In this document: piece after piece, positions 1 through 64,000 of the stretch
Layout: the number at the start of each line of letters is the position of its first letter
Numbering within the stretch: position 1 is the first letter of the stretch
Source of the DNA: Hoeflea sp.
Lineage (GTDB): Bacteria; Pseudomonadota; Alphaproteobacteria; Rhizobiales; Rhizobiaceae
Length of the DNA: 64,000 bases
Direction of reading: 5' to 3'
NCBI RefSeq assembly: GCF_002733955.1
Contig: NZ_NVXQ01000004.1
Span: 62,001-126,000, forward strand
Made by a program: the position numbers and the translations under genes
The notes under the pieces: generated by a model
Databases searched by the model: none
The model's input: only the letters and a program-made list of their open reading frames with translations
Told to the model about the DNA's origin: nothing

Positions 1-567
1 CGACTTGAGCTGCTCGAGAATCCGGAACAGGTGATCGGCCTCCGCAGGCGTCAGCACGCCGGTGGGTTCGTCAAGGATCAGGATCTCGGCGCCGCGATAG
101 AGCGCCTTGAGGATCTCGACGCGCTGCTGAAGGCCGACCGGGAGTTCCTCGATGACGGCATCGGGATCGACCTCAAGCTCGTATTCCTGCTCGAGCCGGC
201 GCAATTCGTCGCGTGCCTTGGTGATGCCGGCATTGAGGACCTGGCTTTCCTCGGCGCCCAGCATGATGTTTTCGAGAACGGTGAAATTCTCGACCAGCAT
301 GAAATGCTGGTGGACCATGCCGATGCCGGCCGCGATCGCCGCGTTCGGATCCTTGATCACGGTCTTCCTGCCATCGACGAAGATGTCGCCCGCGCCGGCC
401 TGGTAGAAACCGTAGAGGATCGACATCAGGGTCGATTTTCCAGCGCCGTTCTCGCCGATGATTCCGTGAATGGTGCCCTTGCGGACACGCATGTTGATGT
501 TCTTGTTGGCGTGAACGAGACCGAATTTCTTGTCGATCCCCTTCAGCTCAATGGCAATGTCGTTCAT
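1..567 (-). CDS. ABC transporter ATP-binding protein, nucleoside/BMP type (3' end outside window)
   Basis: ATPase that would energise uptake of nucleosides or a related solute bound by a BMP-family lipoprotein. The first 189 residues are visible; the gene runs off the left edge. Translation from the ATG at 565-567 gives Walker A GENGAGKST at about residue 35, the Q-loop stretch MVHQHFMLVENFTVLEN, a degenerate signature LPVGLQQRVEILKALYRG and Walker B ILILDEPTGVLTP. The LPVGLQQ signature and the HQHFMLV motif are characteristic of the double-ATPase sugar/nucleoside subgroup that works with BMP-type binding proteins (family knowledge), so the full protein is probably about 500 aa with two nucleotide-binding domains. 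Permease genes would be expected to the left, outside the window. Substrate is inferred from subgroup only. Confidence 0.9.
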   Translation of the reverse strand, partial: MNDIAIELKGIDKKFGLVHANKNINMRVRKGTIHGIIGENGAGKSTLMSILYGFYQAGAGDIFVDGRKTVIKDPNAAIAAGIGMVHQHFMLVENFTVLENIMLGAEESQVLNAGITKARDELRRLEQEYELEVDPDAVIEELPVGLQQRVEILKALYRGAEILILDEPTGVLTPAEADHLFRILEQLKS

Positions 568-866
568 GTCCCCTCGTCTTTTTTGTTTGCCGTCACCGGC
601 TCATCGCCGGCGCAGCTTGCGGTCCAAAACGTCACATCGCCCTTGAAACGCTGAGCTCGTCTGTCCCTTGAGGTCGTGTGCGGCCTGTCGAAAACCGATA
701 CAAATTTTCGGGCCAATGCTTTAGTCTCGACAGTTCTGATTGCAAAGTCCAGAATCAAATGAGAGCGCAGTTTTTGTGGCCGATTGTTTTCAACATGGCC
801 GGGTACCGGGTGCGGGCCAGGTCCGGGCTCTTGCCCCCAGGCGCATGACATGGTGAAAGCAGGCCT

Positions 867-1301
867 ATGACAAGATCGCCACCACCACCCCGCACCGCCT
901 TCAAGGCGTTTCGCGAGCTGCAGACCCGCTGGGCGGACAATGATGTCTATGGCCACATGAACAATGTGGTCCACTATCAGCTGTTCGACACGGCCATCAA
1001 TCACTGGCTGATTGAACAGGGGCTGCTTGATCCGCTCAAGGGTGAGATTGTCGGGCTGGTTGTCGAAACCGGCTGCCGCTACCACGCCGAGGCGATGTTT
1101 CCGGACGCGATCACCGCCGGCATCAGCGTCGAGCGGCTTGGCGGATCCTCGGTCACCTACACAATCGGCCTGTTCCGCAATGACGAGGAGACGGCCTTCG
1201 CTGACGGCCGGTTTGTCCATGTCTATGTCGACCGCGCGGCACGGCGGCCGGTTCAGTTGCCGGAGACCTGGCGCGCAGTTCTCGGGACCATCGAAACATG
1301 A
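867..1301 (+). CDS. 4-hydroxybenzoyl-CoA-type (YbgC/FadM-like) acyl-CoA thioesterase
   Basis: Hot-dog fold thioesterase of 144 aa, predicted to hydrolyse an acyl-CoA thioester in the cytoplasm. The 4HBT signature RWADNDVYGHMNN lies at residues 21-33; Asp26 is the likely catalytic acid/base and the G-H-M-N-N run packs around the thioester. The length fits single-domain family members. The start ATG at 867 follows an AAGCAGG purine run; an ATG a few bases upstream (852) is closed at once by a stop. The end overlaps slyX by four bases (ATGA), so the two are co-transcribed. The 568-866 gap to the divergent ABC gene holds no ORF I can support and should carry both promoters. Chain-length specificity cannot be told. 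Confidence 0.88.
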   Translation: MTRSPPPPRTAFKAFRELQTRWADNDVYGHMNNVVHYQLFDTAINHWLIEQGLLDPLKGEIVGLVVETGCRYHAEAMFPDAITAGISVERLGGSSVTYTIGLFRNDEETAFADGRFVHVYVDRAARRPVQLPETWRAVLGTIET

Positions 1302-1528
1302 GCGAAAAAGACGAGACCAGCATCGACACCGAAACCCGGCTTGTGCGGCTCGAGGAACTGGTCGCGCACCAGCAGGCCGCGATCGAGGACCTGTCGCGGC
1401 AATTGACCGAAGGCTGGAAACAGAGCGAGAAGCTACGCAAGGAGCTGGCCCGGCTCACCGACCGGTTCGATGAGCTTGAAGACGGCGCTGACGCCCCGCC
1501 CGCCAATCAGCCGCCGCCACACTGGTAG
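1298..1528 (+). CDS. slyX: SlyX family protein
   Basis: Small acidic coiled-coil protein of 76 aa. Residues about 10-65 show the heptad pattern of SlyX (RLVRLEELVAHQQAAIEDLS, then KLRKELARLTDRFDEL) and the end is the usual proline-rich tail PPPHW. SlyX is widespread in Proteobacteria but its molecular role is not established. The ATG overlaps the thioesterase stop in an ATGA, which fixes the start. It converges on the minus-strand sugar operon, whose last gene stops 21 bp away. Confidence 0.85.
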   Translation: MSEKDETSIDTETRLVRLEELVAHQQAAIEDLSRQLTEGWKQSEKLRKELARLTDRFDELEDGADAPPANQPPPHW

Positions 1529-1549
1529 GTTGACGCTTCACGTGCGCGG

Positions 1550-2383
1550 TCAGCTCGCGGCTGGCTCATAGCTGACGAAGGCGAAGCGGCTGCCATCGGG
1601 CGACCAGCAGGGCACATTGATGGTGCCTTGGCCGCCAAACAATTTCAGCAGCGTGCGGACAGATCCGTCAACCAGGTCGAGCAGCCACAATTCGACATCG
1701 CGGTCGCGCGGGTGGCCTTCGGTTCCAGGCTGGTAGCTCAGATACAGAATCTTGCCGCCACCGGGCGCGGGATGCGGAAACCAGTTGACCCGGTCGTCAG
1801 CGGTCATCTGCTCGGGCATGCCACCAGCGGCCGGAATTCGCCACAGATCCATGGAACCGCCTCGATCGGAATTGAACCAGATCCAGGCGCCATCGGGCGA
1901 ACAGTCCGGCCCGTCATAATGGCCGCCGCCGCTGACGAGGTGCTGTTCGGCGCCGCCCTCAATTTCGATCGTGTAGAGGCCGAAGACATCCTCGCGGCGG
2001 CCGACATAGGCGAGCGTCTTGCCGTCCGGCGACCAGCCATGCCACCAGGAGGGCACCTTTTCGGTGATGCGGCGCGGGGTGCCGCCGGTGATTGGCAGAA
2101 TCCAGATGCAGGATTGCCCGGTGTCCGTGGAATCGCTGATCACCAGTCGGCTGCCATCGGGCGAAATGCCGTGGTCATTGTTGCAGTTGATCGCATGACC
2201 GGTGTCGATGGCACCAAGCGCCGGCGCATCAAGCGGAATCCGGAACATGCGGCCATCGCCGTTGACGACCAGCGAGCTGCCGTCGGGCATCCAGTTCGGC
2301 GCTTCGATCAGCCGCGGCGTCGACAGAACCTCCTCGACGACACCGGTGGTCAGGTCGTAGATACACAGCTGGCTGCGCATCAA
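1550..2383 (-). CDS. TolB-like beta-propeller (PD40 repeat) protein
   Basis: A 277-aa protein built of PD40/TolB-type blades: recurring W-SPDG / SPDGSRL / SPDGAWIWF motifs at roughly residues 29-36, 73-80, 117-125, 161-170 and 259-267, each followed by a 'DLWRIPAAGG'-like strand. There is no signal peptide, so it should be cytoplasmic, unlike the periplasmic TolB of the Tol-Pal system. Such propellers sit at the end of many sugar catabolic operons; some relatives are oligogalacturonate lyases (PL22), which also have TolB-like blades, so an enzymatic role on an oligosaccharide is possible. Its ATG overlaps the GH43 stop by four bases, making it the last gene of the 11.7-1.5 kb operon. Function is inferred from context only. 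Confidence 0.75.
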   Translation of the reverse strand: MMRSQLCIYDLTTGVVEEVLSTPRLIEAPNWMPDGSSLVVNGDGRMFRIPLDAPALGAIDTGHAINCNNDHGISPDGSRLVISDSTDTGQSCIWILPITGGTPRRITEKVPSWWHGWSPDGKTLAYVGRREDVFGLYTIEIEGGAEQHLVSGGGHYDGPDCSPDGAWIWFNSDRGGSMDLWRIPAAGGMPEQMTADDRVNWFPHPAPGGGKILYLSYQPGTEGHPRDRDVELWLLDLVDGSVRTLLKLFGGQGTINVPCWSPDGSRFAFVSYEPAAS

Positions 2384-3996
2384 CTGTCCGTCGGGATATA
2401 GGCGAAGCGGTCAAAATCCGCCTCGATCGCGCTGCCAGAAGTGTCGAAAGCGGCCATTCCGGTGAAGGCACCGGTGAAGGACGCATGCTCGCCGCGGCCG
2501 CCTTCATCGGAGATGACGCTGGCATCGAGCACGGGACCGACCGGTGTCCAGTCCTCCCCTGAGACTCGGTAGAAGAACTGCAATTCGGCCCCTTCGACAT
2601 TCATTGCCAGCTCGACCGCACCGTCTTTTGGCAAGGCAACCGGCTTGTCGAGCGGGAACTGCAGCTTGCCGTGCGGCCAGTCGCCGGGACAGCTCAGGAT
2701 GGACAGCACACGGCCGTGCTCTTCATGCCAGGTGACGGCGAGATAGTGGAACTTGTTGCGGTTGTAATAATGCACCAGTCCGGCGGTCTGCTGGAAATTG
2801 CGTGGCGCAAAGCTGACGCTGGTCTCGGCTCGGAAACCCAGATGCTCCTGCCGCCGCGCCACCAATGCCTGTTCGAACCAGCTGCCGATGGATTCGCGTG
2901 CGTGCAACCTGAGCGCGGAGCCGGTCAGCGAAAAAATCCGTTCCGGGTGCGGCGTGCGGAGCCACTGGAATTCTTCCGGCAAGGTGTCGCCGGTGAAATC
3001 CCGGTGGATGGCCTCGTCCGGCAGTTTGCGGCTCGCCGGATCGGGTGCAGGCACCTCGACATCGGGGACCAGCCCGCCCTGGGCCAGGCGCAACCAGCCA
3101 TCCTCGCCCCAGACGCATTTCTGCAGCCCGGTCTCGCGGCCCAGCGGCGAGCGGCGGACGCCCGGCAGTGGCCGCGAGCAGAGATGGGTGTGATAGACCT
3201 CGCCGTCCGGGGTTTCGACCATCTGGCCATGACCGGCGCGCTGCAAAACAGCGTCGGGTGCATCCTTGGAGGTCATCAGGAAAGTGTCGGGGTGCAGCTC
3301 GTAAGGACCCGTGAGATCGCGGGACCGCGCCATGGTGACGGCGTGATCATAGCCGGTGCCGCCCTCGGCCACGGTGATATAGTACCAGCCGTCGCGCCGG
3401 AACAGATGCGCGCCTTCGACGAGCCCGTGATCGCTGCCGGCGAAAATATTGACCGGATCGCCCACCAGCTTGCCGGCGCCTGCATCATATTCCTGCGCCA
3501 GAATGCCTGCAAAGGCCGGGTGCTTCGGGCTGCCACCGACCGAATCGGTGCGGTGGTTCCAGACCATGTTGAGGAACCATTTGCGGCCGTCGTCATCATG
3601 AAACAGCGAAGGATCGAAGCCGGACGAATTGACATAGACCGGATCGGACCAGGGACCGGCGATGTCGGGCGCGGTGACGATGTAATTGTGCGCATCCTTG
3701 AAGTTGCCGTCGAGCCGCTTCACGTCGGTGTAGACCAGCCAGAACAGCCCGTCGGCGTAAGACAGGCACGGCGCCCAGATGCCGCAGGAATCGGGGTTGC
3801 CGCGCATGTCGAGCTGGCTGGCGCGATTGAGCGGGCGACCGACCAGGCGCCAGTTGACCAGATCCGTCGAGTGATGGATCTGGACGCCGGGATACCACTC
3901 GAAGGTCGAGGTGGCGATGTAATAATCCGGTCCTGCCCGGCAGATCGAAGGGTCCGGATTGAAGCCGGGCAGAATCGGATTGATGATCTGGCTCAT
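2380..3996 (-). CDS. Glycoside hydrolase family 43, beta-xylosidase/alpha-arabinofuranosidase-like
   Basis: Predicted intracellular exo-acting glycosidase of 538 aa that trims xylo- or arabino-oligosaccharides imported by the operon's ABC transporter. The five-bladed GH43 domain opens with NPILPGFNPDPSICRAG; the catalytic triad is visible as Asp15 (general base), Asp128 in SSGFDPSLF (pKa modulator) and Glu194 in LVEGAHLF (general acid). From about residue 330 the protein has a beta-sandwich of the XynB C-terminal type that completes the active site in GH43_11 xylosidases. The overall length matches that subfamily. No signal peptide is present. Start ATG 3994-3996 overlaps the GFA stop and the end overlaps the TolB-like gene, both by four bases. 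Xylosidase versus arabinofuranosidase cannot be decided from sequence alone. Confidence 0.92.
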   Translation of the reverse strand: MSQIINPILPGFNPDPSICRAGPDYYIATSTFEWYPGVQIHHSTDLVNWRLVGRPLNRASQLDMRGNPDSCGIWAPCLSYADGLFWLVYTDVKRLDGNFKDAHNYIVTAPDIAGPWSDPVYVNSSGFDPSLFHDDDGRKWFLNMVWNHRTDSVGGSPKHPAFAGILAQEYDAGAGKLVGDPVNIFAGSDHGLVEGAHLFRRDGWYYITVAEGGTGYDHAVTMARSRDLTGPYELHPDTFLMTSKDAPDAVLQRAGHGQMVETPDGEVYHTHLCSRPLPGVRRSPLGRETGLQKCVWGEDGWLRLAQGGLVPDVEVPAPDPASRKLPDEAIHRDFTGDTLPEEFQWLRTPHPERIFSLTGSALRLHARESIGSWFEQALVARRQEHLGFRAETSVSFAPRNFQQTAGLVHYYNRNKFHYLAVTWHEEHGRVLSILSCPGDWPHGKLQFPLDKPVALPKDGAVELAMNVEGAELQFFYRVSGEDWTPVGPVLDASVISDEGGRGEHASFTGAFTGMAAFDTSGSAIEADFDRFAYIPTDS

Positions 3997-4412
3997 GGCG
4001 CAGCCTCCTGATAGGCGGGCAGCCCGGCAGGCAAGGTATCCCAGGCCTGGCGTGTCCGCGTGAACTGGGCCTTTTCGGGCGTGAACAAATGCCGGTCATC
4101 GAGACTGCCGGCATAGATCGTGACAAAATCCGGCGCGGCCTCCGGCGTTCCGAACAGCACGCTGTGGCAATTGGCGCAAAAGTTTCGGATCGCCCTCAAG
4201 CCGCTGCCGCCGGTGACTGTCGACATGACCGCTGGGCCATCCACCGTGAAGCCCGACCTGGCCACGCCCATGATCGGAACGTGGCCGGTCCCGGATGCCT
4301 TTTGGCAATCCACGCAATAGCACAACAGGCTGAACAGCATCGGGCCACTCACCTCGTAGCGGGTTTGTCCGCACAGGCAACCGCCCGTTATGCGCAATGC
4401 GGCGGCTTTCAC
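3993..4412 (-). CDS. GFA/CENP-V domain zinc protein
   Basis: A 139-aa Mss4-like fold protein of the GFA family (named after glutathione-dependent formaldehyde-activating enzyme). Zinc ligands are visible: CLC at residues 12-14, CYCVDC at 31-36 and CANC at 79-82. The family's general biochemical role is doubtful and most members are uncharacterised. I choose the GTG at 4410-4412 because it overlaps the aldo-keto reductase stop as GTGA, the same spacing used by the other genes of this operon, and the GFA domain starts a few residues later. An ATG at 4449-4451 would add 13 residues inside the upstream gene. It lies between an aldo-keto reductase and GH43, which suggests a role in sugar or aldehyde handling, but that is inference. 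Confidence 0.85.
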   Translation of the reverse strand: MKAAALRITGGCLCGQTRYEVSGPMLFSLLCYCVDCQKASGTGHVPIMGVARSGFTVDGPAVMSTVTGGSGLRAIRNFCANCHSVLFGTPEAAPDFVTIYAGSLDDRHLFTPEKAQFTRTRQAWDTLPAGLPAYQEAAP

Positions 4413-5452
4413 TTTCTCGAGGGTCCCTTTCTCTCGGCGGATGCCGCCCACAGGTTGATGTCGGCGTCACGGGCATAGGTGTCGATCTCGGCCAGTTCGG
4501 CTTCGGTGAACTCCTGATTGTCGAGCGCGCCGACGCAGTCGATGATCTGCTGCGGCTTGCTGGCGCCGATCAGGGCTGTCGTCACCCGCCCGCCGCGCAG
4601 CACCCAGGCCAGCGCCATTTGCGCCAGCGTCTGGCCGCGGCGCTTGGCGATCTCGTTGAGCGCCTTGATGTTGTTCAGATTGCGCTCGTTGAGGAAGCCT
4701 GTCTGAAGCGACTTTTCCTGCGCCGCGCGGCTGTCTTCGGGGATGCCGTTGAGATACTTGGTGGTCAGCATGCCCTGGGCCAGCGGCGAGAACACGATCG
4801 AGCCGATGCCTTCCTCGTCGAGCGTATCAAGCAGGCCGTCATCCTCGACCCAGCGGTTGATCATCGAATAGCTCGGCTGATGGATCAGGCACGGGGTGCC
4901 GAGCTGCTTGAGGATCGCTGCGGCTTCCTTGGTGCGCTTGGAATTATAGCTCGAAATTCCGGCATAAAGCGCCCGGCCCGAGCGGACGATGTGATCGAGC
5001 GCCATCATGGTTTCTTCCAGCGGCGTATCCGGATCGTAGCGGTGCGAATAGAAGATATCGACGTAATCCAGCCCCATGCGCTTGAGGCTCTGGTCGCAGC
5101 TCGAAACCAGATATTTGCGGCTGCCCCACTCGCCATAAGGACCTGGCCACATGTTGTAGCCGGCCTTGGACGAGATCACGAGTTCGTCGCGCAGGCCATG
5201 GAAATCGGTTTTCAGGATTTCGCCGAATGCGGTTTCGGCCGAGCCGGGAGGCGGGCCGTAATTGTTGGCGAGATCGAAATGGGTGATCCCGTGATCGAAC
5301 GCGGTGCGGCACAGTTCGCGCTTGAGTTCGTGCGGCGTGTCACCACCGAAATTGTGCCACAGGCCGAGCGAGATCGCCGGCAGTTTGAGCCCGGATCGTC
5401 CGGTACGGCGATAGCTCATGGACTCATAGCGGTCGGGTGAGGGTTTCCACAT
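4409..5452 (-). CDS. Aldo-keto reductase, L-glyceraldehyde-3-phosphate reductase (YghZ/MgrA)-like
   Basis: NADPH-dependent aldehyde/ketone reductase of 347 aa with an (alpha/beta)8 barrel. The catalytic tetrad is readable: Asp60 and Tyr65 in HFDLANNYG, Lys96 in ISSKAGY, His137 in FYSHRYD. The MWPGPYGEWGSRKYL block after the catalytic lysine is typical of the YghZ/MgrA and Kv-beta-like AKR branch, which reduces L-glyceraldehyde 3-phosphate and methylglyoxal (family knowledge). It is embedded in the sugar operon between a Gfo/Idh/MocA dehydrogenase and a GFA protein, so its physiological substrate is more likely a sugar or its breakdown product. Two bases separate it from the upstream Gfo gene. 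Start ATG at 5450-5452; a second in-frame ATG 11 codons in is possible. Confidence 0.9.
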   Translation of the reverse strand: MWKPSPDRYESMSYRRTGRSGLKLPAISLGLWHNFGGDTPHELKRELCRTAFDHGITHFDLANNYGPPPGSAETAFGEILKTDFHGLRDELVISSKAGYNMWPGPYGEWGSRKYLVSSCDQSLKRMGLDYVDIFYSHRYDPDTPLEETMMALDHIVRSGRALYAGISSYNSKRTKEAAAILKQLGTPCLIHQPSYSMINRWVEDDGLLDTLDEEGIGSIVFSPLAQGMLTTKYLNGIPEDSRAAQEKSLQTGFLNERNLNNIKALNEIAKRRGQTLAQMALAWVLRGGRVTTALIGASKPQQIIDCVGALDNQEFTEAELAEIDTYARDADINLWAASAERKGPSRK

Positions 5453-5454
5453 GT

Positions 5455-6600
5455 CTAGGCCTCTTTCTTGTTCAGCAGCGCTGCAGCTTCCTCGATACCG
5501 AGGGGGGCCGGCTGTTCGCAGCTTGTGGTCGGGCGAATGAACGTGCCGGATTCTCCCGAACGGAGAATGGCTGTCATCACATCTACCACATGAAGCGCAA
5601 ATTCAAGCGAGCAACGGTGCGGACGGTTTTCGAGAATGGCGAGCGCCATGTCGGCGAGGCCTGCCGTGCGGTAATTGGCCATCATGCCCTGGTTGTGCTT
5701 CTGGTTGGGCACGCCGAGCGCATGTTCCCATGCGGGCAGATCGCGGGCTTCTCCACCCTGTCCGACCAGCTCGACCTTGCCGCCGAAGAAGTTCGGATCC
5801 GGAACCACCAGGCTGGCTTCGGTGCCGTAAAGCTCCATCGGGCGGTGGCCGTGGGTCTTGACGTCCCAACTGGTGCCGAGTGTGACAAGGGCTCCGTTGG
5901 CGAATTCGAGAACCGCATGGACCGTGGTCGGCGTCTCGACGGTGATCATCTCGCCATGGCGCGGCTCCGAGGTGATCTTGCGCTCTGGGCTGGGGATCGC
6001 AGTCATGGCGGCAACGCGGACCACCGGACCGATCAGCTGCACCAGGTTGGAAATGTAATAGGGCCCGAGATCAAGGATCGGTCCGCCGCCGGGCTTGAAG
6101 AAGAAATCCGGGTTGGGGTGCCAGTGCTCCATGCCGGGGCTCAGCACATGACAGGTGCCGCCGGTGATGCGGCCGGCAGCGCCAGATTCCACCAGATGCC
6201 GCGCCAGCTGATGGGCGCCGCCGAGGAAGGTGTCGGGCGCCGAACCGACACGCAGGCCCTTCCGGGCCGCCCGTTCGGCCAGATCGCGACCTTCTTCCAC
6301 CGAGAGCACGAAGGGTTTTTCCGAAAACACGTGCTTGCCCGCATCGAGCACCTGGGCCGAAACGGCGTAATGCACCGCAGGTACCGTCAGGTTGACGACC
6401 ATGTCGATGTCGTCAGACGCCAGCATGTCTTCGACGCTCTGGGCGCGAATGCCGTATTCGGCAGCACGGGCCTTGGCGGCGTCAGCATTGATATCGGCGC
6501 AGGCGCGCACCTCGATGCCTTTGAACAGGGGCGCGAGCCCGAGATAGGAGGTGGAAATATTGCCGCATCCGATGATGCCGACGCCGAGAACTTTTGCCAT
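5455..6600 (-). CDS. Gfo/Idh/MocA family oxidoreductase
   Basis: NAD(P)-dependent sugar or inositol dehydrogenase of 381 aa. The N-terminal Rossmann motif GVGIIGCGNIS is at residues 6-16 and the family's EKP catalytic-lysine motif appears in HVFSEKPFVLS near residue 100. The GGGPILDLGPYYISNLVQL block is the second conserved motif of the alpha/beta domain. I start at the ATG of MAKVLGVG (6598-6600), which lies five bases after the isomerase stop and behind a GGAG purine run; the open frame extends nine codons further but those overlap the isomerase gene. It is paired with the sugar isomerase/epimerase, a common combination in myo-inositol-like or unusual-sugar pathways. The exact sugar is unknown. 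Confidence 0.9.
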   Translation of the reverse strand: MAKVLGVGIIGCGNISTSYLGLAPLFKGIEVRACADINADAAKARAAEYGIRAQSVEDMLASDDIDMVVNLTVPAVHYAVSAQVLDAGKHVFSEKPFVLSVEEGRDLAERAARKGLRVGSAPDTFLGGAHQLARHLVESGAAGRITGGTCHVLSPGMEHWHPNPDFFFKPGGGPILDLGPYYISNLVQLIGPVVRVAAMTAIPSPERKITSEPRHGEMITVETPTTVHAVLEFANGALVTLGTSWDVKTHGHRPMELYGTEASLVVPDPNFFGGKVELVGQGGEARDLPAWEHALGVPNQKHNQGMMANYRTAGLADMALAILENRPHRCSLEFALHVVDVMTAILRSGESGTFIRPTTSCEQPAPLGIEEAAALLNKKEA

Positions 6601-6605
6601 ATCGC

Positions 6606-7358
6606 CTACTCCGAAGTGCTGCGGCACCAGTCGAGCGATCGCGATGCGAACCGGCTGATGTCGGAGGGGTTGTCATGTTCCATGATGAAAAGCGTCGCCG
6701 GCGCACTGGCCTTGAGCTGGGTGAACAACGCCGTCCAGTCAACGGTGCCGTGGCCGACATCGGCCCAGCCGTCTTCATCCAGGCATTCGCCTTGCGGCGC
6801 GATGTCCTTGACGTGGACCGCGGTGATCCGCTTGCCGAAGCGGGAAACCCAGTCGGCCGCATCGGCGCCGCCGCGAATGACCCAGGCGATGTCGGCTTCC
6901 CATTCCAGCTCGGGTGCCGCCTCCAAGAGGATCTGCATCGGCACTGATCCATCGCCGAGCGGCACGAATTCGAAATCATGATTGTGCCAACCGAAGCCGT
7001 AGCCGGCGGCGCGGACCTTTTCGCCCACGGCACTCAGACGGGCGGCGAAAGCCTGCCAGCCGGCCTTGTCGGCGGGGCGCTGCTCGGCGGTGATGTGCGG
7101 GCAGTAGATCTGCTTGATGCCAAGCGTCGAGGCGGTTTTCAGAACGCCGTCCAGATCGCCTTCAAGCGCATCGATTGAAAAATGCCCCGACGGCATGGAC
7201 ACGCCGTTCTGGTCCATCAGCTTGCGGAAGGCGGCGGGATCTTCATAGACCCCGCCGAAGCCTTCGACATTCTTGTATCCGGCGGCGGCGAGCATCGCCA
7301 GGACGTCCGACCAGGGCTGGAAATTGCGAGCGCTGTAGAGCTGAAATGAGAAATCCAT
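6606..7358 (-). CDS. Sugar phosphate isomerase/epimerase (AP endonuclease 2-like TIM barrel)
   Basis: TIM-barrel protein of 250 aa in the xylose-isomerase-like/IolE-IolI superfamily, which isomerises or epimerises sugars with a bound divalent metal. Candidate metal ligands are in GFGWHNHDFEF (histidines and Glu near residues 122-130), the Asp of EADIAWV, the His of TAVHVKD and the Glu of IMEHDNP. Length fits the single-domain subgroup. The ATG at 7356-7358 has an AGGAAAG ribosome site about nine bases upstream. It is the first catabolic gene after the transporter block, with 138 bp separating it from the ATPase gene; I see no convincing terminator in that gap, so continued transcription is likely. 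Confidence 0.88.
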   Translation of the reverse strand: MDFSFQLYSARNFQPWSDVLAMLAAAGYKNVEGFGGVYEDPAAFRKLMDQNGVSMPSGHFSIDALEGDLDGVLKTASTLGIKQIYCPHITAEQRPADKAGWQAFAARLSAVGEKVRAAGYGFGWHNHDFEFVPLGDGSVPMQILLEAAPELEWEADIAWVIRGGADAADWVSRFGKRITAVHVKDIAPQGECLDEDGWADVGHGTVDWTALFTQLKASAPATLFIMEHDNPSDISRFASRSLDWCRSTSE

Positions 7359-7496
7359 CGGTTTGAACTTTCCTGATTGTGCAGTGTCTCGAAATGTCTG
7401 GTCCGCCAGTCTTCATCATCGTGCCGATGAAACAGGCGGTGGCTGTGCAGCTGCAGGCGCGCGTCGGGCTGCGGCTCCTGATTTTCCAGACGGCCG

Positions 7497-8579
7497 TCAG
7501 AGCCGCAATTCTCTCGCCGCGTCGAAGATGGAGGCCTTGGCCGGATCAAAGCCTATGCGGACGGTCTGACCCGCATGCAGCGGGCTTTGCCCATCGACGC
7601 GGAAACGAAATTCCTTGCCGTCAAGCACGGCCCAGACCAGCGTGTCGGCGCCCATCGGCTCGACCACCTCGATTTCGACGTCTGCACTGAAAGGTTCATC
7701 CGACGCAGCAGGGCCGCAGCTGACATGTTCCGGCCGGATGCCGAAAATGGCCTTGTCGGGCCGGTCATCGCGGACAAAGGGATAGCGTGACAGCGGGATC
7801 TGGGTGGAGGCGAAGTTGAAGCTCGATTCGCCGGCGCCGGAGATTTCGCCCTCGATGAAATTCATCCCCGGCGAGCCCATGAAGCCCGCGACATAGAGAT
7901 TGACCGGGCGGTTGTAGATCTCGTGCGGTGAATCCAGCTGCTGGATGATGCCGTTGCGCATGATCGCGATCCGGTCGGCCAGGGTCAGCGCCTCGATCTG
8001 GTCGTGGGTGACGTAGATCATCGTGTTCTTGAGCCGGTGATGCAGCCGCTTGATCTCGACCCGCAGCTCGGCGCGCAGCTTGGCGTCGAGATTGGACAGC
8101 GGTTCGTCAAACAGGAACACATCGACATCACGGACCAGGGCGCGGCCGATGGCGACGCGCTGGCGCTGGCCGCCTGAAAGCTGAGCCGGCTTGCGCTGCA
8201 GAAGCGGTTCGATCTGCAGCACTTCGGCTGCGCGGGCAATGCGCTTGGCGATCTCGTCCTTCGGCATGCGGGCATTCTTCAGGCCGAATGCCAGATTGCC
8301 CTCGACCGACATCTGCGGATAGAGCGCGTAGGACTGGAACACCATGCCGATGCCACGTTCGCTCGGCTCGGCCCAGGTGACATTGTTGCCGCCGATGAAG
8401 ATCTGGCCATCGGAGATATCCAGCAGCCCGGCGATGCAGTTGAGCAGGGTTGACTTGCCACAGCCCGACGGCCCGAGAAGGACGAGGAATTCGCCTTCGT
8501 CGATGTCGAGGTTGAGCGATTTGAGAACCTCGAGAGACCCGAATTTCAAGGTCAGGTCACGGATCGATACACTGGTCAC
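7497..8579 (-). CDS. CUT1 sugar ABC transporter ATP-binding protein (UgpC/MalK/MsmK type)
   Basis: Energy-coupling subunit of 360 aa for the upstream permeases. Walker A GPSGCGKS is at residues 36-43, the Q-loop Gln82 in MVFQSYALYP, signature LSGGQRQR at 134-141, Walker B and D-loop VFLFDEPLSNLD at 154-165, and switch His192 in VTHDQ. Residues after about 240 form the TOBE/OB regulatory domain of MalK-like ATPases (GIRPEHV). The frame stays open far upstream into the permease gene, but the sensible start is the GTG at 8577-8579: it gives the standard length, begins right before the conserved SIRDLTLKFG strand, and has an AAAGGG site about nine bases upstream that overlaps the permease stop. 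Confidence 0.95.
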   Translation of the reverse strand: MTSVSIRDLTLKFGSLEVLKSLNLDIDEGEFLVLLGPSGCGKSTLLNCIAGLLDISDGQIFIGGNNVTWAEPSERGIGMVFQSYALYPQMSVEGNLAFGLKNARMPKDEIAKRIARAAEVLQIEPLLQRKPAQLSGGQRQRVAIGRALVRDVDVFLFDEPLSNLDAKLRAELRVEIKRLHHRLKNTMIYVTHDQIEALTLADRIAIMRNGIIQQLDSPHEIYNRPVNLYVAGFMGSPGMNFIEGEISGAGESSFNFASTQIPLSRYPFVRDDRPDKAIFGIRPEHVSCGPAASDEPFSADVEIEVVEPMGADTLVWAVLDGKEFRFRVDGQSPLHAGQTVRIGFDPAKASIFDAARELRL

Positions 8580-8584
8580 GATAC

Positions 8585-9529
8585 TTACCCTTTCACCGCA
8601 CCGGCGGCGATGCCGCGCACGAAAAGCTTTCCGGAAACGAAATAGACAATCAGCGGAACGAGCCCGGTGATGATGGTCGCGGCCATGTTCACATTGTACT
8701 CTTTCACGCCCTGAACCGAATTGACGATGTTGTTGAGCTGCACGGTCATCGGGTAGACATCCGGCTTGGTGTAGACGACGCCAAACAGGAAGTCGTTCCA
8801 GACACCGGTGATCTGGATGATCATGGCGACCACAAAGATCGGCAGGCTCATCGGCAGCATGATCTTGAAATAGATGCCCCAGAAGCCGGCACCGTCGACG
8901 CGCGCCGCCTTGAACAGCTCTTCCGGCACCGAGGTGAAGTAATTCCGGAACAGCAGCGTCAGGATCGGCATGCCGAAGATGGTATGGACCAGGATCAGGC
9001 CCCACAGGGTGCCATAGATGCCCAGCTCGCGCAGCAGGATGACGATCGGGTAGAGCATCACCTGGTAGGGGATGAAGGCACCGAAGATCAGGATGGTGAA
9101 GAAGACATCAGCGCCCTTGAAGCGCCAGTTGGCCAGCGCGTAGCCGTTGACCGAGGCAATGGCGATGGACAGCACCACCGAGGGGACGGTGATCCGCACC
9201 GAGTTCCAGAAACCGCGCGACAGGCCTTCGCAGTTGAGACCGGTGCAGGCCGTGGCCCAGGCTTTCACCCAGGGCTCGAAGGTGACTTCCACCGGCGGGG
9301 CGAAGATGTTGCCCAGCCGTATTTCCGGCATGCCCTTCAGCGAGGTCACGATCATCACGTAAAGCGGCAGCAAATAGTAGACCGACACCAGCAGCAGGGT
9401 GCCGTAGATCATTATATTGCGCGGAGAGATGGCGCGCTTGGGCTTGGCGCCGCGCGGGCCGTCGACCAGGCCGGGTGATGCGGCTGTCCGGGTGCCGGCG
9501 GGGGCGTCGAGAGTGGTCACGTCAGTCAC
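8585..9529 (-). CDS. CUT1 sugar ABC transporter permease (MalG type)
   Basis: Inner-membrane permease of 314 aa with six predicted helices, the first at about residues 40-60 (IYGTLLLVSVYYLLPLYVMI). The EAA loop that docks onto the ATPase reads EELFKAARVDGAGFWGIYFKIMLP in two adjacent pieces near residues 210-235, with the conserved A-R-V-D-G-A core. The N-terminal 35 residues are a proline/alanine-rich cytoplasmic extension. The start overlaps the stop of the MalF-type gene by eight bases, and the stop is five bases before the ATPase GTG. It forms a heterodimeric channel with its neighbour for an oligosaccharide or sugar; the substrate is not identifiable. Confidence 0.95.
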   Translation of the reverse strand: MTDVTTLDAPAGTRTAASPGLVDGPRGAKPKRAISPRNIMIYGTLLLVSVYYLLPLYVMIVTSLKGMPEIRLGNIFAPPVEVTFEPWVKAWATACTGLNCEGLSRGFWNSVRITVPSVVLSIAIASVNGYALANWRFKGADVFFTILIFGAFIPYQVMLYPIVILLRELGIYGTLWGLILVHTIFGMPILTLLFRNYFTSVPEELFKAARVDGAGFWGIYFKIMLPMSLPIFVVAMIIQITGVWNDFLFGVVYTKPDVYPMTVQLNNIVNSVQGVKEYNVNMAATIITGLVPLIVYFVSGKLFVRGIAAGAVKG

Positions 9530-10433
9530 GCTGGCGTCCTCCGAATTCCATGTAGGCCCAGGGGATGAGGACGATCAGGACCGCAAGCAGCATCATGGTC
9601 GAGCCGGCAAAGCCCTGGCCGAGATTCTGCGACAGGAACATCGCGTCATAAACGTATTTTGCCGGCACTTCGGAGGCGATGCCGGGACCGCCCGAGGTCT
9701 GCGCGACGACCAGATCGTAGAGCCTGACGATGCCGGAGGCGATGATCACCAGCGTGGTAACAAACACCGGCCGCATCATGGGAATGACAATGAAGATATA
9801 GGTTTTCCAGGCCGGGATGCCGTCGACGCGCGCCGCCTTCCAGATGTCCTCGTCGATACCGCGCAGGCCTGCGAGCATCAGGCACATGACCAGGCCGGTG
9901 CCTTGCCAGAGGCCGGCAATGAGAATGCCGTAGATGACTATTTCCTGGTTGTTGAGCGGGTCAAAGGAGAAGCTCTCCCAGCCCAGCGAGCGGACCACGT
10001 TCTGAATGCCGAAATCGGGGTTGAGAATCCACTGCCAGACAAGACCTGTCACGATGAAGGACAGGGCAAAGGGATAGAGCATGATGGTCCGGAAGGTATT
10101 TTCGAACCGGATCTTCTGGTCAAGCAGGGCGGCGAGAACGAAACCGATGACAAGCGAGAAGACCAGCGAACACAGGCCGAAGATGACCAGGTTCTCGATG
10201 GCGATCAACCATTTGGAGCTGGACCAGAGGCGCTCGTACTGATCAAGGCCGATGAAGTTGGCCTTGGGCAGCAATTTCGACTTGGTAAACGAGAAGACGA
10301 CCGTCCAGATGGTTCCGCCCATGAACACCACGAGGGCCGTCAGGATCATCGGAATGGCGGCAATCTTGGCTGCCTTGTTGCGAAACAGGCGTATCGGACG
10401 CTGCGTGGCCGCGGGCGTGCTGGTCGTGGTCAT
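9522..10433 (-). CDS. CUT1 sugar ABC transporter permease (MalF type)
   Basis: Inner-membrane permease of 303 aa, partner of the MalG-type protein. Helices can be seen at about residues 23-50 (IAAIPMILTALVVFMGGTIW), 80-105, 113-135 and onwards, with the EAA loop near residues 220-240 (DIWKAARVDGIPAWKTY) carrying the usual A-R-V-D-G core. It follows the binding-protein gene after an 83-bp gap that holds a perfect 12-bp inverted repeat (annotated separately), which probably lowers permease expression relative to the binding protein. Start ATG 10431-10433. Confidence 0.95.
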   Translation of the reverse strand: MTTTSTPAATQRPIRLFRNKAAKIAAIPMILTALVVFMGGTIWTVVFSFTKSKLLPKANFIGLDQYERLWSSSKWLIAIENLVIFGLCSLVFSLVIGFVLAALLDQKIRFENTFRTIMLYPFALSFIVTGLVWQWILNPDFGIQNVVRSLGWESFSFDPLNNQEIVIYGILIAGLWQGTGLVMCLMLAGLRGIDEDIWKAARVDGIPAWKTYIFIVIPMMRPVFVTTLVIIASGIVRLYDLVVAQTSGGPGIASEVPAKYVYDAMFLSQNLGQGFAGSTMMLLAVLIVLIPWAYMEFGGRQRD

Positions 10434-10457
10434 CGACGGTCTCCAGGTGACTGATGA

Positions 10458-10499
10458 CCGCCGGCCCGCATTGGCGCATTAAGCGGAGCGGGCCGGCGG
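10458..10499 (-). promoter_or_regulatory. Perfect 12-bp inverted repeat between binding-protein and permease genes
   Basis: Arms CCGCCGGCCCGC (10458-10469) and GCGGGCCGGCGG (10488-10499) pair perfectly around an 18-base loop. It sits 17 bases after the stop of the solute-binding protein gene and 24 bases before the first permease start. There is no following U-run, so it is more likely a 3'-end stabiliser or partial attenuator of the malE-malF kind than a full terminator. Confidence 0.75.
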
Positions 10500-10516
10500 T
10501 GCGATCAAAGACTTGA

Positions 10517-11749
10517 TCAGTCAGCAGCTTCCACGATCGCGACGTAACGCTTGTGGGCCTCTTCCGGCGTGATCGACTTGTCGTTCAGGAACTCGACCAT
10601 GAGATCGTTGAACTGGGTCTGGGTATCAGCCGAGAACACCATGTCGCCGGACGGCAGCAGATTGCCGGTTGCGAGGATTTCCAGACCCTTCTTCATGCAG
10701 TCGTTGGCAGCCGAAAGATCGATGTCGCCGCGGATCGGCAGCGAACCCTTCTTCAGATTGAAGGCGACCTGGGTTTCCTTGGAAATCATCACCGATGCCA
10801 GTTCGAGCTGGGCTGCGGTCTTTTCCGGATCATCGAGCTTGGGGAAGTAGAAGGCGTCGCCACCGGTCGAGAGATACTCATGCACTCCAAGACCCGGAAG
10901 GCAGGTGTAATCCTCGCCCGCCACCTGTTCGGCGACCTGGAATTCACCCTGCGCCCAGTCTCCCATGATCTGACCGCCGGCGGTGCCGGTGATGACCATG
11001 TTGGTGGCCTGGTTCCAGTCCTGGACATTGGAGCCGTCAGCCATGTCGCGGGCATCGGCCATGGCCTCGAAGACCTTGGCCATTTCCGGACCGGATGCGG
11101 CTTCTACGTCCTTGCTGATATTGACCTGCTTCCACAGGTCCAGACCACCGACGCCGATCTGAACGGCGCCGAAAAGCAGGTTCGACTGCCAGGGCTGCTG
11201 GCCAAGGGCAAGCGGCTGGATGCCGGCTTCACGCAGCTTCGGTGCTGCGGCGACATATTCTTCCCAGTTGGTGGGAACATCGACGCCGGCCTTTTCGAAG
11301 GCGGCATGCGACAGCCACAGCCACTGCGGCGAATGGATATTGACGGGAACGCAGTAGATGCGGCCATCCAGGGTGCAGCTGTCGAGCAGGTTGGACGGAT
11401 TGACGATGTCTTTCCAGCCTTCCTTCTCGGCGAGCTCGGTCAGGTCGAGCATCAGACCGGCTTCGATCAGCTCCTCGGCCTGGCGACCATGGTTGAACTG
11501 GGTCGCGGCCATCGGATCACCACCGGTGATGCGGGAAATCATGACCGGGCGGGCAGTGCCGCCGCCGCCGGCGATGGCGCCGTCGACCCATTTGTTGCCG
11601 GTTGCGTCAAAAGCCTTGGCGAATTCGGCCACGGCCGCGGCTTCGCCGCCGGATGTCCACCAATGGGTGACTTCCAGCTCGGTCGCGTTGACGGATGTCG
11701 AGAGTGCAAGTGCGGATGCACCAGCCAGAAAAAGCTTGAATGTGTTCAT
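10517..11749 (-). CDS. CUT1 sugar ABC transporter periplasmic solute-binding protein
   Basis: Extracytoplasmic receptor of 410 aa that captures a sugar or oligosaccharide and presents it to the permeases. Residues 1-22 form a Sec signal peptide (MNTFKLFLAGASALALSTS..) with cleavage likely after VNA. The mature part starts LEVTHWWTSGGEAAAVAEF, a hallmark of family 1 (MalE-like) binding proteins, and has GGQIMGDWAQGEF near residue 275. Four cysteines (SCTLDGRIYC, YTCLPG, NDCMKK) could make two disulfides in the periplasm. The ATG at 11747-11749 has a strong GGGAGGG site. It is the first gene of the long sugar operon and is presumably controlled by the divergent LacI protein through the two repeats at 11831-11881. 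Confidence 0.95.
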   Translation of the reverse strand: MNTFKLFLAGASALALSTSVNATELEVTHWWTSGGEAAAVAEFAKAFDATGNKWVDGAIAGGGGTARPVMISRITGGDPMAATQFNHGRQAEELIEAGLMLDLTELAEKEGWKDIVNPSNLLDSCTLDGRIYCVPVNIHSPQWLWLSHAAFEKAGVDVPTNWEEYVAAAPKLREAGIQPLALGQQPWQSNLLFGAVQIGVGGLDLWKQVNISKDVEAASGPEMAKVFEAMADARDMADGSNVQDWNQATNMVITGTAGGQIMGDWAQGEFQVAEQVAGEDYTCLPGLGVHEYLSTGGDAFYFPKLDDPEKTAAQLELASVMISKETQVAFNLKKGSLPIRGDIDLSAANDCMKKGLEILATGNLLPSGDMVFSADTQTQFNDLMVEFLNDKSITPEEAHKRYVAIVEAAD

Positions 11750-11830
11750 CGAGTTCCCTCCCAGGAATGTTCCTCCTCCCGGCCTTGTTGCTGACGCAGC
11801 TATCCGGGCCCACCGGTGTCCTCACACCGT

Positions 11831-11881
11831 TTTCAATCGATTACATCGGCGAATGAATTGCTGCAGTGCAATCGATTACAT
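11831..11881. promoter_or_regulatory. Tandem LacI-type operators
   Basis: The 13-mer CAATCGATTACAT occurs twice, at 11834-11846 and 11869-11881, each centred on the palindromic core AATCGATT with a central CG as LacI-family operators usually have. Centres are 35 bp apart, in the only region between the divergent lacI-like gene and the binding-protein gene. Assignment to this regulator is inferred from position. Confidence 0.7.
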
Positions 11882-11970
11882 AAAGGTTGACCGCGATGAG
11901 TTTTGGAGTCAAGTAATATTTGCGTAACGTGCCTCAAGCCCGTCTCGCAGAAGCGGGAATACAGCTCATC

Positions 11971-12996
11971 ATGGAAACAAAAGCACCGAGGATCACCGAT
12001 GTCGCAAGGCTCGCAGGGGTTTCGACAGCGACGGTAAGCCGGGCGTTGAGCAAGCCGGAAACCGTAGCCGAATCAACGCGTAACGCGGTCCTGGCCGCAG
12101 CCGAGAAGAGCGGCTACCGGGTCAATCTCTCGGCGCGCAATCTCAGGCGCCAGCGCACCGGCGCAATCGTGGTGCTGGTTCCCAATCTGGGCAATCCGTT
12201 TTTCTCGGAGATTCTCGCCGGGATCGAAACGGCCCTGTCGGAAGTCGACATCAACATGCTGGTGGTCGACACGAGGCAGGCGCACACCAAGCCGCAGCTG
12301 GTGCTGGAATATCTGCATGCCACCCGGGCCGACGGCATCATTGCGCTGGATGGCTCGCTGCCGGATGAAATTCTCTCGGTTGCCAGTTCGGGAACCGGGG
12401 CGCCACCAATCATCTTTGCCTGTGAATGGACGCCGAAAGGCGAATTTTCGTCGGTACGCGCCAACAATTCGCTCGGTGCAGCCATGGCGATCGAACATCT
12501 TGCCGAACTGGGGCACCGCCAGATCGGGATACTGGCCGGCCCGCACGAGAATGTGCTGACCCATACGCGAAGCGCCGGCGCCAAGACAGAGATTGCCAGG
12601 CAGGGACTCGAGCTGGACCCGACTCACGTCTTTTCCGGCGATTTCAGTCTCGAGTCCGGCGCAGACGCGGCCCAGGCCTGGCTTGCCCTCGAGTGCCGCC
12701 CCAGCGCAATGTTCTGCCAGTCCGACCAGATGGCTTTCGGTTTCATTTCGGAACTGACGCGGAACAATGTTTCGGTCCCCGGCGATGTTTCGGTTGTCGG
12801 GTTTGACGATATCGACATCGCCCGGCGCTTCATCCCGGCGCTGACCACCATTCGCCAACCGCGCAAGAAGCTGGGCCTGTATGCAGCCGAGATGCTGATC
12901 AACCATGTTGGAACCAACACCAGCCCGGCGATCGAGACGACCATTCTCGAAGTCGACCTGATCATGCGCGGCAGTACCCGTGCCGTCGGCAATTGA
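11971..12996 (+). CDS. LacI family transcriptional regulator
   Basis: Sugar-responsive DNA-binding regulator of 341 aa. The helix-turn-helix is at residues 8-27 (ITDVARLAGVSTATVSRAL) followed by the hinge helix (NLSARNLRRQ), then a periplasmic-binding-protein-like effector domain from about residue 60 (GAIVVLVPNLGNPFFSEIL) ending with the family motif VVGFDDIDIARRFIPALTT. The open frame could begin at a TTG at 11920, but the ATG at 11971 gives the standard length with the usual short N-terminus before the HTH. It is divergent from the CUT1 operon, the classic arrangement for a local repressor, and probably controls the transporter and all catabolic genes down to 1550. Confidence 0.93.
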   Translation: METKAPRITDVARLAGVSTATVSRALSKPETVAESTRNAVLAAAEKSGYRVNLSARNLRRQRTGAIVVLVPNLGNPFFSEILAGIETALSEVDINMLVVDTRQAHTKPQLVLEYLHATRADGIIALDGSLPDEILSVASSGTGAPPIIFACEWTPKGEFSSVRANNSLGAAMAIEHLAELGHRQIGILAGPHENVLTHTRSAGAKTEIARQGLELDPTHVFSGDFSLESGADAAQAWLALECRPSAMFCQSDQMAFGFISELTRNNVSVPGDVSVVGFDDIDIARRFIPALTTIRQPRKKLGLYAAEMLINHVGTNTSPAIETTILEVDLIMRGSTRAVGN

Positions 12997-13024
12997 ATCA
13001 TCAGGAAAACTCCTTATATAAGGA
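12993..13024 (+). promoter_or_regulatory. Promoter with 14-bp palindromic operator for the ArsR gene
   Basis: A perfect palindrome TCCTTATATAAGGA lies at 13011-13024. Its centre contains a -10-like TATATA (13015-13020), with TTGAAT at 12993-12998 as a -35 candidate after a 16-base spacer. The palindrome is 32 bp before the arsR start, so autoregulation by promoter occlusion is the simple reading. Binding is inferred. Confidence 0.6.
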
Positions 13025-13056
13025 CTTATTGATGTTTTACGGACAGGACGCCGGAA

Positions 13057-13383
13057 ATGCTTGACGCACAGGACATGCTGGAAATGGAGCCCCGCATGGG
13101 CGAGGCGGCGAAGCTGATGGAGATGCTGTCGCAGCCGGTGCGGCTGCGGATTTTGTGCATCCTGCTTGATGGCGAACAGAGCGTGCTCAAGCTGGCCGAC
13201 ATGGCGGGGCTGTCACAGCCGGCGATGTCGCATCACTTGCGCAAGCTGCGTGACGCCGATCTGGTCACCACACGGCGCGACGCCCAGACCATCTACTATT
13301 CGCTGAAAGGCAAGGAAGTTGCCGCCGTGCTCGAGGTGCTGCACGGGTTGTACTGCACCACGCCCGGCAAGGAGCCGTGCTGA
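13057..13383 (+). CDS. ArsR/SmtB family regulator with SqrR/BigR-like cysteine pair
   Basis: Winged-helix repressor of 108 aa. The recognition region LSQPAMSHHLRKLRDADLV is at residues 52-70 and the wing (RRDAQTIYYSL) at 73-83. Cys34 in RILCILLDGE and Cys100 in LHGLYC occupy the positions of the two cysteines that form a (poly)sulfide link in the persulfide sensors SqrR and BigR (family knowledge); a third cysteine is the C-terminal residue. The classical CxC metal site of ArsR/SmtB is absent. It is followed after 277 bp by soeABC, so it may link sulfide or persulfide sensing to sulfite oxidation. Three nearby ATGs exist; the first, at 13057, follows an AGGA site. Regulation of soeABC itself is inferred. 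Confidence 0.88.
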   Translation: MLDAQDMLEMEPRMGEAAKLMEMLSQPVRLRILCILLDGEQSVLKLADMAGLSQPAMSHHLRKLRDADLVTTRRDAQTIYYSLKGKEVAAVLEVLHGLYCTTPGKEPC

Positions 13384-13660
13384 CGCGCTTCGCCGCGTCA
13401 AGTGCTGCAGATGCGGCACCCATCTTCGCCGCAGGTTCGTGACGACACCACGGTCGAGCGTCCATAACGCGGCCCACCGCACCACCCGATCTGGACCTAG
13501 AGGTAGTCGATCTGGCTTTACGCGGCAGGCTTGACATTCGTCCGTCTGCGCGGTCCGTTTGAACCCGCGACAGCGGAGGCGGTCGCTGTCGATTTGTCCA
13601 GCAGGACAGAGACCAACGCGGTGCGACCGACCATCGGGCAGCGCGTCTCGGGGAGGGTGA
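13384..13660 (+). promoter_or_regulatory. soeA leader region with perfect 8-bp hairpin
   Basis: No ORF is supported here. Just after arsR a short repeat TGACGCG/CGCGTCA (13381-13387 and 13394-13400) could end or slow transcription. A CTTGAC at 13530-13535 resembles a rhizobial -35 but no good -10 follows. A perfect repeat CGACAGCG/CGCTGTCG (13568-13575 and 13584-13591, 8-base loop) lies 70 bp before the soeA start and might act in RNA or as an operator. Confidence 0.45.
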
Positions 13661-16501
13661 ATGAACCAGACCAGCAGGGCTTCAGGCGCGGCTGACGGCA
13701 AGACCGAGATTCGCAAGACCACCTGTTACATGTGCGCCTGCCGCTGCGGCATCAATGTCCATATGGCGGGAGGCAAGGTCCGTTACATCGAGGGCAACCG
13801 CGATCACCCGATCAACAAGGGCGTGCTGTGCGCCAAGGGCTCGGCGGGGATCATGCAGCATTACTCGCCGGCGCGGCTGAAGAAGCCGTTGTTGAGGACC
13901 GGCGAACGCGGGTCGGGCGAATTCAAGGAAATCGAATGGGACGAGGCGCTTGATCTCGCCACCCAATGGCTCGGCGAGGTGCGGCGCACCGATCCGCGCA
14001 AGCTGGCGTTTTTTACGGGGCGCGACCAGAGCCAGTCGATGACCGGCTGGTGGGCGCAAGCCTTCGGCACCCCGAATTATGCCGCCCATGGCGGCTTCTG
14101 CTCGGTCAACATGGCCACCGCCGGCATCTACACGATGGGCGGCGCGTTCTGGGAGTTCGGCGCGCCGGACTGGGAGAAGACTGAGCTGTTCATGATTTTC
14201 GGCGTCGCCGAAGATCATGATTCCAACCCGATCAAGATGGGGCTAGGCAAGCTTAAACAGCGCGGCGTCAAGGTGATCGGGGTCAACCCGGTGCGCACAG
14301 GCTACAACGCGATCGCCGATGAATGGCTCGGCATCACGCCGGGGACCGACGGGCTGTTGATCCTTGCGCTCGTGCACGAATTGATGCGCACCGGCAAGAT
14401 CGATGTCGATTACCTGATCCGCTACACCAATGCGCCCTGGCTGGTGATCGATGATCCCGATGGCGCCGGTCACGGGTTGTTTGCGCGTGACGACGAGGGA
14501 ACGCCGCTGGTGGCCGAGCGGGCGAGCGGCAAGGCCGTAACTTCCGCCACGCCGGGGATCAAACCGGCGCTGAAAGGCCGGTTCGAACTGCCGGACGGGC
14601 GCAAGGCGACTCCGGTGTTCGAATTGCTGGCAGAAAAATATCTCGATGAGCAGTATGCGCCTTCTGCGGTGGCCGAACGCACCGGAATCGCGGCCGAGAC
14701 CATTATCCGGATTGCCGGCGAGATTGCGGAAGCCGCGTTCGAGCGCGAGGTGATCATCGAGCAGCCCTGGACCGACATGAAGGGCGAGCGTCACGAGCGG
14801 ATGATCGGGCGGCCGGTGGCTTTTCATGCGATGCGCGGCATCTCGGCCCATTCGAACGGGTTCCAGACCTGCCGCGCGCTGCACATGCTGCAGATCCTGG
14901 TCGGTTCGATCGACTGCCCCGGCGGTTTCCGCTTCAAGCCGCCCTATCCGCGGCCGGTTGCCGGCCAGCCGCGGCCGCATGGCGGCGCCTGCGCCGACAC
15001 CGCCCTCGCCGGGCCGCATCTGGGCTATCCGCGCGGGCCGGAGGATCTGTTGCTCGAAGCCGATGGCGAGACCGCAGAGCGCATCGACAAGGCGTTTTCC
15101 TGGGATGCGCCGCTGTCGGCGCACGGTATGATGCACATGGTGATTTCCAATGCCCATGCGCGCGATCCCTACGGCATCGACGTGTTGTTCATGTACATGG
15201 CCAACATGGCGTGGAACTCGTCGATGAACTCGTCGTCGGTGATGGACATGCTCACCGACAAGGATGCGAACGGCGACTACGTGATCCCGAAGATCATCTA
15301 TTCGGACGCTTATTCGTCAGAGATGGTGGCGTTTGCCGACCTGATCCTGCCCGACACCACCTATCTCGAGCGCCACGACTGCATCTCGCTCTTGGACCGG
15401 CCGATCAGCGAACCGGAGGCGCTGTGCGATTCGATCCGCTGGCCGGTGGTCGAGCCCGACCGCGACGTGCGCGGTTTCCAGAGCGTGCTGCTTGATCTTG
15501 GCGCACGGCTGAAGCTGCCGGGCATGGTCGATGAGGATGGCAAGCCGATCTACACCGATTACGCCGACTACATCGTCAATCACCAGCGCAAGCCGGGCAT
15601 CGGGCCGCTGTCGGGCTGGCGTGGCGAGGATGGTGAGAAGACCGGGCGCGGCAAACCCAATCCGGACCAGCTCAAGCGCTACATCGAGAATGGCGGTTTC
15701 TCGCAGGTGCATGTGCCTGAAGAGGCGCATTACTTCAAACATGCCAACAAGGCCTGGAGCGACTGGGCGATCGAGCACGGGCTGCAGGACGGGCCGGTGG
15801 AAAACATCTTTCAGCTCTATCTTGAACCCTTGCGCAAGTTTCAGCTCGCCGCCGAGGGCAAGATCAAGCCGGTGCCGCCGGAGCATCACCGGGAGCGGAT
15901 CAAGAGCTGTTTTGACCCGCTGCCCACCTGGTATCCGCCCTTTGCCGACGACGGGCTGAGTGAAGACGCCCACCCACTGCACGCCATCACCCAGCGTCCG
16001 GCGGCGATGTATCATTCATGGGGCTCGCAGAATGCCTGGCTCAGGCAGATCCATGGCGAGAACGCGCTCTATGTGCCCGGCGATGTCTGCGACAGCCACG
16101 GCCTGGAAACCGGAGACTGGGCGCTGGTATCTTCGCAATCGGGCGAGATCCGCGTGAAAATTGCCCGCATGGACGCGGTCAACGGTTCGACGCTGTGGAC
16201 CTGGAACGCCATCGGCAAGCGGTCCGGCGCTTGGGCGCTCGACAAGGATGCGCCGGAAGCGACACGCGGTTTTCTGCTCAACCATCTGATCGACGAGCTG
16301 CTGCCACCAAAGGGCGATGGCCGCCGCTGGGCCAATTCCGACCCGATCACCGGCCAGGCTGCCTGGTTCGATCTTCGTGTGGCAATCCGCAAGGACCCTG
16401 ACCAGAGCACCGGCAAAAGCCTGCCGCATGCCGGTGCGCAGAAAAGCCCGGTCGGGCCGGCACCAGACACTGTGCGGTTCGGAAAGGAGGCTGCGGAATG
16501 A
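13661..16501 (+). CDS. soeA: Sulfite dehydrogenase (quinone) molybdopterin subunit SoeA
   Basis: Catalytic subunit of 946 aa of a DMSO-reductase-family enzyme that oxidises sulfite to sulfate on the cytoplasmic side. A [4Fe-4S] site is visible at Cys22, Cys25, Cys29 and Cys57 (TCYMCACRCG .. VLCAKG). Cys147 in HGGFCSVNMA is the likely molybdenum ligand. The C-terminal molydopterin-dinucleotide binding domain starts near residue 780 (HAITQRPAAMYHSWGSQNAWL). No Tat signal is present, which separates it from periplasmic polysulfide/thiosulfate reductases and fits SoeABC as known from purple bacteria and roseobacters. An iron-sulfur subunit and a DmsC/NrfD-like anchor follow in that order. A formate dehydrogenase annotation is a possible alternative label, but gene order and anchor type favour SoeABC. 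Confidence 0.85.
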   Translation: MNQTSRASGAADGKTEIRKTTCYMCACRCGINVHMAGGKVRYIEGNRDHPINKGVLCAKGSAGIMQHYSPARLKKPLLRTGERGSGEFKEIEWDEALDLATQWLGEVRRTDPRKLAFFTGRDQSQSMTGWWAQAFGTPNYAAHGGFCSVNMATAGIYTMGGAFWEFGAPDWEKTELFMIFGVAEDHDSNPIKMGLGKLKQRGVKVIGVNPVRTGYNAIADEWLGITPGTDGLLILALVHELMRTGKIDVDYLIRYTNAPWLVIDDPDGAGHGLFARDDEGTPLVAERASGKAVTSATPGIKPALKGRFELPDGRKATPVFELLAEKYLDEQYAPSAVAERTGIAAETIIRIAGEIAEAAFEREVIIEQPWTDMKGERHERMIGRPVAFHAMRGISAHSNGFQTCRALHMLQILVGSIDCPGGFRFKPPYPRPVAGQPRPHGGACADTALAGPHLGYPRGPEDLLLEADGETAERIDKAFSWDAPLSAHGMMHMVISNAHARDPYGIDVLFMYMANMAWNSSMNSSSVMDMLTDKDANGDYVIPKIIYSDAYSSEMVAFADLILPDTTYLERHDCISLLDRPISEPEALCDSIRWPVVEPDRDVRGFQSVLLDLGARLKLPGMVDEDGKPIYTDYADYIVNHQRKPGIGPLSGWRGEDGEKTGRGKPNPDQLKRYIENGGFSQVHVPEEAHYFKHANKAWSDWAIEHGLQDGPVENIFQLYLEPLRKFQLAAEGKIKPVPPEHHRERIKSCFDPLPTWYPPFADDGLSEDAHPLHAITQRPAAMYHSWGSQNAWLRQIHGENALYVPGDVCDSHGLETGDWALVSSQSGEIRVKIARMDAVNGSTLWTWNAIGKRSGAWALDKDAPEATRGFLLNHLIDELLPPKGDGRRWANSDPITGQAAWFDLRVAIRKDPDQSTGKSLPHAGAQKSPVGPAPDTVRFGKEAAE

Positions 16502-17244
16502 CCAGTCTCCCCGCATCGACCGGAAAACGGCTCGGCCTTGTCATCGATCTCGACACCTGCGTCGGCTGTCACGCCTGTGCAGTCAATTGCAAGGAATGGA
16601 ACACCAGCGCCGGGGCCTCGCCGCTCAGTGATGTCGATGCCTATGGCGCCGATGTCTCGGGCGCCTGGCTGAACCGGATCCACACTTTCGAGGTGACGCC
16701 GGAGGACGCGCCGGCGCAGATCGTGCATTTCCCGAAATCCTGCCTGCATTGCGACGATGCGCCCTGCGTAACCGTGTGCCCGACCGGCGCCAGCTACAAG
16801 CGGCCCGAGGACGGGATCGTGCTGGTCAATGAGGATCTCTGCATCGGCTGCGGGCTCTGCGCCTGGTCCTGCCCCTATGGCGCGCGGGAAATGGACCCGG
16901 TCGAGAACGTGATGAAGAAATGCACGCTCTGCGTCGATCGGATCTACAGCGAGACCTTGCCGGAGGAAGACCGGATCCCGGCCTGCGTGCGCACCTGCCC
17001 GTCGAGCGCGCGGCATTTCGGCGATTTCAACGATCCGGAGTCGACTGTCTCGCAACTGTTGGCCGAGCGCGGCGGTATCGACCTGATGCCGGAAATGGAG
17101 ACGCGCCCGGTCAACAAATACCTGCCGCCACGGCCAAAGACGCGCTCGCAGCCCGCCGCCGCTCCAGCCACGGTGTCCGCGCCCGTGCCCAAGGCCGACG
17201 GCTTTCTCGGCTGGCTCGACGCCGCACTCGACAAACTCGGATAG
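16498..17244 (+). CDS. soeB: Sulfite dehydrogenase iron-sulfur subunit SoeB
   Basis: DmsB/NrfC-like electron-transfer subunit of 248 aa carrying four [4Fe-4S] motifs: CVGCHACAVNC at residues 21-31, CLHCDDAPCVTVC near 81, CIGCGLCAWSC near 115, and the split CTLC .. ACVRTC near 142-165. It would pass electrons from the SoeA molybdenum site to quinone through SoeC. There is no signal peptide, consistent with a cytoplasmic complex. Its ATG overlaps the soeA stop (ATGA) and soeC begins four bases after its own stop, so the three subunits are translated together. The last 40 residues are a proline/alanine linker ending in an amphipathic segment. Confidence 0.9.
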   Translation: MTSLPASTGKRLGLVIDLDTCVGCHACAVNCKEWNTSAGASPLSDVDAYGADVSGAWLNRIHTFEVTPEDAPAQIVHFPKSCLHCDDAPCVTVCPTGASYKRPEDGIVLVNEDLCIGCGLCAWSCPYGAREMDPVENVMKKCTLCVDRIYSETLPEEDRIPACVRTCPSSARHFGDFNDPESTVSQLLAERGGIDLMPEMETRPVNKYLPPRPKTRSQPAAAPATVSAPVPKADGFLGWLDAALDKLG

Positions 17245-17248
17245 TCCC

Positions 17249-18160
17249 ATGCATCCTGCTGTCTCCGTCATTTTCTTCACCGTCACATCGGGCGCAGGGT
17301 TCGGCATGATCTTCCTGCTTGGCCTGGGGTTTCCGGTTGATGCTTCGGCCCTCCGGGTGTTCTTCGTGGCCCTGGTCGGCGGCGGTCTGGCTGTGGCGGG
17401 GCTCCTGGCTTCGACCTTCCATCTCGGCCACCCCGAAAGGGCCTGGCGGGCGCTTAGCCAATGGCGCTCGAGCTGGCTGTCGCGTGAGGGCATCGCCGCG
17501 ATCGTGACGCTGGTGGTTTTCGGCATCTACGTGCTGATCTGGATGATGACAGGGTCGCGCCAGCACTTTCTGGGCCTTCTGGCTGCGATCGGCGCTGCCA
17601 CTACCGTGTTCACCACCTCAATGATCTATGCCCAGCTGAAGACCGTGCCGCAGTGGAACAGCCGGTTGACGCCGCTGGTCTATGGCGCATTCGCGCTCGG
17701 GTCCGGCTGGCTGCTGGCATCGGCCGTGGGCACGCACGAAGCGCCCGAACTCTGGGGCATCGCACTTGTTGTCCTTGCCTGGGGTGCAAAATGGTTCTGG
17801 TGGGCACGGGCCGGCCGGGCCCGTCTTGCCGATTCCGGATCGTCTCCCGAGACCGCCACCGGGCTCGGTTTCATCGGCAAGGTGCGGCTGCTCGAACGTC
17901 CGCATACCGGCGAGAACTACCTGACCCGCGAGATGGTGCACCGGATCGGCCGCAAGCATGCTGCGCGGCTGCGGATGCTGGCCTTGCTGCTGGGCGGTGC
18001 GGCTCCGGTCGTCATTCTCGCAATCGTCGGCCTGAGCGGCGCTCCGTCATTGTTCAACCTGCTCGCCGCCGTGTCGATGCTGATCGGGCTGCTGGCCGAA
18101 CGCTGGCTGTTCTTTGCCGAGGCCGAACACGCGGTTTCACTCTATTACGGGCACCGGTGA
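17249..18160 (+). CDS. soeC: Sulfite dehydrogenase membrane anchor SoeC (DmsC-like)
   Basis: Polytopic inner-membrane protein of 303 aa with about eight helices (for example residues 6-30, 41-62, 80-104 and 110-130). It begins MHPAVSVIFFTVTSGAGFG, and has ASTFHLGHPERAWRAL near residue 52, the DmsC-type block with a conserved His and Arg. It anchors SoeAB at the membrane and is predicted to hand electrons to the quinone pool without heme. It ends 38 bp before the convergent TAXI gene stop; a short G/C-rich stretch lies between them but I see no clear terminator. Confidence 0.88.
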   Translation: MHPAVSVIFFTVTSGAGFGMIFLLGLGFPVDASALRVFFVALVGGGLAVAGLLASTFHLGHPERAWRALSQWRSSWLSREGIAAIVTLVVFGIYVLIWMMTGSRQHFLGLLAAIGAATTVFTTSMIYAQLKTVPQWNSRLTPLVYGAFALGSGWLLASAVGTHEAPELWGIALVVLAWGAKWFWWARAGRARLADSGSSPETATGLGFIGKVRLLERPHTGENYLTREMVHRIGRKHAARLRMLALLLGGAAPVVILAIVGLSGAPSLFNLLAAVSMLIGLLAERWLFFAEAEHAVSLYYGHR

Positions 18161-18197
18161 GAGCTCTGCGACAGCGGCAGCGGCAGCGATAAGCACA

Positions 18198-19223
18198 TCA
18201 CCTGATCATGCCGGCTTCGCGATAAAAACGCTCGGCGCCGGGATGCAGCGGAATTCCGATCCCGTCGAGTGCGGTTTGCCGTGTCACCGACGCACCCTTG
18301 GCATGGCCGACATCAAGCAGTTTCCGTGTCGCCGGGTTCCACAGTGCCCGGGTGATCTGGTAGATCAGGTCTTCTTCGAGCTCCAGACGGGTGAGCCATT
18401 GCGCCCCCACGGCAATCGTGTCAACCCCGGCCACACCGGGATAGGCCTCGTCCGGGATCGCATCGCGGGCAAAGAAGGAATGCTCGCGCAACATGCCGTC
18501 AACTTGCCCACCATTGATCGGGACGAGCACAATTTCAGTGGTCTCGGCCAGTTCGCTGATGGCCGGGGCGGGATAGCCGCCGACGAAGAACAATGCATCG
18601 ATCCGGTCTTCGCGCAGAGCCGCGGCGGCGTCCTCGGGCTTAAAATGCTCGACAGCAAGGCTTTCTTCCGAGAGGCCAAAGGCCTCGAGTACCAGAAGTG
18701 CATCCGGATAGGTCCCCGAATCGGTCTTGTCGAGCGAGACCCGCTTGCCCTTCAGGTCAGCCACCGACGCAATGCCGGAAGCCTTCGAGGCGATCAGGTG
18801 AACATGTTCGGGGTAGAGCGCCGCAATCACACGCAGATCACGCATCGGCTCCCGGCCCTCGAAGGTGCCGGTCCCCGAATAGGCCCAGTAGGCCACGTCG
18901 GACTGGGAAAAGCCGGAATTCAGGCCCCCCTCGATGATCGCGCTGACATTGGACACGGAACCATGCGAGGATTGCGCCACCGCAATCAGTCCCGGGACGC
19001 CGCAGGAGCCGCCTTCCTCACAACCGAGCGAGCCGGGCGGATTGGAGATCGCGTTGGCGATGTCGCCGGCGAGCGGGAAATAGGTTCCGCCGATGCCCGC
19101 CGTGCCGATGGTGAAATAGCGGATTTCCTCCTCGGCCTGGCCTGCGCCCGCCCCAGTGATCAGCAAAGTTGCAATCGCCAGCGCCCTGACGGCACCTGAC
19201 AGCGCCGATCGTCGAATTTCCAT
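18198..19223 (-). CDS. TAXI family TRAP transporter solute-binding protein
   Basis: Periplasmic receptor of 341 aa of the TRAP-associated extracytoplasmic immunogenic (TAXI) family. A signal peptide covers about residues 1-30 (cleavage near GQA). The mature start EIRYFTIGTAGIGGTYFPLAG is the family signature, followed by the ligand-loop segment GFSQSDVAYWAYSGTG and DLKGKRVSLDKTDSGTY. TAXI proteins normally work with a fused 12TM/4TM permease; no permease gene lies next to it within this window, so it is an orphan here. It converges on soeC. The ATG at 19221-19223 has a GGGGGAGAG site. Glutamate/glutamine or organic acids are known ligands for some relatives; nothing here fixes the ligand. Confidence 0.9.
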   Translation of the reverse strand: MEIRRSALSGAVRALAIATLLITGAGAGQAEEEIRYFTIGTAGIGGTYFPLAGDIANAISNPPGSLGCEEGGSCGVPGLIAVAQSSHGSVSNVSAIIEGGLNSGFSQSDVAYWAYSGTGTFEGREPMRDLRVIAALYPEHVHLIASKASGIASVADLKGKRVSLDKTDSGTYPDALLVLEAFGLSEESLAVEHFKPEDAAAALREDRIDALFFVGGYPAPAISELAETTEIVLVPINGGQVDGMLREHSFFARDAIPDEAYPGVAGVDTIAVGAQWLTRLELEEDLIYQITRALWNPATRKLLDVGHAKGASVTRQTALDGIGIPLHPGAERFYREAGMIR

Positions 19224-19333
19224 GCTCTCCCCCAGTCATTATGCACATGACCGGTCTGACGCCGGTCTTGTTGAACCGCGCACAAGGTCGCGGTTTCGCA
19301 CCTCATTGTCAAAGGGGAAGCGTAGGCCGGGCT

Positions 19334-20392
19334 TCAGTCTTCCAGCGCGCCCTTGCGCGAGGCCACGGCGGCGGTGTCACTGATGATCTTGAGCAGATTG
19401 TCGCCCATGCGGATGAAGCGGCGAATGCGCCGGGTCAGCACATAGCCCGCCTGCGGGGCATGAACTTCGACCGAGCCGTCCTTGCAGCCCGGATTGATGA
19501 TGATCTCTGCTACCAGCTGGCCGGCCTCGACGCGCTCGCCGGGGTTCACGTGAAACAGGATGGTGCCGCCCACCGGCGCCAGCACCATGTCGACATGGCG
19601 GATCGGCTTGCCGACGAAACCGGCCCTGAGAGCGGGCGCCGGGCTTTCGTCTCCCGCGACCACGCCGCGGCCCTGAAGAAAGCGGTAGAGCCCCTCGGCA
19701 TCCTTGCAGGCAAATGTCGCGTCGACATCGTTCTGGCCGCGGAGTTCGACCGTGGTGACGCAGTGCCCGGTGAGATTGCCGTCTGGCGCGCGGGCCAGCA
19801 TCTCCTCAAAGACCGCTTCCTCGAAGGCCCGGTCGGCGCCGGAATCCCATAGCAGGGCGGCCTCGGCATCAAGGCAGGCGGCCAGGTCGGACATTTCCGG
19901 CCAGAGCGCTTCCGGGGCATAGATATATTGCACGCTCTCGTCATCACAATGCAGGTCGAGCACGATCGGGCAGCCGTCGGCAAGTTCGAGCAGACGGCTT
20001 TTCAGCCGGCGTTCGGCAAAGACCGGGGCAGAAGCCTGATCGAGGTGGCGGATGCCGTCGTCCCCGGGAGCCGGAAAGTCACGGTTGAAATTGGTGCGGG
20101 TGCCGGTCGCAAACCGGCCCATGTGTTCACCATAGAGATGTTGGGCAGCCCCGATCGGGTTGGCATGCGGCACCAGGGTGAGCGACCCCCTGAGACGGCC
20201 CTCGGCCTCGGCCTTTTCCAGCATCGGAATGAGAAAATGCATTGCGGCGACGCCGGGGCGTTCGTCGGCATGCAGGCCGGACTGGATATAGACACGCGGG
20301 GCAGACGCGTCCGTCCCCTCGAAGCGATGCACGATCAGCTCATAGGAAATGCCCGGCGTTTCACCGGCGATGGTTTCGATCTCGGTCTTCAT
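19334..20392 (-). CDS. Succinylglutamate desuccinylase/aspartoacylase family protein
   Basis: M14-like zinc amidohydrolase of 352 aa that should cleave an N-acyl amino acid or similar amide. Zinc ligands are His41 and Glu44 (SGLHADERPG) and His148 (LDLHCDD); substrate-arginine motif NFNRDFP is at 101-107 and the catalytic Glu is probably Glu216 in TTVELRGQ. The last 90 residues (VLAPVGGTILFHVNPGERV onwards) look like the beta-barrel found after the catalytic domain in this family and resemble a lipoyl-type fold. The FAD-dependent oxidoreductase gene lies 63 bp upstream on the same strand, so both may be one transcript. Natural substrate unknown. Confidence 0.88.
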   Translation of the reverse strand: MKTEIETIAGETPGISYELIVHRFEGTDASAPRVYIQSGLHADERPGVAAMHFLIPMLEKAEAEGRLRGSLTLVPHANPIGAAQHLYGEHMGRFATGTRTNFNRDFPAPGDDGIRHLDQASAPVFAERRLKSRLLELADGCPIVLDLHCDDESVQYIYAPEALWPEMSDLAACLDAEAALLWDSGADRAFEEAVFEEMLARAPDGNLTGHCVTTVELRGQNDVDATFACKDAEGLYRFLQGRGVVAGDESPAPALRAGFVGKPIRHVDMVLAPVGGTILFHVNPGERVEAGQLVAEIIINPGCKDGSVEVHAPQAGYVLTRRIRRFIRMGDNLLKIISDTAAVASRKGALED

Positions 20393-20455
20393 TGCTTGCT
20401 ACTCTGCTGTCTTTGTTGCGGGCTGGCCGATCCAACCCGGCGGCCATGCCCCCGA

Positions 20456-22063
20456 CTACACCCGCCGGGCGCGGATGTCGCCGAGAATTTCACGGGCTGC
20501 GTTGTGGCCCGGCACGCCGGTGACGCCGCCGCCGGGATGGGTGGACGAGCCGCACATGTAGAGCCCCTTGAGCGGTGCGCGATAGGCCCCGTAGCCCAGC
20601 ACCGGACGTGCCGAAAACAGCTGGTTGAGGCTGAGCTTGCCATGAAAGATGTCGCCGCCAACCAGTGACAATTTGCGCTCGAGATCGAGCGGCGACAGCA
20701 CCTGGCGGCCGATCACGCTTGTGGCAAAGCCCGGCGCATAGCGGTCGACAGTGCCGATCATCAGATCGGCGACAGCCTCCTTGTGGTCATCCCAGGAAGC
20801 GCCGCCGGGAAAGCCGTCCGGCAATTCAGGCGCGACGTGCTGACAGAAGAGGCTCGCGACATGTTTGCCCTGCGGCGCGAGCGTGGAATCCAGCGTCGAG
20901 GGTATCAGCATCTCGACCACCGGCTGGCGCGACCAGCCATGGGCGCGGGAATCGAGATAAGCGCGGTCCATGTAGTCGAGCGACGGCGCGATGATGATGC
21001 CGGCGGTGAGGTGATCCCCCGCTTCGGGCCGCGCGGTGAAGACCGGCAGCGCGTCGAGCGCCACATTCATGCGGAAAGTGCCGGAGCCGCTTTGCCAATA
21101 GCCGATGCGGCGGCGGAAATCCTCAGGCAGGGGCGCAGCCTCGAGCAGATCGCCCACGAGCAGTTGCGGATGAATGTTGGAGGCGACGATGTCGGCTTCA
21201 TGGCGGGCGCCATCTTCGGTGATGACGGCTGTGACACCGGATTTCTCAGCCTCCACGCGGGCGACCGGGGCACCAGTCTTGATGGTCACGCCCTTTTCCT
21301 CGCAGGCCTTGCGCATGGCCTGGGTGATGGCGCCCATGCCGCCAATGGCATGGCCCCAGATGCCCTGCTTGCCGTTGACCTCGCCAAAGCAGTGATGCAG
21401 CAGCACGTACCCCGTACCCGGAGTATGGGGACTGACCCAGGCGCCGACGATGCCGTCAAAACCGAACAGTGCCTTGATCGGGTCGCTCTCGAACCAACGG
21501 TCGAGAATCTCGGACGCCGAACAGGTGAAAAGATCGAGAACGTCGCGCCTTGCGTCCAGCGAGAGATGGGAAAACTGCCGTCCCAGCGAGGCGGCCTTGA
21601 GCAGTTCCGGCACCGCCGACATCCAGTTGCCGTCGGTCACATTGGGCGGGGTGCGCAGCAGCAGGTCGCGCAGCACATTGGCGGCGTTGTCGAGCATCTG
21701 GTTGAAGCCCGCGAGCGCTTCGGCGTCCTTTTGCGAGAACTGCGCCACAGAGTCCTTCGTGCGTCCCGGTCCGGCCTCCAGCGTGCGGCCATCGGGCAGC
21801 GGCAGGAAATTGCCCATCCTGCGCTCGACAATCTCCAGCCCGTGGCGGTGAAGATCGAGATCGGCGATCACCTTCGGGTTGAGCAGCGACACCGTGTAGG
21901 AGGCCACGGAATTGCGAAACCCGGGGTGGAACTCCTCGGTCACCGCGGCGCCGCCGATCGTGTCGCGCTTTTCGAGGACGGTGACCTTGTGCCCGGCTGA
22001 GGCCAGATAAAAGGCGCACACCAATCCGTTATGGCCGCCGCCGACGACAACTGCATGCTTCAT
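20456..22063 (-). CDS. Phytoene desaturase-like NAD(P)/FAD-dependent oxidoreductase
   Basis: Flavoprotein of 535 aa with the N-terminal dinucleotide fold VVVGGGHNGLVCAFYLA (residues 4-20) and the following conserved EKRDTIGGAAVTEEFHPGF. The C-terminal FAD motif is GLYMCGSSTHPGGGVTGVPG near residue 500. This combination is that of the COG1233 phytoene-dehydrogenase/PYROXD2-like group, widespread in bacteria without carotenoid genes and mostly uncharacterised. No crt genes are nearby, so carotenoid synthesis is unlikely. I start at the ATG 22061-22063, right before the Rossmann strand, with AGGA eight bases upstream; the open frame extends 19 codons more without family resemblance. Confidence 0.88.
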   Translation of the reverse strand: MKHAVVVGGGHNGLVCAFYLASAGHKVTVLEKRDTIGGAAVTEEFHPGFRNSVASYTVSLLNPKVIADLDLHRHGLEIVERRMGNFLPLPDGRTLEAGPGRTKDSVAQFSQKDAEALAGFNQMLDNAANVLRDLLLRTPPNVTDGNWMSAVPELLKAASLGRQFSHLSLDARRDVLDLFTCSASEILDRWFESDPIKALFGFDGIVGAWVSPHTPGTGYVLLHHCFGEVNGKQGIWGHAIGGMGAITQAMRKACEEKGVTIKTGAPVARVEAEKSGVTAVITEDGARHEADIVASNIHPQLLVGDLLEAAPLPEDFRRRIGYWQSGSGTFRMNVALDALPVFTARPEAGDHLTAGIIIAPSLDYMDRAYLDSRAHGWSRQPVVEMLIPSTLDSTLAPQGKHVASLFCQHVAPELPDGFPGGASWDDHKEAVADLMIGTVDRYAPGFATSVIGRQVLSPLDLERKLSLVGGDIFHGKLSLNQLFSARPVLGYGAYRAPLKGLYMCGSSTHPGGGVTGVPGHNAAREILGDIRARRV

Positions 22064-22177
22064 GTCATATGTCCTGCTTCGATTGGCGGCATCCTGCACC
22101 GGGAGCAAAGCCCGGCGCAATGGCGCGCGCCGACAGATCGAGGTGGCGATTTGCCGCTTCCTGACCAGGACCAGGTC

Positions 22178-22537
22178 CTAATTCGCGGGGAATTTCTTGT
22201 CCGCGATCCTGTCGACCAGTTCGGTGGGCAGATCAGTCATGAATTTCAGATGCAGGCCATCGTCGGAACGATCAACCACGGCACAGGGAAATTTTGCTTC
22301 CAATCCCTCAAGCACGAAATAGACGAAATCGGGGATCGGCTCGGACAGAAGACGGCAGACGTGACAGCCATTTTCGGAAATATTGTCCATCCTGCAGGAC
22401 TGCTTTGAGTAACCGCGAACCCCGTGAAGCAGGTAATAGACGGTGGCCACCTTGTTGGTTTGTCTTCGCGGTTTTTCGCGCCTGTCCTCATCCGGAAGTC
22501 GCGAAAGATAATTTTTCGGAGCGCTCAATATATCCAT
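22178..22537 (-). CDS. PilZ domain protein, putative c-di-GMP receptor
   Basis: A 119-aa single-domain protein. The two PilZ ligand motifs are readable: RxxxR as R20-EKP-R24 and NxSxxG as N52-I-S-E-N-G57 (RMDNISENGCHV). Both are needed for c-di-GMP binding (family knowledge), so this one is probably a true receptor. No other domain is present, so it would act by protein-protein contact, for example on motility or exopolysaccharide functions; no such genes are adjacent. It is divergent from xseA with a 185-bp AT-richer gap that should contain both promoters. Confidence 0.85.
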   Translation of the reverse strand: MDILSAPKNYLSRLPDEDRREKPRRQTNKVATVYYLLHGVRGYSKQSCRMDNISENGCHVCRLLSEPIPDFVYFVLEGLEAKFPCAVVDRSDDGLHLKFMTDLPTELVDRIADKKFPAN

Positions 22538-22722
22538 CCCAACACATCAAAATTTATTTATAATATTCAGCGGTTTAAATATGGGTGTCGTTGCTGAAGA
22601 AAATACTAACGATCAATTTACAGAGGCGCGCACGGTTTTTTCTGTACTGATGTGATTTGGTGGTTGGGCCCTTTGGATCCGGCCGCACTTGACGCCGGCT
22701 GCATCATGGTGCGCATTCAGGC

Positions 22723-24309
22723 ATGGTTTCGCTCATGGATGATTCGCCCACCAACGCCGCCGAGTTCACGGTCAGTGAGCTGTCGGGCTCTATTCGTCGG
22801 ACGGTCGAAGATGCCTTCGGCAATGTACGGGTGCGCGGCGAGATTTCGGGTTATCGCGGGCCGCATTCCTCCGGACACGCCTATTTCTCATTGAAGGATG
22901 ACAGGGCCCGGATCGAGGCGGTGATCTGGAAGGGCGTGTTCTCGCGGCTCAAGCACCGGCCCGAGGAAGGGCTGGAGGTGATCGCCTCGGGCAAGATCAC
23001 CACCTATGCCGGGTCTTCGAAATACCAGATCGTGATCGAGGCGCTGGAACCCGCCGGCGCAGGCGCATTGATGGCGCTGATCGAGGAGCGTCGGCGCAAG
23101 CTGGCCGCCGAAGGCCTGTTCGACGAGGGCCGCAAGCAGTTGCTTCCCTACATGCCGATGGTGATCGGCGTGGTGACCTCGCCCACGGGCGCGGTGATCC
23201 GCGATATCCTGCACCGGATCGAGGACCGGTTTCCGGTCCATGTGATTGTCTGGCCGGTCAGGGTTCAGGGCGACACCTCGGGTGACGAAGTTTCCCGCGC
23301 CATCAACGGCTTCAACGCGTTTTCGCCGAATGGTCGGATCAGGCGGCCGGATCTGATCATCGTGGCGCGCGGGGGCGGCAGTCTGGAAGACCTCTGGGGC
23401 TTCAACGACGAGGCGGTGGTGCGCGCCGCCGCCGCATCCGACATTCCGCTGATCTCGGCGGTCGGGCACGAGACCGACTGGACGCTGATCGATCACGCCA
23501 GCGACCGGCGGGCGCCGACACCGACAGGAGCCGCCGAAATGGCGGTGCCGGTGAAGGCCGATCTGGAAGCGCACCTGGCAACGCTCGCCGCGCGGCTCAG
23601 ATCAGCGCAGACCCGCACCCTGGACCGGCGGCGAGAAACCGTGCGCGGCCTGGCGCGGGCGCTGCCGACGCTCGACAGCGTGCTGGCGCTGCCGCGGCAG
23701 CGTCTCGACCGCTCGGCGCAATCGCTGGGACGGGCGCTGGAGCTCAACACCGCCAACCGCCGCCGCCGGTTTGAGCAGCAGGCAGCACGGATCACGCCTG
23801 TCGCGCTTGTTTCCGCCCTGCGCGAAAAGCGCCAGCAGGTGCGCGACAAGATCGCCCGCATGGACCGGGTGCAGGAGCGGCGGATCGATGCGCTGCGGGC
23901 GCGGCTGGAGCGCCATGCCCAGAGCGTCGCCACGCTGCCGCGCCGGATCCGGGAGGCGCATAGCCGCGGGCTGGAACGGCTGACTGACCTGGGACGCAGA
24001 CGCGACAGTGCGATGAGCCTGATGCTGGATCAGCACAAGCGCGGGCTTGGGGCGCAATCGCGGATGCTGCAATCGCTGTCCTACCAGAGCGTGCTGGGAC
24101 GCGGCTTTGCGGTGGTTCGCGGGCAGGACCGAGCGCTGCTGTCGCGCGCAGCACAGGTCGAGACCGGCACGATGATTGCCGTCGAGTTCGCCGATGGCGA
24201 GGTTTCGGCACTGGCCAGCAGCAGCGACCAGCCGATCTCCGCACCGAAGAAGCCGGCTCGCGCCAAGGCCGGAAAAAGCAAAGAACCCGGACAGGGCAGC
24301 CTGTTCTAG
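22723..24309 (+). CDS. xseA: Exodeoxyribonuclease VII large subunit
   Basis: Large subunit of the single-strand-specific exonuclease, 528 aa. N-terminal OB-fold: [19 protein letters not shown] then [26 protein letters not shown]. Catalytic domain has [15 protein letters not shown] near residue 145, [16 protein letters not shown] near 210 and [24 protein letters not shown] near 245, in the order known for XseA. Residues about 270-420 are long arginine-rich coiled coils, as in the family. Start may be the ATG at 22723 or the one at 22735; the latter leaves the more typical N-terminus. XseB is not in this window. The following SOS-type repair module lies only 112 bp downstream on the same strand. 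Confidence 0.96.
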
Positions 24310-24386
24310 GTACCCGCGCGGCGGCTTTCGTTTCCCAGCGGCACAAATCCCCGATCATTGTTTCCAGCCGAGCTTAACCTGGGTTG

Positions 24387-24419
24387 TTGCTGTGTGCATG
24401 GATGGAACATATAAGGAAC
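24387..24419 (+). promoter_or_regulatory. LexA-box promoter of the radical SAM/UdgX operon
   Basis: GAAC at 24405-24408 and GAAC at 24416-24419 are separated by exactly 7 bases. GAAC-N7-GAAC is the reverse complement of the alphaproteobacterial LexA box GTTC-N7-GTTC. The box covers a -10 candidate TATAAG (24410-24415), which has a -35 candidate TTGCTG (24387-24392) at an ideal 17-base spacing. Transcription would then start at about 24421-24423, at the ATG itself. Confidence 0.8.
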
Positions 24420-24421
24420 AA

Positions 24422-25657
24422 ATGACCGGAAAGACACTCGAATCAAAGCTCGCCATCCTCAGCGATGCGGCCAAGTATGATGCGTCCTGCGCCTCGTCGG
24501 GATCAACCAAGCGTGACAGCCGCGACGGCAAGGGGTTGGGCTCGAATGAGGGCACCGGGATCTGCCATGCCTATGCGCCGGACGGGCGCTGCATCAGCCT
24601 GCTCAAGATCCTGATGACCAATTTCTGCATCTATGACTGCGCCTATTGCATCAACCGGGTGTCGTCGAACGTGCCGCGGGCGCGGTTTTCGGTCGACGAG
24701 GTGGTTCGGCTGACCATCGATTTCTACCGGCGCAATTACATTGAGGGCCTGTTCCTGTCTTCGGGCGTCATCCGGTCGCCGGATGCGACCATGTCGGACA
24801 TGGTGCAGATCGTGCGCAAATTGCGCGAGGAAGAGAATTTCCGCGGCTATATTCACCTCAAGACCATTCCCGACGCTGCACCCGAACTGATCGAGGAAGC
24901 GGGGCGACTGGCTGACCGGCTGTCGATTAATGTCGAACTGCCGACGGATGCCAGCATGGAGACCTTCGCCTCGGAGAAGAACCCGGGACAGATCCGCCGG
25001 GCAATGGCCGATGTGCGGCTGCGCAAGGAAGCAGCCAGCGACACCACCCACACCGGGCGCAAGGCAGCACGGTTTGCGCCGGCCGGGCAATCAACGCAGA
25101 TGATCGTCGGCGCCGATGGCTCCAATGATGCGGCAATCCTGGGTGAATCGACACGGCTTTACTCCAGCTATCAGCTGAAGCGGGTCTATTACTCCGCGTT
25201 TTCGCCGATTCCCGACAGCTCGTCGCGGCTGCCGCTGGTGTCGCCGCCGCTGGTGCGCGAACACCGGCTCTACCAGGCCGACTGGCTGTTGCGGTTCTAT
25301 GGCTTCGACCTCGAGGAGATCGTCAGCGGCGCGCGGGGCGGCAATCTTGATCTCGAGCTTGATCCGAAACTGGCCTGGGCTTTACTGCACCGGGAGATGT
25401 TTCCGGTCGACATCAACCGCGCCGAGCGCGAGTTGCTGCTGCGGGTGCCGGGCTTCGGGGTGAAGACGGTCAACCGGATCCTGAGCACGCGGCGTTACCG
25501 CACTATCCGCTACGAGGATGTGGTGCGGATGGGCGGATCAATGAAGAAGGCCGGACCCTTCGTGACCGCACAGGGCTGGTCGCCAGGCGGCTTGATCGAC
25601 ACGGCGCAGCTTCGCAGCCGCTTCCTGCCGCCACCGCAGCAATTGTCGCTGCTGTGA
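24422..25657 (+). CDS. Putative DNA modification/repair radical SAM protein
   Basis: A 411-aa radical SAM enzyme. The cluster-binding CX3CX2C motif is C69-IYD-C73-AY-C76, after ICHAYAPDGRCISLLKILMTN. A helix-hairpin-helix DNA-binding motif LLRVPGFGVKTVNRIL lies near residues 338-355. This architecture matches the family described as putative DNA modification/repair radical SAM protein (TIGR03916-like), whose chemistry is unknown. The frame is open back to 24176, but the ATG at 24422 fits best: it lies just after the LexA box and an AAGGA run, and other upstream starts lie before the promoter. It overlaps the UdgX fusion gene by four bases, so the two form one SOS-responsive unit. No photolyase or polymerase gene is adjacent. 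Confidence 0.9.
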   Translation: MTGKTLESKLAILSDAAKYDASCASSGSTKRDSRDGKGLGSNEGTGICHAYAPDGRCISLLKILMTNFCIYDCAYCINRVSSNVPRARFSVDEVVRLTIDFYRRNYIEGLFLSSGVIRSPDATMSDMVQIVRKLREEENFRGYIHLKTIPDAAPELIEEAGRLADRLSINVELPTDASMETFASEKNPGQIRRAMADVRLRKEAASDTTHTGRKAARFAPAGQSTQMIVGADGSNDAAILGESTRLYSSYQLKRVYYSAFSPIPDSSSRLPLVSPPLVREHRLYQADWLLRFYGFDLEEIVSGARGGNLDLELDPKLAWALLHREMFPVDINRAERELLLRVPGFGVKTVNRILSTRRYRTIRYEDVVRMGGSMKKAGPFVTAQGWSPGGLIDTAQLRSRFLPPPQQLSLL

Positions 25658-27126
25658 TGCGGCACATCACGCTTCCCGATACTGGAACAGCCGCCGCCTG
25701 GCGCGAGGCCGCCCGCTCGTGCCTCAAGGAAGGACTGTCGCCTGCCGACATCCTGTGGGGCAGCGAGGCAAGCGAGCGCAGCCTATTTGATGACCAGCCC
25801 GTTTCGGGTGCTGCGCCGGTAAAAATGACGGTGCCGCGCAGTTTCGTCAGCCTCGCCGAAACCGTCTGCTGGCACCGTGACGCGGACCGCTTTGCACGGC
25901 TCTACGCCTTCCTGTGGCGGCTGAAAGACGCGCCGCATCTGATTGCCGATCGTGGCGACAGGGAGCTGGCGCATCTGCGCTCAATGGAAAAATCGGTGCA
26001 TCGATGCCAGCACAAGATGAAGGCCTTCGTGCGGTTCCGGGAAATCGGCGAGCGCGATGCTGCGCGGCGCAGTTTTGCCGCCTGGTTCGAGCCGACCCAC
26101 CACACGGTGGAGCCGACGGCGGATTTCTTCGCCCGCCGCTTTGCCGACATGGACTGGCGCATCGTCACACCGGAGAAGACTGCAATCTTTCTCGATGGGC
26201 GCTTGAGCTTTGCCCCGGGTCAGCCCAAGCCGGACTTGCCGGATGACGCCGGCGAGGCGCTGTGGCTCACCTATTTCCGCAGCATCTTCAACCCGGCGCG
26301 GCTGAAGGTGCAGGCGATGACCTCGGAGATGCCGAAGAAATACTGGAAGAACCTGCCCGAAGCGGCGACCATTCCCGACCTGATTGCCAATGCCCCGGCG
26401 CGGGCCCGGGCGATGGCCGAGGCAGCCCCCACCCTGCCCCCGGTTCGGGCCGAAAAGGCGCGGCAACAACTCGCCGCACACATGTCAGCCTGGGAAGGCC
26501 CGAAAGAGGCGCTGCCGGCGGCGATCCACGATTGCACCCGCTGTCCGCTGCACAGAACCGCGACGCAAGCGGTGCCCGGCGTCGGGCCGCACGACGCGGC
26601 GCTGATGATTGTCGGCGAGCAGCCGGGTGATCAGGAAGACCTGGCGGGCCTGCCCTTTGTCGGCCCGGCCGGGCAGCTGTTCGACCGGGTTGCGGAGGCC
26701 GCCGGATTACGGAGACAGGAGGCCTTCGTCACCAATGCGGTCAAGCACTTCAAGTTCACCCCGCGCGGCAAGCGGCGGTTGCACCAGCGGCCGAATTCCG
26801 GCGAGATCGAGCATTGCCGCTGGTGGCTGGATGCCGAACGGGCGCTGGTCAAGCCTAAGCTGATCCTGGCGCTCGGCGCCACGGCTGCGGAAGCGCTGAC
26901 CGGGTCCGGCGTCAATATTCTGCGCCGCCGCGGCACGGTGGAACAGCTTGCCGACGGCACCCCGGTGCTGCTGGCCGTGCATCCGTCGTTCCTGCTGCGC
27001 CTGCCCGATCCGGCGGAACGGGAAAGGCAGACAGCGTTGTTCGAGGCGGATCTTCGCTGTGCGATGGAGATGGTTGCAGCGCTCGTGGCACCAACTACAG
27101 CGGCAGCTCTTGCTGAACCGCGATGA
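25654..27126 (+). CDS. DUF4130/UdgX fusion, uracil-DNA-binding repair protein
   Basis: A 490-aa two-domain protein. Residues about 1-245 are the DUF4130 (TIGR03915-like) domain that usually accompanies the radical SAM gene (SMEKSVHRCQHKMKAFVRFRE, YFRSIFNPARLKVQAMTSEMPKKYWKNLPE read as parts). Residues about 285-480 are UdgX, a family-4-like uracil-DNA glycosylase with a [4Fe-4S] cluster: CTRC at 294-297, GEQPGDQEDL at 321-330, KRRLH at 373-377, Cys388, and VHPSFLLR near the end. In UdgX the histidine of the KRRIH loop forms a covalent bond to the uracil-derived abasic site (established for the mycobacterial protein); here Ile is Leu but His377 is kept. Start is the GTG at 25654 (GTGA overlap) or the ATG at 25657. 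Confidence 0.92.
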   Translation: MMRHITLPDTGTAAAWREAARSCLKEGLSPADILWGSEASERSLFDDQPVSGAAPVKMTVPRSFVSLAETVCWHRDADRFARLYAFLWRLKDAPHLIADRGDRELAHLRSMEKSVHRCQHKMKAFVRFREIGERDAARRSFAAWFEPTHHTVEPTADFFARRFADMDWRIVTPEKTAIFLDGRLSFAPGQPKPDLPDDAGEALWLTYFRSIFNPARLKVQAMTSEMPKKYWKNLPEAATIPDLIANAPARARAMAEAAPTLPPVRAEKARQQLAAHMSAWEGPKEALPAAIHDCTRCPLHRTATQAVPGVGPHDAALMIVGEQPGDQEDLAGLPFVGPAGQLFDRVAEAAGLRRQEAFVTNAVKHFKFTPRGKRRLHQRPNSGEIEHCRWWLDAERALVKPKLILALGATAAEALTGSGVNILRRRGTVEQLADGTPVLLAVHPSFLLRLPDPAERERQTALFEADLRCAMEMVAALVAPTTAAALAEPR

Positions 27127-27129
27127 AGA

Positions 27130-27603
27130 TCAAGCGGTGACGGAGGCGGCAACAGCGTTGAGCGCTTGCGCTGCATCCTTCGGGTCAAGCCGGATTTGCA
27201 GCCCGCGCTGGCCACCATTGATGAACACATAGGGCTCGGCCAAGGCGGCCAACTCGATTGCGGTCGGCACCCGCTTTTTCTGGCCGAAAGGGCTGATGCC
27301 GCCAACGTGATAACCGGTCAGACGTTCGGCGTCCGCCGGTTTCATCATCGTCGCCGACTTGCCGCCCAGGGCTGCGGCCAGCTTTTTCATGCTGACCTCA
27401 TGATCGGATGGCAGCACGACGCAGACCGGCTTGCCGTCAAGTTCCGCCATCAGGGTCTTGAGCACCCGCGAGGCCGGCTCGCCAAGCGCCTCTGCTGCCT
27501 GCAGGCCAATGCTTTCGGCATCGGGGTCGTAGTCATAGCTGTGGGTGGTGTAGGTGATGCCGAGCTTGCCGAGCGTTTGCGTGGCGCGGGTGGTCTTCGC
27601 CAT
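27130..27603 (-). CDS. ybaK: Cys-tRNA(Pro)/Cys-tRNA(Cys) deacylase YbaK
   Basis: Trans-editing enzyme of 157 aa that hydrolyses Cys mischarged on tRNA-Pro. The YbaK/EbsC fold is clear from HSYDYDPDAESIGLQAAEALG, VLKTLMAELDGKPVCVVLPSD and the loop GGISPFGQKKRVPT; the conserved lysine of the first beta-strand (VLKTL, about residue 49) is the key catalytic/binding residue in YbaK. Length is that of stand-alone YbaK. It converges on the UdgX gene with three bases between stops, and lies 11 bp downstream of the yffB-like gene, so these two probably form one transcript. Confidence 0.92.
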   Translation of the reverse strand: MAKTTRATQTLGKLGITYTTHSYDYDPDAESIGLQAAEALGEPASRVLKTLMAELDGKPVCVVLPSDHEVSMKKLAAALGGKSATMMKPADAERLTGYHVGGISPFGQKKRVPTAIELAALAEPYVFINGGQRGLQIRLDPKDAAQALNAVAASVTA

Positions 27604-27614
27604 CTCACCTCTCC

Positions 27615-27962
27615 TCAGGCGAAGAACTGCTCGTAGCGGTCGGGCTTGAAACCCACGATGATCCGGTCACCCGCTTCCAGCACCGGGCGCTTGATCATCG
27701 ACGGCTGCGCCAGCATCAGGGCAATCGCCTTTTCCTGGTCGAGATCCTGCTTGTCGGCGTCATCGAGCTTGCGGAAGGTCATGCCAGCGCGATTGAGCAC
27801 GGTCTCCCAGCCGGCCTCACTGCACCAGCGCTCGAGTTGCCCCCGGTCGATGCCGGAAGCCTTGTAGTCGTGAAACTCCGCCTCGACCGAATGCTCGGCG
27901 AGCCAGGCCCGCGCCTTCTTCATCGTGTCGCAGTTTTTTATGCCGTAGATGGTGACGGTCAT
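27615..27962 (-). CDS. ArsC family reductase (YffB/Spx-like)
   Basis: Thioredoxin-fold protein of 115 aa. The N-terminal motif IYGIKNCDTMKKARAWL holds the single conserved Cys11 of YffB-type proteins, and the C-terminal part has PSMIKRPVLEAGDRIIVGFKPDRYEQ, the ArsC-like RPxL loop. It lacks the full set of arginines of true arsenate reductases and no ars genes are near, so a glutathione-dependent thiol reductase of the YffB type is more likely than arsenate reduction. It precedes ybaK by 11 bp. Confidence 0.88.
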   Translation of the reverse strand: MTVTIYGIKNCDTMKKARAWLAEHSVEAEFHDYKASGIDRGQLERWCSEAGWETVLNRAGMTFRKLDDADKQDLDQEKAIALMLAQPSMIKRPVLEAGDRIIVGFKPDRYEQFFA

Positions 27963-28006
27963 GTCCGGCCTTTCAGTTCTTGTAACGGGAGATCAAGACT
28001 TCCCAA

Positions 28007-29578
28007 TCATTCCCACTCGATGGTGCCGGGGGGTTTGGAGGTGACGTCGTAGACGACGCGGTTGATGCCCTTGACCTCGTTGATGATCCGGGTCGCGGCA
28101 CGCCCAAGGAAATCCATCTCGTAGGGATAGAAATCCGCGGTCATGCCGTCGACCGAGGTGACGGCGCGGAGCGCACAGACGAACTCGTAGGTGCGGCCAT
28201 CGCCCATGACGCCGACGGTCTGCACCGGCAACAGCACGGCGAATGCCTGCCAGATGGTGTCGTAGAGGCCGGCCTTGCGGATCTCGTCGAGATAGATCGC
28301 ATCGGCCTGGCGCAGGATGTCGAGCTTGTCGCGGGTGATGCCGCCGGGGCAGCGGATCGCCAGTCCCGGTCCGGGGAACGGATGCCGGCCGATGAAGCTT
28401 TCCGGCAGGCCGAGCTCCTTGCCCAGCACCCGGACTTCGTCCTTGAACAGTTCGCGCAAGGGCTCGACCAGCTGCATGTTCATGCGCTCGGGCAGACCGC
28501 CGACATTGTGGTGCGACTTGATGGTGACCGAAGGACCGCCGGAGAAGGAGACGCTCTCGATGACATCGGGGTAGAGTGTGCCCTGGGCGAGGAAATCGGC
28601 GCCGCCGATCTTCTTGGCTTCTTCCTCGAAAACCTCGATGAACAGCCGGCCGATGGTCTTGCGCTTGGTTTCCGGATCCGCCTCGCCTTCAAGCTGCGAG
28701 ATGAAGCGGTCGGACGCATCGATCATCTTCAGATTGAGGTTGTAGTGATCGCGGAACATCTGCACCACGTCGGCAGCTTCGTTCATCCGCATCAGGCCAT
28801 GATCGACCAGGATGCAGGTCAGTTGGTCGCCGATGGCTTCGTGGATCAGCAGCGCCGCAACGGAGGAATCCACGCCGCCGGAAAGCGCGCAGATGACCTT
28901 GCCGGAACCGACCTGGTCGCGGATCTTCTGCACCATTTCGGCGCGGTAGGCGGCCATCGACCAGTCGGATTTGAGGCCAACGATCTTGTGCACGAAGTTG
29001 GACAGGAGCTTGGCGCCATCGGGCGTGTGCACCACTTCCGGGTGGAACATGGTGGTGTAGTAGCGCTTGTCCTCGTTGACCGATATGGCAAACGGCGCAT
29101 TCGGCGATGTGCCGATCACCTCGAAGCCTTCCGGAAGACGCGTGACGCGGTCGCCGTGGCTCATCCAGACCGGGTATTTCTTGCCGACTTCCCAAAAACC
29201 TTCGAACAACGGCGAGGCTTTGAGGATCTCGACATCGGCGCGGCCGAATTCGCGGTGGTGACCGCCTTCGACATGGCCGCCGATCTGGGTGCAGAGCGTC
29301 TGCTGGCCATAACAGATGGCGAGGATCGGCACGCCGGAATCAAACACTGCCTGCGGCGCGCGCGGCGAGCCTTCACGGGTGACCGAATCCGGTCCGCCGG
29401 AAAAGATCACGCCTTTCGGCTTCATCCGCTCGAAGCCTTCATCGGCAAGCTGGAACGGGACAATTTCGCAATACACGCCGGCTTCGCGAACCCGGCGGGC
29501 AATGAGCTGCGTCACCTGACTGCCGAAATCGATAATCAGGATGGAATCGGGATGAGTGGTGTGAAGGATATCGTTCAT
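28007..29578 (-). CDS. guaA: GMP synthase (glutamine-hydrolysing)
   Basis: Converts XMP to GMP in purine synthesis, 523 aa. The class I glutamine amidotransferase domain has its catalytic Cys in [12 protein letters not shown] (about residue 89) and His/Glu in [11 protein letters not shown] (near 176-180). The ATP-pyrophosphatase domain has the P-loop [14 protein letters not shown] near residue 231, and the C-terminal dimerisation domain ends with the canonical PPGTIEWE. All elements are intact and length is standard. The MTA/SAH nucleosidase gene lies 9 bp upstream, so they may share a transcript. Confidence 0.98.
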
Positions 29579-29587
29579 GGCGAGCGA

Positions 29588-30220
29588 TTAAGCCAAAGCC
29601 GCGCCGGATGCAATCGCCTGCTCGACGCGATCCACCGCATCGGCGAGTTTTTCGTCGATCACATGCAAATATTCGGTCCAGTCGTCGATGTGGTTGAGCT
29701 CGGCCTTGCCATCGGAAATGCCGCGCAGGCCGATCACCGGGACATCGAAACGGCTGGCGGCGCGCAAAACGGCGAAGGTTTCCATGTCGACCATGTCGGC
29801 GTCGATCAGATCATAGGCAGCGCCCGAGACGATGTTGGCGCCGGTCGAAAGGCTTGCCGAAAGCACGCCTTCGGCAATTTCCGGCAAGGGCAGGACGGCG
29901 GGCAGATCGAGAAACGGGGTGCGGCCCTTCTCGAAACCGAGCGGGCTTGCATCCATGTCGCGGTAGCTCACGGAGGAGACTTGGTAGACGCCGGTCTGCT
30001 CCAGCGTGCGGGACCCGGCGGAGCCGAGGCAGACGATGCAATCGGGCCGGGTCCGGTCCATCCGCGACAGGGCGCCTGCCACCGCGACCGCCGCCTCGAC
30101 CGGACCAACGCCGGTGATCAGCGGCTCGAAGCGGTTCTTGAGGTGCGGGCCGTATTCGGGTTCCGCCGCCATCACGTAAAGCACCTGGCGGGTGCCGACT
30201 GTCTTGAGTGTGCCGCTCAT
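29588..30220 (-). CDS. mtnN: 5'-methylthioadenosine/S-adenosylhomocysteine nucleosidase-like phosphorylase-fold protein
   Basis: Nucleoside phosphorylase-fold hydrolase of 210 aa that should cleave MTA and SAH to adenine and the thio-sugar. Visible motifs are ITGVGPVEAAVAVAGAL (near residue 35), CLGSAGSRT (near 64), the substrate-binding VDMETFAVLRAA (near 143), and GLRGISDGKAE with the catalytic Asp near 167. It is somewhat shorter than the E. coli enzyme (about 230 aa) at the N-terminus. Its ATG overlaps the PaaI thioesterase stop by four bases. Substrate range is inferred from family; a related purine or futalosine hydrolase role is less likely. Confidence 0.85.
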   Translation of the reverse strand: MSGTLKTVGTRQVLYVMAAEPEYGPHLKNRFEPLITGVGPVEAAVAVAGALSRMDRTRPDCIVCLGSAGSRTLEQTGVYQVSSVSYRDMDASPLGFEKGRTPFLDLPAVLPLPEIAEGVLSASLSTGANIVSGAAYDLIDADMVDMETFAVLRAASRFDVPVIGLRGISDGKAELNHIDDWTEYLHVIDEKLADAVDRVEQAIASGAALA

Positions 30221-30666
30221 CCGTCTATCCCTTCACGTCCGCGCACCACCATCATGGTTCCGGTCATCGAGGCAATCAGCTTGGCCGGGCCGTCTGTGAG
30301 GGCATAGCCGCGCCCGTCGCTGACGATGATGGTGCTGCCGGGCTTGGTGACCTCGCCGCGAAACAGGAAGCGGTCGCCGCGTCCGGGTGACAGCAGGTTG
30401 ATCTTGAATTCGATGGTCAGTACGGCCGCATCTTCCGGCATCACCGAAAGTGCTGCATAGCCGCAGGCCGAATCGAGCGCGGTGGACAGGATACCCGCAT
30501 GCAGGAAGCCGTGCTGCTGGGTAAGATCCTCGCGGAACGGCATCTCGATCTCGATGATGCCGTATTCGACCTTGGTCAGCTCGGCGCCGATGGTGCGCAT
30601 GATGTTCTGGCGCGCATAGCTCGCGGTCACACGCTCGCGGAAATTCTCGTCGGGCCTCTCATTCAT
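30217..30666 (-). CDS. PaaI family thioesterase
   Basis: Hot-dog thioesterase of 149 aa. The PaaI-type motif GFLHAGILSTALDSACGYAAL (residues about 53-73, written here as GFLHAGIL and ALDSACGYAAL) contains the H-G and the D/S positions used for acyl-CoA hydrolysis. The following TIEFKINLLSPGRGDRFLFRGEV is the central strand pair of the fold. Substrate unknown. It overlaps the nucleosidase gene by four bases and is the first gene of the block running through guaA. Confidence 0.88.
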   Translation of the reverse strand: MNERPDENFRERVTASYARQNIMRTIGAELTKVEYGIIEIEMPFREDLTQQHGFLHAGILSTALDSACGYAALSVMPEDAAVLTIEFKINLLSPGRGDRFLFRGEVTKPGSTIIVSDGRGYALTDGPAKLIASMTGTMMVVRGREGIDG

Positions 30667-30741
30667 GCGGCAAATCCTTTCGCAGGTGCGAAGGTGCCAA
30701 GCAGAGGGGCAAACAGCAAGCGAATTTTCAGAACATGCGGC

Positions 30742-31206
30742 TCAGAGCGGGTTCAGCCACCAGATTGCAGCATTCAGGTAGCCGGCAAAGCTGACCCAGG
30801 CGGCATAGGGCAGAAACAGCAGCGCGGAGGGGCGATCTCGATCCCAGGCCAGTGCAATGAAGCAAAGGATCGCAATCAGCATGAAGGCCAGGATCACCAG
30901 CGACAGATCAGGACGGTGCAGCGAGAAAAACACCGGAGACCAGGCGAAGTTCAGCGCCATCTGGATAAACCAGGTCTTGGGCAGCCAGGTTCCACGCTCG
31001 CGGATGAAGACCCGCGCGCCGGCGATGCCGATGAGCACGTAAAGCGTCGTCCATACCGGGCCGAAGATCCAGTTGGGCGGGTTGAGCGCCGGCTTCTGCA
31101 GCTCCTGGTACCAGGGTCCGGGGATCGAGGCATAACCGATCAGGCTGCCGCCGGCGACGGTCAGGACCACAAACAGGATCAATGTCGGCGCATGGGATTT
31201 GTTCAT
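30742..31206 (-). CDS. tspO: TspO/MBR family tryptophan-rich sensory protein
   Basis: Integral membrane protein of 154 aa with five helices. The tryptophan-rich motifs are PGPWYQELQKPALNPPNWIFGPVWT (read in two pieces near residues 29-53) and NFAWSPVFFSLHRPDLS near 90. In alphaproteobacteria TspO binds tetrapyrroles and influences pigment and stress gene expression (family knowledge). No pigment genes are nearby. It stands alone between the thioesterase and rsmB genes, with short gaps on both sides. Confidence 0.93.
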   Translation of the reverse strand: MNKSHAPTLILFVVLTVAGGSLIGYASIPGPWYQELQKPALNPPNWIFGPVWTTLYVLIGIAGARVFIRERGTWLPKTWFIQMALNFAWSPVFFSLHRPDLSLVILAFMLIAILCFIALAWDRDRPSALLFLPYAAWVSFAGYLNAAIWWLNPL

Positions 31207-31275
31207 GGGTTTACCTCTGGTCCGTCACCATCACACATTTAGCGCGCTGCGGGCGGCTTGCCATCCCTGAGAGGA

Positions 31276-32568
31276 TCACGCCTTGCGGCGGAAACCCGCG
31301 AAATAGAACCCGTCGGTGCCGGTGCGGCGCGGCGACAGCACCAGTCCCAGGTTCTGATCGGCATAGGGAACCGGCGCATCCGCATCGGCCACAGCAGAGC
31401 GCCAACGCTCCTTGAGGCTGATGGTTTCAAATTCGGGATGGCGCTGCAGGAAGGCCTTGACCCGGTCGGTGTTTTCCTCGGGCAGCAACGAACAGGTGAC
31501 ATAGGCCAGTTCACCGCCGGGACGGACATAGATCGAGGCGTCTTCCAGCACCTTGTCCTGATCGGCGGTGCGGTCGGTGATGTTCTTTTCCGAAATCCGC
31601 CATTTGGCGTCCGGGCGGCGGCGCCAGGTGCCGGTGCCGGTGCAGGGTGCGTCGATCAAGACCCGGTCCATGCGGTTTTCGAGACCTGCCAAGTTGGAGG
31701 CGCGTTCCTTGATATGGATGATTTCGGCGCCGGCGCGGCGGATGCGCTCGACCATCGGCGCCAGCCTGCGCCGGTCGGCATCATAGGCATTGATGCTGCC
31801 TTCGTTGTTCATCATCGCGGCAAAAGCCAGCGACTTGCCGCCACCGCCGGCGCAATAATCGAGCACCTTTTCGCCGGGATACACTCCGGCCAGAGCGGCT
31901 GCCAGTTGCGAGCCCTCGTCCTGGATTTCAAACCAGCCGCGGGCGAAGCTGACTTCGCTGGTGGCGGCGATCTGGCGCTGCGGTCCGACGCCGGGCTCAA
32001 TGCGAATTCCGTTTGGCGCCAGCCGGGTGGCCTGCGCGCCCTGCTCGGCAAAGGCTTCGAGCACCTGATCGCGATCGGTCGCAAGCGTGTTGACGCGGAG
32101 ATCGAGCGGCGGGCGGGCCGTCATGGCCTGGGCTTCGGCTTCCCACTGATCGCCAAAGGCGCGCTCGAACGAGGCGGCCAGCCAGTCGGGGATGTCGGCA
32201 CGAACATGCGGCTCGGCCTGCGACAGGTCACGCGCCAGACAGGCGACGAGGTGTTCCGTCGAGGGGATTTCGGGCGCGAACTTGTCGCCGTCGAGGCTGG
32301 AGGTCAGTTCTTCCGGGCTGATGCTCCACTGCCGCAGCAGCGTGGCGATCGCCAGATCGGCGGGCGTCTCGCCATCCATGATGAAACCGTGCGAGAGCTT
32401 CATCCTCAGCGCATCATGCACCAGATTGGAAATCGCCGCGCGATCCCCGGATCCGGCAAAGCGATGGGACAGGCCCCAATCCTTCAGTGCATCGGGAACC
32501 GGCCGGTGGCGGGTCTCGATATCGGTCAGGACTTCAATGGCTGCTTGCAGACGTCCGCCTAGGCGCAT
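31276..32568 (-). CDS. rsmB: 16S rRNA m5C methyltransferase RsmB-like (NOL1/NOP2/sun)
   Basis: SAM-dependent RNA m5C methyltransferase of 430 aa. The SAM-binding motif VLDYCAGGGGKSLAFA is near residue 235; the two catalytic cysteines are in DAPCTGTGTWRRRPDAKW (motif IV) and YVTCSLLPEEN (motif VI). The N-terminal 140 residues form a helical RNA-binding domain that is shorter than the NusB-like domain of E. coli RsmB, as common in rhizobial members. RsmB methylates C967 of 16S rRNA in E. coli; a different rRNA or tRNA target cannot be excluded here. Start ATG 32566-32568. Confidence 0.9.
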   Translation of the reverse strand: MRLGGRLQAAIEVLTDIETRHRPVPDALKDWGLSHRFAGSGDRAAISNLVHDALRMKLSHGFIMDGETPADLAIATLLRQWSISPEELTSSLDGDKFAPEIPSTEHLVACLARDLSQAEPHVRADIPDWLAASFERAFGDQWEAEAQAMTARPPLDLRVNTLATDRDQVLEAFAEQGAQATRLAPNGIRIEPGVGPQRQIAATSEVSFARGWFEIQDEGSQLAAALAGVYPGEKVLDYCAGGGGKSLAFAAMMNNEGSINAYDADRRRLAPMVERIRRAGAEIIHIKERASNLAGLENRMDRVLIDAPCTGTGTWRRRPDAKWRISEKNITDRTADQDKVLEDASIYVRPGGELAYVTCSLLPEENTDRVKAFLQRHPEFETISLKERWRSAVADADAPVPYADQNLGLVLSPRRTGTDGFYFAGFRRKA

Positions 32569-32744
32569 GATCTTGTCTCCGAATGCATGGAGGGCTCAAT
32601 CGAGCCCCCTGAGCGATACCGCATATGCATTGCTTGGGTTGGGTACAGCGTCCGTCACGCCTCACGGCTGAGGCGCGGCGCTGTATGTTGGCCTCTGCTA
32701 GAGCGTTTCTTGCGCAAATGAAAGCGATTTGAGTGCCTGAAGGC

Positions 32745-33491
32745 CTAGATGCAACGGCCTCCGTCAACTTCCATGGCGACACCGGTGACCATTGACGCCT
32801 CGTCGGAGCAGAGGAAACAGGCCGCATTGGCCATGTCTTCGGGCGTTGAAAACCGTCCCAGCGGAATGGTCGAGAGGAACTTGGCGCGGATTTCCGGCGT
32901 GTCCTCACCCATGAAGGATTTGAGCAGCGGCGTCTCGCCTGCCACCGGGTTGATGGCGTTGACCCGGACACCCGAAGGCGCCAGTTCGACGGCCATCGAT
33001 TTGGTGGCGGTGATCATCCAGCCCTTGGAGGAATTGTACCAGGTCAGCCGCGGCCGCGGGCTGACGCCAGCGGTGGAGGCGACATTGAGAATGGCGCCCG
33101 CGCCTTTTTGTTTCATGAGCGGAACAAAGTGGCGTGCAGTCAGGTAAACCGACTTGGCATTGACCCCGAGAACCCGGTCGAATTCCTCTTCGCTGATCTC
33201 TTCCATCGCTGCGGGCAGATGGGTGATGCCGGCATTGTTGACCAGAATGTCGAGCCCGCTGAAACGCTCGAGCACGGTCTTTGCCATCGCTGCAACGCTG
33301 TCATTGCGCGACACATCCACCGCCACGGAAAAGGCCTGATCGCCGAGTTCCGACGCCAGATCCCGGGCTGCATCGGCGTTGATATCGGCGATGGCGACGC
33401 GGGCGCCCTCGGCCAGGAATTTGCGCACGATACCGGCGCCGAATCCGGATGCGCCGCCGGTGACCAGCGCAGTCTTGCCTTGAAGTCTCAT
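32745..33491 (-). CDS. SDR family oxidoreductase
   Basis: Classical short-chain dehydrogenase of 248 aa. The cofactor motif TGGASGFGAGI is at residues 11-21, NNAG near 88, the catalytic Ser in VASTAGVS, and the YxxxK pair in WYNSSKGW near 152. The C-terminal VNAINPVAGETPLL block and FLCSDEASMVTGVAMEVDGGRCI are typical of the glucose/3-oxoacyl dehydrogenase group. An AGGAGG site precedes the ATG. It is the last gene of the peptide-ABC/aldehyde dehydrogenase block (41.3-32.7 kb), 20 bp after the aldehyde dehydrogenase stop, suggesting it works on the same substrate, perhaps an alcohol or hydroxyacid. Confidence 0.92.
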   Translation of the reverse strand: MRLQGKTALVTGGASGFGAGIVRKFLAEGARVAIADINADAARDLASELGDQAFSVAVDVSRNDSVAAMAKTVLERFSGLDILVNNAGITHLPAAMEEISEEEFDRVLGVNAKSVYLTARHFVPLMKQKGAGAILNVASTAGVSPRPRLTWYNSSKGWMITATKSMAVELAPSGVRVNAINPVAGETPLLKSFMGEDTPEIRAKFLSTIPLGRFSTPEDMANAACFLCSDEASMVTGVAMEVDGGRCI

Positions 33492-33511
33492 GACTGTTTC
33501 CTCCTGAAATA

Positions 33512-34978
33512 TCAGCGACCGTGCCAGACGGCGACGGTTTTCAGGGCCGAGAAGCCGTAAAGCGCCTCGAACCCCTTTTCGCGGCCATGACCTGACTTGC
33601 CGACGCCACCGAAAGGCAGCTCGACACCGCCGCCGGCGCCGTAATTGTTGACGAAGACCTGGCCTGACCGGATGGCGCGGGCCATCCGCATCTGGCGGCC
33701 GCCGTCATTGGTCCAGACACCGGCGACAAGCCCGTAATCGGTGCCGTTGGCGATTGCGATGGCCTCTTCCTCGTCACGGAACGGAATGATCACCTGCACC
33801 GGCCCAAAAATCTCGTCGCGGGCCAGCGCGTGACCGGGATCGACGTCACCATAGAGCGTCGGGCGCACATAATGGCCGCCCATGGGGGCGGATTTGGGCA
33901 TCTGGCCCTCGGCCACCGGCGCAAGCCCGTCCTCGTCAGCTTCGGCCAAGAAGCCCTGGACGATGTTCTTCTGGCGTTCGGAGATCAGCGGCCCGACCGA
34001 CTGGTCCTCGATCGCAGCACCCACGGTCAGCGCCCTGTAGCGCTCGCTCATCAGCCGGACCACTTCGTCATGGCGCGAGGCCTCGACCAGAATGCGCGAG
34101 GAGGCCGAACAGGTCTGGCCGGCGTTCTGGATGCCCGCGTTGACCAGAAACGGCAGGGCACGTTCCAGATCGGCGTCAGCGAAAACGATCTGCGGCGATT
34201 TTCCGCCCAGCTCCAGCGTCACCGGGATCACGTTCTGGGCCGCCGCCTGCTGGATCTTGCGGCCGGTCTCGAGCGAGCCGGTGAACGAGATATGATTGAC
34301 GCCGGGATGCGCGCAGAGCGCCGCACCGGCTTCCTCGCCCAGTCCCGGCACCACATTGAGCGCGCCGGCGGGCAGGCCGCACTCCATGGCGATGCGGGCA
34401 AAGGCCAGAGCGGTCAGCGAGGCTTCTTCAGCCGGCTTCAAAACCGCGGCGTTGCCCATGGTCAGCGCAGCACCGACCGAGCGGCCGAGGATCTGCATCG
34501 GGTAGTTCCAGGGAATGATGTGGCCGGTCACGCCATGCGGCTCGCGCAGGGTGAAGACGGTGTAGTCATTAAGATAGGGGATGGTTTCGCCATGCATCTT
34601 GTCGGCGGCGCCGCCATAGAATTCGAGATAACGCGCCAGGGCCCGGGCATCGGCACGGGCCTGGGTCAGCGGCTTGCCGACATCATGGGCTTCGAGCTTG
34701 GCCAGCCACTCGATGTTCTCTTCCACCGCCCGGCCGATCTTTGCGAGCAGGCGGCCGCGCTCGGCAGCGGGCATCTGCCCCCACTCGCCAGTCAGTGCCG
34801 TTTGCGCGGCGTCGACGGCGGCTTCGATCTCGGCCTTGCCGCCGCGGGCGATGCGGCCGATCTCATGACCGGTCGAGGGATCTTCCACGGGGAGCGTCTT
34901 GCCGCCGCTGGCGCCAATCCATCGCCCGCCAATCAGGCACTGGCTGGTGTCAAATCCGGCGTCGAGAAGCTCGCTCAC
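33512..34978 (-). CDS. NAD(P)-dependent aldehyde dehydrogenase
   Basis: Oxidises an aldehyde to the carboxylate; 488 aa. Visible are IPWNYPMQIL (substrate tunnel Asn near 150), the cofactor loop FTGSLETGRKIQ near 225, catalytic Glu in LELGGKSPQIVF near 250 and the nucleophile Cys in NAGQTCSASSRI near 284. C-terminal EIFGPVQVIIPF and PFGGVGKSGHGREKG complete the signature. The frame allows a GTG at 34996, but a GTG at 34976-34978 has an AAAGGA site six bases upstream and gives the normal N-terminus. It begins 20 bp after the peptide ABC ATPase gene. Together with the SDR it may degrade the transported compound; substrate unknown. Confidence 0.93.
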   Translation of the reverse strand: MSELLDAGFDTSQCLIGGRWIGASGGKTLPVEDPSTGHEIGRIARGGKAEIEAAVDAAQTALTGEWGQMPAAERGRLLAKIGRAVEENIEWLAKLEAHDVGKPLTQARADARALARYLEFYGGAADKMHGETIPYLNDYTVFTLREPHGVTGHIIPWNYPMQILGRSVGAALTMGNAAVLKPAEEASLTALAFARIAMECGLPAGALNVVPGLGEEAGAALCAHPGVNHISFTGSLETGRKIQQAAAQNVIPVTLELGGKSPQIVFADADLERALPFLVNAGIQNAGQTCSASSRILVEASRHDEVVRLMSERYRALTVGAAIEDQSVGPLISERQKNIVQGFLAEADEDGLAPVAEGQMPKSAPMGGHYVRPTLYGDVDPGHALARDEIFGPVQVIIPFRDEEEAIAIANGTDYGLVAGVWTNDGGRQMRMARAIRSGQVFVNNYGAGGGVELPFGGVGKSGHGREKGFEALYGFSALKTVAVWHGR

Positions 34979-34998
34979 GGCTCGTCCTTTCTTCACTG

Positions 34999-36608
<1,610 letters not shown>

Positions 36609-36609
<1 letters not shown>

Positions 36610-37466
36610 CAGCGCCCCCGTCTCAGTTTGGGATCGAACAGATCACGCAGCCCATCGCCCATCAGGTTGAGGCCCAACACGGTGATGATGATTGCAAAGC
36701 CGGGAAACAAGGCCATGTGCGGCGCCAGCGAGATCAGCGTCTGGGCATCGGCCAGCATGCGGCCCCAGCTCGGCAATGGCGGCTGGGCACCAAGGCCGAC
36801 ATAGGCAAGGGCTGCTTCGGCGAGGATTGCCAGCGAGAACTGGATGGTGCCCTGGACGATCAGCAGATTGGCGATGTTGGGCAGGATGTGTTCAGCCGAA
36901 ATCCGCGCCTTGGTTTTGCCGGCGACCCGGGCGGCCAGCACAAAATCTCGCGTCCAGAGCGAGAGCGCCGCCCCTCGGGCCAGACGGGCGAAGACCGGAA
37001 CATTGAAGATGCCGATGGCGATGATGGCGTTGACAGCACCCGGACCGAACACGGCGGTGATCATGATTGCCAGCAGCAATGACGGGAAGGCGAAGGCCAG
37101 ATCATTGCCGCGCATGATGATTTCGTCGACCAGACTGCCCCGGCGTGCTGCCGCATAGAGCCCCAGCGGCACGCCGATGAGCATGCCGATGCCGACGGCG
37201 ACAAAGGCCACGGCGATCGACACCCGGGCGCCGACCATGATCATCGAGAACATGTCGCGGCCGAAATGATCCGTACCGAACCAGTGCTCGAATGTCGGAG
37301 TCTTGAGCTTGTTGGCGATGCTGAGCTTCGTCGGATCGAACGGTGTCCAGACGAAGGAGACCAGCGCCAGCGCAATGAACAGGGCCGACAGCACAAGGCC
37401 GATGACAAAGGCCGGGTGGCCAAGGGCTGCGCGCAGGAAGGAGCGATCGGGAGAAGCTGTGGTCAT
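36609..37466 (-). CDS. Peptide-type ABC transporter permease (DppC family)
   Basis: Inner-membrane permease of 285 aa. It has one N-terminal helix (residues about 20-42), then a periplasmic loop with HWFGTDHFGRDMFSMIMVGAR, the DppC/OppC signature (here residues 61-81, in two parts), and five further helices. The EAA-type docking loop is DFVLAARVAGKTKARI near residue 182. Its start overlaps the DppB stop by four bases and its stop touches the ATPase start. It pairs with the DppB-type protein to form the channel. Confidence 0.95.
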
Positions 37467-38413
37467 GTCCGGCGCCTGCGCAATCGCGGGTCGGCAGCCG
37501 CATAGGCGAGATCGACCAGGAAGGTGACGACGATGACGGCGAAGACCAGAAGGATCACCACCGAGCGCACGACGATGAGATCGCGCTGGGTGATGGCCTG
37601 GAAGGCCAGCCGGCCCAGGCCCGGCAGATAGAAGACGTTTTCAATGATGATGCCGCCGGCGAGCAGGAAAGAGAATTGCAGGCCGATGATGGTCAGCACC
37701 GGAATCAGCGCATTGCGCAGGGCGTGGCGGCGGAGCGCCTGCCCCCGGCTCAGCCCCTTGGCGCGGGCGGTTCGCATGAAATCCTCATTGAGCGTGTCGA
37801 TCAGCGAGGATCGCATCACCCGCGCCAGAATCGAGGCCTGCGGCAGGGCGAGCGCAATGGCCGGCAATGTCAGCGCCTTGATGGCCTGAAAGAAGCCGGC
37901 GTCCCAGCCGGGAAAACCGCCTGCCGAGAACCAGCGCAGATTGATCGCAAAGACCAGCACCAGGATCATCGCGAACCAGAAATTGGGGATCGCGACGCCA
38001 AGCTGGGTGGCGCCCATGACCGACAGATCAGCGGCGGAGTTGCGCCGCGAGGCAGCCAGGATGCCGGCGGGAAAGGCGATCAGCGTGGACAGCGCCAGCG
38101 CGTAGAGCGTCAGCGGCAGCGAGATCATCACGCGTTCGGCGATCAGCTCGGAGACAGGCACCCGGTAGGTATAGGAAATGCCGAAATCGCCCTGCAGCAG
38201 GCCTGCAACCCAGCCGAGATAGCGCACGGGCAGCGGCTCATCGAGACCGAGCTGGGTGCGCAGGGCGGCAACCGCTTGGGGGTCGGCATTGATGCCCATC
38301 ATGAACGAAGCCGGATCGCCCGGCACCACTTCCATGACAAGGAAGATGACCAGGCTGGCGGCAACGAGACTGAGCGACAGGGAGAGAAGGCGCCGCAGGA
38401 GATAGGCGGTCAT
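37463..38413 (-). CDS. Peptide-type ABC transporter permease (DppB family)
   Basis: Inner-membrane permease of 316 aa with the family's N-terminal helix MTAYLLRRLLSLSLSLVAAS and the following VVPGDPASFMMG motif near residue 30. The docking loop DFMRTARAKGLSRGQALRRHA is near 208-228. Helices repeat to the C-terminus, which ends with the typical VDLAYAAADPRLRRR. A 70-bp gap with a perfect 11-bp inverted repeat separates it from the solute-binding protein gene upstream. It overlaps dppC by four bases. Confidence 0.95.
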   Translation of the reverse strand: MTAYLLRRLLSLSLSLVAASLVIFLVMEVVPGDPASFMMGINADPQAVAALRTQLGLDEPLPVRYLGWVAGLLQGDFGISYTYRVPVSELIAERVMISLPLTLYALALSTLIAFPAGILAASRRNSAADLSVMGATQLGVAIPNFWFAMILVLVFAINLRWFSAGGFPGWDAGFFQAIKALTLPAIALALPQASILARVMRSSLIDTLNEDFMRTARAKGLSRGQALRRHALRNALIPVLTIIGLQFSFLLAGGIIIENVFYLPGLGRLAFQAITQRDLIVVRSVVILLVFAVIVVTFLVDLAYAAADPRLRRRRT

Positions 38414-38440
38414 CGGACATTATCCAGGGGCATGGTGGCA

Positions 38441-38468
38441 CAATGGCCGGGATCACGCCCGGCCATTG
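38441..38468 (-). promoter_or_regulatory. Perfect 11-bp hairpin between binding-protein and permease genes
   Basis: Arms CAATGGCCGGG (38441-38451) and CCCGGCCATTG (38458-38468) pair perfectly around a six-base loop. The element starts 15 bases after the binding-protein gene's stop and ends 27 bases before the dppB-type start. No U-run follows, so partial attenuation or 3'-end protection of the binding-protein message is the likely role. Confidence 0.75.
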
Positions 38469-38483
38469 CTGTCGTCACAGGTC

Positions 38484-39974
38484 TCAGTCTTCCCAGTAGA
38501 CACCGGTCATGTCGTTGGCCTGGGTCGGTGAGTTGGGCCAGATGCCCTTGAGCTTGGCATTGGCGACACCGGTGCGGGCCAGCTGGAACAGGTAGCCGTT
38601 GACATAATCGTCCGCGATCTTCTTCTGCGCCGCCTGCATCAGTTCGGTGCGCTTTGCAGGGTCGGTTGCCTTGTCCAGATCAGCCATGATCGCCTTGAAG
38701 TCGGCATCGCCATACTGGAAATAGTAGTCTTCACGGCCATAGATGCCGATGTCCATCGGCTCGGTGTGCGAAACGATGGTCAGGTCGAAATTCTTGGCCT
38801 TGAACACGTCATCAAGCCACTGCGCCCATTCGACATTGGTGATGTCGGTCTCGATGCCGACTTCACGCAATTGCGCCGCGATGATTTCACCGCCACGGCG
38901 GGCATAGCTCGGCGGCGGCAGCTTGAGCGACAGAGTGAGGTCGCTGACGCCGGCTTCCGCGAGCAGCGCCTTGGATTTTTCGGGATCATAAGCCGACTGT
39001 GCAGTCAGATCGACATAGGCCGGATTGTGCGGCGCGAAGTGCGTGCCGATCGGCGTGCCATAACCGAACATGGCGCCATCGATGATCGCCTGGCGGTCGA
39101 TGGCGTGGACGACAGCCTGACGTATCTTGATGTTGTCGAGCGGCGCCTGCTTGTTGTTCATGGCGAGAATGGTCTCGCCCTCGGATGAACCGATGATCAC
39201 CTCAAAGCGAGGGTCGCTTTCGAACTGGACCAGGTTTTCCGGTGCCGGGAAGGTGGGATAGGCATCGATATCGCCGGCCATCATCGCGGCAAAGGCCGCG
39301 GTCGGATCGGAAATGAACTTGAAGGTCACCTTGTCGAGCTTGACCGGGTTGCCCCAGTAGCCGTCGTAACGGCCGAGTTCGACACGGTCGCCCTTGACCC
39401 ATTCGGTCAGACTGAAAGGTCCGGTTCCGACCGGCTTGGCGGCATTGCCGTCTGCCGATTCCGGCGCAACGATGACCGCGTCACCCCAGGCCATGTTGAA
39501 CAGGAACGAGCCGTTGGGCTTGGACAGGGTCACCTTCACAGTGGCCGGATCGACCACGTCGACCGAGGCGATGTCGGCGAACAGCGCTTTCTGGGCATTG
39601 GTGGACTCGTCGGCGCGGGCGCGGTCGAGCGAGAACTTGACGTCTTCGGCATCGAAATCCGTGCCGTCGTGGAATTTCACGCCTTCATTGAGCATGAAGG
39701 TGTAGGTCAGGCCGTCGTCGGAGATCTCCCAGCTCTTGGCCAGCGCCGGCAGAATCGCTCCATCCGCGCCAAAGCGGGTGAGGCCTTCAAACACGTTGGC
39801 GTAGACGACCTCATCGATGGCAGCGGCAGCGCCGCCGGTGGGATCGAGGTTCGGTGGCTCGAGCTGCATGCCGATGGTCGCATCCATCTTGGCGGCCGTT
39901 GCCGGTGTGACGCCAAGCGCCAGTCCCAGAGCCAGTAGTGAGACGGCTGCCGCCGCGATCGGTGTCTTTGTCAT
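38484..39974 (-). CDS. Peptide-type ABC transporter solute-binding protein (family 5)
   Basis: Periplasmic receptor of 496 aa. A Sec signal peptide covers residues about 1-28 (MTKTPIAAAAVSLLALGLAL.., cleavage near ATA). The mature part has the SBP_bac_5 signature EGVKFHDGTDFDAEDVKFSLDRA (residues about 87-109, read here in parts as VKFHDGTDF and DVKFSLDRA) and VGTGPFSLTEW near 160. The frame is open 55 codons upstream, but the ATG at 39972-39974 starts the signal peptide and has a GAAGGGAAC site. It may bind peptides, opines or other amino-acid conjugates; the adjacent M20 hydrolase suggests a substrate with an amide bond. Confidence 0.94.
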   Translation of the reverse strand: MTKTPIAAAAVSLLALGLALGVTPATAAKMDATIGMQLEPPNLDPTGGAAAAIDEVVYANVFEGLTRFGADGAILPALAKSWEISDDGLTYTFMLNEGVKFHDGTDFDAEDVKFSLDRARADESTNAQKALFADIASVDVVDPATVKVTLSKPNGSFLFNMAWGDAVIVAPESADGNAAKPVGTGPFSLTEWVKGDRVELGRYDGYWGNPVKLDKVTFKFISDPTAAFAAMMAGDIDAYPTFPAPENLVQFESDPRFEVIIGSSEGETILAMNNKQAPLDNIKIRQAVVHAIDRQAIIDGAMFGYGTPIGTHFAPHNPAYVDLTAQSAYDPEKSKALLAEAGVSDLTLSLKLPPPSYARRGGEIIAAQLREVGIETDITNVEWAQWLDDVFKAKNFDLTIVSHTEPMDIGIYGREDYYFQYGDADFKAIMADLDKATDPAKRTELMQAAQKKIADDYVNGYLFQLARTGVANAKLKGIWPNSPTQANDMTGVYWED

Positions 39975-40011
39975 GTTCGTTCCCTTCGCTCCCGTTGGCA
40001 CGGCTAACGTC

Positions 40012-41319
40012 TTACGCGCGTCCGTGCAGTAGATCGTCCAATGCAAAAGCCATGACCTTCGCTGAATCAACCATATCGTCGATCCCCACATATTCGTCCG
40101 GCTGGTGCGCCAGATCGAGAATGCCGGGGCCATAGGCAATACAGTCTTTCAAGCGTCCAATGCGGTCAATATGTTTCTGGTCGTAGGTGCCGGGCGAGAC
40201 GACATGCACCGGCTCGCAAGCAAGCGCCGAGCGAATGCCGCGCTCGACCGCCTTGACCACCGGCGCGTCGACCGAGGTCATGGTCGGGCTGACCTGCCAG
40301 AGTTCCTCGAAATCATAGCGGAAGTCTTTCCGCTCGGCCTTGACGCGCTCAAGCAGGGAAATGATCTCCTCGCGCACTTCTTCGGCTTTTTCCTCGATCA
40401 GGTAGCGCCGGTCGATGACCATGCGGGCCTCGTCGGGCACACAGGCCGAGGGAAAGCCGGTGAAATCCGGATCCGGCTCGGTCTGGCCGCCATGCAGCGA
40501 GTTGATGTTCATGGTTGATTGCCGCGCGCCGTCGGGAACCACCGGCATGGCGGTGTGCTTTTTCGCCAGCGCCGGAAACAGCGAGGTTTCCATCTCGGAA
40601 ATGACCGCGCCCATGTGACGGACGGCACAATCACCCAAAAACGGCATCGAGCCGTGGGCGATGCGGCCATGGGTCTTGATCTGGGCCCACATGACGCCGC
40701 GGTGACCGAGGCAGATGCGGTCCTTGTTGAGCGGCTCGGGGATGATCACGTGCTGGACGCGCTCGGGCGAGAAATAGCCCTGTTCGGCAAGCCAGGCGAC
40801 GCCGCCATAGCCGCCGGTCTCCTCATCCGCCGTGCCGGAAATCTCGATCGCGCCGGGATACTCCGGAAACACGGCAACAAAGGCTTCCGCCGCAACGATG
40901 GAGGCAGCAAGACCGCCCTTCATGTCGCAGGCACCGCGGCCGTAGATCTTGCCGTCGGACACGGTTTCGCCAAACGGATCGAAGGTCCAGCCGGCGCCGG
41001 TCGAGACGACATCGATATGGGAATTGAAATGCACGCAGGGGCCGGAGCGGCCGCCTTCACGGCGGCAGATCACATTCCAGCGCGGATGCCGTTCGCTGTC
41101 GCCGGGCGTGCCAACGGCGCGCAGCAGTTTGACCTCAAAGCCGGATTTTTCGAGACGGCGGGCGAGATATTCGCAGATGTCCTGGTAGAAATCGCCGGGC
41201 GGATTGAGCGTCGGAATGCGAATCAGATCCTGGGTCAGCGCCACAAGATCATCGCGCCGCGAGGCAATTTCAGCGGTCAGGGCGTGCTGCCGTCCCACGA
41301 GTTCTGCAGTTTCCGTCAT
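40012..41319 (-). CDS. ArgE/DapE family M20 deacylase
   Basis: Two-zinc amidohydrolase of 435 aa that removes an acyl group from an amino acid or splits a dipeptide-like bond. Metal ligands appear in the expected order: HIDVV (His/Asp near residues 99-101), the bridging Asp in GRGACDMKGG near 133, the catalytic and metal Glu pair in ADEETGGYGG near 167-168, and the last His in DLAHQPDEYV near 409. It is encoded 37 bp upstream of the peptide-type binding protein, so uptake and hydrolysis of one N-acylated compound is the likely theme. It is not argE itself on this evidence, since no arginine genes are nearby. Confidence 0.9.
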   Translation of the reverse strand: MTETAELVGRQHALTAEIASRRDDLVALTQDLIRIPTLNPPGDFYQDICEYLARRLEKSGFEVKLLRAVGTPGDSERHPRWNVICRREGGRSGPCVHFNSHIDVVSTGAGWTFDPFGETVSDGKIYGRGACDMKGGLAASIVAAEAFVAVFPEYPGAIEISGTADEETGGYGGVAWLAEQGYFSPERVQHVIIPEPLNKDRICLGHRGVMWAQIKTHGRIAHGSMPFLGDCAVRHMGAVISEMETSLFPALAKKHTAMPVVPDGARQSTMNINSLHGGQTEPDPDFTGFPSACVPDEARMVIDRRYLIEEKAEEVREEIISLLERVKAERKDFRYDFEELWQVSPTMTSVDAPVVKAVERGIRSALACEPVHVVSPGTYDQKHIDRIGRLKDCIAYGPGILDLAHQPDEYVGIDDMVDSAKVMAFALDDLLHGRA

Positions 41320-41454
41320 TGCCTGCTCCCAGCGGAGCCCGGCCCTTGCTCAAACGACAGGCGTTTGCACAAATGCCGTGCAGCGCTGTAACCCCTTGAA
41401 TAAATACGTCTCGCGCCACAATAGCGAGACATTCGGGGCTGGCAAGCGGGTTAA

Positions 41455-41495
41455 GCCGATCATCGTCAAATGGGAGTATTTTGAAGATGATCGGC
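41455..41495. repeat. Perfect 10-bp inverted repeat between RlpA-like and M20 genes
   Basis: Arms GCCGATCATC (41455-41464) and GATGATCGGC (41486-41495) match perfectly around 21 bases. The element lies 15 bp beyond the stop of the RlpA-like gene on the minus strand and 136 bp before the M20 gene. It could form a 3' hairpin of the rlpA message or bind a dimeric regulator; nothing decides between these. Confidence 0.5.
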
Positions 41496-41509
41496 GCCGG
41501 ATCAGCCGA

Positions 41510-41893
41510 TCAGGAAATGACGCGATAGCAGACTTTTTCGACGCCGGAATTGATCATGCCGATATGACCGGCGGCGGCCTTGGAAACGTCGATGATACGG
41601 CCCTTGATGAACGGGCCACGGTCATTGATGCGCACGACCACGGACTTGCCGTTGCGCTGGTTGACCACTTCGACTTTGGTGCCGAAGCGCAGACGCGGAT
41701 GGGCGGCGGTGAGCTTGGAGGGGTCCATGCGCTCGCCCGAGGCTGTCTGGGAGGTCAGCGCATACCACGATGCGCGGCCGCAAGAGGGGCCCGCGGCGGA
41801 GGCCTGGCTGATCGATGCAAGCGTGGCTGCGACAATCATGAGAGCGGCGAGGAACAATCCGACGGCTGATGCGTTGAGTTTGGTTGGAGTCAA
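41510..41893 (-). CDS. RlpA-like double-psi beta-barrel protein
   Basis: Small exported protein of 127 aa. The N-terminus up to about residue 33 is a signal peptide ([20 protein letters not shown].., cleavage near ASA). The mature part is one double-psi beta-barrel: [30 protein letters not shown] and [21 protein letters not shown], with the Asp of NDRGPF corresponding to the catalytic Asp of RlpA lytic transglycosylases. It lacks the C-terminal SPOR domain of full-length RlpA, so septal targeting is doubtful. I choose the TTG at 41891-41893: it is preceded by AAAGGGA seven bases upstream and starts directly before the signal peptide. The only other start, at 41965, would add 24 residues. Confidence 0.82.
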
Positions 41894-41997
41894 TTTTCTA
41901 TCCCTTTTGGTGTCGCGCCGGTAGGTGACGGCAAAACCGGGCCAAAAGAAGATTGTCAAAATCACATCTTGTTGCGTTTTGTTGCAACGCGGCAGAA

Positions 41998-42870
41998 CTA
42001 GTTCTGCCAGGACCCCTCGGCATACAAGGCAGCCAGCCCGGCATGGTAGTCGGGATACTGAAAGTCGTAGCCGGCTTGCTTGATCTTCGCGTTGGAGACA
42101 CGCTTGTTCTCGCCATAGAAAGACCGCGCCATCGGCGAAAGTTCGGCGGTTTCGAAGTCGATCTCGGCGGGCGGCTCGACGCCCATCAGGCGCGCGGCTT
42201 CGCTGACCACGTCCTGCGGCGGGGCGGGCCTGTCGTCGGTCACATTGTAGATGCCGCCGAGCCTCTGCCTGGCCAGCAGGGCAGTAGCGCCGCCGATGTC
42301 GGCCACATGGATGCGATTGAACACCTGTCCGGGCTTGATCAGCCGGCGGGCCTTGCCTTGCTGCATGGTCCTGAGCGCATTGCGACCCGGGCCATAAATG
42401 CCGGACAGGCGAATGATGGCGAGCGGTAGGCCTGCCTCATCAGCGAGGCGCGTCCAGCCGTCTTCAGCCGCAAGACGGGCAATCGAGCGTTTGGAATTGG
42501 GCCGGCAGGGCGTGTCTTCATCCACCCATGCGCCCTCGTGGTCACCATAGACGCCGACTGTCGAGAGATAGCCAATCCATTCGAGTTTCGGCATCGATGT
42601 GCGCAACCCTGCTGCAAACTGCTGCAACAGCGGATCTCCAGCCGCATCCGGGGAGATCGACATGACCAGATGAGTTGTTTCGCGGGTTGCGGCAGCCAGA
42701 TCATCTGACAGGTCTTCGCCCTGATAGATGAACGGTGTCAGGCCGGCCTCCTGCAACGCCGAGAAGCGCTCCGGGCTGCGTGTGGTGCCGCCGGCAAAGT
42801 CGCACTCGCCGGCAAGCGTGCGGGCAATGGCCAGTCCGGAAAATCCGGCGCCGAAAATCATCAATCTCAT
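41998..42870 (-). CDS. NAD(P)-binding SDR/epimerase family protein
   Basis: Extended or atypical SDR of 290 aa. The Rossmann motif is [19 protein letters not shown] at the very N-terminus; later blocks are [17 protein letters not shown] (near 112), [15 protein letters not shown] (near 160) and [13 protein letters not shown] (near 190), the order seen in YeeZ-type epimerase-like proteins. The catalytic YxxxK is not evident, so oxidoreductase activity is uncertain. The start is the ATG at 42868-42870, four bases after the queG stop; the 18-codon upstream extension of the frame overlaps queG. It is co-directional with queG and GST. Confidence 0.88.
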
Positions 42871-42874
42871 GGTT

Positions 42875-44047
42875 TCAATCCCGTAATCTCTGTTTGCCCG
42901 GTTCGTACGTGTTCGTGGCGGCAAGCGCCAAACGCCATTCGTCGTTGACCTGAGCGTCAGCTTCCTCGCCCGCGCTTTCCGACAGTTGCTGCATGTGCTC
43001 GTATCCGGTCAATTGCGACAAGGCCCAGATGGCGGACCCGCGCACCAGTGGCGATGCATCCCCGAGCAAGGCTTCGCAAGGCGACACCAGAGCCGGATCG
43101 GCGCTGTTGCCGGCCGCAATCAGCACATTGCGCAAGAACCGGTCGCGGCCGATTCGCTTGACCGGTGAGCCGGAGAAGAAGTTGCGGAACGCGGCGTCAT
43201 CCATGGCCAGAAACCCCGCCAGAGACGGCGAGCGGAGATCCTCGCGGGCGATCAGCTTGGCCTCGTTTGCGGATTTGGCATATTTGTTCCACGGGCAGAC
43301 CGCCAGACAATCGTCGCAGCCATAGACCCGGTTGCCGATGGGCTTGCGGAACTCGAGCGGGATCGGGCCCTTGTTCTCGATGGTGAGATAGGAAATGCAG
43401 CGCCGCGCGTCGATCTGGTAGGGCGCGGGGAAGGCATTGGTCGGACAGGCATCGAGACAGGCGCGGCAAGAGCCGCAATGGTCGATCTCCGCCTTATCCG
43501 TGCCCAAATCGACGGTGGTGAAGATCGAGCTCAAGAAGATCCAGGAGCCGTGGCTGCGGCTGACCAGATTGGTGTGCTTGCCGATCCAGCCGAGGCCGGC
43601 CGCCTGCGCCAGCGGCTTTTCCATCACCGGCGCGGTGTCGACGAAGACCTTGACGTCACCGCCGGCGCGGGAGGCGAACTTGGCCGCCAGCTCCTTCATC
43701 TTGCCCTTGATGATGTCGTGGTAGTCGCGGTTTCGGGCATAGACCGAGATGGTGGCGCTGTCCTTGCGGGCGTGGTTTTCGAGCGGATCGCTATCGGGGC
43801 CATAATTCATCGCCAGCACGATCACCGAGCGCGCCTCGGGCCACAGGGTCTGCGGGTCGGCGCGGCGGTCGAGCGTTTCAGGCAGCCATTGCATCGAGCC
43901 GTGCCGGCCAAGGGAGACGAATTGGCTGAGCCGCTCACGCAGGCCAGGCAGTGCCTGGGCGGAGGTAATGGACAAGCCGCAAAAGCCGAGACGCTCGGCT
44001 TCGGCCGTGAGGAATGCTCTGAGCCGTGCGACCTGCGGCGCGGTCAT
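42875..44047 (-). CDS. queG: Epoxyqueuosine reductase
   Basis: Last step of queuosine synthesis: reduces epoxyqueuosine in tRNA to queuosine using cobalamin and two [4Fe-4S] clusters. The protein has 390 aa. The catalytic Asp lies in VFVDTAPVMEKPLAQAAGLGW (in VDTAPVMEK), clusters in CGSCRACLDACPTNAF and CDDCLAVCPWNKYA, and a C-terminal HEAT-like repeat after residue 310 (VLIAAGNSADPALVSPCEALL). Two starts are possible: ATG 44045-44047, chosen because it has GAGG upstream and gives the usual length, or ATG 44099-44101, five bases after the GST stop. It sits in a block with GST and the SDR. Confidence 0.95.
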   Translation of the reverse strand: MTAPQVARLRAFLTAEAERLGFCGLSITSAQALPGLRERLSQFVSLGRHGSMQWLPETLDRRADPQTLWPEARSVIVLAMNYGPDSDPLENHARKDSATISVYARNRDYHDIIKGKMKELAAKFASRAGGDVKVFVDTAPVMEKPLAQAAGLGWIGKHTNLVSRSHGSWIFLSSIFTTVDLGTDKAEIDHCGSCRACLDACPTNAFPAPYQIDARRCISYLTIENKGPIPLEFRKPIGNRVYGCDDCLAVCPWNKYAKSANEAKLIAREDLRSPSLAGFLAMDDAAFRNFFSGSPVKRIGRDRFLRNVLIAAGNSADPALVSPCEALLGDASPLVRGSAIWALSQLTGYEHMQQLSESAGEEADAQVNDEWRLALAATNTYEPGKQRLRD

Positions 44048-44105
44048 GGCGTGATCTGCCTCAGCCGGCGGGATGGGTCGGGTATGGCTTGCGCCCGTCA
44101 TTAGG

Positions 44106-44798
44106 CTAGAAATCGAGATCGGCGTAATGGGCGACCGGCGGCAGGTTGCGGACCCGGTCTGCCAGCAAGGGCCGGAACGAGGGACGGGATTTGACCCGCT
44201 GATACCAGTCCTTGGCTTGCGGATATTCGTTCCAGTCGATCTCGCCGAGATAATCCATCACCGACAATGCGGATGCGGCGGCCAGATCGGCATAGCTCAG
44301 CCGGTCGCCGGCGAGCCAGGCGCGGGATCCTGCGAGCCAGGACAGGTATTTCATGTGCTGACGGATATTGGCGCGCCCGGCGCGGAGCATCTTGGGGTCG
44401 GGTGAGCCGCCACCCTGGCTTGTCGGCAGTTGCAGCTTGATGATGCGCTCGCGCACCAGCGGGCGAACCACATCCTGCTCGAACTTGATCAGGAACCACT
44501 CGACCAGGCGCCGGATTTCAGCACGCTGAAACGGATCTTCGGCGAGCAGCCGGCGATCACGCTTGAACACGCCGAAGGATTCGTCGAGCCATTCGGCAAT
44601 GATGTGCGGCCCGCACAGCGCATAGCCATTGTCGGTGACGCAGACAGGCACGGTTCCGGCCGGATTGATCTTGAGAAAATCCGGCCGCTTTTCCCAGGGC
44701 AATTCCTCCACCAGCTCGGCGGCAAAATCGACCTCGCTGAAGCAGACCCGAACAAATCGGGACGCAGCGGATATGGTGTGATGATATAAAACGGGCAT
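44106..44798 (-). CDS. Glutathione S-transferase family protein
   Basis: A 230-aa protein with an N-terminal thioredoxin-like domain (MPVLYHHTISAASRFVRV, then INPAGTVPVCVTDNG with the cis-Pro of the GSH site) and an all-helical C-terminal domain (WLAGDRLSYADLAAASALSV, the N-capping box and hydrophobic staple motif). The likely activating residue is one of the Ser at positions 9-12, as in Ser/Cys-type GSTs. Substrate not known. It is divergent from uppP and lies just upstream of queG. Confidence 0.9.
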   Translation of the reverse strand: MPVLYHHTISAASRFVRVCFSEVDFAAELVEELPWEKRPDFLKINPAGTVPVCVTDNGYALCGPHIIAEWLDESFGVFKRDRRLLAEDPFQRAEIRRLVEWFLIKFEQDVVRPLVRERIIKLQLPTSQGGGSPDPKMLRAGRANIRQHMKYLSWLAGSRAWLAGDRLSYADLAAASALSVMDYLGEIDWNEYPQAKDWYQRVKSRPSFRPLLADRVRNLPPVAHYADLDF

Positions 44799-44986
44799 CG
44801 TGAAGCTGAACGTGTTTGCGTTGGCGCCGGTGCGCGGGACTGGTCAGGTTCCGGAAAATAGAGCTATAGGGACTGGCCCACCGCAAGACAAGCGAATCAC
44901 TGATCAGATGTCGGAGAAGACTTGTCGCAAAAACGGGCAACCCGAAGGCCAATGGCTGCCATTGTTGTGAAACAGGACGTTCCGGC

Positions 44987-45790
44987 ATGAATGAAACGAC
45001 AATTGTGGGGGCCGTGCTCGGCCTCATCGAAGGTCTCACGGAGTTCGTTCCGGTCTCCTCGACAGCCCATTTGTTGCTGGCAGGTCACTTCATGGGGTTC
45101 AAGTCACCGGGCAACAGTTTTGAAGTGCTGGTGCAGCTGGGCGCGATTCTCGCCATACTGTCGGTCTATTTCTCCCGCCTGTGGATCCTCGCCATCTCGC
45201 TTCCCTCGAGCGCAAAGGCGCGGCACTTTGTCGGCGCGATCCTTCTGGCTTTCCTGCCGGCCGCCGTGATCGGCGCCCTGGCGCATGGCTTCATCAAGTC
45301 GGTGCTGTTTGAATCCACCGCGCTGATCTGCTGGGTGCTGATCGGCGGCGGCATCATCCTTCTGGTCATCGACCGGATGAAACTGACCCCGAAATACACC
45401 AATGTGATGGATTACCCGCTGTCGCTGGCGTTCAAGATCGGGCTTTGCCAATGCCTGGCGATGGTTCCGGGCACGTCACGCTCCGGCGCGACAATCGCCG
45501 GTGCGCTGCTGATGGGCACCGACAAGCGCTCGGCGGCGGAGTTTTCGTTTTTTCTGGCGATGCCGACCATGGCCGGGGCGTTCACGCTCGATCTGTACAA
45601 GAACTACGACAAGCTGGCCTATGACGACATGGTGACCATCATCGTCGGCTTCGTCATGGCCTTCATTGCCGGGGTGATCGTGGTGCGCTGGCTGCTCGAC
45701 TTTGTCTCACGGCACGGTTTCGCCCTATTTGGCTGGTGGCGAATTGTCGTGGGAAGCCTGGGGCTGATCGGCCTGTGGCTGATGGGCTGA
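44987..45790 (+). CDS. uppP: Undecaprenyl-diphosphatase UppP (BacA)
   Basis: Membrane phosphatase of 267 aa that recycles undecaprenyl pyrophosphate for peptidoglycan and other envelope polymers and gives bacitracin tolerance. The (E/Q)xxxE-type motif is [20 protein letters not shown] (residues about 12-31) and the second signature is [19 protein letters not shown] near 158-176, with the catalytic Ser/Arg. About eight helices are visible. Length and both motifs are standard. It is transcribed alone; the next gene downstream is the convergent 50-aa secreted protein. Confidence 0.97.
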
Positions 45791-45827
45791 AGCACAGCAT
45801 CAAGCCCCGGCAGGCGGTGCAGCAATA

Positions 45828-45980
45828 TTATTCCGTGATGGCCTTGGCGGCGCAGGGATCAACACCGTAGGCCGGTGTGCAGCCATTCGACGAGTGGGCA
45901 ACGCTGCGCGGCGCAAAAGCTGACGCCGACAAGATAACCACTATGGCGAAAGCGAACGCGGATACGACTGTTTTACCCAT
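45828..45980 (-). CDS. Small secreted protein, 50 aa, unknown function
   Basis: A short ORF not among the longer open frames. The translation starts MGKTVVSAFAFAIVVILSAS, a clear Sec signal peptide with a likely cleavage after SAFA (residue 23). The mature 27 residues are polar and contain two cysteines in SNGCTPAYGVDPCAAK, nine residues apart, able to form one disulfide. The ATG at 45978-45980 has AGGA nine bases upstream. Its length, signal peptide and ribosome site together make a real gene likely. I do not recognise a family. It lies convergent to uppP (38 bp apart) and 184 bp downstream of the TauE/SafE permease stop on the same strand. Confidence 0.7.
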   Translation of the reverse strand: MGKTVVSAFAFAIVVILSASAFAPRSVAHSSNGCTPAYGVDPCAAKAITE

Positions 45981-46164
45981 AAACTGATGTCCTGATCTGT
46001 CTGATACTGGTGCTGCATTTGGCCAAATGGCGAAATATGGTCCGTGGATGAATGCCTGCAGGCTTCCTTCCGGAGCAGATGGCGCGATCTACCCGGCTCC
46101 GGTCACCGGTTCAACCCCGATTCCTTAATAGCCAACAATAAAGCGGCCGAACCTTAAATCATTG
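45981..46164. other. Intergenic region with a CtrA-like half-match
   Basis: Non-coding and AT-richer than its surroundings. A TTAA-N7-CTAAC sequence at 46154-46169 differs by one base from the alphaproteobacterial CtrA consensus TTAA-N7-TTAAC. It overlaps the permease stop codon and is 174 bp upstream of the small secreted gene. The rest shows no recognisable element. Confidence 0.3.
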
Positions 46165-46953
46165 CTAACCATGCGCCATTCCGGCAACACTGCGGCGGAT
46201 CAGATCGAGCGCGAGCACCGTCAGGCAGATCTTGAAAATCAGCTGAAAGCGGCTTTCCGGGGTTTTTCGCAGAATGTGGGTTCCGACCCAGGTTCCGCCG
46301 AGCCCGGTGAGAATCATCGCGACGATGAGCGGCAGCCAGGGACCGAAGGCAAAGCCTGCGAGCGCGAAAGCCGCGGTCTTGACCAGATGCTGCAAGCTCA
46401 TCACCGCCGCCGTGGTGGCCTGGAACCGCAGCCTCTCCGGAAAGGTCTTGGACAGGACAACGGCATTGAACGGGCCGGTGGCGCCGAAGATCATGGTCAA
46501 AAACGTGGTGATGGCCCCGGTGAGCGCAAAACCCGGCAGCCGGATCGCCGCCAGACGCGGAAGCCGCATCCAGGTGATCAGCAGGATGAAGCCGCCAAGG
46601 GCTGCCTTGAGCATGGAATCAGACAGTATGCCGACAACGCTGCCGCCGGCCCAGGCGCCTGGAACCGCGCCGATGAAAAAGGCTGCGAGGCAGGTCCAGG
46701 CAACATGGCTGCGCAGGATTGCCGCGCGTCCGACATTGGAGCCCAGCTGCACGACGCCGTGAACCGGTATGATGGCCGCGACCGGGACCAGATAGCCCAT
46801 CAGCGCAAGCAGCGCGACACCGCCGCCGATGCCGACAGACACGGTCAGCGCCGAGGTGAAGAAACTGGCTGTGATCAGAACAAGTGCCGCCCAGGCATCC
46901 AGTCCCGGCGGCGCCGGGACTGAACTCAGCGCAGCAGCGACAAGGTCGCTCAG
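46165..46953 (-). CDS. TSUP family (TauE/SafE) membrane permease, probable CTG start
   Basis: Inner-membrane anion permease of 262 aa; relatives export sulfite, sulfoacetate or other organosulfur anions. The TSUP motif SVGIGGGVALLALMGYLVP and the second-half motif FGATGPFNAVV are visible, with about eight helices. No ATG, GTG or TTG lies upstream of the GTG at 46840-46842 in this frame, but that start would cut away the first helix (AWAALVLITASFFTSALTV). A CTG at 46951-46953 restores it, overlaps the preceding gene's stop as CTGA, like the ATGA/GTGA overlaps elsewhere, and follows a GGAAG run. I therefore give the CTG start; the shorter GTG version is the alternative. Substrate unknown. Confidence 0.82.
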   Translation of the reverse strand: MSDLVAAALSSVPAPPGLDAWAALVLITASFFTSALTVSVGIGGGVALLALMGYLVPVAAIIPVHGVVQLGSNVGRAAILRSHVAWTCLAAFFIGAVPGAWAGGSVVGILSDSMLKAALGGFILLITWMRLPRLAAIRLPGFALTGAITTFLTMIFGATGPFNAVVLSKTFPERLRFQATTAAVMSLQHLVKTAAFALAGFAFGPWLPLIVAMILTGLGGTWVGTHILRKTPESRFQLIFKICLTVLALDLIRRSVAGMAHG

Positions 46954-47930
46954 GCTTCGCTTCCGGTGCCGCTGTACTGGCCATGCGGCCGGTAACGGGT
47001 CAGATAGGTCGGCAGGATGGCTTCCACGGTTGTCTGCGGGATGCCAAGGCCGGCCAGGGTGCGCTTGTCGTTGGTGGCTTCGACTGACACCACATTGTCG
47101 GTCTTGAGCAGCGTCACCTGGTCATCGGTCAGCGGTGGATCGATGAAGGGGATGAAGCTGGCGATCTTGCCGATCAGCGAGGCGAGGCCCCAAGGCAGCG
47201 GCAGCAGTACGCGCTTTCTGTGGGTGATCTCGAGGATATCCTCAAGCACTTCCTTGAAGCTCATTGTGCGCGGGCCGCCGAGTTCGTAAATGGCGCCGCG
47301 GGGGATGGTGCCCTCGACGCTGCGGGCCACGGTTTCGGCGACGTCGCCGACATAGACCGGCTGAAATCTGGTTTCGCCGCCGCCGATCAGCGGCAAGGCG
47401 GGAGAAAACCGCGCCATTTCGGCGAATTTGTTGAAGAAGCCGTCTTCCGGGCCGAACACGATCGATGGACGCAGGATCACCGCGTCGGGCAGCACCTTGG
47501 CGATCGAGGCTTCGGCCAGACCCTTGGATTTGGCATAGACGGAGTCAGATTCGGGATCAGCGCCGATGGCAGAAATGTGGGTCAGGCCAATGCCTTCGGC
47601 GCGGGCTGCTTCGGCCACGGCACGGGCGCCGAAATCCTGAACCGAGGCAAAGGTGTTGCGGCCTGATTCAAACAGGATGCCAACACAATTGACGACATAA
47701 TCGGCACCATGAACCGCCCTGTTGACCGACTCCCGGTTCCGCAGATTGGCCTGAACAGCCATGATCTGTCCAACGCCGCCCAGCGGCTGCAGGTGACCGG
47801 CAAGATCGGGCCGCCGGACGGCGACGCGAACGCGGTAACCGCGCTTGGCCAGCGCGCGCACAATATGGCGTCCAACAAAGCCGGACCCGCCGAAGACCGT
47901 GACGAGCTTGGGTTGATTGAGCGATGTCAT
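46950..47930 (-). CDS. Complex I NDUFA9-like NAD(P)-binding protein
   Basis: Atypical SDR of 326 aa. Rossmann motif TVFGGSGFVGRHIVRAL at residues 11-27, NCVGILFES near 82, HISAIGADPESDSVYAKSK near 118 (with the atypical YAKSK pair), and ILRPSIVFGPEDGFFNKFA near 152. This pattern matches bacterial relatives of the mitochondrial complex I accessory subunit NDUFA9, common in alphaproteobacteria. Whether it associates with complex I in bacteria is not established; ubiquinone-related roles are proposed. Its stop overlaps the TSUP permease's presumed CTG start. Confidence 0.9.
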   Translation of the reverse strand: MTSLNQPKLVTVFGGSGFVGRHIVRALAKRGYRVRVAVRRPDLAGHLQPLGGVGQIMAVQANLRNRESVNRAVHGADYVVNCVGILFESGRNTFASVQDFGARAVAEAARAEGIGLTHISAIGADPESDSVYAKSKGLAEASIAKVLPDAVILRPSIVFGPEDGFFNKFAEMARFSPALPLIGGGETRFQPVYVGDVAETVARSVEGTIPRGAIYELGGPRTMSFKEVLEDILEITHRKRVLLPLPWGLASLIGKIASFIPFIDPPLTDDQVTLLKTDNVVSVEATNDKRTLAGLGIPQTTVEAILPTYLTRYRPHGQYSGTGSEA

Positions 47931-48082
47931 CTATGCACTCCCTGACAGGATCTCTGGCGCCGGTTGTTCACGCGCGCGCAACCGGAATCGGTGGCGGTCA
48001 ACCAAAGCTCTTAGTCAAAAACCCGCGCAAGGTGAAGCCCCGAGCATCAGGCGCGGGGATTAATCGCACCTTGAGGCAGGGA

Positions 48083-48376
48083 TCAGGCTTCATGACCCTT
48101 GGCGATCAGCAGTTCACCCTCGGCGAACTGCTCCCGGATCGCACGGGCCTTCTGGTAGGTTTCGGAGTTGTAGCAGGCCAGCGCCGCCTCGTAGCTCGGA
48201 AACTCGATGATCACGTTGCGGGAGCGTGCCGGACCTTCGACCGGATCGAATTCGCCGCCACGGACCAGGAATGTTGCGCCGAATTCCCTGTAGGCCGGCG
48301 TGGCGGTCTCGATATAGGCCTTGTAGGCCTCGAGATCATGCACGTCGATGCGGCCTATCCAGTATCCCTTTGCCAT
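48083..48376 (-). CDS. DUF1330 domain protein
   Basis: A 97-aa ferredoxin-like (dimeric alpha/beta barrel) protein: MAKGYWIGRIDVHDLEAYKAY, then FLVRGGEFDPVEG and SRNVIIEFPSYEAALACYNSETYQKA, which are the two beta-alpha-beta halves of DUF1330. Function unknown; relatives resemble antibiotic-biosynthesis monooxygenases. The start is the ATG at 48374-48376, which gives the normal family length; the upstream extension of the frame lies in pyrF. It begins 17 bp after the pyrF stop and is probably co-transcribed. Confidence 0.9.
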   Translation of the reverse strand: MAKGYWIGRIDVHDLEAYKAYIETATPAYREFGATFLVRGGEFDPVEGPARSRNVIIEFPSYEAALACYNSETYQKARAIREQFAEGELLIAKGHEA

Positions 48377-48393
48377 TCTCACTCTCTCCCTTG

Positions 48394-49122
48394 TCAGCCT
48401 TGCGCCATTTCGGCCGTGATTGCGCGTGCCGCCGCCGCCGGATCGGACGCCTTGCACACCGGGCGTCCGACCACCAGGTGCGACGATCCCGCGGCAAGGG
48501 CCTGGGCGGGTGTCATCACCCGTTTCTGGTCGCCGTGATCGGCGCCCGCTGGCCTGATGCCCGGCGTGACGATGGCCATGTCAGGCCCTACGACTTCGCG
48601 CACGGCCTTTGCTTCAGTCGCGGCGCAGACGATGCCGCCCATGCCGGCGTCTCTGGCCTGGGCTGCCCGGCGCAGCACCAGTTCCTCGGGCGACAGGGCG
48701 TAGCCTGCCTCGGCCACGTCGGCCGCATCCATGGAGGTCAGCACGGTGACGGCGAGCAGGCACAGATTGCTGCCCTTGGCGGCTTCGACCGCGGCGCGCA
48801 TGGCCTTGGGATAGGCATGGATGGTCAGCATGTCGACGCCCATCTCGGCGATGTTCTCGACGCCCTTGGCGACCGTGTTGTCGATGTCGAGAAGCTTCAT
48901 GTCGAGGAAGACATTGCGGCCGGAAGCCTTGAGCTCACTGGCAAACGGCAAGCCGCCGGCAAAGACAAGCTGATAGCCGACCTTGTAGAACATCGCCGCA
49001 TCGCCGATCCGGTTGACCAGGGCCTCGGCCTCGGCGACGGTCGGGACGTCGAGTCCGACGATCAGCCGCGGATCAAACTGGTTGTCGGATGGCGAACCCT
49101 GTTCAAGCGCTGCAACCGGCAT
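48394..49122 (-). CDS. pyrF: Orotidine 5'-phosphate decarboxylase
   Basis: Final step of UMP synthesis, 242 aa. The substrate and catalytic elements are [11 protein letters not shown] near residue 22, [12 protein letters not shown] near 45, the catalytic tetrad [16 protein letters not shown] near 70-85 (Lys-Asp-x-x-Asp), and [18 protein letters not shown] near 185-202 with the phosphate-binding loop. Start ATG 49120-49122 has AAGGGAG seven bases upstream. A pyrF near dnaJ is common in rhizobia. It is followed by DUF1330. Confidence 0.97.
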
Positions 49123-49223
49123 CGTGCACTCCCTTCGTTTCAACCGGTCCTCGCATGAAGACACGGGGATCGCAAGACCGCTGACTTTACAACGAAAAGG
49201 AATGGCGCCGAAACGGGCGGCTA

Positions 49224-49805
49224 TCAGCCGGTCGACATCATCGTGCAATGGCGGATCAGGGATTTGCAGGTGTTGGCCAGCATGGCGCTGGTGCGTTCGT
49301 CTCTGAGCCGGCCATCGGCCTCGAAAGCCTCCGCCGCGCCGCTGACCGCGCATTGCTCGCTGATGACCTGGGTTCCGACATTCACCATGACCGAGCGGAC
49401 ATGGTAGAGCCCGCGGATGCCGCCCAGCTTGCCATTCGACGCAGACCCAAGCGCCACATAGCGCCCCGCCCAGGGCTTGAACGGCCGGTCGCCGTCCTTG
49501 TTGATCAGGCTGACCCAGTCGATCATGTTCTTGAGCAAGGGCGGGATCGAGGAATTGTATTCCGGACAGCAGAGAAACACACCGTCATGGGCGGCAATCA
49601 GGCGGCCAAGTTTCATCGCGTTTTCGGGAATGCCGCTCTCGTTTTTCAGGTTTTCGTCGACAAGCGGCAGCGGGTAGTCCACCAGCGAGATCCGGTTGAC
49701 ATCCGCACCCTGCCCGGCCAGCTCGACAGACGCCGCGGCGGCGAGCGACGCATTGAACGAACCGGTGCGGTTCGAGCCGGGAAGAACGAGAATTCTGGGG
49801 GTCAT
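49224..49805 (-). CDS. NADPH-dependent FMN reductase family protein
   Basis: Flavodoxin-like quinone/azo/FMN reductase of 193 aa. FMN phosphate loop [15 protein letters not shown] at residues 7-21, and the isoalloxazine loop [19 protein letters not shown] near 78-96, both diagnostic of the SsuE/ChrR-like group. It probably reduces quinones or metals with NADPH to limit oxidative stress. Start ATG at 49803-49805. It lies between dnaJ and pyrF on the same strand. Confidence 0.92.
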
Positions 49806-49892
49806 GGTCTGCTCCGCTGCGATGTGGCCGTCCTCTGATCTCAAGCGTTCGGCCTCGACACGCCTTGCCCGGCCAAACACATGGTTCCTTGA

Positions 49893-49910
49893 GGGCGGCT
49901 TGCTCCGCCC
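49893..49910 (-). terminator. Weak hairpin downstream of dnaJ
   Basis: GGGCGG and CCGCCC (49893-49898 and 49905-49910) form a six-pair stem with a six-base loop, six bases after the dnaJ stop. The trailing sequence is TCAAGG without a U-run, so termination would be inefficient or Rho-assisted. Confidence 0.35.
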
Positions 49911-49916
49911 GAAGGC

Positions 49917-51056
49917 TCAGTCCGACATGGTGTCGAAGAAGCCCTTCATCTTGGAAAAGAAGCCGGTGGATTCCGGGCTGGTTTCCTTGGACGACAGTTC
50001 CTGGAACTCCATCAGCAGTTCGCGCTGGCGCTTGGACAGTTTCTGCGGGGTTTCGATGGTGATCCGGACATAGAGATCGCCAAACTGGGCCGAGCGCAGG
50101 ACGGGCATGCCCTTGCCGCGCAGTCGCAACTCCTTGCCGGGCTGGGTGCCCTCGGGCACCGTCACCCGCGAGCGGGCGCCATCCATGGTGGTGATATCGA
50201 ACTTGCCGCCGAGTGCGGCCGTGGTCATGGAAATCGGCACCGAGCAGTAAAGATCGGCGCCTTCGCGCTGGAACACCCCGTGAGGCCGGACCGACAGGAA
50301 GATATAGAGATCGCCGGATGGGCCGCCGCGCATTCCGGCTTCGCCTTCGCCCGACAGCCGGATGCGGGTGCCGTCCTCGATGCCGGCGGGAATGTTGACC
50401 GAGAGCGAGCGCTCTTCGGTGACGCGGCCCTGGCCCGCACATTTGGTGCACGGGTCGGAGATCGTCTGGCCGCGGCCATGACAGGTCGGGCAGGTGCGTT
50501 CGACGGAGAAGAAGCCTTGCGCGGCACGAACTCGGCCGGCGCCGCCACAGGTGGCGCAGGTGGTCGGCTGGGTGCCGGGCTTGGCGCCCGAGCCGGTACA
50601 GACGTCGCAGGTGATCGAGGTCGGAACCCGGATCTGCGCGGTCTTGCCGGCATAGGCTTCCTCGAGCGTGATTTCCATGTTGTAGCGCAGATCGGCGCCA
50701 CGCTCACGGCCACCGGACGAGCGGCGGCCACCGCGGCCACCCATCATCTCGCCGAAAATATCCTCGAAGATGTCGGAGAAACCTCCCCCGCCACCGCCAA
50801 AGCCGCCGCCCATTCCGCCGGGGCCGCCCTGTTCGAAAGCCGCATGGCCAAACCGGTCATAGGCCGCGCGCTTCTGCGGATCCTTGAGGAACTCGTAGGC
50901 CTCGTTGATTTCCTTGAATTTCTGTTCGGCTTCCGCGCTGTCGGGATTTTTGTCCGGGTGGTACTTCATGGCAAGCTTGCGGAAAGCGCTCTTCAGCTCT
51001 TTCTCATCCGCGCCACGCGCCACACCAAGCGTTTCGTAGAAGTCTGGCTTGGCCAT
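49917..51056 (-). CDS. dnaJ: Chaperone protein DnaJ
   Basis: Hsp40 co-chaperone of 379 aa that stimulates DnaK ATPase and delivers substrates. J-domain with HPD at residues 33-35 (MKYHPDKN), a Gly/Phe-rich linker ([17 protein letters not shown] in part, residues about 77-95), four zinc-finger repeats [32 protein letters not shown], then the C-terminal substrate domains ([15 protein letters not shown]). The ATG at 51054-51056 ([11 protein letters not shown]) is the conventional start; the frame extends four codons more. Unusually, it is separated from dnaK by an acyltransferase gene. Confidence 0.98.
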
Positions 51057-51254
51057 ATTGTCCGTCAATCTCTCTTCCGGGGACGCATCCAGTTCACGGC
51101 CGTCTGGCCGGATGGATGCTCAAGAACTCTCACACTTCCGCAACCTTAAAAATTGCGGGGTTCGCGCCGTCGCGCATGCACATGCGTCATGTAGTCACTC
51201 GCCGGGAAAAATTCTAGCCCCCTATGAACCGGAACATTTCAGCGCAATCCGGTT

Positions 51255-52352
51255 TCAGGCCTGTTGCCGGGACAGGATGCGCTGCCTGGCTATTCTGGTC
51301 AGCGATGTTTCGATCCACTTGCCCACCGGCCGCTCGAACCGGCGCGCCGAGACCAGGGCCACACCGATGGTGATCAGCATCGGAAGCGGCATGTAGACCC
51401 AGAACAAGACCGGGTCATCAATGCCGAGTATGCGTTTCCACACCAGCGAGTAGGCGAACAGCTCGATCACCGGATGCCAGAGATAGACACCGAACGAGAC
51501 CGCGGCCACCGGCATGATCGGCTCAAGCCATGCCGTCTGGTCTTTTTCTGTCCGGTCTGCCAGCGCTGCCAGAACAATCGCGACGCCGAACAAGGAAAGG
51601 GTGAGATAGATATTGGCGCCGGAAAACATGGCGGCAAACACGCCGCCGAGAACGCCCCAGGCGAGCCATTGGCAGCGCGGTGGCACCTTCAATTGCTGCG
51701 TGACCACGCAAAGAAATGCACCGAAGCTGAAATCTGCAGCTACGCGATAGGCCGCCCATACCTTTGTGTCGAACCAGAAATCATATTTCTCGGTCGCACC
51801 GGAATCCGCGATTTCCAGCGCCGCGATGATCGTCGCCACCAGCAGCGCCAACCCGACGGCCTGCCCGCGGGCAAAGGCAAAAAGCACGATCGGAAAGAGC
51901 AGATAGGCAAACCATTCGCCGGAGAGCGACCAGGATACGTAATTGAAGGTCAGCTCGGAATCGACACCCCATGCCTGGATCAGCAGCAGGTTGGCGGGCA
52001 AGGCGGAAAAGTCATAGCGCGTTTCAGCGGCCTGGGATTGCAACAGCCCCAGATGCACAGCCAGCCCGAATGCCACGAAGAACATCAGCGTTATCAGGTG
52101 AAGCGGATAAAGGCGCGAGAGGCGCTTGATCAGGAACAGGACGTAATTGTCGCTTGTGTTTTCCATCCGGCCATAGTGCTCGAAGATAAGAAAACCCGAC
52201 ATGATGAAGAACATGTCAAGCAATGGCAGCATGTGCTCGAACCACTCGACAACAGGCTCCGGGTTCGGCGCAAAATGCGAGAAGTGATACGCCATCACCA
52301 GCATGGCGGCCAGAAGTCTCCAAACTCCAAACAATCTGTAGTTCTGCCGCAC
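51255..52352 (-). CDS. Acyltransferase family 3 membrane protein (OafA/YrhL-like)
   Basis: Integral membrane O-acyltransferase of 365 aa with about ten helices. The N-terminal motif FGVWRLLAAMLVMAYHFSHF carries the conserved R-x10-H arrangement of the family (Arg near 12, His near 22), followed by DMFFIMSGFLIFEHYG, the F-F-x-x-S-G-F-L-I block. Such proteins acetylate lipopolysaccharide O-antigen, exopolysaccharide or Nod-factor-like molecules (family knowledge); the target here is unknown. It is inserted between dnaK and dnaJ, which are neighbours in most relatives. Its coding sequence looks less GC-rich than its flanks, which hints at later acquisition; this is an impression, not a measurement. 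Confidence 0.9.
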   Translation of the reverse strand: MRQNYRLFGVWRLLAAMLVMAYHFSHFAPNPEPVVEWFEHMLPLLDMFFIMSGFLIFEHYGRMENTSDNYVLFLIKRLSRLYPLHLITLMFFVAFGLAVHLGLLQSQAAETRYDFSALPANLLLIQAWGVDSELTFNYVSWSLSGEWFAYLLFPIVLFAFARGQAVGLALLVATIIAALEIADSGATEKYDFWFDTKVWAAYRVAADFSFGAFLCVVTQQLKVPPRCQWLAWGVLGGVFAAMFSGANIYLTLSLFGVAIVLAALADRTEKDQTAWLEPIMPVAAVSFGVYLWHPVIELFAYSLVWKRILGIDDPVLFWVYMPLPMLITIGVALVSARRFERPVGKWIETSLTRIARQRILSRQQA

Positions 52353-52535
52353 AAAACTCTCCCATCATCGACCTGCGCCTGCTCGCCTTACCGGACCAAC
52401 AATCAATCCTTGTCTCCGTTGACCGGTTTTCCCGGGCGGAGAAAGGTTGGAGTTGGTGAAAGACCTGAGCGGGTGCCATGAATTAGAGTCTGGCGCCGAT
52501 GTTCACAATCGGATTTTCTGATTATCGTAAACGCA

Positions 52536-52560
52536 AAAGGGCCCCACCAGGGGGCCCTTT
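52536..52560 (-). terminator. Rho-independent terminator of dnaK
   Basis: AAAGGGCCCC (52536-52545) and GGGGCCCTTT (52551-52560) make a perfect ten-pair stem with a five-base loop, starting 23 bases after the dnaK stop. Reading the minus strand, the stem runs into TTTTGCGTTT. The stem is itself nearly symmetrical, so it could also stop transcription from the other side. Confidence 0.88.
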
Positions 52561-52582
52561 CTCATTCTCACGTGCTGTGAGA

Positions 52583-54499
52583 TCAGGCTGACTTTTTCTC
52601 ATCGTCGTCGCCGTCGACTTCCTCGAAGTCTGCGTCAACGATGGTTTCCTCGCCTTCGGCTCCGGCTTCGGCAGCGCCTTCTTCCGTCTGGCTCTGCTCA
52701 TACATGGCCTGGCCGAGCTTCATGGAAACTTCCATGAGGGTCTGGCTCTTGGCCTGGATGTCCTCTGCGTCAGGCTCTTCCGCTTCCACCGAAGCCTTCA
52801 GCGCGGCAATCGCATCGGCGATGGCTGTGCGATCCTCTTCCGAGACCTTGTCGCCATAGTCCTTGAGCGACTGTTCCGAAGAGTGGATCAGGCTTTCGCC
52901 CTGGTTCTTGGCCTCGACCACGGCGCGGCGCTTCTTGTCGGCCTCGGCGTTGGATTCGGCTTCCTTGATCATCGCGTCGATATCGTCGTCGGAGAGACCA
53001 CCGGATGCCTGGATACGGATCTGGTGCTCCTTGCCGGTGCCCTTGTCCTTGGCCGAGACATTGACGATGCCGTTGGCGTCGATATCGAAGGTGACTTCGA
53101 TCTGCGGCACGCCGCGCGGCGCCGGCGGAATGCCGACGAGGTCGAACTGGCCGAGGATCTTGTTGTCGGCCGCCATTTCACGCTCGCCCTGGAAGACCCG
53201 GATGGTCACCGCGTTCTGATTGTCTTCAGCGGTCGAGAACACCTGGCTCTTCTTGGTCGGGATCGTGGTGTTGCGGTCGATCAGGCGGGTGAACACGCCA
53301 CCCAGCGTTTCGATGCCGAGCGACAGCGGGGTCACGTCGAGCAGCAGCACGTCCTTGACGTCGCCCTGCAGAACGCCGGCCTGGATGGCAGCACCCATGG
53401 CCACCACTTCGTCCGGGTTCACGCCCTTGTGCGGATCCTTGCCGAAGAACTTCTTCACCACTTCCTGGATCTTGGGCATGCGGGTCATGCCGCCGACCAG
53501 AACCACTTCGTCGATCTCGCCGGACTGGAGGCCCGCATCCTTGAGCGCAGCCTTGCACGGAGCGATGGTGCGCTGGACGAAATCATCGACCAGGCTTTCG
53601 AACTTGGAGCGGCTGAGCTTGAGCGTCAGGTGCTTCGGACCCGAGGCGTCGGCGGTGATGAAGGGCAGGTTGATTTCGGTCTGCGAGGCAGACGAAAGCT
53701 CGATCTTGGCCTTCTCGGCAGCTTCCTTGAGACGCTGCAGCGCGAGCTTGTCCTGCTTGAGGTCAATGCCCTGCTCTTTCTTGAACTCGTCGGCCAGATA
53801 GCCAACCAGACGCATGTCGAAGTCTTCACCACCGAGGAAGGTGTCGCCATTGGTCGACTTCACTTCGAAGACGCCATCGCCGATCTCGAGGATCGAGACG
53901 TCGAAGGTGCCGCCGCCAAGGTCGTAAACGGCAATGGTCTTGCCTTCGGTCTTGTCGAGGCCGTAGGCGAGAGCCGCAGCGGTCGGCTCGTTGATGATGC
54001 GCAGGACTTCGAGACCGGCGATCTTGCCGGCGTCCTTGGTGGCCTGACGCTGGGCGTCATTGAAGTAGGCCGGAACGGTGATGACGGCCTTCTCGACCTG
54101 TTCACCGAGATAGGATTCTGCGGTTTCCTTCATCTTCTGAAGGATCATTGCGGAGATCTGAGCCGGAGAATACTTGTCGCCATTGGCTTCAACCCAGGCA
54201 TCGCCATTGTCGCCGCGGACAATCTTGAACGGGACCAGTTCCTGGTCCTTGGCAACGGCCTTGTCTTCAAAGCGGCGGCCGATCAGACGCTTGACCGCAA
54301 AAAGAGTGTTTTCCGGGTTGGTGACGGCCTGGCGCTTGGCCGGCTGTCCGACCAGGCGTTCGCCGTCGTCACTGAAAGCGACCATGGATGGTGTGGTGCG
54401 GGCGCCTTCCGCATTTTCGATCACGCGGGCGTCCTTGCCATCCATCACTGCGACGCAGGAGTTGGTGGTTCCGAGGTCGATACCGATTACTTTAGCCAT
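52583..54499 (-). CDS. dnaK: Chaperone protein DnaK (Hsp70)
   Basis: ATP-driven folding chaperone of 638 aa. The nucleotide-binding domain opens with [19 protein letters not shown]; the three Hsp70 signatures are [24 protein letters not shown] near 195 and [15 protein letters not shown] near 335. The linker and substrate-binding domain follow ([17 protein letters not shown] near 388), and the tail ends in an acidic [13 protein letters not shown], close to the conserved EEVDDD-K tail. AAGGAG lies upstream of the ATG. A strong terminator follows. Heat-shock control is expected; see the promoter entry. Confidence 0.99.
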
Positions 54500-54659
54500 A
54501 TTGAATTCTCCTTGAAGCGAGCTGCCGGGACCCGGTCAGGCGTTCCATTCGACAGCCCCTAACGGGACTCTAACTGAAAACAGGATGACCCGTGTCATCC
54601 GTCTCCGCTCTCTTGGTCAGGACCATGTTGAAGAAGGCCCCGCCCGAAGCGTTGAGCCG

Positions 54660-54689
54660 TATATAAGAATGTCACCTGCAGACTGCAAG
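54660..54689 (-). promoter_or_regulatory. Candidate dnaK promoter
   Basis: On the minus strand CTTGCA (54684-54689) is followed after 18 bases by TATATA (54660-54665), about 160 bp before the dnaK start. CTTG at -35 is shared by rhizobial sigma-70 and RpoH promoters, so either factor is possible. No CIRCE-type repeat was seen. Confidence 0.4.
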
Positions 54690-54775
54690 CGTCTGAGGAA
54701 ACGCAGATTGCACGATTTTGTCGGTTTTTTTCGGGCTAAAATGGCCCAATTGCCCGACAATTGACCTTCACCCTG

Positions 54776-56983
54776 TCAGTTGCCCATCAGAATGTCGAGC
54801 AAGGTGGTCTGCCTGGCTCCGTTTGGCTGCGGCGGCGCCGAGCCGACGTCTGCCGGCGGGGTGAGAAAATTGTTGTCGGTGGCGCTGGTCGCATCCCGCG
54901 AGACTGGAACAGGCGACAGGTCCCTGACCAGACCGGCCACCGGATCATCATCTTCGGCGCCGGTTGCATCAATCACCACCGGTGGCCGCGGACCGCCGAC
55001 CGGAAGATTGGCCGGCGGCAGTCCGGAGTGGGCAGCCTGCATGAACTGCTTCCAGGTTTCGGCCGGAAGACCGCCACCGGTGACATTCTTCATCGGCTTG
55101 CCATCGTCATTGCCGAACCAGACACCGGTTGCGAGATTGGCGGTGTAGCCGACAAACAGCGCGTCGCGGTAGGACTGCGTGGTTCCGGTCTTGCCTGCGG
55201 CGGGCCAGCCCTCGAGGCGAGCTTTGGTTCCGGTGCCCTCCTCGACCACGCGCACCAGCATCTGGTTCATCATTGCAGCGACGGCGGGATCGATGACGCG
55301 GGGCGGGTTGGCATAGGCGTTCTCGTAAAGCACCTTGCCGTCATGGGTGGTGACCCGTCGAATGACGTGCGGCGTCGCCTTGTAGCCACCATTCATGAAG
55401 GCGGCATAGGCGCCGGTCAGTTCCAGCAGCGAGACTTCCGATGTGCCAAGCGCAATCGAGGCATTGGCCTTGAGCGGCGCTTCGATGCCGAGCCGGCGGG
55501 CGGTCTTGACCACGGTCTTGGGGCCGACTTCCATCACCAGCTGAGCTGCAACCGTGTTGAGCGAATGGGTCAGGGCCTCCGAGAGCGTGACCTCGCCACG
55601 ATACTTGTTGTTGTAGTTCTCGGGTGTCCATTTGCCGATTTTCACCGGCGCATCATTGCGCACCGACAAGGGCGTGCGGCCCTGCTCCAGTGCTGCGGCA
55701 TAGACAATCGGCTTGAAGGCGGAGCCCGGCTGGCGCAGCGCGTCGGTGGCCCGGTCAAACTGGCTGGTGGCATATTCGCGGCCGCCGATAAGCGACCTGA
55801 CGGCGCCGGTGCCATCGAGCGAGACAAGCGCCCCCTGGCTGACATTGAACTTGGCGCCGTTTTTCTCGAGCGTGGCCCGAAGCGCTTTCTCGGCCTCGCG
55901 CTGAAGCTGGAAGTCGATGGTGGTTTCGACGACCAGATCTTCGGAGATCTTGCCGACCAGATCCGGCAGGCGCTGCATCACCAGATCGGCGACATAATTT
56001 TCCGACCCGGTCCAGTAGCTCTTCGCGCGGACTTGCGGGCTGGTCAGGGCCGTGGCGATCTCGCTGTCGGAAACCACGCCCTGATCGCGCATGGCAGCCA
56101 GAACCAGCTGGCCGCGGGCTTCGGCCGCCTTCGGGTTGCGCGCCGGCGAGAGCCGTGACGGCGCCTTGAGCAGGCCCGCCAGAAGGGCAGCTTCTGCGAG
56201 CGAGACATCGCTGGCCGGCTTGCGGAAATAGCGCCGCGACGCCGCCTCGACGCCGTAAGCGCCGGAACCGAAGAACACCCGGTTGAGATACATTTCCAGG
56301 ATCTGGTCCTTGGAGAAGCGGTGTTCGAGCCACAGCGACAGCAGCACTTCCTGCACCTTGCGCTCGATGGTGCGTTCTGGCGACAGGAACAGGTTCTTGG
56401 CCAATTGCTGGGTCAGCGTCGACCCGCCCTGGACCATCCGCCCGGCCATGACATTGGCCACCATGGCGCGCGCCAGGCCGATCGGATCAACACCGAAATG
56501 CGAATAGAAGCGGCGATCCTCGATCGCGATCACGGCCTCGGGAATATAGGGTGACATGTCGCCCAGCAGCAGGGCTTCGCCGCCGGTGGCACCGCGATTG
56601 GCCATGGTTTCGCCATTGACCGAGACAATCTTGACGTTGGGCGGACGATCGGGGATCGACCAGGTCGCCGCACTTGGCATGCGCGCGCCATAGAAAATGA
56701 CAACGCCGGCAATGGCGATCCCGCCCCAGATGCCGAGCACACAGCACCAGTAGATAGTCGAGCGTAGCGCGCCGGTGATGCGGCCGCGGGATGTGCGGCC
56801 CCTTGGCTTGCGGGCTTTGGACTGAGGTTTCTTGCGGCGTTTGGTCGAGGCTGTTTTGGCGGCTGATTTCGACGCGGTCCTGCCTGCCACGCGCTCGTCC
56901 GCGAGGGTACGCGATCCACCCTTTGGCCGGCTTCCCTCAAAGGAAGGCTCGATGCGGCTTCGGGTTGTTTTCTTGCGCGCCAT
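54776..56983 (-). CDS. mrcA: Penicillin-binding protein 1A, bifunctional transglycosylase/transpeptidase
   Basis: Class A PBP of 735 aa that polymerises and cross-links peptidoglycan. The N-terminal 75 residues are a lysine/arginine-rich cytoplasmic tail, then one membrane helix (IYWCCVLGIWGGIAIAGVVI). The GT51 glycosyltransferase has AIEDRRFYSHFGVD and GGSTLTQQLAKNLFLS. The transpeptidase has the SxxK nucleophile in RQPGSAFKPIVY, SLN in THSLNTVAAQL, and KTGTTQS near the C-terminus. I start at ATG 56981-56983 (MARKKTTRSR); the frame is open 37 codons upstream without family resemblance. The C-terminal 60 residues are a disordered proline-rich extension. Confidence 0.95.
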   Translation of the reverse strand: MARKKTTRSRIEPSFEGSRPKGGSRTLADERVAGRTASKSAAKTASTKRRKKPQSKARKPRGRTSRGRITGALRSTIYWCCVLGIWGGIAIAGVVIFYGARMPSAATWSIPDRPPNVKIVSVNGETMANRGATGGEALLLGDMSPYIPEAVIAIEDRRFYSHFGVDPIGLARAMVANVMAGRMVQGGSTLTQQLAKNLFLSPERTIERKVQEVLLSLWLEHRFSKDQILEMYLNRVFFGSGAYGVEAASRRYFRKPASDVSLAEAALLAGLLKAPSRLSPARNPKAAEARGQLVLAAMRDQGVVSDSEIATALTSPQVRAKSYWTGSENYVADLVMQRLPDLVGKISEDLVVETTIDFQLQREAEKALRATLEKNGAKFNVSQGALVSLDGTGAVRSLIGGREYATSQFDRATDALRQPGSAFKPIVYAAALEQGRTPLSVRNDAPVKIGKWTPENYNNKYRGEVTLSEALTHSLNTVAAQLVMEVGPKTVVKTARRLGIEAPLKANASIALGTSEVSLLELTGAYAAFMNGGYKATPHVIRRVTTHDGKVLYENAYANPPRVIDPAVAAMMNQMLVRVVEEGTGTKARLEGWPAAGKTGTTQSYRDALFVGYTANLATGVWFGNDDGKPMKNVTGGGLPAETWKQFMQAAHSGLPPANLPVGGPRPPVVIDATGAEDDDPVAGLVRDLSPVPVSRDATSATDNNFLTPPADVGSAPPQPNGARQTTLLDILMGN

Positions 56984-57211
56984 GAAGGGTCCGGATGCTG
57001 GTCTGTCCCGGCAGCTGGCGCAACCGGTGGGTTGGGCGCTGGGTCCGGGGTTTGGTTTCACAGCAATTGCGGACGGAGACGTTGAATGTCCCATTCCGAA
57101 ACTGCCCGGCGATCTGGAAACACCCTAAATGCGACGATTTAAGGGGTGGTTAAGGAAACCACCCCTTTGACGATGCGGAGACCAGCTGCGCGCTTGGACC
57201 GCGACCCGGTG

Positions 57212-58603
57212 TCAGCGCTGAGACAGCGCGTCGAGGATGCGCACCCAGGAGCGGATACCCTTGGCAAAGGAGGTTAGGTCGTATTTTTCGTTGGGGGAAT
57301 GGATCCGGTCGTCGGTCAGGCCGTAGCCGCACAGCACCGACTGCAGCCCGAGAATGTTCTGGAAATCACCAACGATGGGGATCGAACCGCCCATGCCGAT
57401 CGTCACCGCAGGTTTTGGCCATTCATCGGTGAGCGCATTGCGGGTCTTGGTGACCACGGGCGAATCAAACGGCAACTGGATGGCAGGCGAACCGCCATGC
57501 GGGGCATAGCTGACCGTGCAATCGGCCGGCAAGCGGGCTTCGACATGGGCGCGGAAGGCGGCGCGGACCTGATCGGGATCCTGCTTGCCGACGAGGCGGA
57601 AAGAGACCTTGGCCGAGGCCTTGGCCGCGATCACGGTCTTGAAGCCTTCTCCGGTGTAACCGCCCCACATGCCGTTGACCTCGGCCGTGGGCCGCGCCCA
57701 GGTCTGTTCCAGCACGGAACGTCCCTGTTCGCCCGAGGGCACCGAGAGACCGACTTCGCCAAGGAAATCCTCAGCCGTCCGGCCAAGGCTGTCCCAGCTG
57801 GCGAGCACCTGGGCCGGGGTTTCCTCGACGCCGTCGTAGAAGCCGTCCAATGTCACGCGCCCGGTTTCATCGTGCAGATCGGCGAGGATCTTTGACAGGA
57901 TGTGCAGCGGGTTGGCGGCGGCGCCGCCGAACAGGCCGGAATGCAGATCCCGGTCGGCGGCGTGGATGGTGACTTCCTCGCCGACCAGGCCGCGAAGGGC
58001 GACGGCGATTGCCGGTGTTTCCGGGTCCCACATGCCGGTGTCGCAGACCAGGGCGCACTCGGCCTTGAGCTCCTCGGCATTGGCTTCAAGGAATGGCTTG
58101 AGCGAAGGCGAGCCGGATTCCTCCTCGCCTTCGAACAGGATGGTGATGCGGCAGGGCAGCGTCCCGGATGCCGCCTTCCAGGCGCGGCAGGCCTCGACGA
58201 AGGTCATCAGCTGGCCCTTGTCGTCGGAGGCGCCGCGGCCGGTGATCGCCTTGCGGCCCGGGGCAATTTCCTTGATTGCCGGTTCGAATGGCGGATCAAC
58301 CCAGAGATCGAGCGGATCGACCGGCTGCACATCGTAATGGCCGTAAAACAGATAATGCGGTGCATCGGGCGTGGCGCCGGCATGATGGGCGACAACCATG
58401 GGATGGCCGGGGGTGTCGCGGAGGCTGGCGTCGAAGCCGAGCACTGTGAGTTCATCGACCAGCCACTGACCGGCGCGGCGGCACTCGGGCGCATAGGCCG
58501 GGTCGGTCGAGATCGACTGGATGCGCAGAAGACCGAACAGGCGCTCGAGGCTGTCATCGAGATTGGTGTCGGCTGCGGAAAGGGCGGCGGTCAGGTCAGT
58601 CAT
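57212..58603 (-). CDS. M20/M25/M40 family dipeptidase
   Basis: Two-zinc metallopeptidase of 463 aa. Ligand motifs: FYGHYDVQPVD (His/Asp near 89-91), GRGASDDKGQ (bridging Asp near 121), catalytic Glu-Glu in LFEGEEESGSPS near 154-155, and VCDTGMWDP near 183. The inserted lid domain AADRDLHSGLFGGAAANPLH follows. This is the CNDP-like dipeptidase group that cleaves dipeptides in the cytoplasm. In rhizobia this gene commonly lies next to polA with a small RNA between them, as here. Start ATG 58601-58603. Confidence 0.93.
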   Translation of the reverse strand: MTDLTAALSAADTNLDDSLERLFGLLRIQSISTDPAYAPECRRAGQWLVDELTVLGFDASLRDTPGHPMVVAHHAGATPDAPHYLFYGHYDVQPVDPLDLWVDPPFEPAIKEIAPGRKAITGRGASDDKGQLMTFVEACRAWKAASGTLPCRITILFEGEEESGSPSLKPFLEANAEELKAECALVCDTGMWDPETPAIAVALRGLVGEEVTIHAADRDLHSGLFGGAAANPLHILSKILADLHDETGRVTLDGFYDGVEETPAQVLASWDSLGRTAEDFLGEVGLSVPSGEQGRSVLEQTWARPTAEVNGMWGGYTGEGFKTVIAAKASAKVSFRLVGKQDPDQVRAAFRAHVEARLPADCTVSYAPHGGSPAIQLPFDSPVVTKTRNALTDEWPKPAVTIGMGGSIPIVGDFQNILGLQSVLCGYGLTDDRIHSPNEKYDLTSFAKGIRSWVRILDALSQR

Positions 58604-58656
58604 GGGATGCTCCGGAGGGAATCAGAAGCGCTGAGACTAGAGCATGATGCGATCAT

Positions 58657-58812
58657 AAAAAAGAAAAGCCGCCATGGCCGGAGGGGAAGGGCCATGGCGG
58701 CATATTGTCAGGACAAGGGCCTATAAGGGGGGCGGGGCGGCCCTTGTCCATAGTCTGGAAACGGCGGGGGACGAGCCGGGATCCAGACATCGGCTTATTC
58801 GTTCGCCGGTGA
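58657..58812 (-). ncRNA. Alpha-r7 (Smr7C)-like small RNA candidate
   Basis: Intergenic between the dipeptidase and polA genes, on the minus strand. Three stem-loops follow each other: GTCTGGA/TCCAGAC (58753-58788), a perfect 11-pair GGACAAGGGCC/GGCCCTTGTCC (58711-58749), and a terminator GCCGCCATGGCC/GGCCATGGCGGC (58668-58701) running into TTTTCTTTTTT. A CTTGAA at 58841-58846 is a possible -35, which puts the start near 58810 and the length near 155 nt. From memory, the rhizobial alpha-r7 sRNA is about 150 nt, has three hairpins and lies beside polA. Sequence homology was not tested. No ORF of note occurs in it. Confidence 0.7.
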
Positions 58813-59179
58813 TTGACATCTGGTTCGGGGAATGTGGCTTTTCAAGGACACGGAGTGTTGCGCAAGATTACAAATCGGTAACCATTGTGTGATCGCGATC
58901 GAGCGCCCGGGGCTGCGGATATGCACGCGTTGAACACCGAAATCTACATTCCGTGCGAATAATCAATAATTTAGCAAGATCAAATACGCCTGAACCAAAG
59001 GTGGTATCTGGATCATTGATGCAATCTGACAAAAATCGCGGCAGATCACATTAATTCTTGCAGCTCCGCCCGGCTGCAAGAAAGCAGCAGCTTTTGCGAA
59101 AAAGCGCATGGAGAGAATTGCTGCGCATAGAAGCAAAGCGTTGTGGACCTTGGACGCACCCCGCGCTAATCCTTGCCTC
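58813..59179. other. Intergenic region upstream of polA
   Basis: About 370 bp between the sRNA candidate and polA. The left part should hold the sRNA promoter and the right part the polA promoter; the stretch 58950-59100 is AT-richer. I see no ORF, repeat or structured element that I can support. Confidence 0.5.
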
Positions 59180-62107
59180 ATGAAAAAAGGTGATCATCTC
59201 TTCCTCGTCGACGGTTCGGGCTACATTTTCCGTGCCTACCACGCACTGCCGCCGCTGACCCGCAAATCCGACGGCCTGCCGGTGGGCGCCGTATCGGGTT
59301 TCTGCAACATGCTGTGGAAGCTGCTGTCGGATGCGCGCGACACGTCCGTTGGCGTGACGCCAACGCATTTTGCGGTGATCTTCGACTATTCGTCGAAAAC
59401 ATTCCGCAACGAGCTGTACCCCGAATACAAGGCCAACCGCTCGGCGCCGCCGGAAGATCTGGTGCCGCAATTCTCCGTCATCCGCGAAGCCACGCGGGCC
59501 TTCGATCTGCCCTGCATCGAGGTCGAAGGCTTCGAGGCCGACGACCTGATCGCCACCTATGCGCGGCTGGCGCGGGAAGCCGGCGCCGATGTCACGGTGA
59601 TCTCGTCGGACAAGGACCTGATGCAGCTGGTCGGGCCGCAGGTGTCGATGTATGATTCGATGAAGGACCGGCAGATCGGCGTTCCCGAAGTCATCGAGAA
59701 ATGGGGCGTGCCGCCCGAGAAGATGATCGATCTGCAGGCGCTGACCGGCGATTCGGTCGACAATGTTCCCGGAATTCCCGGCATCGGGCCGAAGACAGCA
59801 GCCCAGCTGATCGAACAGTTCGGCGATCTCGACACGCTTCTGGAACGCGCCGGCGAAATCAAGCAGAACAAGCGGCGCGAGAACATCATCGAATTTGCCG
59901 ACAAGGCGCGGATCTCCCGCGAGCTGGTCCGGCTCAGGGATGATGTCGAGGTTACCGAGAAACTCGATGAGCTGGTGCTCAACCCGCTCGACGGACCGAA
60001 GCTGGTGTCGTTTCTAAAGGGTATGGAATTCACGTCGCTGACACGCCGGGTGGCCGAGGCGACAGAGACCGATGCCAGCAATATCGATGCCGCCGAGGTT
60101 GCTGTTGATGCGGCCGCCGAGATGCGCGGACCGGATCTCGATCCCGGCCAGGGGTCCAACAAGGGCGAGATCGACGACACGCCGCAGGGTCTGGCCAAGC
60201 GGCGCGCCGAAGCGGCGGGCTCGGCCAAGATCGACACCAGCTCATACGAGACGCTGAGCAGCATCGACCAGCTCAAGGTCTGGTGCGTGCACGCGCGCGA
60301 GACCGGGCTGGTGGCGTTTGACACCGAAACCACCTCGCTTGATGCAATGCAGGCAGACCTGGTCGGCTTCTCGCTGGCGGTCGCGGAGACCGCGCCCGAC
60401 ACCGGCGAGCTGAAGGTCAAGGCCTGTTACGCGCCGCTGGCCCATTCCAACGGCGCCGGCGACCTGCTTGGCGGCGGCGGGGCGCAACCCGGCCAGATGC
60501 CGATGCGCGCAGCGCTTGACGAGCTCAAGGCCCTGCTTGAAGACCCGGCGGTTCTCAAGGTCGGGCAGAACCTGAAATACGACATGCTGGTGCTGGCGCA
60601 GCACGGTATATCGATCAAGAGTTTCGACGACACGATGCTGCTGTCTTACGTGCTGGAAGCCGGCGCCGGCGGGCATGGCATGGATTCGCTGTCGGAGCGC
60701 TGGCTCGGGCACAAGACCATCAGCTACAAGGACGTGACCGGCTCGGGCAAGAGCGCGATCCCGTTTGCCGAGGTGCAGATCGACAAGGCAACCGCCTATG
60801 CGGCGGAAGACGCCGATGTGACGCTGAGATTGTGGCATGTGCTCAAGCAACGGCTGGTCTCGGACGGGCTGGCCTCGGTCTACGAGCGGCTGGAGCGGCC
60901 GCTGGCGCCGGTGCTGATGCGGATGGAAGGGCACGGCATCCGCGTCGACCGGCAGATCCTGTCGCGGCTTTCGGGCGAACTGGCCCAGGGAGCGGCGGCG
61001 CTGGAGGCCGAAATTCAGGAACTGGCCGGCGAGAGCTTCAATGTCGGCTCGCCCAGGCAGCTCGGCGAGATCCTGTTTGACAAGATGAGCCTGCCCGGCG
61101 GCACCAAAACCAAGACCGGGCAATGGTCGACCACGGCCCAGGCACTCGAGGATCTTGCGGCCGCCGGCCATGAGCTGCCGCGCAAGATTGTCGACTGGCG
61201 GCAGCTGACCAAGCTGAAATCGACCTATACCGACGCGCTTCCAGGCTTCATCAATCCCCGGACGCAGCGGGTGCACACGTCGTTTGCGATGGCGGCGACC
61301 ACCACCGGACGGCTGTCCTCATCGGATCCGAATATCCAGAACATCCCGGTGCGCACCGCCGCCGGCCGCAAGATCCGTACCGCCTTCATTGCCGAACCGG
61401 GCAATGTGCTGATCTCGGCCGACTACAGCCAGATCGAACTTCGGGTGCTGGCGCATGTCGCCAATATTCCGCAGCTAACTCAGGCCTTTGCCGACGGCGT
61501 CGACATTCACGCCATGACGGCGTCGGAAATGTTCGGGGTGCCGGTCGAAGGCATGCCTTCGGAAGTGCGCCGCCGTGCCAAGGCGATCAATTTCGGCATC
61601 ATCTACGGCATTTCGGCGTTTGGGCTGGCCAACCAGCTCAGCATCGAACGCTCGGAAGCGGGCGACTACATCAAGAAGTATTTCGAGCGCTTCCCCGGCA
61701 TCAAGGACTATATGGAAGCCACCAAGGCGGAAGCCAAGGAACATGGCTATGTGACGACGATCTTCGGCCGCCGGGCGCATTATCCGGAGATCCGCTCTTC
61801 CAATCCGCAGGTTCGCGCCTTCAACGAGCGTGCGGCGATCAACGCACCGATCCAGGGCTCCGCCGCCGATGTGATCCGCCGCGCCATGGTGCGGATGGAA
61901 CCGGCTCTGCAAAAGGCCGGCGCCAATGCCCGGCTGCTGCTGCAGGTTCACGACGAACTGATCTTCGAAGCGCCGGAAGCCGAGGCCGAAAAGATCATCC
62001 CGCTGATCGTCGAGGTGATGGAAAACGCCGCCATGCCGGCCGTCGACATGGCCGTGCCGCTGAAAGTCGACGCCCGCGCAGCGCTGAACTGGGACGAGGC
62101 GCACTAG
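59180..62107 (+). CDS. polA: DNA polymerase I
   Basis: Repair and Okazaki-fragment polymerase of 975 aa. The 5'-3' exonuclease domain starts HLFLVDGSGYIFRAYHALPP and has VEGFEADDLIATYARLA and GPKTAAQLIEQFG (helix-3-turn). After an acidic linker near residues 315-355, a 3'-5' proofreading domain keeps its acidic residues: FDTETTSLDA, QNLKYDMLVL and AYAAEDADVTLRLW. The polymerase domain has SADYSQIELRVLAHVA, the O-helix RRRAKAINFGIIYGIS and VHDELIFEAP. The frame opens at 59108, but the ATG at 59180 (MKKGDHLFLVDG) is the conserved start. Proofreading looks active, unlike some family members that lost it. Confidence 0.97.
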   Translation: MKKGDHLFLVDGSGYIFRAYHALPPLTRKSDGLPVGAVSGFCNMLWKLLSDARDTSVGVTPTHFAVIFDYSSKTFRNELYPEYKANRSAPPEDLVPQFSVIREATRAFDLPCIEVEGFEADDLIATYARLAREAGADVTVISSDKDLMQLVGPQVSMYDSMKDRQIGVPEVIEKWGVPPEKMIDLQALTGDSVDNVPGIPGIGPKTAAQLIEQFGDLDTLLERAGEIKQNKRRENIIEFADKARISRELVRLRDDVEVTEKLDELVLNPLDGPKLVSFLKGMEFTSLTRRVAEATETDASNIDAAEVAVDAAAEMRGPDLDPGQGSNKGEIDDTPQGLAKRRAEAAGSAKIDTSSYETLSSIDQLKVWCVHARETGLVAFDTETTSLDAMQADLVGFSLAVAETAPDTGELKVKACYAPLAHSNGAGDLLGGGGAQPGQMPMRAALDELKALLEDPAVLKVGQNLKYDMLVLAQHGISIKSFDDTMLLSYVLEAGAGGHGMDSLSERWLGHKTISYKDVTGSGKSAIPFAEVQIDKATAYAAEDADVTLRLWHVLKQRLVSDGLASVYERLERPLAPVLMRMEGHGIRVDRQILSRLSGELAQGAAALEAEIQELAGESFNVGSPRQLGEILFDKMSLPGGTKTKTGQWSTTAQALEDLAAAGHELPRKIVDWRQLTKLKSTYTDALPGFINPRTQRVHTSFAMAATTTGRLSSSDPNIQNIPVRTAAGRKIRTAFIAEPGNVLISADYSQIELRVLAHVANIPQLTQAFADGVDIHAMTASEMFGVPVEGMPSEVRRRAKAINFGIIYGISAFGLANQLSIERSEAGDYIKKYFERFPGIKDYMEATKAEAKEHGYVTTIFGRRAHYPEIRSSNPQVRAFNERAAINAPIQGSAADVIRRAMVRMEPALQKAGANARLLLQVHDELIFEAPEAEAEKIIPLIVEVMENAAMPAVDMAVPLKVDARAALNWDEAH

Positions 62108-62236
62108 AGCGTCGTTCGAAGGCTGCCCACACACGTGCGGGTCACCAAATTGTGACGCCGGGACAGGGGGCATTTATTTGACGCCTTCAAGGGCTTGTGG
62201 TGTGTGGACATGATCTGCCGCCTGAGGAGGACTGCC

Positions 62237-63469
62237 ATGTTGAAATTTCCGACCGTGCTTGCCGGCGCGCTGAGTGCCGCGCTTGGCCTGACCCTTCCGG
62301 TCCACGCCGCCGACCCCGACCCGCGTGACTGGGATGCCGTACTGGAAGAGGCCAAGGGCCAGACCGTCTATTTCAATGCCTGGGGCGGCTCCGAGAACAT
62401 CAACAGCTATATCGGCTGGGCCGGCGAGACGCTGAAAGAGCGCTTCGGCGTCGAGGTGGTTCACGTGAAACTCGACGACACCGCCAACGCGGTGGCAAAG
62501 GTGCTGGCCGAAAAATCTGCCGGCAAGGACGAGGGCGGCTCGGTCGATCTCATCTGGATCAATGGCGAGAACTTTGCCTCGATGAAGCGCCAGCAGCTCC
62601 TGATGGCGCCGGACTGGACCACCGGGCTGCCGAACTGGGCCTATGTCGACCATGAGAACAAGCCGACCATCCTGACCGATTTCACCATTCCGACCGACGG
62701 GCTCGAAAGCCCGTGGGGCGGGGCCAAGATGGTTTTCTTCCACGACACCGCCCGCACGCCGGCTGATGGCATGCCGAAGTCCTCGGCAGAGCTGCTCGAA
62801 TGGGCGCAGGAAAATCCGGGGCGGTTTTCCTATCCGCAGCCACCGGATTTCATCGGCTCGTCGTTCCTCAAGCAGGTGCTGATCGAAACCATCGACGACC
62901 GGTCCAAGCTGAGCCAGCCGGTGACAGAGGCCAGCTTCAAGGCGGATTCGGCGCCGCTGTTTGACTATCTCGACAAGCTGCACCCCAATCTTTGGCGCAG
63001 CGGCAAGGCCTATCCGCAGAACTACCCCGACATGAAGCAGAAGCTGGCGGACGGCGAACTCGACATCATTTTTGCCTTCAACCCGTCGGAAGCCTCGGCC
63101 GGGATTGCCGTCGGCGAATTGCCCGACACGGTGCGCTCCTTCACCTATAAAGACGGCACCTTGGGCAATACGCATTTTGTCGCCATTCCCTACAACGCCT
63201 CGGCCAAGGCTGGCGCGCTGGTGCTGGCCAATTTCCTGATCTCGCCGGAAGCTCAGGCCCGCAAGCAGGATCCGTCGATCTGGGGCGATCCGACGGTGCT
63301 GTCGATGGACAAGCTGTCCGACCAGGACCGCGCCGCCTTCGACGCGCTGGATCTCGGCATCGCCACGCTGAAGCCCGATGAATTGGGCCCGGCGCTGGAT
63401 GAGCCGCATCCGGACTGGATGGAGCATATCGAAGGCGAGTGGCTGAGGCGCTACGGCGCGGCCAACTGA
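62237..63469 (+). CDS. ynjB: YnjB-like ABC transporter solute-binding protein
   Basis: Periplasmic binding protein of 410 aa. Residues 1-24 are a signal peptide (MLKFPTVLAGALSAALGLTL.., cleavage after VHA). The mature protein contains TVYFNAWGGSENINSYIGW, VDLIWINGENFASMKRQQLL and TDGLESPWGGAKMVFFHD, the recognisable pattern of the YnjB/COG4134 family, whose substrate is not firmly known. The ATG at 62237 has a GAGGAGG site; the longer frame from 62195 adds non-signal sequence. A permease follows after 33 bp, as in ynjBCD. The 128 bp upstream holds no riboswitch that I recognise. Confidence 0.92.
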   Translation: MLKFPTVLAGALSAALGLTLPVHAADPDPRDWDAVLEEAKGQTVYFNAWGGSENINSYIGWAGETLKERFGVEVVHVKLDDTANAVAKVLAEKSAGKDEGGSVDLIWINGENFASMKRQQLLMAPDWTTGLPNWAYVDHENKPTILTDFTIPTDGLESPWGGAKMVFFHDTARTPADGMPKSSAELLEWAQENPGRFSYPQPPDFIGSSFLKQVLIETIDDRSKLSQPVTEASFKADSAPLFDYLDKLHPNLWRSGKAYPQNYPDMKQKLADGELDIIFAFNPSEASAGIAVGELPDTVRSFTYKDGTLGNTHFVAIPYNASAKAGALVLANFLISPEAQARKQDPSIWGDPTVLSMDKLSDQDRAAFDALDLGIATLKPDELGPALDEPHPDWMEHIEGEWLRRYGAAN

Positions 63470-63502
63470 CCGGCATGATCCCGCACCACGGATATATCTG
63501 AC

Positions 63503-64000
63503 ATGACCGGCGGCGTGCGCCTGGCGCGACTGGCGCCGCCGTTGACCCTGGCGATCCTGCTCGGGCCGCTGGCGTTCGGGCTGGCGGGAACCGCGCTGCC
63601 CGCGCTCGGCTACCTGCCGGAACTGGGCGGCGTGAGTTTCACCACCGCGCATTTTTCGGCGCTGGCCGAAGTGCCGGGGATCGTCCGCTCGGCGGGTCTT
63701 TCGATCCTGATCGGGCTGGTGACGACGCTGGTGTCGCTCGGCGCGGTGGCGGCGTTCGTCGCCAGTGATCTGGGGACGGCGGGATTTGCCCGGATGCGGC
63801 GGATGATATCGCCGCTGCTGTCGGTGCCGCATGCGGCGGCGGCCTTCGGGCTGGCGTTCCTGATTGCACCTTCGGGCATGCTGATGCGGCTGGTCTCGCC
63901 CTGGCTCACCGGATACGACCGGCCCCCGGACCTGCTGATCGTCAACGACCCGATGGCGCTGTCGATGATGGCCGGGCTGATCGTCAAGGAAATCCCGTTC
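63503..64000 (+). CDS. ynjC: YnjC-like ABC transporter permease (3' end outside window)
   Basis: N-terminal 166 residues of an inner-membrane permease; the gene runs off the right edge. The translation begins MTGGVRLARLAPPLTLAILL with a first helix at about residues 12-35, a second at 70-95 (SAGLSILIGLVTTLVSLGAV) and a third near 108-128 (LLSVPHAAAAFGLAFLIAP). The VPHAAAAFGLAFLI block is typical of the double-length YnjC permease, which would be about 500 aa. It lies 33 bp after the binding-protein gene, and an ATPase gene (ynjD) is expected further right. Confidence 0.88.
   Translation, partial: MTGGVRLARLAPPLTLAILLGPLAFGLAGTALPALGYLPELGGVSFTTAHFSALAEVPGIVRSAGLSILIGLVTTLVSLGAVAAFVASDLGTAGFARMRRMISPLLSVPHAAAAFGLAFLIAPSGMLMRLVSPWLTGYDRPPDLLIVNDPMALSMMAGLIVKEIPF

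Follow-up and report, generated by a model that had tools for sequence, protein, structure and literature searches.

The window, a 64,000-nucleotide (64 kb) stretch from Hoeflea sp., contains two adjoining genes on the forward strand, which encode a radical SAM protein with a helix-hairpin-helix (HhH) segment and a fusion of DUF4130 to UdgX. The features of the locus are as follows.

24405..24419, forward strand: LexA-type operator GAACATATAAGGAAC (GAAC-N7-GAAC), which ends 2 bases 5′ of the ATG of the first gene
24422..25657, forward strand: radical SAM/HhH gene, 411 aa; TIGR03916, called COG4277 in PMC8565304
24488..24592, forward strand: N-terminal C23 ... C48-H49 ... C57, putative ligands of an auxiliary cluster or a metal
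24626..24649, forward strand: CX3CX2C radical SAM cluster motif (C69, C73, C76)
25406..25492, forward strand: HhH segment, aa 329-357
25640..25654, forward strand: C-terminal QLSLL, predicted β-clamp docking peptide
25657..27126, forward strand: DUF4130-UdgX fusion, 489 aa from ATG 25657 or 490 from GTG 25654
25684..26364, forward strand: DUF4130 (TIGR03915) domain, aa 10-236, the constant partner of the radical SAM protein
25783..25788, forward strand: conserved Leu-Phe of DUF4130 (L43-F44), in a variable, lower-confidence linker
26371..27060, forward strand: UdgX domain, aa 239-468
26614..26628, forward strand: UdgX motif A, GEQPG
26770..26784, forward strand: UdgX R-loop KRRLH, with the cross-linking His
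26980..26988, forward strand: UdgX motif B, HPS

The protein encoded by the first gene scores 572.4 bits against TIGR03916 (rSAM_link_UDG; curated cut-off 343.5), which places it in this family. It matches PF04055 and combines the CX3CX2C motif with a barrel fold, as members of the radical SAM superfamily do, and C69, C73 and C76 are invariant in 118/118 aligned radical SAM rows. The same holds for each of C23, C48, H49 and C57 (118/118, with the window counted twice), none of which is retained in a relative from Gemmatirosa that lacks DUF4130 (one sequence); these three cysteines and one histidine are candidate ligands of an auxiliary cluster or metal site. The HhH motif that a first, sequence-only reading of this DNA had attributed to the protein corresponds to aa 329-357, a segment that matches the ComEA-related chain 2duy in a profile search (E 0.0078) but whose score against PF12836, 19.8 bits, lies under the Pfam cut-off of 27.

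The second gene product matches TIGR03915 (SAM_7_link_chp) over aa 10-236 with 199.8 bits (cut-off 112.25), PF13566 with 126.5 bits (cut-off 27), and TIGR03914 (UdgX) over aa 239-468 with 332.6 bits (cut-off 189.95). Both genes are thus far over the curated NCBIfam cut-offs, which supports a linked two-gene module of DNA-repair type. The junction between them reads GTGATG. The four-base overlap described previously is correct if translation of the second gene starts at GTG 25654, but the overlap shrinks to one base (TGATG) if ATG 25657 is used; among the 79 named relatives with DUF4130, the in-frame junction sequence is TGATG in 29 and ATGA or GTGA in 27, categories that are not exclusive and that rest on putative starts. 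The choice of start also affects the numbering of the cross-linking histidine, which is His377 counted from the GTG but 376 counted from the ATG. Passages of PMC10359453 define UdgX by a motif A with Gln, a KRRxH loop and a motif B HPS, and the window has GEQPG, KRRLH and HPS. In relatives, the cross-link His is found at its column in 48 of 49 UdgX-bearing proteins and the motif A Gln in 48 of 50 aligned regions. We conclude that the cross-linking loop is intact, as had been claimed, and cross-linking by the UdgX of the window is predicted from the catalytic residues that it keeps.

Profile searches with DUF4130 found no PDB relative at E up to 10, and structure searches with the whole DUF4130-UdgX fusion gave lists filled by UDG matches. 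The Leu-Phe of the DUF4130 linker is well conserved (L in 111/114 sequences, F in 104/114) and is possibly a short docking motif, perhaps a second clamp motif, although this is a weak idea: a Qxx-L-[FLIW] string occurs within the first ~110 aa of 13/114 DUF4130 sequences.

Passages of PMC8565304 give the alphaproteobacterial LexA motif as GTTC-N7-GTTC, which is the same as GAAC-N7-GAAC, and a site of this form stands upstream of the gene pair, with its second half-site overlapping the likely ribosome-binding region of the first gene. The pattern alone is not significant in 64 kb, where there are 3 matches with 1.64 expected, and at least 3 in 25 of 100 shuffles; the remaining two matches lie inside coding frames. 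Conservation of the site was scored in relatives of the locus. Of 80 named relatives, 75 have the operator no more than 200 bases 5′ of their conserved AKYD codons, compared with 22 of 4057 control windows taken from the same loci. In a further 30 loci it was found in 22/22 of the window's class versus 0/8 of other Pseudomonadota classes, a split that would be expected if the LexA of the class itself recognises this operator; those eight loci were scored with GAAC-N7-GAAC only, a form that may not be their own LexA site. In the genome from which the window comes, an operator of this form is found ~80 bp before the lexA match, and no exact operator match was found at the recA locus. The proposal of SOS control therefore stands, on an operator 2 bases before the ATG that is conserved in relatives, and the gene pair is probably switched on by DNA damage.

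The C-terminus of the radical SAM protein resembles the β-clamp consensus Q-L-x-L-F, which passages of PMC4549789 describe at C-termini; the window has this QLxLF-type peptide in the form QLSLL, in which the consensus F5 is replaced by L. Within the final 20 residues, a strict version of the clamp motif occurs in 71 of 80 relatives and in 1 of 323 control frames, with the patterns drawn up after inspection of the tails, the 80 loci being mutually related sequences and the controls being longest open frames instead of annotated genes. Elsewhere in the same radical SAM proteins the strict motif was found in 0/80. The strict form fails in 9 of the 80 named relatives and in 6 of the 30 further loci, and one locus (L016) fails the loose form also. 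Q407 is kept in 118/118 aligned rows, and in the predicted structure the pLDDT of the tail is 73 over residues 401-410 and 53 at 411. Tails of this type are also found in Acinetobacter (QLSLGF) and, in other phyla, in Spirosoma (QLSLF), Acetoanaerobium (QLSIF), Phocaeicola (QLILEF) and Gemmatirosa (QLSLW). This pattern suggests that the radical SAM protein binds the β sliding clamp via its tail.

Cut-off-based counts were made in 200 genomes of the phylum Pseudomonadota, 289 genomes of the class Alphaproteobacteria (both assigned from the named relatives) and 14 control genomes, with seven module-bearing genomes common to the samples of 200 and 289; counted co-occurrence covers the window's phylum. 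In the 200 genomes, TIGR03916 is over its cut-off in 31 and TIGR03915 in exactly the same 31, and the two are adjacent in 31/31. Any match to TIGR03916 is found in 37 of the 200, of which six have weak matches alone (18-30 bits) and were left out; one further genome of this sample, G071, lacks TIGR03916 and has part of a DUF4130, with a stop immediately before UdgX. In the 289 genomes, each of the two families is found in 18, with 17 in common. Of the mismatched genomes, G237 has a radical SAM gene cut by the contig end, and G367 has a decayed locus that retains an operator, a piece encoding the C-terminal third of the radical SAM protein, a DUF4130 with a frameshift, and a scrap of UdgX (13 bits). 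DUF4130 lies downstream in 79 of the 80 named loci, with its match split between frames in two of them (L113 and L127); the 80th, L145, reaches the contig end first. The gene-neighbourhood and co-occurrence survey thus bears out the recurrent partnership proposed for the two genes.

UdgX is distributed differently. It is over cut-off in 29 of the 200 genomes, 23 with the module and 6 without TIGR03916 over cut-off, and 8 of the 31 module genomes have no UdgX over cut-off. Among the 289 genomes, UdgX is found in 24, 12 with TIGR03916 and hence 12 without the module, and 6 of the 18 genomes with TIGR03916 have no UdgX, the fragment in G237 included. A UdgX domain is present in 73 of the 80 named loci. 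All three families are over cut-off in the control genome Caulobacter vibrioides, and TIGR03916 and TIGR03915 occur without UdgX in Bacteroides ihuae, another control. In the stretches of plasmid records that were read, radical SAM and DUF4130 genes occur without an adjoining UdgX in Spirosoma, Phocaeicola, Acetoanaerobium and Acinetobacter. The constant pair is radical SAM plus DUF4130, and UdgX is optional; the earlier view of the radical SAM protein and UdgX as the functional couple is not supported by the 8/31 and 6/29 counts.

Leaving aside frames antisense to the gene pair, each other family is found in at most 10 of 81 loci. In L105 and L138 the pair is separated by frames that fail to recur, and a third conserved component was rejected. 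Those of L105 were read as a deaminase-like frame plus a HigBA-like pair. An upstream xseA-like gene was rejected as part of the system, being absent from the recurrent families listed.

We built a tree of 118 radical SAM rows with FastTree, in which the window is present twice (as itself and as L001) and long rows are placed loosely. The UdgX label changes 11 times on this tree, with at least 9 changes forced by starred branches. The module of the window groups with Roseobacteraceae (8 rows, 98), apart from the three rows that belong to its family (L008, L015 and L017). Given this grouping, and given that a relative is found in 158 plasmid records, the module seems to move horizontally. The module occurs in no fewer than three phyla of bacteria (Pseudomonadota, Bacteroidota and Bacillota).

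How the radical SAM protein and its partners might work together can be read in several ways. The sequence-only reading proposed that the radical SAM protein might release or alter the lesion crosslinked by UdgX, or repair a base ahead of UdgX, and many genomes do have an operon with an intact cross-linking UdgX. However, UdgX is absent from 8/31 module genomes and TIGR03916 from 6/29 UdgX genomes, no UdgX gene adjoins the module in the Spirosoma and Acinetobacter stretches, and the UdgX label switches 11 times on the radical SAM tree, at least 9 of them forced by starred branches. Since UdgX is optional, a UdgX crosslink is unlikely to be the required substrate of the core function, and we consider crosslink release very improbable as the core job, although it may happen where both proteins occur. 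It is also unlikely that the pair carries out DNA modification instead of repair, making a modified base. The NCBIfam name reads 'DNA modification/repair' and a passage of PMC3765255 suggests thymine modification, but a damage response accounts better for the LexA operator and the clamp motif, the anti-phage library PADLOC gave no match, and no extra gene recurs near the pair. Anti-phage defence as such is not supported by library matches, with no PADLOC or PHROGs match at E up to 0.01.

The clamp motif and SOS operator would also be consistent with an accessory of translesion synthesis, in which the clamp motif recruits or switches polymerases and radical chemistry is secondary. This is doubtful, given the invariance of C69, C73 and C76 in 118/118 rows, and given that no additional gene recurs near the pair and hence no polymerase gene. 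Alternatively, the radical SAM protein could be an activase that modifies DUF4130 or UdgX, after which the partner repairs DNA; near-obligate pairing with a partner that has no PDB relative by profile would fit such a role. On the other hand, the HhH and clamp motif speak for DNA as the target, and the invariant and near-invariant columns of DUF4130 contain no cysteine, such that no thioether site is obvious there. We see only a slim chance for an activase.

The SOS operator, HhH segment, clamp tail and UdgX are all suggestive of DNA damage at replication. The reading that we prefer, with a probability of about one half, is an SOS-induced, two-component DNA-lesion-processing enzyme composed of a clamp-tethered radical SAM protein and DUF4130, often with UdgX as an accessory. 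LexA would repress the operon through the operator, and damage would derepress it. The radical SAM protein and DUF4130, which occur together, would function as one unit, presumably as a complex. The QLxLF-type C-terminal peptide would dock the radical SAM protein on the β sliding clamp while its HhH touches DNA, such that the protein would act where a clamp sits on gapped or freshly replicated DNA. The 5′-deoxyadenosyl radical would then take a hydrogen from a damaged nucleotide, and the lesion, which we guess to be a pyrimidine lesion, would be reversed or converted. DUF4130 would recognise or present the substrate; given that it is the near-obligate partner, the radical chemistry likely concerns the substrate handled by the radical SAM protein and DUF4130. 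UdgX, which is fused to DUF4130 in many Proteobacteria, may act at the same site by excising uracil and covalently capping the abasic site, a cap that would keep the single-stranded template uncut before recombination or translesion synthesis. We treat UdgX as an accessory because it occurs without the module (6/29 and 12/24 UdgX genomes) and is missing from many modules. Uracil excision and covalent abasic-site capping are the known chemistry of Mycobacterium smegmatis UdgX. Delivery of UdgX to a clamp-bound site would fit the protection of abasic sites that is proposed for UdgX in passages of PMC10359453. A more specific version, which we hold tentatively, is that a clamp-client radical SAM enzyme and an obligate DUF4130 of new fold reverse a replication-blocking base lesion during the SOS response, with UdgX as an abasic cap that is recurrently gained and lost.

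Against the preferred lesion-processing reading we count the genomes in which UdgX is found solely away from the module (G228 and G441), the weak TIGR03916 match without TIGR03915 in the control genome Thermotoga maritima, and the Gemmatirosa relative, which has no DUF4130 on its plasmid. The lack of the operator in 8/8 loci of other classes, the L in place of F5 in the window's tail and the relatives that fail the strict clamp form also count against it. In addition, DUF4130, for which profile searches provide no PDB relative, may itself be catalytic.

The description of this locus as an undescribed system holds for its mechanism, in the literature found, but not for the pairing or the SOS control. 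Two of the three matched NCBIfam models (TIGR03914, TIGR03915 and TIGR03916) are named for this linkage, passages of PMC3765255 link DUF4130 both to UDGs and to radical SAM proteins resembling SplB, and in passages of PMC8565304 the SOS-type regulons of Bacteroidetes include a COG1573-COG4277 operon, with Verrucomicrobia and Alphaproteobacteria (Caulobacter) cited as well. Caulobacter has four COG1573 proteins according to PMC1839093, a paper in which the term 'radical' is absent. In open PMC text, we found no paper that mentions UdgX together with radical SAM, and no biochemical or genetic data on the radical SAM or DUF4130 core protein; the open PMC papers that join radical SAM, sliding clamp and DNA repair are, judged by title, on other or general subjects. 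The module is thus named for a linkage, without an assigned reaction in the literature searched.

Given the reports in PMC3765255 and PMC8565304, as far as their relevant passages go, the locus is a further member of a known family linkage, which it resembles in family names, operon logic and SOS-type regulation. Those passages describe UDG-based excision or an SplB-like association, and mention neither the clamp motif nor the constancy of DUF4130 as a partner. These two features turn the label of 'uracil repair operon' into a testable hypothesis, which, if true, would mean that a radical SAM DNA repair enzyme operates at the replication clamp. Spore photoproduct lyase (SplB) is a radical SAM DNA repair protein, as proposed for that of the window, and passages of PMC8565304 describe it as SOS-regulated in several species, whereas the HhH, the N-terminal Cys/His motif and the clamp tail are features of the window's protein. 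Structural neighbours of that protein, among the matches listed, include HydE, LipA and BioB as well as others; no SPL is among the 50 VIA-align matches listed, which excludes nothing about SPL kinship. In contrast to UdgX of M. smegmatis, UdgX in the window forms a fusion with DUF4130 downstream of a radical SAM gene; this fusion has 489 aa, whereas solved UdgX chains are ~205-230 aa. ImuB, Pol IV and Pol V are SOS clamp-binding proteins. The protein of the window resembles them in SOS induction and a clamp-docking peptide, both of which are predicted here, but they are of polymerase type, whereas it is a radical SAM enzyme.

In the tree of aligned radical SAM proteins, the radical SAM gene of the window's module (24422-27126) grouped with Roseobacteraceae, apart from the three other rows of its host genome's family, Rhizobiaceae. 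Given this placement, we consider it likely that the module was acquired horizontally.

Two further features of the window concern the DUF4130 linker and the gene next to the module:
25783-25788, Leu-Phe of the DUF4130 linker
22723-24309, same strand as the module and directly upstream of it, xseA-like frame
The Leu-Phe is near-invariant (111 and 104 of 114, respectively), and the rest of the linker is variable. The upstream frame resembles the exonuclease VII large subunit gene, xseA; it was not among the recurrent neighbours of the module across 81 neighbourhoods. In a Fulvimarina MAG, a HigBA-like toxin-antitoxin pair, assigned by inspecting frames, separates the radical SAM and DUF4130-UdgX genes (L105:6239-6862). 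The module also occurs in L156, a record that bears the label Acinetobacter phage, where its neighbours include glyQS and further genes of cellular appearance; the label may be wrong.

Degraded copies were also observed. A single genome (G367, locus L162) carries a module in decay, consisting of the operator, a radical SAM remnant, a frameshifted DUF4130 and a scrap of UdgX. Genome G071, which lacks TIGR03916, has a DUF4130 remnant comprising the last 50 profile positions, with an internal stop, before its UdgX gene (G071:C1:5486827-5487696). This stand-alone UdgX has the appearance of a module relic.

No DUF4130 was found on the Gemmatirosa record L154, which encodes a radical SAM relative (L154:4809-6257) with the HhH and a QLSLW tail and without the N-terminal Cys/His motif. 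This relative possibly represents a sister family.
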